From positions 1 to 21,182 of IMG/VR virus record IMGVR_UViG_3300022200_002977: a stretch of 21,182 nt of DNA; one strand, 5' to 3'. This DNA comes from a virus. The notes beneath the pieces are model-generated. The model was not told the DNA's origin. It did not search any database and was given only the letters and a program-made list of their open reading frames with translations. Position 1 is the stretch's first letter. Each line of letters starts with the position of its first letter. The translations under genes were made by a program, and so were the position numbers. Positions 1 through 21,182 of this stretch are shown in pieces.

Positions 1-1
1 C

Positions 2-70
2 TATAATATAGTAGCTTGTGCTGGAACTGGCGTGTTCTGCGTTGGTGATACTTTATATTATTATGGCTAG
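2..70 (+). CDS. 3' end of an unidentified phage protein (partial)
   Basis: Frame 2 is open from the left edge to a TAG at 68-70, giving 22 residues that end in GDTLYYYG. The next gene's ATG (63) lies inside this frame, an 8-nt overlap typical of coupled phage genes, and the other two frames offer nothing better. The small, Gly/Tyr-rich beta-like tail would suit a virion or tail protein, but the fragment is too short to assign a family. It is an inference from an open frame plus the overlap. Confidence 0.45.
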   Translation, partial: YNIVACAGTGVFCVGDTLYYYG

Positions 71-323
71 TTCTATTAGTTACGACCTTCAAGGCCAAGG
101 TGGAGGCATTGTGCTTTCGTCTGCTGCCACTACGTATACTGGTAACATCCGGTGGATTCAGGTTGTGAATGACGCTGTGCTGTCCACTGTGGCGAGTGCG
201 TCTGGGAACATCACTGGAGCATCGCGGTTGCAGACCATCACCTTGCCTGCTGGCTTGGGTATTGGAGGTAACTTCAGTTCCGTGGTGCTTACGTCCGGTG
301 TGGTTATCGTTTACTACGTTTAA
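63..323 (+). CDS. Small beta-rich virion-associated protein
   Basis: An 86-aa protein. I chose ATG 63 (MASSISYDLQ) over the in-frame ATG at 18, because the extra 15 residues are hydrophobic readthrough of the preceding gene's end and the 63 start gives the usual short overlap. The sequence is dominated by Ser, Thr, Gly and Val with alternating hydrophobics and ends in a pattern like GNFSSVVLTSGVVIVYY. Small phage proteins with this 'LPAG...F.S..L.SG.VI.YY' ending are often found beside head or tail genes and are commonly guessed to be decoration or tail-assembly proteins. There are no catalytic motifs, signal peptide or cysteines. It overlaps the next gene by one base (TAATG), so the two are probably translationally coupled. 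The exact function is unknown. Confidence 0.7.
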   Translation: MASSISYDLQGQGGGIVLSSAATTYTGNIRWIQVVNDAVLSTVASASGNITGASRLQTITLPAGLGIGGNFSSVVLTSGVVIVYYV

Positions 324-3241
324 TGTCCCAGTTTGCCCAGAGTGGTGAGGCTAGTGGTGAGGACACGGATCGTGGATTCACAGGCGTTAACCAAAGGCTT
401 CAGTCCAACCAACTCCAAGAGGGTGAGGTTAGGGAGTCGCTGAATGGGCGGATGGAGGGATATTGGAGGCCCCGCAAAGGGATTGTAGAAAAGACCAGTG
501 CGTTGACTACTGGTGAGACTCCGTTGCAGTTGCCGTTCTATTTGATTGATGTGGCGAAGACGATTTCCAATGTTACGGTTCCGGTTACTGGGACGGTGCG
601 CCTTACGGTTACTGGACATGGGTTTGGGGCTGGGACTTCGGGTTGGGCTACGATTGCTGGATTGGACGCTTCGTTTAATGGCAGCTATGAGCTAACCTAC
701 TTTGATGCTGATACGCTCGACTACACGATTGCAGGAGTGACTACCGCGCCAACTGATGTGGATGGCACACTGTCCCAGATGCAGATTAACGACACGGCAA
801 ACGCCAACGTAAGGGCTTCATGCCTGTTCAGCGATCCCAATACCGGGAATAAGGAGTATATCATTGTTGCACTGGATACCGTCGCCAAGAAGGTTGATCT
901 AGCTACGTTTGCCATTACTGACATCCCTTACCCGATTGGGCAGGCTTTGGGTGCAAGCACCGAGATGATCCAGTTGTTCGACAAGATCATGCTGTTCCGT
1001 GACGGGCAACAGGCGTTTGAGTGGTATCCCAATGGAAGACCAGTGCTATCTGCGTCTCAAGCAGGCAGCGTAGACGTAATCATAAACGTTCGTGATCATG
1101 GGCTTTCGGTTGGCGCGACAATTACTGTAAGCGGACTTACTGGCGGAACTCCTGCTAATGGAACATTCTTGGTGAAGTCAATTGTTGACGAAGACTCGTT
1201 CATATACGAATTCACATCAAGTCAGACGCAGGTTTTTGGTGTTGATTCGGCAATTGCTACTGATGGTTTCACCCTATCTCCGGGTGGCGAATACACTCAA
1301 CCACAAATTTTCAATGTAAACGGCCTCGCCATTACGGCATTGGACGGCTTGGTGACAGTCAGTGTTGATGGCAATCTTACCCTGAAGAAAGGGGATATTG
1401 TTTCTGTCTATGAATGCACAATACCAGAGTTTGAATTGCTAATCGGCAAACAGCTTTATATTGAAAGTGCATCATTAACTGAAGTTAAATTTTACGCTCC
1501 AGTTCCAAACTTCACGCAAGACATCGTATCTGCATATCAAATCGGAACTACCGTAACTGCGAACGTAAAAGGTCACGCCTTTGCAGTAAGCGACTCAATT
1601 AGCGTTGCTGGACTGACTGGAATCCATGCAGGGACTACCCCGCCAAATGGAACCCAGACTGTAACAAGTATTAGTGGGGATGTGTTTACCTATACAACAA
1701 CAGCAGCGTTGCCATACTATACCATTCCGACTCCATTGAATGCCACTGCCGCATCGTGGGCGTCTGGTGGAATAATTACAATTACGATCAACTCTCATGG
1801 ATTTGCGGATAATGGATGGGCTGAAATCAGCGGATTTACTGGGGCCGATAGCATTCTGAATGGAAATCGTTTTTTTACACGGGTAAACAGCAATCAGCTT
1901 TCCTTTGTTGTGGCTGGATCTACGTCTGTAACGTATCAGACGCCAATCCTGTCACAAATGAAATACGATTTAATAACTACTGGAGCGACGGCTATTAAGC
2001 CATTACGCAGTTCGTTACAGATTGAAGTTGGCGGTCAATTTAGTGCCGGAGGCGGGTTTATGCATCAGCCCGGAGCGCCATGGGGAGTTCACTTTCAAAG
2101 ACGTTTATGGGTTCCGTATTACTACAAGCAATCGGGACCATACAATGCTCCCACTTATACAAGTCGTAAGATTACTGATGAAATATCCGTATCGGATATT
2201 CTAGACACCACTACCTTTGATCAAATCGAGAATCAATTCCGTATCAGTGGTGGAACTGCGGACTATGTGGTTGGAATGCATGGGTTTTATGACGATGCAC
2301 TGATTGTTTTAAACAGAAACAGCCTACATATTGTTAAAGGAACGCTTGGGAGCCTTCTGGATGTTACGGTTAAAGAGCTTACCTCTGAGATTGGGTGCTT
2401 GGCTAGAAAATCTGTTGTCATGCGCGGGAATGTAATGATGTTTTTGTCTGACGATGGAGTCTATGGCATTGAATTCCTCAACGATTACAACCTCCGTGGG
2501 GCTGATGAGCCAATTTCCAAAAATATTCAGCCGTATATTGATCGGATTAACAAAGATTACGCTGACAAATCAGTAGGAGTGCTGTTTGACAACCGATACT
2601 ACCTTGCCGTTCCACTTGATTCCGTTGCCGGAGCTAATGATGCCAGAGGAAACAACTCGATTCTTGTGTTTAACTTTCTCAACAAAGGTTGGGAGTCATT
2701 GGATACCTTTGGAGACTCCCGGTTCCTGATCGAAAACTTCGTTCTGGGCAGTGCGGGTGTAAGAAACAACATCTACGCAGTGACGGCAAACGGTGGACTG
2801 CACCAACTTGAGGCTGTTGATAGTTCAGTTGATCGTTTTAGCGTATCAAACGTGGGAACATCAATTGTGACGCCAACCATTAACTCGTCATTAACCACTC
2901 GCGGGTATGATTTAAAGACGATGGAGCGCAAAAGGTTTACTGACGCACAGATTGTCATGCAGAACCTCGCTGGAGAAACTGGTGAGTATATGATTGCCTT
3001 CGCATCTGAAGATCCAGACAACGCTTCTGAGATCGGAACTACCACACAGTTCCTTGGCGGCACTATATTAGCTCCTAGTAGTGTTGGTGAAGCGGAAACA
3101 GCTGGCATTAGGTGCAGGCTTGGTGGAATTCGAGGCTATACAGGCACAATGATCTTGACAAGAACGGTTGGTTCACCCAAGGTGAACTCCATTAAGGTTG
3201 CTGGATCAGTAACAAACAGACAAATTCTCTCACAGAAGTAA
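323..3241 (+). CDS. Large tail protein, nozzle/tubular-B-like
   Basis: A 972-aa protein, almost all predicted beta structure. The N-terminus (residues 1-70, with GFTGVNQRL and VRESLNGRMEGYWRPRKGI) resembles the start of the large tubular/nozzle proteins of short-tailed phages, which recruit all data about 'features' of the sample and form the distal tail tube. Residues 91-533 hold four copies of a roughly 45-50-aa repeat (separate entry). The C-terminal half (about 600-880) has repeated short beta segments such as YDDALIVLNRNSLHIV and NVMMFLSDDGVYGIEF that suggest a propeller-like fold. It starts one base inside the preceding stop (TAATG) and is followed 3 nt later by the collar fibre gene, which supports a tail role. 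The first third uses somewhat GC-richer codons than the middle, so modular acquisition of the repeat region is possible. The family assignment is by architecture and context, not by a catalytic or diagnostic motif. Confidence 0.6.
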   Translation: MSQFAQSGEASGEDTDRGFTGVNQRLQSNQLQEGEVRESLNGRMEGYWRPRKGIVEKTSALTTGETPLQLPFYLIDVAKTISNVTVPVTGTVRLTVTGHGFGAGTSGWATIAGLDASFNGSYELTYFDADTLDYTIAGVTTAPTDVDGTLSQMQINDTANANVRASCLFSDPNTGNKEYIIVALDTVAKKVDLATFAITDIPYPIGQALGASTEMIQLFDKIMLFRDGQQAFEWYPNGRPVLSASQAGSVDVIINVRDHGLSVGATITVSGLTGGTPANGTFLVKSIVDEDSFIYEFTSSQTQVFGVDSAIATDGFTLSPGGEYTQPQIFNVNGLAITALDGLVTVSVDGNLTLKKGDIVSVYECTIPEFELLIGKQLYIESASLTEVKFYAPVPNFTQDIVSAYQIGTTVTANVKGHAFAVSDSISVAGLTGIHAGTTPPNGTQTVTSISGDVFTYTTTAALPYYTIPTPLNATAASWASGGIITITINSHGFADNGWAEISGFTGADSILNGNRFFTRVNSNQLSFVVAGSTSVTYQTPILSQMKYDLITTGATAIKPLRSSLQIEVGGQFSAGGGFMHQPGAPWGVHFQRRLWVPYYYKQSGPYNAPTYTSRKITDEISVSDILDTTTFDQIENQFRISGGTADYVVGMHGFYDDALIVLNRNSLHIVKGTLGSLLDVTVKELTSEIGCLARKSVVMRGNVMMFLSDDGVYGIEFLNDYNLRGADEPISKNIQPYIDRINKDYADKSVGVLFDNRYYLAVPLDSVAGANDARGNNSILVFNFLNKGWESLDTFGDSRFLIENFVLGSAGVRNNIYAVTANGGLHQLEAVDSSVDRFSVSNVGTSIVTPTINSSLTTRGYDLKTMERKRFTDAQIVMQNLAGETGEYMIAFASEDPDNASEIGTTTQFLGGTILAPSSVGEAETAGIRCRLGGIRGYTGTMILTRTVGSPKVNSIKVAGSVTNRQILSQK
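593..1921 (+). repeat. Four divergent HG-type beta repeats inside the tail protein
   Basis: Four protein-level repeats are visible at residues about 91-138, 249-300, 408-460 and 482-533 (nt 593-736, 1067-1222, 1544-1702, 1766-1921). Each has a beta strand, then [GDS]H[GA][FL], then a strand ending I.G[LF] (AGL, SGL, AGL, SGF), a variable loop, an NG or FNG turn, and a last strand with an aromatic pair (LDYTI, FIYEF, FTYTT, LSFVV). A weaker copy lacking the HG may lie at 334-393. The copies are too diverged for DNA-level repeats. Such repeated beta domains in tail proteins often bind surface sugars or decorate the tail, but that role is inference. Confidence 0.7.
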
Positions 3242-3244
3242 ATC

Positions 3245-3874
3245 ATGGGCGCGGTAAATACAACTTACACCTTCACTGCTACTGACACGATCACTAGCAC
3301 GAAGATGAATAACATCATCGACGAGACCACGATGACTGATGACGCTATCATTGGAACTACGCTTGAAGTTGCAGCAGGGAAGTTGAAGATTCGCTCTCAA
3401 GGCATTACGTCTAACGAACTTGGAGCGGGATCAGTGAATCCGTCGGCAACCACATTTGCCGATTCATTATTGCCATCTGGAGCAGTTATGGCATTTGCCA
3501 TGAATACGGCTCCATCCGGGTGGCTGGGAGCTGATGGGGCTTCTGTCAGCACAGCAACATACGCCACACTGTTTGCGGCTATTGGATATACATACGGAGG
3601 GTCTGGCGGATCTTTTAATCTTCCAGATCTTCGTGGGTATTTTGTTAGAGGTAGTGGTACTAATTCAAACGGAACCGCATCTGGTTCATTTGGAGCAAAG
3701 CAAGCCGATATGGTTGGACCTCATACTCATAGTGGATCATATTTTAAAGACGGATCTGGTTTAACAGTAAACACCACTGGTGGTGGACCACATGCAGTTT
3801 CAGTCATACCAAATAATTCAGGCACTGAAACCCGCCCTAAAAACATTGCGATGCTTTACTGCATCAAGCAATAA
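3245..3874 (+). CDS. Tail fibre protein with phage tail-collar domain
   Basis: A 209-aa protein. The N-terminal about 75 residues (FTATDTITSTKMNNIIDE...) look like a short attachment/trimer stem. From residue about 78 there is a clear phage tail-collar domain: SGAVMAFAMNTAPSGWL, then a segment on the theme YATLFAAIGYTYGG and FNLPDLRGYFVRGSG. The C-terminus has the usual HTHSG loop and ends RPKNIAMLYCIKQ, the standard last strand of short tail-fibre tips. These proteins are receptor-binding or baseplate-proximal fibres. The gene follows the large tail gene by 3 nt and overlaps the next ORF by one base (TAATG). Length and domain order are normal for a short collar fibre, and the host receptor cannot be read from sequence. 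Confidence 0.88.
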   Translation: MGAVNTTYTFTATDTITSTKMNNIIDETTMTDDAIIGTTLEVAAGKLKIRSQGITSNELGAGSVNPSATTFADSLLPSGAVMAFAMNTAPSGWLGADGASVSTATYATLFAAIGYTYGGSGGSFNLPDLRGYFVRGSGTNSNGTASGSFGAKQADMVGPHTHSGSYFKDGSGLTVNTTGGGPHAVSVIPNNSGTETRPKNIAMLYCIKQ

Positions 3875-4197
3875 TGAACCAGCACTTTGAAAAAGCAGCA
3901 AAGACATATGGCGAAGACTTTCAGAAACTACTTGGCTGGCATTTATGCTTTGGCATTGTGGTTTCTGATGTTGACAGCTTCTGCCTTGGGTTTTTCTCGC
4001 AAGAAGACTCTCCAGAAGAAGCCTGTGAATTTCACCATTGCGACACACTCTTTGTCACCATGTGCGTTGGTGATATGCGGAAAGCACTTGGAAAATTTCT
4101 CGATGACTTCAAATACATCGCATTCCGGCGTGAGTTTAAGAATTTACCACGGATAAGGTCATACGACATTCAACAATTTTACTCTAAACTTAAATAA
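3874..4197 (+). CDS. Hypothetical phage protein, 107 aa
   Basis: I do not recognise this gene. It encodes a 107-aa, mixed alpha/beta protein with a central hydrophobic strand pair (LLGWHLCFGIVVSDVDSF, CLGFFS), six cysteines and several histidines (FHHCDTLFVTMCVGD), and a basic C-terminal helix ending QQFYSKLK. The Cys/His residues are not in a regular zinc-finger spacing. The start shares its A with the preceding stop (TAATG), so it is probably coupled to the collar fibre gene. A fibre chaperone or a host-takeover protein carried in the late operon are both possible; nothing in the sequence decides this. The alternative +1 frame (3887-4156) is a shadow with less protein-like composition. Confidence 0.7.
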   Translation: MNQHFEKAAKTYGEDFQKLLGWHLCFGIVVSDVDSFCLGFFSQEDSPEEACEFHHCDTLFVTMCVGDMRKALGKFLDDFKYIAFRREFKNLPRIRSYDIQQFYSKLK

Positions 4198-4206
4198 TAC
4201 AAGAAT

Positions 4207-5079
4207 ATGGGAAGCAAACCTAAGAAAGTCGAAGCTCCAGAGGCTGATTATGCCGCTGATATTGGGAAGTTTGTATCAGCTTATGGTGGTGCGCTTCCGC
4301 AAGTCCTTGCATTTGAGAAGCAATTCCGTCCAGAGTTCCAAAAGCTTAATCTTGGGGATATTTCCAGCTTCCTTGGTGGTGTTGGTAGGCAAGAAGGCTT
4401 GTTTGGTTTGAGTCGTCGTGCATCCGAAGAGGCGTCCCGTCAACTTGGAGCAACCCGTGAACAAGAGCTTGGTCAAATGGTTGGGCAAGCACCTCTTACT
4501 CGCGGAGTTATGCAGGGGTTGTCTCCAGAACAAGCTGCTGTTGTTCAAGGATTCTCTCAAGAAGCCGAAAGGTCAAGGGCATCAGCGCAAGGCGTAAGCC
4601 CTCAAGAGCGTCGAGGTTATGAACAACAAGCCCGTGAAAGCTTTCAGTCATCTGGAAGGCTTGGCGGAAACCTTGGAATTGTTGGAGAAGCAATGGGTCG
4701 TGAAGACGTTATGGCTCGTAAACGCGCTGAAGCCGCACAAGCTGGTGGTCGTGCGTATGAAGCAGCTCAAGGATTCTACACTCAGCCGGGACTCTCAATG
4801 CTAAGTCAACAGCCACTCTCGTATCAATCTGGGCAGCAATTTCTTGGAATGGGGATGGGGCAAATTGGTCGAGGAACACCGGGATTGATTAATCCAGATA
4901 TGGGGCTTAACCTTGGTGCTGCTGAAAGGCAGAACATGCTTCAAGCTCAAGCTGCCAACGCGCAAGCACAGGCATCATATAGTTCTGGTTTGTTTGGTGG
5001 GCTTGGCGCACTAGGAGGTGGTATTGCTGGAGGGCTTGGAGCGATGGGAGGCGCGGCGGCGGGAGCAGCACTGATTTAA
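4207..5079 (+). CDS. Internal virion/ejection protein with Gly-rich membrane tail
   Basis: A 290-aa protein. It begins MGSKPKKVEAPEADYAADIG and continues with a Gln/Ala/Gly/Arg-rich, largely helical body (about 60-200) full of short amphipathic segments such as RRASEEASRQLGATREQELG. The last about 30 residues (from SSGLFGG) are a hydrophobic Gly/Ala stretch with repeated GxxxG spacing, enough for a membrane-inserting segment. Short-tailed phages often have a protein of this layout beside the lysozyme-type and very large internal proteins, acting as part of the DNA-ejection channel (the role of T7 gp14); that analogy is from context and architecture, not sequence identity. The 3' end overlaps the next start by one base (TAATG). 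Confidence 0.6.
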   Translation: MGSKPKKVEAPEADYAADIGKFVSAYGGALPQVLAFEKQFRPEFQKLNLGDISSFLGGVGRQEGLFGLSRRASEEASRQLGATREQELGQMVGQAPLTRGVMQGLSPEQAAVVQGFSQEAERSRASAQGVSPQERRGYEQQARESFQSSGRLGGNLGIVGEAMGREDVMARKRAEAAQAGGRAYEAAQGFYTQPGLSMLSQQPLSYQSGQQFLGMGMGQIGRGTPGLINPDMGLNLGAAERQNMLQAQAANAQAQASYSSGLFGGLGALGGGIAGGLGAMGGAAAGAALI

Positions 5080-5882
5080 TGACAAAACTTGAAAAAACGA
5101 AAGAGCTGATCGCGGCTGGCGCAAAGAATTTTCCGAAAGGAATGGTTTGTTGGTCAGGCGGCAAAGATAGCATGGTGTTGCTGCATATCATGCGTAGCAT
5201 GGGAATTCAATTGCCATTGGTATTTTTTCGTGAACCGTGGCAACCATCAAAATATAAGTTTCACGATAAGATCACCCAAGACTGGGAGTTGCTTGTTTAC
5301 TCATGGCATCCATATCAATCGGCTTTTCAACAAGAAGGAGATGAATGGGAGGTTCAGAATTATTACAAGGTAAACTCAACAATTCTCACATGCCCAACCG
5401 GAATTACTGATCCAACAATTAATAGCAAATTTGCTTGTGCTCTGGATATTCTTAAGCGACCTAAACAACATTACCTTGAAGTGCCGTCATTTGACTGCCT
5501 GTGGATTGGTCATAAAGGTTGCGATTCAGATCCCATCCTTGGAGGAGACGCCGGAACAAGAATTGAATCTAGGGTGCTTATGGATCAGGCTACTATGATG
5601 TTTCCTCTTCGCGACTGGACTCATGCAGATATTTGGGAATACATTGAAAGCAATAATGTCCCATACGATTCGGACCGTTACGAAAAACTTGAGGGGGTCT
5701 GGGGCGAGAAGCTAGACAAACTTCATAATGTTGATTACGTTCATGCCTGCACTAGCTGCATTAATCGTAATCCAGAATCTGCTAAATTTGTTCATTGTCC
5801 GAAACTCAACATGACTATTGAAAATATTTCATCTCTTGTCCCTTGGGCGGATCAAGAAAAACTCAGCTACATGAAAGACTAA
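5079..5882 (+). CDS. PAPS-reductase-like adenine nucleotide alpha-hydrolase
   Basis: A 267-aa protein of the PP-loop ATP-pyrophosphatase / PAPS reductase superfamily. The nucleotide-binding loop CWSGGKDS is at residues 24-31, and the family's late signature FPLRDWTHADIWEYIESNN lies at about 175-193. C224, C227 and C240 (CTSC...HC) could bind Fe-S or zinc. The region where classical enzymes carry an ESxRR-type substrate loop reads IGHKGCDSDP (143-151), so the substrate may not be PAPS. Relatives include CysH/CysD, tRNA thiolation enzymes and DndC, which feeds DNA phosphorothioation; no other sulfur-modification gene is seen nearby. It sits between two ejection-protein genes and is coupled by TAATG to the one upstream, so it is a late, virion-region gene. 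The superfamily is certain, the substrate unknown. Confidence 0.85.
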   Translation: MTKLEKTKELIAAGAKNFPKGMVCWSGGKDSMVLLHIMRSMGIQLPLVFFREPWQPSKYKFHDKITQDWELLVYSWHPYQSAFQQEGDEWEVQNYYKVNSTILTCPTGITDPTINSKFACALDILKRPKQHYLEVPSFDCLWIGHKGCDSDPILGGDAGTRIESRVLMDQATMMFPLRDWTHADIWEYIESNNVPYDSDRYEKLEGVWGEKLDKLHNVDYVHACTSCINRNPESAKFVHCPKLNMTIENISSLVPWADQEKLSYMKD

Positions 5883-5886
5883 ATTT

Positions 5887-7665
5887 ATGGCATTACTAGG
5901 ATCTTCCGTTGACCCACGCCTGTTTATGCAGGACTTCTCAGGCTTTACCCGCGCTGCTGATATTCAAGCGCAAGGGATGGCTAACCTTGGAGGCCAGATT
6001 GGAAGCGGTATCCAGAAATACGGGGAGGCAAAGGCGGAGCGCAAAAAGCTGGATGCTGGAATTAAAGCGACTGTGACTGGTATCGAAAGCGCAATCAAAA
6101 TGGGCAAAAGCCTTGGCATTGATGTTGAGTCGAGCCTATCTCCATTTTTGGAGAAAATAAACGATCCAAACGTATCTCCAACGGAAGCAGCTGCTTATGC
6201 TCAACAAGCGTCGAGTTCTATTAGCAACGTCTTGAATTTTGGAATCAAAGCTCAAGATCAAGCGTCTGAAGCAAATAAACTAAAGCTGGATGCTGCATAC
6301 AAAAATGAGCAGCTTAAAATTGCTCAGCAAAATGCAAACTCAAGGGCGCAAACTGCACTCGCTTCGGGGAATGCACCACCATCCACATTGGACGTTTCGA
6401 TTGAAGGGGGAACCCAAAAAATGCAATGGGCCGCAGAGAAAGGTTCCTATGTGCCAATTAATGTGAGCGGATTGGGTGAGGAAAGCACATCAAGTCTTAA
6501 CAATTTGCCAGCTGCCCTTAAGCCTTTTGCTAAAGATTTTGAAATAGCTGGAGCCAAATATGGAGTTCCTGCTAACATATTGGCTGCTATTTCAATGCAC
6601 GAAACCGGAAACGGGACTTCATCGGCTTTCCTCAACAAAAACAACGCAATGGGGATCTCTGACGCATCTGGGCCTGTTAAAGTTGAAAGCGTTGCTGAGT
6701 CGATTGATAAAATGGCGAGACTCCTTGGTAAAGGCATAAATGAAGGAACTGGACCATATGCAAATGCAAAATCTATTGCTGACATTGCTAATATTTATGC
6801 TCCACCCGGAGCTGGCAATGATCCAGGAAATCTAAATCAATTCTGGACACAAGGAGTTACATCAAACATCCAAAAGCTTTCCGAAAACCAAGCGGAACAA
6901 GTTGGACCTACTGCTCCACAACCACGATCGCGTCCTGGATTTGCTCCAACAAAAGAAGGAAAAGGAGAAGTCGTTACTGCGGAAGAAGCTCAAAAACGAG
7001 TCGAATCTGGGCTTTCCGTTACTTCAACTCCAATTGGAGGTGGCATGGTTCGGATTACTTCTCAAACTGGTTCTCCTAAGCCGTCTCCTGTAATAGAGTC
7101 ACCTCAATCAAAGCTCCAAACCCAACGACTGCTTGAGCTTGACAAGTCTCTTGGATCACTAAGAGAAGCCGGGACAACTGCATCTCTTGATGTGGAGCCA
7201 TTAAAAGAAATTACAAATCTTTTGAACACGAATGTCAAAACCGGATTTGGACGAGAAACATTAATGCAGGCAAAGAAGATTTTTGGACAAGATGTGTCAA
7301 GTGAGGAGGATTTCCAAGCGAGAGTTGGAGCAGAAGCAATGAAGAACATTGCTCTCACCAAAGGAGCGATTAGTGACAGAGAAATGGATTACTTCAAAAC
7401 TGTATTGTCTCCAAATATGGGCAAGACAACAGAAGGTAACAAGAAAATTATTGATTTCCGCATCAAATACGCAAATCGAGCAAATAAAATTGCCAAAACG
7501 ATTTCAAGTTTGCAAAAAGAACAAAAAGATCCATATGAAATCCAAGAAGCTGTTGATCAAATCATATCTTCTGAATCCCTCTTGACTGAAGAAAAAACTC
7601 CAGAGAGGTCACTGAGTGCAAATGAAAGGCTCCGGCTTAAAATAAAGCCACAAGGAAATCGCTAA
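5887..7665 (+). CDS. Virion protein with peptidoglycan-hydrolase (glucosaminidase-like) domain
   Basis: A 592-aa protein. Residues about 205-335 form a lysozyme-superfamily domain like bacterial glucosaminidases: FEIAGAKYGVPANILAAIS, then MHETGNG with the likely catalytic Glu239, SSAFLNKNNAMGIS, and a final stretch about tyrosine and proline (ANIYAPPGAGNDPGN) where these enzymes count out a substrate groove. The N-terminal 200 residues are coiled-coil or helical (QAQGMANLGGQIGSGIQKYG; YAQQASSSISNVLNF). The C-terminal about 170 residues are helical (SLGSLREAGTT ... RIKYANRANKIAKTIS), as in internal virion proteins. It most likely opens the cell wall during DNA ejection, since it is fused in a long virion protein and lies between two ejection-type genes, rather than acting as a lysis endolysin. 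Its stop shares an A with the next ATG. Confidence 0.72.
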   Translation: MALLGSSVDPRLFMQDFSGFTRAADIQAQGMANLGGQIGSGIQKYGEAKAERKKLDAGIKATVTGIESAIKMGKSLGIDVESSLSPFLEKINDPNVSPTEAAAYAQQASSSISNVLNFGIKAQDQASEANKLKLDAAYKNEQLKIAQQNANSRAQTALASGNAPPSTLDVSIEGGTQKMQWAAEKGSYVPINVSGLGEESTSSLNNLPAALKPFAKDFEIAGAKYGVPANILAAISMHETGNGTSSAFLNKNNAMGISDASGPVKVESVAESIDKMARLLGKGINEGTGPYANAKSIADIANIYAPPGAGNDPGNLNQFWTQGVTSNIQKLSENQAEQVGPTAPQPRSRPGFAPTKEGKGEVVTAEEAQKRVESGLSVTSTPIGGGMVRITSQTGSPKPSPVIESPQSKLQTQRLLELDKSLGSLREAGTTASLDVEPLKEITNLLNTNVKTGFGRETLMQAKKIFGQDVSSEEDFQARVGAEAMKNIALTKGAISDREMDYFKTVLSPNMGKTTEGNKKIIDFRIKYANRANKIAKTISSLQKEQKDPYEIQEAVDQIISSESLLTEEKTPERSLSANERLRLKIKPQGNR

Positions 7666-10600
7666 TGGAACCTGAATCTGATATTGCAACGCTTGAGTCC
7701 GAGGCAACCAAGGAGTATCTTGCGAAAGAAGCCGAGAACATCAAGATGGCAGAAATGTCTTTGCGTCCACCAAATTGGCAAAATCTTGAATTGAATGATC
7801 CAAGAATTGGTGGGGAATTTGTAATTCCTGAATTCAATACCGAAGAGGGAATGAAGGTTCGCGGAATCCTTGATGATAAAGGAGAGGCGACTCTGTTTGG
7901 TGAAGATTACCTCATGTTGGAAGATCAAGGCCTTCTGAAGGATGGTGCGCTTACGGAAAAAGGAATTGCATTCACCACTCCAGAAGAAGAACTATTCAAC
8001 ACTGCTGAATGGGTTGATAACGGGATGACCTTGGGTGAAAGTCCCGAAAAAGAACGCATTTACGCAATCCGTCGCAAAGCTGGTCTTGATAAGCCTGAAC
8101 CATCCGAAGACGGGATTTTCACAGAACTGTGGAAGGGCCTAAAAGGATTCGGTGCGGGTGCGGACGTCTTGCTTAGGGGAACGTTTACTGGCAAGCCAAT
8201 AGAGGAAGTCAGAACGGCTCAAGCGCAAGCGGTTGGTGGATTGGTCAAGGGTGCAGCAGTAAGCTTGCAGAAAACTGCCAGTGCCGTCCAGAAAACGAAC
8301 GTGTTTGGACAAGACATCGGATTGCTTCCGACTCTTGAGAAGATCGGGCTAATGTCCAAAGAAGAAGCTACAAGGCGAGAGGACCAGATAGCATATGAAA
8401 CAGAGATGCTTGACAGGACTCTTCGTGATACGAGTTCTGTTGAATTGGCCGAAATTGTTGGTGCTGGCGATGAGGTTGCTAACGCAGTTGAAGCGACACG
8501 GCAAAACTATGTTGCGCAATTCGGCGAAAAAGACGGCGACAAGAAATTCACTGAGTCACTAAACAATTACGAATCAGTGGGACAAGCTGGTGGCGACGTT
8601 CCCGGATTGGCTTTGGGCATGGCGACTGTTGGTCTTGGTGCTGGATTCAGAATGATCAGAACGGCGGATGCAACAAGAAAAGCTGAGGCTGGACTTGCTG
8701 CTGTTACTCAAGGCCGAAGATTGACTGAGGCAAAAACTCTTGCAACATCTGCCGCGCAAAAACTCTCTGATGATATCTCGCTTACTTCTGGCAAGCTTGA
8801 TGATGCAGTTAAAATTGGTGATTCCGCAAAATCTGTGGAGTTGACGGAAAAACTAAATACTCTCACGTCTCAGTTTGACGAGCTTGGATCTCAAATCAAC
8901 AAGATTGATGATGGCATAAAAAACGTCAGTGATTTCGCAAACAAAACCGAAGTTGGTATTGATTCAATCAGGACGGCAGGAGATGCTTCTCGTCGAGTTG
9001 CATCTGGTGCGATAAAGGGAGTTGCTGTTGGCGCGGAAAAACTTGGTGCTGGAGTGGCTAGCTTGAACAGTTTTGTGAGAAAAACAGAAAGGCTTTTTGG
9101 ATTCAATGGTGTTCCAAAGGTTATTCAGGCGGCAACACTCATGACGAATCCTGTTGCATTTGGAGTTTATGCAGGAACTAAAGTCGGCCTTATTGTCGCT
9201 CCTGTTGTTTTACGCAAAATGGGGAATTTTGGTCGAGTTATGAGCGAGGAAATGCTTGAACGCACAAGCTCAACTCCATTCTTTAAGCGTGTTGCAGCCA
9301 ATGAAAGCGTTGGAGGGCTTGGCCGTGCTGTTGCATCATTAGGAGATTATTCGTCACCATTGGCTAGAGGTGTTGTTGGCGTATCAAAAGGAGTAGCGCA
9401 AACAGCTCCGGCGACTCTTGTTTACAACGCCATCAATGAACAAGGAGTTGACGAGACTACCGTTGCCCGTGCTGGACGAGACGCGCTTATTTTTGGCTCG
9501 CTTGGCAGAGTCATTGGTGGAAAGAAAAACATGGATCAGGTTAATGCTGATCAAATGTTCAATTACCGAAATAAATTGGACGCTGATCAGATTGCTGTGT
9601 TCGATCAGCTTAAAGATCGTGACTTTAGATATGCGTTGTCAGGTCTTGACGCTGCATATCCGGGGATGTTCAAGTGGGAAATCGCGCAATCAGGGAACAA
9701 CTTTTTTGATCCTGCAAATCGCCGTGCCGTTGTAAACATCAACGACAAAGTTGGATTCCTCAAGGAAGTGGCAATGCATGAAGCTGGTCATATGATTCAA
9801 CACGTTTGGCAAAATGATTCCGCTATCGTGTCAAGAATGCTGGGAGACGAGACAAGATCCGGCCTAGTTCGTAATGTTGATGGGACACTTGACGCCGAGT
9901 TCAGCGCATGGTCGCAAGAGTATAATAATCTGCGCGAACAAAATGGAATCAGTCCAGCCGATCTAAGTGAACTGGCAGTTGAGTATTTCACGGATCAAGG
10001 CGTAAAAACGCTTCTTGAGGATACCTTGAAGGGGAATCTTTACAAAGAGTCCAGAAAGACGCCACTCCGCAGGTCTGTCGAAAACACGTTCAGAACCTTG
10101 TTTAACGCCACCCCCATCGTTAAGAACTTGCACTTCAAGCTTGGCGGGGCGACTGATGCAACTGGGCGCATGGTAATGGGGACGGGATTGCTTGCTGACG
10201 GGTTCCGTGAGATTCCAGAAGTGAAGTCCATGGTTCGTCAGATGTATCGTGAAACATCGGGCAAGCCAAGTGCAACAAGACCGCCGAGGCTTGTTGATGT
10301 GGCGTCAGACAATCCAAAGCATTATGGAGCAGACCCAGCCATTAAGAACGTCAATGAGCAGATTGTGGCTCGCGGAGAGAAGCTTCCTGACAATGTTCTT
10401 GTCCCAGACGAAAATGGAAATGGCGAAGGATTTCTTACCTCCGATCACTTAAAGGCTTTGGAAGAGGCTGGCGTGATTGATAACGGGAGGTTCGGGGAAG
10501 CGTTATTTCTGCAAGACGCACTAGAGGCATCACAAAAACACGGACTTCTAGTTACAAACAAACCATTCCAGCAAGGCCGTTCTGTTCAGATTGAAGGAAT

Positions 10601-12131
10601 TGCTGAAGGATATGTTGTTCCTACTAAGTGGGTTCTAAAGAAAGGTCGTTTATATCTTGAGTCAATGGATCTTCGCCAGCTTGAGAAAAATGTCAAAAGA
10701 GCAGCGAAAAACAATATTGCAAAAGAACTCGGACTAAAGCCTAAGTCTATCTTGGAGGATATTGAAAAGTCTGTCGAGATTCAGAACTCTGGAAAGTCAA
10801 CCGATGCATATTATCAAAGCGTTGACCCTGCAAATTGGGAAAGGCGCAAAAACTTCATTAACTCGGTTCTTGGGCGGCAAACAAAAAGACAATTGAGCAT
10901 TAACCCGCTCATGTCACAGGTTTCACCAGATCCGGTTACTGGCATCTTTAGGACGTTTGCATTTGATCGAATCCAAAGCGCAATCAAAACTAGTGGCGAC
11001 GTTGTGATTCCGTTTGGCCCAAGCTCTTATTACAGCATCAAAAATAACCTGATGCCGCAGTCACCAAGGTTCAATCGCAACGGTGAATTGATTCCTGAAG
11101 TTTCTGGCGTCAAACTCATGCCTCAAAGCAAGCCAAAGGTAACAAGGCTTGCTGCCGAGTTGGCCAAAAAAGCAAAAGTTTCAGTGTCAAAGGTAAGAGG
11201 TTCTGGGGTTGATAATTCCATTACTCCCAATGACATCCGTGCATACATTCAAGAGCAGGAAGGCAAATTCAAGCCACTTGCCTTCCAAAAAGAACCTCCA
11301 ATGGCAGTTGATCCAACTATTTCTGATTTGGTTGGAAGCGAGGTGAACTATCAAGGACAAACTGGAATCATTATTGATGACAGTGGAAGACCCGCATTGC
11401 AAGGAATTGATGGGAACACTTACGAACTCCCATTTGGTTATTTTACAGACCAAAGTTCAAGAGAAGTTGGTCTTATTCCAACTGGGAGGAGAGCTGTCGA
11501 TAAAAACAATTTAATCAAAGAATTTGAGGAAACATCTAGGACGGAGCTTCAAAAAATCTTTGGATACATTGATGATAACGCCGATAAGATTTCAGAACTT
11601 GCAGAACTTGGGAATTCAGCTAAAAGAGTCAAGGGTCGCAAGTCTGAAATCGTGCGTGATACTCCAGACTTTCAACAATACGTTCGTGGGGTGACGGATC
11701 AACAAATACTTCAAGCATGGGACAGGACGGAGAAAGCACTTGATCAAGCGAGAAAATCAAAAAACATAGGAAATGAAGACATCCAATCAATCATCAATAA
11801 GTTCGAGGGAGACATCAGAAACATCGAAAAGCTTGCAGAAGCAATCGACGTTTTCAAGCAGCAACGCGTTTCTCGTCAGGTTGTTGGCCAAGAAGCGACG
11901 ACAAAAGTATCAGGAACAAGCAAAGCCGATTTGATATCTCAAATGGAGATCGAATCGAGGGCGGCTGGAGCAAAAAATAAAGCCTTAAACATTAAGATTC
12001 CAAGTAGCACGCCAACTCGGACAGCCTCTCCTATTTCTTATCGTCGTGGCAACAAAGAGTATCGTGATTCTGCGCTTGCTAAAAGCATTTCATTTGCTAT
12101 AAGCGGTCTTTCTGAAAAGTCCGACAAGTAA
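7665..12131 (+). CDS. Giant internal virion (ejection) protein, 1488 aa
   Basis: A 1488-aa protein, the largest gene here. N-terminal residues 1-160 are acidic with a winged-helix-like stretch (DDKGEATLFGEDYLMLEDQG). About 360-430 is coiled coil (LTEKLNTLTSQFDELGSQ). Residues 493-517 are a hydrophobic, possibly membrane-inserting segment (NPVAFGVYAGTKVGLIVAPV). At 705-709 is HEAGH, a zinc-metallopeptidase HExxH motif, with E769 and E773 as candidate third ligands. Residues 1156-1198 look like a peripheral-subunit/E3-binding helix pair (separate entry). Two LMPQS motifs flank the segment just before it. The C-terminus is helical and ends in a basic SYRRGNKEYRDSALAKSI region. Size and position after the muralytic protein fit the large ejection proteins of short-tailed phages; peptidase activity is inferred only from the motif. 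Confidence 0.65.
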   Translation: MEPESDIATLESEATKEYLAKEAENIKMAEMSLRPPNWQNLELNDPRIGGEFVIPEFNTEEGMKVRGILDDKGEATLFGEDYLMLEDQGLLKDGALTEKGIAFTTPEEELFNTAEWVDNGMTLGESPEKERIYAIRRKAGLDKPEPSEDGIFTELWKGLKGFGAGADVLLRGTFTGKPIEEVRTAQAQAVGGLVKGAAVSLQKTASAVQKTNVFGQDIGLLPTLEKIGLMSKEEATRREDQIAYETEMLDRTLRDTSSVELAEIVGAGDEVANAVEATRQNYVAQFGEKDGDKKFTESLNNYESVGQAGGDVPGLALGMATVGLGAGFRMIRTADATRKAEAGLAAVTQGRRLTEAKTLATSAAQKLSDDISLTSGKLDDAVKIGDSAKSVELTEKLNTLTSQFDELGSQINKIDDGIKNVSDFANKTEVGIDSIRTAGDASRRVASGAIKGVAVGAEKLGAGVASLNSFVRKTERLFGFNGVPKVIQAATLMTNPVAFGVYAGTKVGLIVAPVVLRKMGNFGRVMSEEMLERTSSTPFFKRVAANESVGGLGRAVASLGDYSSPLARGVVGVSKGVAQTAPATLVYNAINEQGVDETTVARAGRDALIFGSLGRVIGGKKNMDQVNADQMFNYRNKLDADQIAVFDQLKDRDFRYALSGLDAAYPGMFKWEIAQSGNNFFDPANRRAVVNINDKVGFLKEVAMHEAGHMIQHVWQNDSAIVSRMLGDETRSGLVRNVDGTLDAEFSAWSQEYNNLREQNGISPADLSELAVEYFTDQGVKTLLEDTLKGNLYKESRKTPLRRSVENTFRTLFNATPIVKNLHFKLGGATDATGRMVMGTGLLADGFREIPEVKSMVRQMYRETSGKPSATRPPRLVDVASDNPKHYGADPAIKNVNEQIVARGEKLPDNVLVPDENGNGEGFLTSDHLKALEEAGVIDNGRFGEALFLQDALEASQKHGLLVTNKPFQQGRSVQIEGIAEGYVVPTKWVLKKGRLYLESMDLRQLEKNVKRAAKNNIAKELGLKPKSILEDIEKSVEIQNSGKSTDAYYQSVDPANWERRKNFINSVLGRQTKRQLSINPLMSQVSPDPVTGIFRTFAFDRIQSAIKTSGDVVIPFGPSSYYSIKNNLMPQSPRFNRNGELIPEVSGVKLMPQSKPKVTRLAAELAKKAKVSVSKVRGSGVDNSITPNDIRAYIQEQEGKFKPLAFQKEPPMAVDPTISDLVGSEVNYQGQTGIIIDDSGRPALQGIDGNTYELPFGYFTDQSSREVGLIPTGRRAVDKNNLIKEFEETSRTELQKIFGYIDDNADKISELAELGNSAKRVKGRKSEIVRDTPDFQQYVRGVTDQQILQAWDRTEKALDQARKSKNIGNEDIQSIINKFEGDIRNIEKLAEAIDVFKQQRVSRQVVGQEATTKVSGTSKADLISQMEIESRAAGAKNKALNIKIPSSTPTRTASPISYRRGNKEYRDSALAKSISFAISGLSEKSDK
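11130..11258 (+). other. E3-binding (peripheral subunit-binding)-like domain within the 1488-aa protein
   Basis: Residues 1156-1198 read KPKVTRLAAELAKKAKVSVS, then KVRGSGVDNSITPNDIRAYI. This matches the known pattern of the E3-binding domain of 2-oxoacid dehydrogenase E2 subunits: [P]x[VA]xxLAxExGVxLxxVxGTGxxGRITxxDVxAYL. The helix, the VxGSG turn, and the second helix begun by xITPNDI are all in register. The canonical Arg after G.G (GR) is replaced by NS here. The same small fold is shared by some DNA-binding domains of the Lsr2/SAP kind, so binding either a host protein or DNA is possible. Domain family is recognised by eye only. Confidence 0.6.
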
Positions 12132-12132
12132 A

Positions 12133-12705
12133 ATGACAAGTAAAGATCCAAACGAAAAGCTCAAGGCCGAATACGTTGACGAACGCGAGGCCAAGGCAGC
12201 GTGGTTTCTTGAGGTCAAGGAACGTGCAAAGCTGAATCCCGGAACGTGCGTTGAACACTACGCCCCTAATAAGGCCGCAATGGCCCTGTGGCTGGCCGCA
12301 CAAGGCGCGAGGATAAGCGACATCCAAAAGGCGACCGGACTCGGTAGAGAGACGATTAGGGGGCTTCAATGGCGTCACAACGATACGCTAGAGACGAAGC
12401 GCAAGGAGTTCTCTATGCGTTACGCGATTGCGGCTCAGGATTACACGGATTTGCTTTTTGAGCGCTCCCAACAACTATTTGATAATCCAGAAGAGCTTGC
12501 CAAGATTAGTCCTGACAAGCTTGCCGTTACCGTGGGTATTCTGACGGACAAGGCAGCGCAACTCACCGGAATGGCCACAACTGTGGTTGAACATCGAAAG
12601 GGTGCAAGTCTTGATGACGCCGCCAAGATGATTCTGGACGCCAAAGCTCGCATTGCCAGCAAGATCAAGGAGAGTGCAATCGAGGCTGAGATTATCAACG
12701 AATAA
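12133..12705 (+). CDS. terS: Terminase small subunit
   Basis: A 190-aa protein directly before the large subunit gene (5-nt gap), as terS normally is. Residues about 50-85 form a helix-turn-helix (MALWLAAQGARISDIQKATG, LGRETIRGLQWRH), the DNA-recognition part of small terminases that binds the packaging site. The middle is helical (DYTDLLFERSQQLFDNPEEL), suited to oligomer formation, and the C-terminus is a charged helix (DDAAKMILDAKARIASKIKE) likely to contact TerL. Length is normal for TerS. It starts 1 nt after the previous stop with no SD and so is probably expressed by reinitiation. Assignment rests on HTH plus context. Confidence 0.8.
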   Translation: MTSKDPNEKLKAEYVDEREAKAAWFLEVKERAKLNPGTCVEHYAPNKAAMALWLAAQGARISDIQKATGLGRETIRGLQWRHNDTLETKRKEFSMRYAIAAQDYTDLLFERSQQLFDNPEELAKISPDKLAVTVGILTDKAAQLTGMATTVVEHRKGASLDDAAKMILDAKARIASKIKESAIEAEIINE

Positions 12706-12710
12706 TAGAA

Positions 12711-15254
12711 ATGCTAAAATGGACTGATCATCCGGTTCTCTCTATCCCGACGGATGAGGAAATCGCTCAAATGGAAGCCGTGGAACTGATGGAGTTTCAT
12801 CAAATCCGCGAAGAGGCTATTCGCAATGCAGCTAAAGACCCGTTCAGGTATGGATGGAAGTTCGACAACTGGAAAAAGCTTGAGAAGTGCCTTGAAACTC
12901 GAAACGAAGCACTTATTAGCGGCGGAAATCGATGCCTTGGAGGCGAGCAGGAAATTTATGACCCCGTATCCAAGACATCGACTAAGGTTAGTGAAATCAA
13001 AGGATCATTTTACGTTCATGCTTGGGACGGTCATCGAATGGTGGAAGCTCAAGCAGAGACTCCATTTCAGAAACCTGTTTCAGGGATTTACCGAGTGACA
13101 CTAAGTAACGGCGAATCTCTACATTGCTCAATGGCTCACTTGCTCCTGACACCCTCGGGATGGCAGCCTTTAAGTTCGCTCTCGTCCGGCTCCCTTCTAG
13201 TGAACGCCCAAACGCAATGTTCGCTAGTCCCTTTTCGGTCCATTTGGGGATTTTTCCCGCAAGCGTTTGGCGAAGGTGTTCGGCGTTGCTTTGAAAAAGC
13301 TCAAGATTGGATTCGTGATTATTTGCTGTGTTGCCGTCAATGTGATGAACAACCTCGCCCTTCACCAGTGGACGGCCAAGCATTAATTCCATCACATAAC
13401 GGTGTTCCCAGACGTAATAAAGCTTTCGAAAATATCCTCCATTGGCTTTCTCTTCTCTTTTTTGGTTTATGCGAACACAAGATGGGTGGTCTGGAACGTA
13501 AATCTTCACGTAGCCATTTTTGCAGAAAATCTTTCCATTATTCCATTCAGGATGGCCTTGACCAGATCGGGGACCAGTCCTTTGACACTGTATGCCGTGA
13601 CGCTTGCAAACCTTGTAGATTAGCTTCACCTGAATCCTTGGATCGGTCGATTTTGCCAACTCGTCAGCAACCCATTGCTGAGTCTTTCCTTCTTCAATCC
13701 ATTGTCGAATTTGTTCAACGGGGTATTCTATATTTCTCGCCATGCGCGAAGAATGCATTATTACCTCCAGAAGTAAAGATAAAAAATATCGATTACCTCC
13801 GAGATGATACAGTTTGGGATTTCCATGTCCCTGTCTATAATAACTATGTTGCCGCTGGGGTGGTTTCTCACAATTCTAGCAAAACTCAAGTAGGAGCATA
13901 CTTCGTAGTAAAGGCCGCTATTGAAAATCCGAATGCCGACATCTTTTGTTTTGCTCAAAACGCTGAAGTGTCAATTCGGCAGCAACAAGCAGCGGTATAT
14001 GACTGGATGCCAGCGGAATTCAAAAGCAAGCAGACAAGTCAAAACACGTATCTTTCATATTCCCGCAAAAACGGATGGACTGACAATTCTTTGATTTTGC
14101 CGAATGGATCACGGATTTCATTCAAGACATATGCAGCATTTGCAAACAATCAGACTATTTTAGAGGGTGCAGAGCTTGGATCAAAAGAAGCAACATGGCT
14201 GAATATCGGGGCTTGGTGTGACGAAATGCTTGGTGGTCCCGAATTGGTTGACACTTTAAGATTCCGACTGGCCACTAGAAACAGCAAGATGATGCTAACG
14301 TTTACTCCGATCTTTGGATATACGGAGCTGATTAAACAGTATCTTGATGGCGCGAAGGTTATCGAAAGCAGAGAAGCCGAGTTGCTAAATAATGAGATTG
14401 TTCCAACTATTCTGGAGTGCAAGAACATTAAGGGAACCGTTCATTATTTCCACTCTCAAGACAATCCTTTTGGTGGTTATGACCGAATTAGACAAACCTT
14501 AATGGGGAAGCCTAGAGAAGAAATTCTAATCAGGGCTTACGGCATACCCACAAAAGCCGCTGCCACTAAGTTTCCCAAGTTTAACAAAGTGGTTAATATT
14601 GTTTCGCCTGACGCCATTCCAACCCATAACGTTACACGTTATCATATCATTGACCCCGCTGGCGCAAAAAACTGGTTTATGTGCTGGGTTGCCATTGACG
14701 AGACTGGAACATTCTGGGTTTACCGTGAATGGCCGGGAGTTGACGTTGGTGATTGGGCTGAATGGAAGGGCGGGAAGTGGGTTCCGGGGCCGGGATGCAA
14801 GGGCCAAGGCTTCGGTATCCGCGATTACATCGAAGCCATTCAGGAAATGGAGGGCGACGAAGAAATCTTTGAGCGGTTGATCGACCCCCGGCTAGGTGCG
14901 GCAAAGTATCAGGTGCAAGATGGGTCATCCTCGATCATCGAAGACTTAAACGAATCCGGCATGGTATGCATTCCTGCACCGGGACTTGATATTGATGACG
15001 GGCTTCAGGCACTTATCGGGAAGATGGCGTGGGATACCAGCAAGCCTCTTGATTCTGTTAATAGGCCAAAGTTCTATGTAAGCTCCGATTGCGAGAACAT
15101 TATTCAGGCATTGTCAGAGTATACTGGAGACGGTGGACTAAAGGAAGCTCATAAAGATCCTATTGATGTATTGCGATACGCCGCCATTGCGAATCTCGAT
15201 CATGTTGACAACAGCCAATCATTTGTTACAACTCACGGGTCTGGTGGATATTAG
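12711..15254 (+). CDS. terL: Terminase large subunit precursor, interrupted by an intein in Walker A
   Basis: An 847-aa precursor; removing the 314-aa intein leaves a 533-aa packaging ATPase/nuclease, a usual TerL length. The N-extein ends ...NEALISGGNR (residue 74) and the C-extein begins SSKTQVGAYF (389), so splicing restores the Walker A loop GGNRSSKT. Walker B is IGAWCDE (D504, E505), followed by a coupling motif around MMLTFTPIFG. The nuclease half has the RNase-H-like acidic residues D648 (HIIDPAGA), D725 (LIDPRLGA) and D816/D819 (KDPIDVLRYA). Without splicing the P-loop is cut and the motor cannot bind ATP, so phage production should depend on the intein leaving. The gene follows terS and is followed by a small ORF 1 nt later. 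The frame is intact over its whole length. Confidence 0.93.
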   Translation: MLKWTDHPVLSIPTDEEIAQMEAVELMEFHQIREEAIRNAAKDPFRYGWKFDNWKKLEKCLETRNEALISGGNRCLGGEQEIYDPVSKTSTKVSEIKGSFYVHAWDGHRMVEAQAETPFQKPVSGIYRVTLSNGESLHCSMAHLLLTPSGWQPLSSLSSGSLLVNAQTQCSLVPFRSIWGFFPQAFGEGVRRCFEKAQDWIRDYLLCCRQCDEQPRPSPVDGQALIPSHNGVPRRNKAFENILHWLSLLFFGLCEHKMGGLERKSSRSHFCRKSFHYSIQDGLDQIGDQSFDTVCRDACKPCRLASPESLDRSILPTRQQPIAESFLLQSIVEFVQRGILYFSPCAKNALLPPEVKIKNIDYLRDDTVWDFHVPVYNNYVAAGVVSHNSSKTQVGAYFVVKAAIENPNADIFCFAQNAEVSIRQQQAAVYDWMPAEFKSKQTSQNTYLSYSRKNGWTDNSLILPNGSRISFKTYAAFANNQTILEGAELGSKEATWLNIGAWCDEMLGGPELVDTLRFRLATRNSKMMLTFTPIFGYTELIKQYLDGAKVIESREAELLNNEIVPTILECKNIKGTVHYFHSQDNPFGGYDRIRQTLMGKPREEILIRAYGIPTKAAATKFPKFNKVVNIVSPDAIPTHNVTRYHIIDPAGAKNWFMCWVAIDETGTFWVYREWPGVDVGDWAEWKGGKWVPGPGCKGQGFGIRDYIEAIQEMEGDEEIFERLIDPRLGAAKYQVQDGSSSIIEDLNESGMVCIPAPGLDIDDGLQALIGKMAWDTSKPLDSVNRPKFYVSSDCENIIQALSEYTGDGGLKEAHKDPIDVLRYAAIANLDHVDNSQSFVTTHGSGGY
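12997..13758 (-). CDS. HNH homing endonuclease encoded antisense inside the intein
   Basis: A 253-aa protein on the - strand, wholly inside the intein. Residues about 13-56 look like a helix-turn-helix (PVEQIRQWIEEGKTQQWVAD) for target binding. The catalytic core is VWEHRYVMELMLGRPLVKGE (116-135), VVHHIDGNTANNHESNLELF (136-155) and SNAEHLRQTLAG: H138/H139, D141, N143, N147, N151 and H161 fit the HNH_3-type fold typical of phage homing enzymes. ATG 13758 is preceded, 5 nt upstream, by GGAGG, unlike the neighbouring + strand genes. Residues 1-184 overlie the intein's non-functional linker; residues 185-253 run antisense into splicing block B and look like readthrough to the first stop. It would cut intein-free terL alleles to spread the element; activity is inferred. 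Confidence 0.88.
   Translation of the reverse strand: MHSSRMARNIEYPVEQIRQWIEEGKTQQWVADELAKSTDPRIQVKLIYKVCKRHGIQCQRTGPRSGQGHPEWNNGKIFCKNGYVKIYVPDHPSCVRINQKREEKANGGYFRKLYYVWEHRYVMELMLGRPLVKGEVVHHIDGNTANNHESNLELFQSNAEHLRQTLAGKIPKWTEKGLANIAFGRSLEGSRTRANLKAAIPRVSGASEPLSNVEIRRYLVSLGKSLKQVSEMESLLELPPFDDRPKHERKMIL
13764..13768 (-). promoter_or_regulatory. Strong Shine-Dalgarno of the antisense HNH gene
   Basis: Reading the - strand, GGAGG is followed by TAATA and then ATG (13758-13756), a near-ideal ribosome-binding site. A second GGAGGTAAT occurs at 13800-13792 on the same strand, 32 nt upstream, a direct repeat without a following start codon. The + strand genes of this phage largely lack such sites, so this one marks the antisense ORF as genuinely translated and decides its start over the later ATG at 13743. 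Confidence 0.8.
13804..13831 (-). promoter_or_regulatory. Candidate sigma70-like promoter for the antisense HNH gene
   Basis: On the - strand, GGGACA (13831-13826), a 16-nt spacer, then TATCAT (13809-13804) give 4/6 and 5/6 matches to the -35 and -10 consensus. Transcription would start about 35-45 nt before the HNH start codon, just upstream of both GGAGG copies. It lies in the C-terminal splicing block of the intein, so it travels with the element. It is a motif guess from sequence; no experimental support. Confidence 0.35.
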
Positions 15255-15255
15255 T

Positions 15256-15543
15256 ATGAAAAAAGTAGCAAAGAAAGCAACGAAACGGGGGCGTCCTGCA
15301 AAGAAAACGCTAATTATCGACGAGTCACCATGCAGTCTCGACAGTTTGATCGAGCAGCAAATTGATGAAGAGTTCCTTGTTATGCGTATGTGCAGCAACC
15401 CAAGCTGGGTTATGATTCGCATGGATGGACTGGCTGTTCCCGTCAAATGCCCGTCACGCATATCTCAGAAATTGCTTGGCAAACGCATCAAAGTATGCTT
15501 AGTATCAGCTGACCCAGATGATTATTACGAATACGTATCATGA
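15256..15543 (+). CDS. Small AT-hook-like basic/acidic phage protein, 95 aa
   Basis: A 95-aa protein between TerL and portal. The start ATG 15256 (MKKVAKKATKRGRPAKKTL) is 1 nt after the terL stop. An upstream in-frame ATG at 15163 would add 31 residues antisense-like to the TerL end and is rejected. The N-terminus has a basic stretch with a classic RGRP AT-hook core, suggesting DNA binding in the minor groove. The rest is mixed (DSLIEQQIDEEFLVMRMCSN, then a beta-rich SWVMIRMDGLAVPVKCP) and ends in acidic DPDDYYEYVS. Its stop overlaps the portal start (ATGA). It could help genome packaging or head filling, but this is inferred only from position and the AT-hook. Confidence 0.72.
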   Translation: MKKVAKKATKRGRPAKKTLIIDESPCSLDSLIEQQIDEEFLVMRMCSNPSWVMIRMDGLAVPVKCPSRISQKLLGKRIKVCLVSADPDDYYEYVS

Positions 15544-17606
15544 TTGAATCACAAGAAGTAGAGGATGACGCTCTTATCTATGCGGATAAGGAACCTGATG
15601 TTGGTGCGCTTGCTGATGCGTATGATACATGCCTGATTGATTTGGATTACTATTTCGAGTCTTGCTTGAGGTCTTACAATGATCGACGGAACATCTGGGA
15701 CGGAAAGTCTGACGATCTACGCAAGAACGGTGCGAATGCCTTTCCTTGGCAGGGCGCGTCAGATCAAGAGGTGAACGTGGTTGGTGAGCGAATCGACATG
15801 TATGTCTCGCTGTTTGATCAAGCCCTTCAGCGTAGCCACATTAAGGCGTTTCCTACTTCGATGGCTTCAATGCCGCGAGCTTCTATTGTATCGTCGTTCC
15901 TCAAATGGATGCGTTCGACATATATTCCAGACTTCAAGAACCAGATGGAACTTGGAGCGAACTATTTGCTAGAGAAGGGGATTATGGTATCCTATGTCGG
16001 TTGGAAGCGAGAAAAAAGGACATATTTGCAACAAGTCACCATCGACCAAATTGCCCAACAATCCCCTGATCTAGCCAATCTTATTATTGAAGGGAACGAT
16101 GACGAGATGCTGCTTGGGCTTATCCAGCAGGCGTTTCCAGACCTGTCAAACAAGCGAGCCAAGAAGGCTATCGTTGACATGCGGAAGAAGGGCGTAGCCG
16201 ACATCCCGCTGCCCCGCCAAACCGTTGACTGCCCGATCGTCTATTCGTGCGCTCCAGATGGCGAGGTTGTATTTCCTCCATACGTTTCTGACCCACAACG
16301 CGCACCGTATATCTTCTGGCGCACATTCCTGACCGCTCAGGAGCTTGAGAAGAAGGCGACGAACGAAGGCTGGGACCGCAAGTGGGTTGACTATGCCATC
16401 TCGCACCTTCGCGGGAAAGACTCAATGTATTTAGACGGCGAGAAGGTGAAGACGATTACACGCCTTCCGATCACTGACGACAATGACTTGGTGATGGTGG
16501 TCTATGGATACCAACGTTTGATTGACGAAGAGGATGGTTCCGAGGGCATCTATTGCACCGTATTCCATCCGCAGGCTGAAGGCTATGCAAAGCATGAGCT
16601 TCTTAACGGCTATGACGATTACCCGTTCGTGGTGACTCGTTTGGCAAATGACCAGAAGCGCATGTATGAGGTTCAAACCTTTAGCGATGTGCTTCGTGGA
16701 GCGCAAATGCAAATCAAGACTGAGCGTGATAGCCGGATTGACCGTGCATCACTCGCTACGCTGCCGCCGCTAATGCACCCAGCAGGACGCCCACCGTCTG
16801 ATTGGGGTCCGGGCCGCAGAGTGCCTTACCGTCGTCTTGGTGAGATTGCTTGGGGGCCAGTTCCGCAAATGGATCAGGGGTCGGTTGAGGCCGAAATGTC
16901 CATGAGAGCGCAGGCAGATCGGGCCGTTGGACTTGATTTAACCAATCCGCTCACCGCTGCCCGTCAGCAATTCTACGTTGGCAAGTTCCTAGATCATGTG
17001 CGCGATGTGCTGAACATGGCATGGAAACTATATCAACGCATGGGACCGGATGAAGTGTTCTTCCAAGTCACAGGCAATCCCAATCCTCAGACGATGACCA
17101 AGGGCAGTCCTGACGAAAACTTCAGCATTACGGTATCGTTTGATTCTTTGTCCACCGATCCTGAAACCTCCGAGACTCAGTTGAAAAACATGGTGTCATT
17201 AGTGCAACTTGACCGCAACGGCGTCCTCGATGTCAACAAGCTGCTTGAGTTCACAGCATCTTCAATCAACCCGATCTTTGCGGACTATGTGCTGCAACCA
17301 GTTGAAGAAGCTCAACAGAAGGTCGCCAAGAACGTTACTGACGACCTTGCGAAGATCTTTGCAGGCATTGAGGTTCCGGCGCAACCAAACGGCGCACAAA
17401 TCGCAATGCAAATGGTTCAGGCGTATGTCCAGCAACCAGACGTTGCTCAACGCGCACAGTCTGACGAAGCCTTTGCTGGACGCCTCCAGAAATACATGGG
17501 GCAATATGAATTCATGATGCAGCAAGCTCAGAACGCTGAGATTGGACGCATTGGAACAAATCCAGCCCAGATGGGCGGGGTCACAACGCAAGGAATGCAA
17601 CAATAA
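15540..17606 (+). CDS. Portal protein
   Basis: A 688-aa protein, the right size and place (after terL, before scaffold and capsid) for the head portal ring through which DNA is packaged and ejected. N-terminal features are typical of podovirus-type portals: an acidic start, WDGKSDDLRKNGANAFPWQG with the aromatic 'PWPGAS'-like segment, then DMYVSLFDQALQRSHIKAFP. Middle residues include APYIFWRTFLTAQELEKKA and VFHPQAEGYAKHELLNGYDD. The region near RADRAVGLDLTNPLTAARQQFYVGKF (about 470-490) fits the stem/crown part, and the C-terminus is Gln-rich and helical (YVQQPDVAQRAQ), as in the barrel of some portals. It begins inside the stop of the previous gene (ATGA). No irregularities in frame or length are seen. 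Confidence 0.85.
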   Translation: MIESQEVEDDALIYADKEPDVGALADAYDTCLIDLDYYFESCLRSYNDRRNIWDGKSDDLRKNGANAFPWQGASDQEVNVVGERIDMYVSLFDQALQRSHIKAFPTSMASMPRASIVSSFLKWMRSTYIPDFKNQMELGANYLLEKGIMVSYVGWKREKRTYLQQVTIDQIAQQSPDLANLIIEGNDDEMLLGLIQQAFPDLSNKRAKKAIVDMRKKGVADIPLPRQTVDCPIVYSCAPDGEVVFPPYVSDPQRAPYIFWRTFLTAQELEKKATNEGWDRKWVDYAISHLRGKDSMYLDGEKVKTITRLPITDDNDLVMVVYGYQRLIDEEDGSEGIYCTVFHPQAEGYAKHELLNGYDDYPFVVTRLANDQKRMYEVQTFSDVLRGAQMQIKTERDSRIDRASLATLPPLMHPAGRPPSDWGPGRRVPYRRLGEIAWGPVPQMDQGSVEAEMSMRAQADRAVGLDLTNPLTAARQQFYVGKFLDHVRDVLNMAWKLYQRMGPDEVFFQVTGNPNPQTMTKGSPDENFSITVSFDSLSTDPETSETQLKNMVSLVQLDRNGVLDVNKLLEFTASSINPIFADYVLQPVEEAQQKVAKNVTDDLAKIFAGIEVPAQPNGAQIAMQMVQAYVQQPDVAQRAQSDEAFAGRLQKYMGQYEFMMQQAQNAEIGRIGTNPAQMGGVTTQGMQQ

Positions 17607-17610
17607 CTGT

Positions 17611-17757
17611 ATGAAACAAGGACTTTACGCGAATCTCAATGCCAAGAAAGCCCGCATCAAAGCTGGAAGCGGCGAGAAGATGAATAAGGTGGGTTCAAAG
17701 AAGGCTCCTTCAGCCCAAGATTTTAAGCGGTCTGCTAAAACGGCCAAGAAGCGTTAA
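17611..17757 (+). CDS. Tiny basic phage protein, 48 aa
   Basis: A 48-aa protein, MKQGLYANLNAKKARIKAGS onward, with 12 Lys, 3 Arg and only 2 acidic residues. I chose ATG 17611 rather than the longer 17542 start, whose first 23 residues run antisense-like through the portal end. The pattern 'GLYANxxAKKxRIKAGSGEKM...GSKxAPSAxxF..SAKTAKK' is common among tiny phage proteins that sit after the portal, with no known role. It is the first of four small, very basic proteins before the scaffold gene. DNA neutralisation or packaging help is a guess. Confidence 0.8.
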   Translation: MKQGLYANLNAKKARIKAGSGEKMNKVGSKKAPSAQDFKRSAKTAKKR

Positions 17758-17762
17758 TTCAA

Positions 17763-17786
17763 GTTATATCTCAAAGTAGATATAAC
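17763..17786 (+). repeat. Perfect inverted repeat (9-bp stem, 6-nt loop)
   Basis: GTTATATCT (17763-17771), loop CAAAGT, then AGATATAAC (17778-17786) form a perfect 9-bp hairpin in the 50-nt gap before the 75-aa gene. The stem is AT-rich and there is no run of T after it (the following bases are CATGTATAAATAAATAT), so it is not a standard terminator. It may be an RNA-processing or protein-binding site. The TATAAATAAATATAAAC tract that follows is AT-rich and could contain a promoter. Confidence 0.7.
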
Positions 17787-17807
17787 CATGTATAAATAAA
17801 TATAAAC

Positions 17808-18035
17808 ATGAGCGAAAAACGGTTCAAGAAAGTAATCACTAACCCCGACACCGGACGTAAGAAAACCGTCAAGTATGGGCAGAAGGGGGCAACTATTTCG
17901 CCCGGCTCGGCCCGTGGTGATTCTTATTGTGCGAGGTCCAACGCTATCAAGGGGGACTGGCGCAGTGATAAGAACTCACCCAACCAGTTAAGTCGTAAAA
18001 AATGGCGTTGCAAAGGTGATAAGTCTATGAGATAA
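17808..18035 (+). CDS. Small basic phage protein resembling the DUF6321 type, 75 aa
   Basis: A 75-aa protein with 21 Lys/Arg and 6 acidic residues. It opens MSEKRFKKVITNPDTGRKKT, has a middle ISPGSARGDSYCARSNAIKG and ends NQLSRKKWRCKGDKSMR. This order (basic start, SPG.S.GDSYCARS, LSRKKWxCxGxKSM at the end) matches a small phage family that I remember as DUF6321; the family name is less certain than the resemblance. Function is unknown, and conserved Trp and Cys in the tail suggest a folded mini-domain. It lies in a run of basic mini-proteins between portal and scaffold. Its last residues are echoed at the end of the next gene. Confidence 0.72.
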   Translation: MSEKRFKKVITNPDTGRKKTVKYGQKGATISPGSARGDSYCARSNAIKGDWRSDKNSPNQLSRKKWRCKGDKSMR

Positions 18036-18042
18036 TAGCCTC

Positions 18043-18702
18043 ATGGTTGAGCCACAAGAATCTTATATTGTAGAAGGGCCGATAAAAGAAGGAAAAAGAA
18101 CATTCTACATGTGCAAATGCCCATTTTGCGGAGAACTTAGAAAAGTTAGGAGTGAGTCAATACATAAAATTAAAAGCTGCCTTCCTTGCCACCATAGAAC
18201 TAACAGACCACTTAAACCTATTGGAGAATTTGAATGGTGCAATAAATGTAAAAAATGGAAACAATTTAGTGATTTTAATTTTAGGACTGGTGGGAAAGTG
18301 AGATCATGTAAAGAATGCGAAAATAATTACAGATTACAAAATTTGCAAAAAATTAACGAGTATGCCAAGAAATACAGAAAAAACAATATTCAGAATTCTT
18401 TATTTTACTCCGCTAAATCTAGAGCTAAAAAAAATGGTCTTGAATTTAATATTGAATTAAGCGATATAATTGTTCCAACGGAATGCCCAGTTCTTGGAAT
18501 CGAAATATCAACATCAAAAGAAAAAAATAACAGTCCGTCTTTAGATAAAATAATTCCGTCTTTGGGTTACACTAAAGGAAATGTAAGAGTAATTTCTTGG
18601 AGGGCAAATTGGATTAAAAATAATATGACACCAGAAGAAGCAGAAAAACTTTACAACGATTCCCGCAAATGGAAGTGCAGCGGAAGCAAATCAATGAAGT
18701 AA
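18043..18702 (+). CDS. Free-standing HNH-like endonuclease with zinc ribbons
   Basis: A 219-aa protein, strikingly AT-richer than its neighbours (runs such as AAAAAATGG and TTTTAATTTTAGG), which suggests recent arrival. The N-terminal half has zinc-ribbon Cys pairs (CKCPFCGELRK...CLPCHH, about 25-50; then WCNKCKKW...CKECENN, about 66-92). The C-terminal domain carries SAKSRAKKNGLEFNIELSD, then TECPVLGIEI, SPSLDKIIPSLGYTKGNVRV and ISWRANWIKN, a pattern well known in phage HNH endonucleases in which the canonical DHI becomes SLDKI and N of GNVRVIS stands for the second motif. The final residues SRKWKCSGSKSMK resemble the end of the preceding protein. Probable role: free-standing homing. Cleavage target unknown. 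Confidence 0.8.
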   Translation: MVEPQESYIVEGPIKEGKRTFYMCKCPFCGELRKVRSESIHKIKSCLPCHHRTNRPLKPIGEFEWCNKCKKWKQFSDFNFRTGGKVRSCKECENNYRLQNLQKINEYAKKYRKNNIQNSLFYSAKSRAKKNGLEFNIELSDIIVPTECPVLGIEISTSKEKNNSPSLDKIIPSLGYTKGNVRVISWRANWIKNNMTPEEAEKLYNDSRKWKCSGSKSMK

Positions 18703-18706
18703 TCTT

Positions 18707-18835
18707 ATGAAAAGTAAATCAAGCGGCTGCGGCCATAAAGAAGGCAAAGAAAGTAACGGCAAAAAAGGCAAGGGATACGTTGAGATTGAAATCAAGATGG
18801 GTCGCATGCCTAAGAAAAAAACCAAAAAGAAGTAA
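18707..18835 (+). CDS. Tiny Lys-rich protein, 42 aa
   Basis: A 42-aa ORF, ATG 18707, 4 nt after the HNH stop and 3 nt before the next ATG. It has 14 Lys, 1 Arg and 4 Glu, starts MKSKSSGCGHKEGKESNGKK, has a short YVEIEIKMGRM strand and ends PKKKTKKK. It is too short to be recognised, but perfect packing between neighbours and its composition, which fits the other mini-proteins here, support a real gene. The function might involve DNA or the capsid interior by charge alone, which is inference. Confidence 0.6.
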   Translation: MKSKSSGCGHKEGKESNGKKGKGYVEIEIKMGRMPKKKTKKK

Positions 18836-18838
18836 CTC

Positions 18839-19024
18839 ATGAGAAGTCCCAAAACAAAAGCAACCAAGCAGGCTAAGGTGGCGAAAGTCATGGGTGAATA
18901 CAAGGCTGGAACTCTGCACGCTGGAGTGAATCCTAAAGGACCAAAGAAAGCCCCTCTAGCTAAGAGTCGCAAACAAGCAGTGGCAATTGCCATGAGCCAA
19001 GCTGGAATGTCCAAGCGCAAGTAA
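18839..19024 (+). CDS. Small basic phage protein resembling the DUF6496 type, 61 aa
   Basis: A 61-aa protein with 13 Lys, 3 Arg and 1 acidic residue. The order 'KxAKVMGEYKAGTLHAGxxxGP' followed by SRKQAVAIAMSQAG fits a common phage family I know as DUF6496, in which KVM.EFK.GxLHSG and KQAIAIALSEAG are the conserved parts. Helical, with a terminal basic tail SKRK. Such genes are usually near portal or capsid genes; role unknown. It starts 3 nt after the previous stop and ends 3 nt before the next ATG. Confidence 0.75.
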   Translation: MRSPKTKATKQAKVAKVMGEYKAGTLHAGVNPKGPKKAPLAKSRKQAVAIAMSQAGMSKRK

Positions 19025-19027
19025 TAC

Positions 19028-19243
19028 ATGACACAACTACCCAAGCCAACCATTCAGCAAGCCGTTGAGGCACTATCTGATCGAGACGAGTTCAAAGCAA
19101 TCGTCCAGTTTGTGCGTGACGAGCGTGAGCGTTTCTTCGCTGACCTTCGCCAATGCACTGAGACTAACGAGGTTATGAAGATTGCAGGAAGCGTGGCTAC
19201 TCTGGATGAGTTACTGTCACTGCTGTCAGTTGAAAATAGTTGA
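19028..19243 (+). CDS. Small helical hypothetical protein, 71 aa
   Basis: A 71-aa protein, MTQLPKPTIQQAVEALSDRD and onward, mainly acidic and helical (KAIVQFVRDERERFFADLRQ; VATLDELLSLLSVENS). It contrasts with its basic neighbours and has no cysteine-ribbon or membrane segment. Small helical proteins of this kind occur between portal and scaffold or capsid in related phages without known function, possibly as head assembly accessory proteins. Last gene before the intrinsic terminator at 19318-19357. Confidence 0.72.
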   Translation: MTQLPKPTIQQAVEALSDRDEFKAIVQFVRDERERFFADLRQCTETNEVMKIAGSVATLDELLSLLSVENS

Positions 19244-19269
19244 CAGGCGATTCAACTTCATGCTCTAGT
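19240..19269 (+). promoter_or_regulatory. Weak promoter-like element before the terminator
   Basis: TTGACA (19240-19245) overlaps the stop of the 71-aa gene; 18 nt later is TCTAGT (19264-19269), 4/6 to the -10 consensus. A transcript from it would be about 80 nt and stop at the nearby terminator, so either it makes a small RNA or the motif is accidental. Downstream, GTTAGCG is repeated at 19278-19284 and 19288-19294. Confidence 0.2.
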
Positions 19270-19317
19270 CGCCCTGCGTTAGCGGGTGTTAGCGTGTTTT
19301 AGGTTTGTGTCATACTA

Positions 19318-19357
19318 GAGGTCGTAGGGTTTTCGTTTTCCCTACGGCCTCTTTTTT
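19318..19357 (+). terminator. Rho-independent terminator
   Basis: Stem GAGGTCGTAGGG (19318-19329), loop TTTTCGTTTT, returning strand CCCTACGGCCTC (19340-19351) with one U-G wobble, then six T (19352-19357). An extra A-T pair closes the base. There is no A-run on the other side, so it acts on + strand transcription. It ends the portal/small-gene transcript before the scaffold-capsid genes. Confidence 0.92.
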
Positions 19358-19386
19358 GTGTCGATTCCAATACCTTACTAAACTAC

Positions 19387-19410
19387 TTGACATACTAATG
19401 ATTATAGTAT
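19387..19410 (+). promoter_or_regulatory. Possible promoter region before scaffold/capsid
   Basis: After the terminator the 105-nt gap has TTGACA (19387-19392) and an AT-rich TATAGTAT (19403-19410). The spacing is only 10-12 nt, too short for a standard sigma70 site, so either a host- or phage-specific promoter is used or one box is fortuitous. A promoter is expected somewhere here, because the terminator cuts off the upstream transcript before the two most abundant late products. Confidence 0.35.
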
Positions 19411-19462
19411 TGGTTAATCACGAACACGCATCGCCGAGCGTAAATGGCGTTTGATAAACATT

Positions 19463-20497
19463 ATGAGTAATCCAGAAGCTACCGCCGAAGCTATTGAATC
19501 GGTGTCCAATATGTCATTCGAGGAGCTTGTAGCTCAACGTATGTCCAGACAAACCTCTCCAGAGGAAGAACCCGAAGAAGAGTCTGATGATTCTGCTGAA
19601 ACCGAAGAGGAACCTGCCAGTCTAGAAGACGAGGAATCTACGGAATCAGATGAGCAATCAGAAGATGAATCCGAAGAGGAAACCGAAGAAGAGTCCGAAA
19701 TTGACCTGCTGTCTCTTACAACTGAGCAGATTCAATCTCTAGCCAAAAAGGGTAAAAGCCGATTGCTTCAACGCATTGGTGAGCTAACCGCTCAAAAGAA
19801 AGCCCTTGAGGAAAAGATTCAATCCGCGCCTCAGCCACAAGTCAAAAGCATTCCTCAAGACGAGAATCCATTCCGTGAAGTTTCTTCCTTTGAAGAGCTA
19901 AAGGGAAAGTATGACGAGCTTGAGCGAACGCTTGAAACAACTGATGAAATCCTAGAGGAACATGAAGATTATGGTCCTGACGATATCATCGTTGTTGGCG
20001 ATAAAGAGTTCAGCAAAAAGCAAATTCGGAAAGCAAACCGGAATGCCCGAGAAGCACTGACAAAATACATCCCCGCTCAACAACAGCATCTTGTTAAGAT
20101 TGCCCAGTATGAGCAGATGTCCAAGCAGTATTCAGAGGCAGCTAAAAGTGAAGTTCCAGATATTCAGGACGAAGAGTCTGAAATCGGAAAGAACTATAAG
20201 GCGCTGGTGTCTGACCCGTTGATCGACCGAATCAAATCGCAAGTTCCAGAAATCGGATTTCAGATTGAATATATCTTGGCTCATGCCGCTCGATCCCTCT
20301 ACGGAAACAAGAAGGTTAAAACGCAATCAGCGATGGGAAGTAAGTTGAAGGTCAATCCATCTTCAACCCCATTTGGTGCTGGTGCGGCTAAATCTTCCTC
20401 GCCCGTCAAGGCTAAGGTCGCAGATGCATACAACCGCTTTGAGAAAAGTGGAAGCCCGGAAGAATGGATTGCTGCCAGAATCGCTAAATTCAAATAA
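19463..20497 (+). CDS. Scaffolding protein
   Basis: A 344-aa protein from ATG 19463; a TTG at 19451 would add four residues (MINI) and is less likely. Order: a very acidic, Glu/Ser/Asp-rich segment (about 28-82), a coiled coil (SRLLQRIGELTAQKKALEEK; KYDELERTLETTDEILEEHE), helical middle (RKANRNAREALTKYI; QQQHLVKIAQYEQMSK), and a basic, low-complexity C-terminus (SPVKAKVADAYNRFEKSGS). An acidic start, coiled-coil middle and basic end immediately before the major capsid gene is the classic layout of scaffolds, whose basic tail binds capsid protein inside the prohead. Weak SD. No protease motif is seen. Confidence 0.8.
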   Translation: MSNPEATAEAIESVSNMSFEELVAQRMSRQTSPEEEPEEESDDSAETEEEPASLEDEESTESDEQSEDESEEETEEESEIDLLSLTTEQIQSLAKKGKSRLLQRIGELTAQKKALEEKIQSAPQPQVKSIPQDENPFREVSSFEELKGKYDELERTLETTDEILEEHEDYGPDDIIVVGDKEFSKKQIRKANRNAREALTKYIPAQQQHLVKIAQYEQMSKQYSEAAKSEVPDIQDEESEIGKNYKALVSDPLIDRIKSQVPEIGFQIEYILAHAARSLYGNKKVKTQSAMGSKLKVNPSSTPFGAGAAKSSSPVKAKVADAYNRFEKSGSPEEWIAARIAKFK

Positions 20498-20516
20498 CTT
20501 CTAACTATCAAATATT

Positions 20517-21182
20517 ATGCCAATTAGTGCTACCTATCAACCAAACGCTCCCGCCGCCAAGACTGGCCAAGGTTCAGCGATCTCCAACCGTGAGGATCTC
20601 AGCAACGAACTTGCTATCCTTGCACCAGAAGAAACCCCGATCCTGTCGCTTTGCTCTAAGGGCAAGGCATCGGCAACCTACACCGAATGGACCGTCGACT
20701 CCCTCGCATCCCCAGTCACCACTGGCATCTCCGAAGGTTCCGACGTGACTTCGTTCAGTGACAAGTTTGCTGACCGCGCTCGTCTGGGTAACTACATCCA
20801 AGTCATGCGCCGCGATTATCTCGTGTCGAACCTGCAACAAGCTGTAACGAGCATTGGTCCTGCCAATATCGCCCAAGCCGAAGCAAAGTCGATGCGTGAA
20901 CTCAAGCGTGATATCGAAGCTACCATCGCATCCAGCAACGAAATGTCCGTCGAAAATGGCGCAGGCACTCCTTACGGCATGCGTGGTTTCGGTAAGTGGA
21001 TTGATTCCGACGCCCAAGCAACGAACCCAGTTCCTGCTGCATATCGCACGCCTTCTGGCTCGATCATCAGTTCGGCTATCAGCGAAACCAGCTTCAACAG
21101 CATGATCGGTTCCATCTTTGCCCGTAACGGCGAGATGAACTCCCTGACTCTTGTTGCTAACGTTGCCCTTCGTCAGCTTATC
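20517..21182 (+). CDS. Major capsid protein, SU10/DUF5309-like (5' part)
   Basis: From ATG 20517 the frame is open for 222 codons to the window's right edge, so the gene is truncated by the window. Start MPISATYQPNAPAAKTGQGS. Features match the SU10/DUF5309 capsid family: NELAILAPEETPILSL, SKGKASATYTEWTVDSLASP, EGSDVTSFSDKFADRARLGN, MRELKRDIEATIASSNE and a glycine-turn TPYGMRGFGKWI. These are the N-arm, long spine-helix and E-loop parts of an HK97-type fold. Codon use is more GC-rich and regular than elsewhere (ATC, AAC, CGT), as expected for the most highly expressed late gene. It lies 19 nt after the scaffold stop. Other frames (20527-20748 +; 20574-21017 -) are shadows. Confidence 0.88.
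   Translation, partial: MPISATYQPNAPAAKTGQGSAISNREDLSNELAILAPEETPILSLCSKGKASATYTEWTVDSLASPVTTGISEGSDVTSFSDKFADRARLGNYIQVMRRDYLVSNLQQAVTSIGPANIAQAEAKSMRELKRDIEATIASSNEMSVENGAGTPYGMRGFGKWIDSDAQATNPVPAAYRTPSGSIISSAISETSFNSMIGSIFARNGEMNSLTLVANVALRQLI

Follow-up and report, generated by a model that had tools for sequence, protein, structure and literature searches.

A phage terminase intein with a predicted HNH nuclease gene on the opposite DNA strand

Introduction

Inteins are normally described as self-splicing proteins whose homing enzyme, if any, is part of the same polypeptide. In class-1 inteins the endonuclease (LAGLIDADG, less often HNH) is normally nested in-frame. Looser associations between splicing elements and mobility genes also appear to exist, including group I introns with a homing endonuclease gene on the antisense strand in the nuclear rDNA of algae, and the 'fractured genes' of Dassa et al. 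2009, in which split inteins appear to flank a free-standing endonuclease gene. Here a locus is examined in which an intein interrupts the terminase large subunit (TerL) of a phage and an HNH protein is encoded on the opposite strand of the intein linker. The window analyzed was the whole of an IMG/VR virus record (IMGVR_UViG_3300022200_002977) of 21,182 bases. A sequence-only reading of this window had proposed that a mini-intein in the Walker A motif of TerL acquired an HNH gene in inverted orientation, uncoupling endonuclease expression from protein splicing. This interpretation was supported, although several details required correction and the arrangement was found to be much broader than proposed.

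Results and discussion

Anatomy of the interrupted terL gene

The ORF at 12711-15254 (+, 847 aa) encodes a terminase large subunit, and relatives in viral contigs are full-length TerLs. The N-extein (12711-12932, +) ends in GGNR, the start of Walker A, while the C-extein (13875-15254, +) begins with SSKT, the remainder of Walker A, and contains Terminase_6N/6C. The C-extein exceeded the Pfam Terminase_6N gathering score (PF03237, 23.1 bits against a cutoff of 22), although a PHROG search of the window TerL gave nothing. Residues 75-388 (12933-13874, +) form a class-1 intein of 314 residues, with Cys1, a block B S-M-A-H, a terminal His-Asn and a +1 Ser. The Pfam Intein_splicing model (PF14890) scored 37.4 bits against a cutoff of 35.8, the NCBIfam intein C-terminal model (TIGR01443) matched above cutoff, and profile hits to PDB inteins reached E 6e-16. 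Among 81 unique relatives all keep Cys1, the terminal Asn and Ser/Thr+1; however, 17 of 81 have Lys instead of the penultimate His, suggesting splicing efficiency may vary.

The N-terminal splicing domain (12933-13208, +; blocks A and B) is conserved and was modelled at pLDDT 93-98 for residues 1-90, and the C-terminal splicing domain (13767-13874, +; blocks F and G, ending SHN) was modelled at pLDDT 92-98. The top PDB matches of the intein model were the NpuDnaB and Mtu RecA mini-inteins. In contrast, the sense linker between them (13209-13766, +) is open but not conserved as a protein, with no Pfam match, no conserved columns and a pLDDT of 25-56, and is predicted to be unstructured.

The antisense strand encodes an HNH protein at 12997-13758 (-), matching PF13392 HNH_3 above cutoff (E 1e-7) and PHROG HNH families down to 2e-20. 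The ORF is 253 aa from the ATG at 13758, with an alternative ATG at 13743 giving 248 aa. The sequence-only reading had placed it at 13206-13772, exactly on the linker. The ORF does not stop at the linker, and its C-terminal ~70 residues overlap the N-terminal splicing domain. The catalytic core (13277-13407, -) reads EHRYVME...EVVHHIDGN...N...NLELF. H134, N142 and N146 were invariant in alignments of 46-47 members, and H133 was likewise invariant in 46 sequences, although the Pectobacterium phage Koroua has Asp in place of the first His. The HNH protein was modelled at pLDDT 91 with N-terminal helices, an HNH core and C-terminal helices, and the only meaningful PDB match was the HNH homing endonuclease I-HmuI (prob 0.99, E 0.036, partial coverage, TM 0.25-0.33).

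Distribution of the opposite-strand arrangement

To determine whether the arrangement was restricted to the window, related loci (designated here by L numbers) were collected. All 27 or so intein-bearing TerL loci first examined carried the HNH on the antisense strand in the same antisense frame. A search seeded only with the splicing domain, without HNH information, returned about 67 loci with a linker, all with the HNH on the opposite strand and none in sense, plus about ten mini-inteins without it. An apparent in-frame loss of the HNH in L102, L106-L108 and L111-L115 was an alignment artefact, since tblastn ran past the HNH stop into the conserved splicing domain, and a profile search found intact HNH ORFs in these loci. 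A search seeded with HNH proteins yielded 63 clusters at 85% nt, of which 54 have a TerL-type ORF open through the whole gene on the opposite strand. All 54 share one phase, with antisense position 1 opposite sense position 1 and the antisense wobble opposite sense position 2. As the HNH query was itself intein-borne, this result does not extend to HNH_3 proteins at large, and free-standing relatives exist (e.g. L252, L175). The opposite ORFs of L189 and L242 lie in another phase, that of L242 without a family match, and were treated as chance. Exteins tested match terminase families (Terminase_6N/6C or PHROG terminase large subunit) in most cases, while a few (L134, L154, L155, L163) match no family but keep the intein in a comparable position. 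Two such loci come from bacterial MAGs (L170 Phycisphaeraceae, L171 Deltaproteobacteria).

Uninterrupted sites were also common. Many contigs carry an intact GGNRSSKT or GGNRSGKT, with TerL exteins up to 94-95% identical to that of the window. Natural mini-inteins of 130-132 aa without HNH were found in L069/L253 and L254 and are 85-89% nt identical to the splicing domain of the HNH-bearing L007 clade, suggesting secondary loss there. Interestingly, L305 and L131 carry a second insert further downstream in TerL, ending CGN/C, with a conventional LAGLIDADG-like region in sense (motif read by eye), and L065 carries such an insert alone. One gene can thus hold both designs.

Cultured REPRESENTATIVES

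The arrangement was present, unannotated, in cultured Pectobacterium phages. Koroua, Ymer and Taid carry a 754-aa 'hypothetical protein' beside the portal gene that is TerL (in Koroua with Terminase_6N and 6C above cutoff), with an intein and an antisense HNH. Sabo, Abuela, Amona, Pappous and Setonix have matching TerL and HNH hits. The cultured phage KW1E_UTAR has an intact GFG/TGKSQT where Koroua has an insert. The paper describing this genus mentions neither inteins nor endonucleases (PMC11445585). These phages form plaques with a terL interrupted in Walker A in Koroua and Ymer, so their TerL presumably splices, assuming TerL is essential and present once.

Selection on both strands

In the 54 clusters the intein frame contains 0 stops in 11,093 codons across the HNH gene, against 350 expected when synonymous codons are permuted within each gene with the HNH protein kept. 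The other two opposite frames hold 343 and 596 stops, and free-standing relatives hold 4-17 stops each in the same phase. In this phase Phe followed by Ile/Met/Thr/Asn/Lys would unavoidably create a sense stop, and this was observed for 0 of 135 Phe in intein HNHs against 10 of 46 in free-standing ones. Clusters were grouped by having an open opposite ORF, but almost every viral HNH locus found qualified.

Substitutions mirror at the linker. Splicing domains change mostly at sense position 3 (65-91%), while the HNH core changes mostly at sense position 2 (54-72%). In the core 57-69% of changes are synonymous in antisense but only 11-20% in sense, whereas in the C-terminal splicing domain the values are 4-11% and 71-84%, respectively. 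This was observed in four clades, although pairs within a clade are not independent, and the pattern is mixed where the HNH C-terminus overlaps the N-terminal splicing domain. The same holds between Koroua and Taid, with differences of 12/5/126 in the C-extein and 5/16/7 in the HNH region at sense positions 1/2/3. Furthermore, HNH proteins of four intein clades are 37-60% identical to that of the window with catalytic residues invariant, while the sense linkers do not align meaningfully. This is the opposite of what would have counted against the sequence-only reading, namely a sense linker conserved as a protein and an antisense frame that is not. Rather than a one-off acquisition, the arrangement is shared by a broad family.

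Horizontal mobility

The inteins of the window and L001 are 91% identical in DNA although the exteins are 69% nt / 76% aa identical. In contrast, the extein of L001 is 98.8% identical to an empty TerL (L073) and about 96% to L015 and L259, whose inteins are only 66-71% nt identical to that of L001. The splicing domain and HNH co-diverge, although only moderately (Mantel r 0.49, p 0.0005; partial r 0.39 given the extein). This is what horizontal spread of an intein together with its HNH gene predicts.

Putative expression signals of the HNH gene

Sigma70-like promoters were identified upstream of many HNH starts, inside the sense code for the linker end and the C-terminal splicing domain, and score 8.85 on average against 5.92 when the same sense protein is recoded synonymously (z 11.4). 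Two layouts appear: a -10 element ending 6-11 nt before the ATG with no Shine-Dalgarno (SD) sequence (e.g. L008, L110, L097, L285), consistent with leaderless mRNA, and a -10 element 26-44 nt upstream, usually with an SD (e.g. L125, L130, L135, L155). Among the 26 best-scoring clusters compared the two properties are associated (0/13 against 8/13, Fisher p 0.0016), with thresholds chosen by us. A strict SD was found in 16 of 54 clusters against 1.1 expected.

In the window the sequence-only reading had noted a ribosome-binding site for the HNH gene, and an SD-like GGAGG (13764-13768, -) does lie 5 nt before the ATG at 13758. However, in sister inteins this stretch sits in the spacer of a sigma70-like promoter placed next to the ATG at 13743, so the SD reading is uncertain for the window. 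The homologous position in the window (13750-13777, -) reads TTTACT-16-CATTCT, 6 nt before the ATG at 13743, and is weak (best match p 0.116), compared with the strong TTGACA-16-TATTGT/TATTAT in L008, L259 and L110. A generic promoter scan of the window alone was uninformative; only the family comparison with a synonymous null was informative. Uncoupling of endonuclease expression from splicing is supported by the embedded antisense promoters of the family, but has not been shown experimentally.

Interpretation

The results are most consistent with a mobile class-1 intein in the Walker A motif of tailed-phage TerL whose inferred homing endonuclease is a separate gene on the opposite strand of the linker, a reading to which we assign a probability of roughly 0.86 in the absence of transcript, protein, splicing or cleavage data. 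On the sense strand, TerL would be translated straight through (847 aa), the linker being an unstructured read-through of antisense coding DNA, and the splicing domain is inferred to excise the insert and restore a 533-residue TerL. On the antisense strand, the HNH protein is inferred to be made from its own transcript, often from a promoter embedded at the junction of the linker and the C-terminal splicing domain. It presumably nicks or cuts intein-less terL at the GGNR/SGKT site during co-infection, with repair copying the intein together with its nuclease gene. The two frames are coupled chiefly by the rule that the HNH gene may create no stop in the sense frame.

A more far-reaching reading, which we consider probable but less secure, is that these loci represent a widespread class of phage 'opposite-strand inteins' in which protein splicing and homing are encoded on the two strands of the same DNA. 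In this reading the nuclease has its own, often leaderless, antisense promoter inside the splicing-domain code, and its sequence is shaped by stop avoidance in the splicing frame, so that nuclease timing and dose are set independently of late terL expression.

Alternative explanations are unlikely. The antisense HNH may be functional but serve DNA packaging, as HNH proteins encoded beside terminase genes appear to assist terminase cutting (a title on this is cited in PMC10448857), and the location of an HNH protein in terL fits such a role. However, TerL relatives up to 94-99% identical lack intein and HNH, so the phages do not need it; mini-inteins lack it; it travels with the intein between divergent exteins; and its nearest fold is the homing enzyme I-HmuI. 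It is similarly doubtful that the antisense transcript matters mainly as RNA, regulating or delaying terL expression with the HNH protein secondary. The embedded antisense promoters with very short or no leaders would fit this view, but strong purifying selection on the HNH amino-acid sequence, with wobble-position changes, is not expected of an RNA-only function. The several mini-inteins without HNH and the weak promoter of the window leave slight room for a further reading, against which stand an HNH frame intact with invariant catalytic residues in most lineages and the evidence of transfer between divergent exteins. Finally, although GC-rich genes often show open antisense frames and L189 and L242 show apparently chance opposite ORFs in another phase, a chance shadow of one frame by the other is refuted by the absence of sense stops and the reciprocal strand-specific wobble patterns, together with the Pfam and PHROG HNH matches and the intein catalytic residues kept in all 81 unique inteins.

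Comparison with known systems

Both components belong to known families, while the architecture appears to be new, as no description of an antisense homing endonuclease gene inside an intein was found in the searchable open-access literature. Gene callers miss the nuclease, which was unannotated in the Pectobacterium phage records examined, so the class is easy to overlook. The family makes the cost and benefit of fusing splicing and homing directly testable, and is a clean natural case of long, two-strand protein coding under opposite selection, with matched controls in mini-inteins, empty alleles, free-standing HNH relatives, and ordinary sense inteins in the same gene. The linkers may also supply new mini-inteins and HNH enzymes for protein engineering.

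Compared to class-1 inteins with a nested in-frame endonuclease, this intein has the same splicing blocks A, B, F and G, the same Cys1/Asn/Ser+1 residues, a linker at the usual endonuclease insertion point, and an active-site insertion in an essential gene, but its endonuclease is antisense, is not part of the precursor, and has its own start and, in many lineages, its own promoter. I-HmuI, of the SPO1 group I intron, is likewise a phage HNH enzyme with additional DNA-binding elements, but it is encoded in sense in a group I intron, the fold match is partial and the sequence is distant. The group I introns of algal rDNA would share a mobility gene on the strand opposite to the splicing element; however, an RNA intron need not stay open in sense, while here the host-strand frame must be translated through, creating a two-strand coding constraint. 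In the 'fractured genes' of Dassa et al. 2009 the endonuclease likewise appears to be expressed apart from the splicing domain, while here the intein is contiguous and the endonuclease gene lies inside it on the other strand.

Additional predicted proteins in the window

A 592-aa protein (5887-7665, +) contains a glucosaminidase domain (PF01832, above cutoff), and is possibly a virion-associated lysin. In a 1488-aa phage protein (7665-12131, +), at residues about 1163-1191, a weak match to the e3_binding domain of 2-oxoacid dehydrogenase E2 enzymes (PF02817, 16.7 bits, below cutoff) and a HExxH-like motif (MHEAGHMIQH) were detected. An Endonuclease VII-like protein (18043-18702, +; phrog_3322, E 5e-34) was also identified, which in addition weakly resembles the Srd anti-sigma and sigma70-decoy families.

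Variation among TerL inteins

Of the 81 unique inteins, 17 encode a penultimate Lys (QKN/S) instead of His, an unusual splicing C-terminus, e.g. those in contigs L015, L017, L029, L047, L049, L051, L052, and L056. Natural TerL mini-inteins of 130-139 aa without endonuclease were found in L257, L260, L273, L278, L298, L307, L308, and L313, and represent candidates for engineering. Interestingly, the same intein/antisense-HNH type in contig L290 (2803-5502, +) was apparently inserted slightly upstream of the usual point in the P-loop (RG/SNRAGKT), representing a second insertion site. Furthermore, a second insert located downstream in TerL (ending CGN/C) was observed in L305 (3770-7294, +), L131 (1650-4841, -), and L065 (131-2761, +). 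This insert carries a conventional LAGLIDADG-like region in sense, and in L305 and L131 it coexists with the antisense-HNH intein at Walker A.
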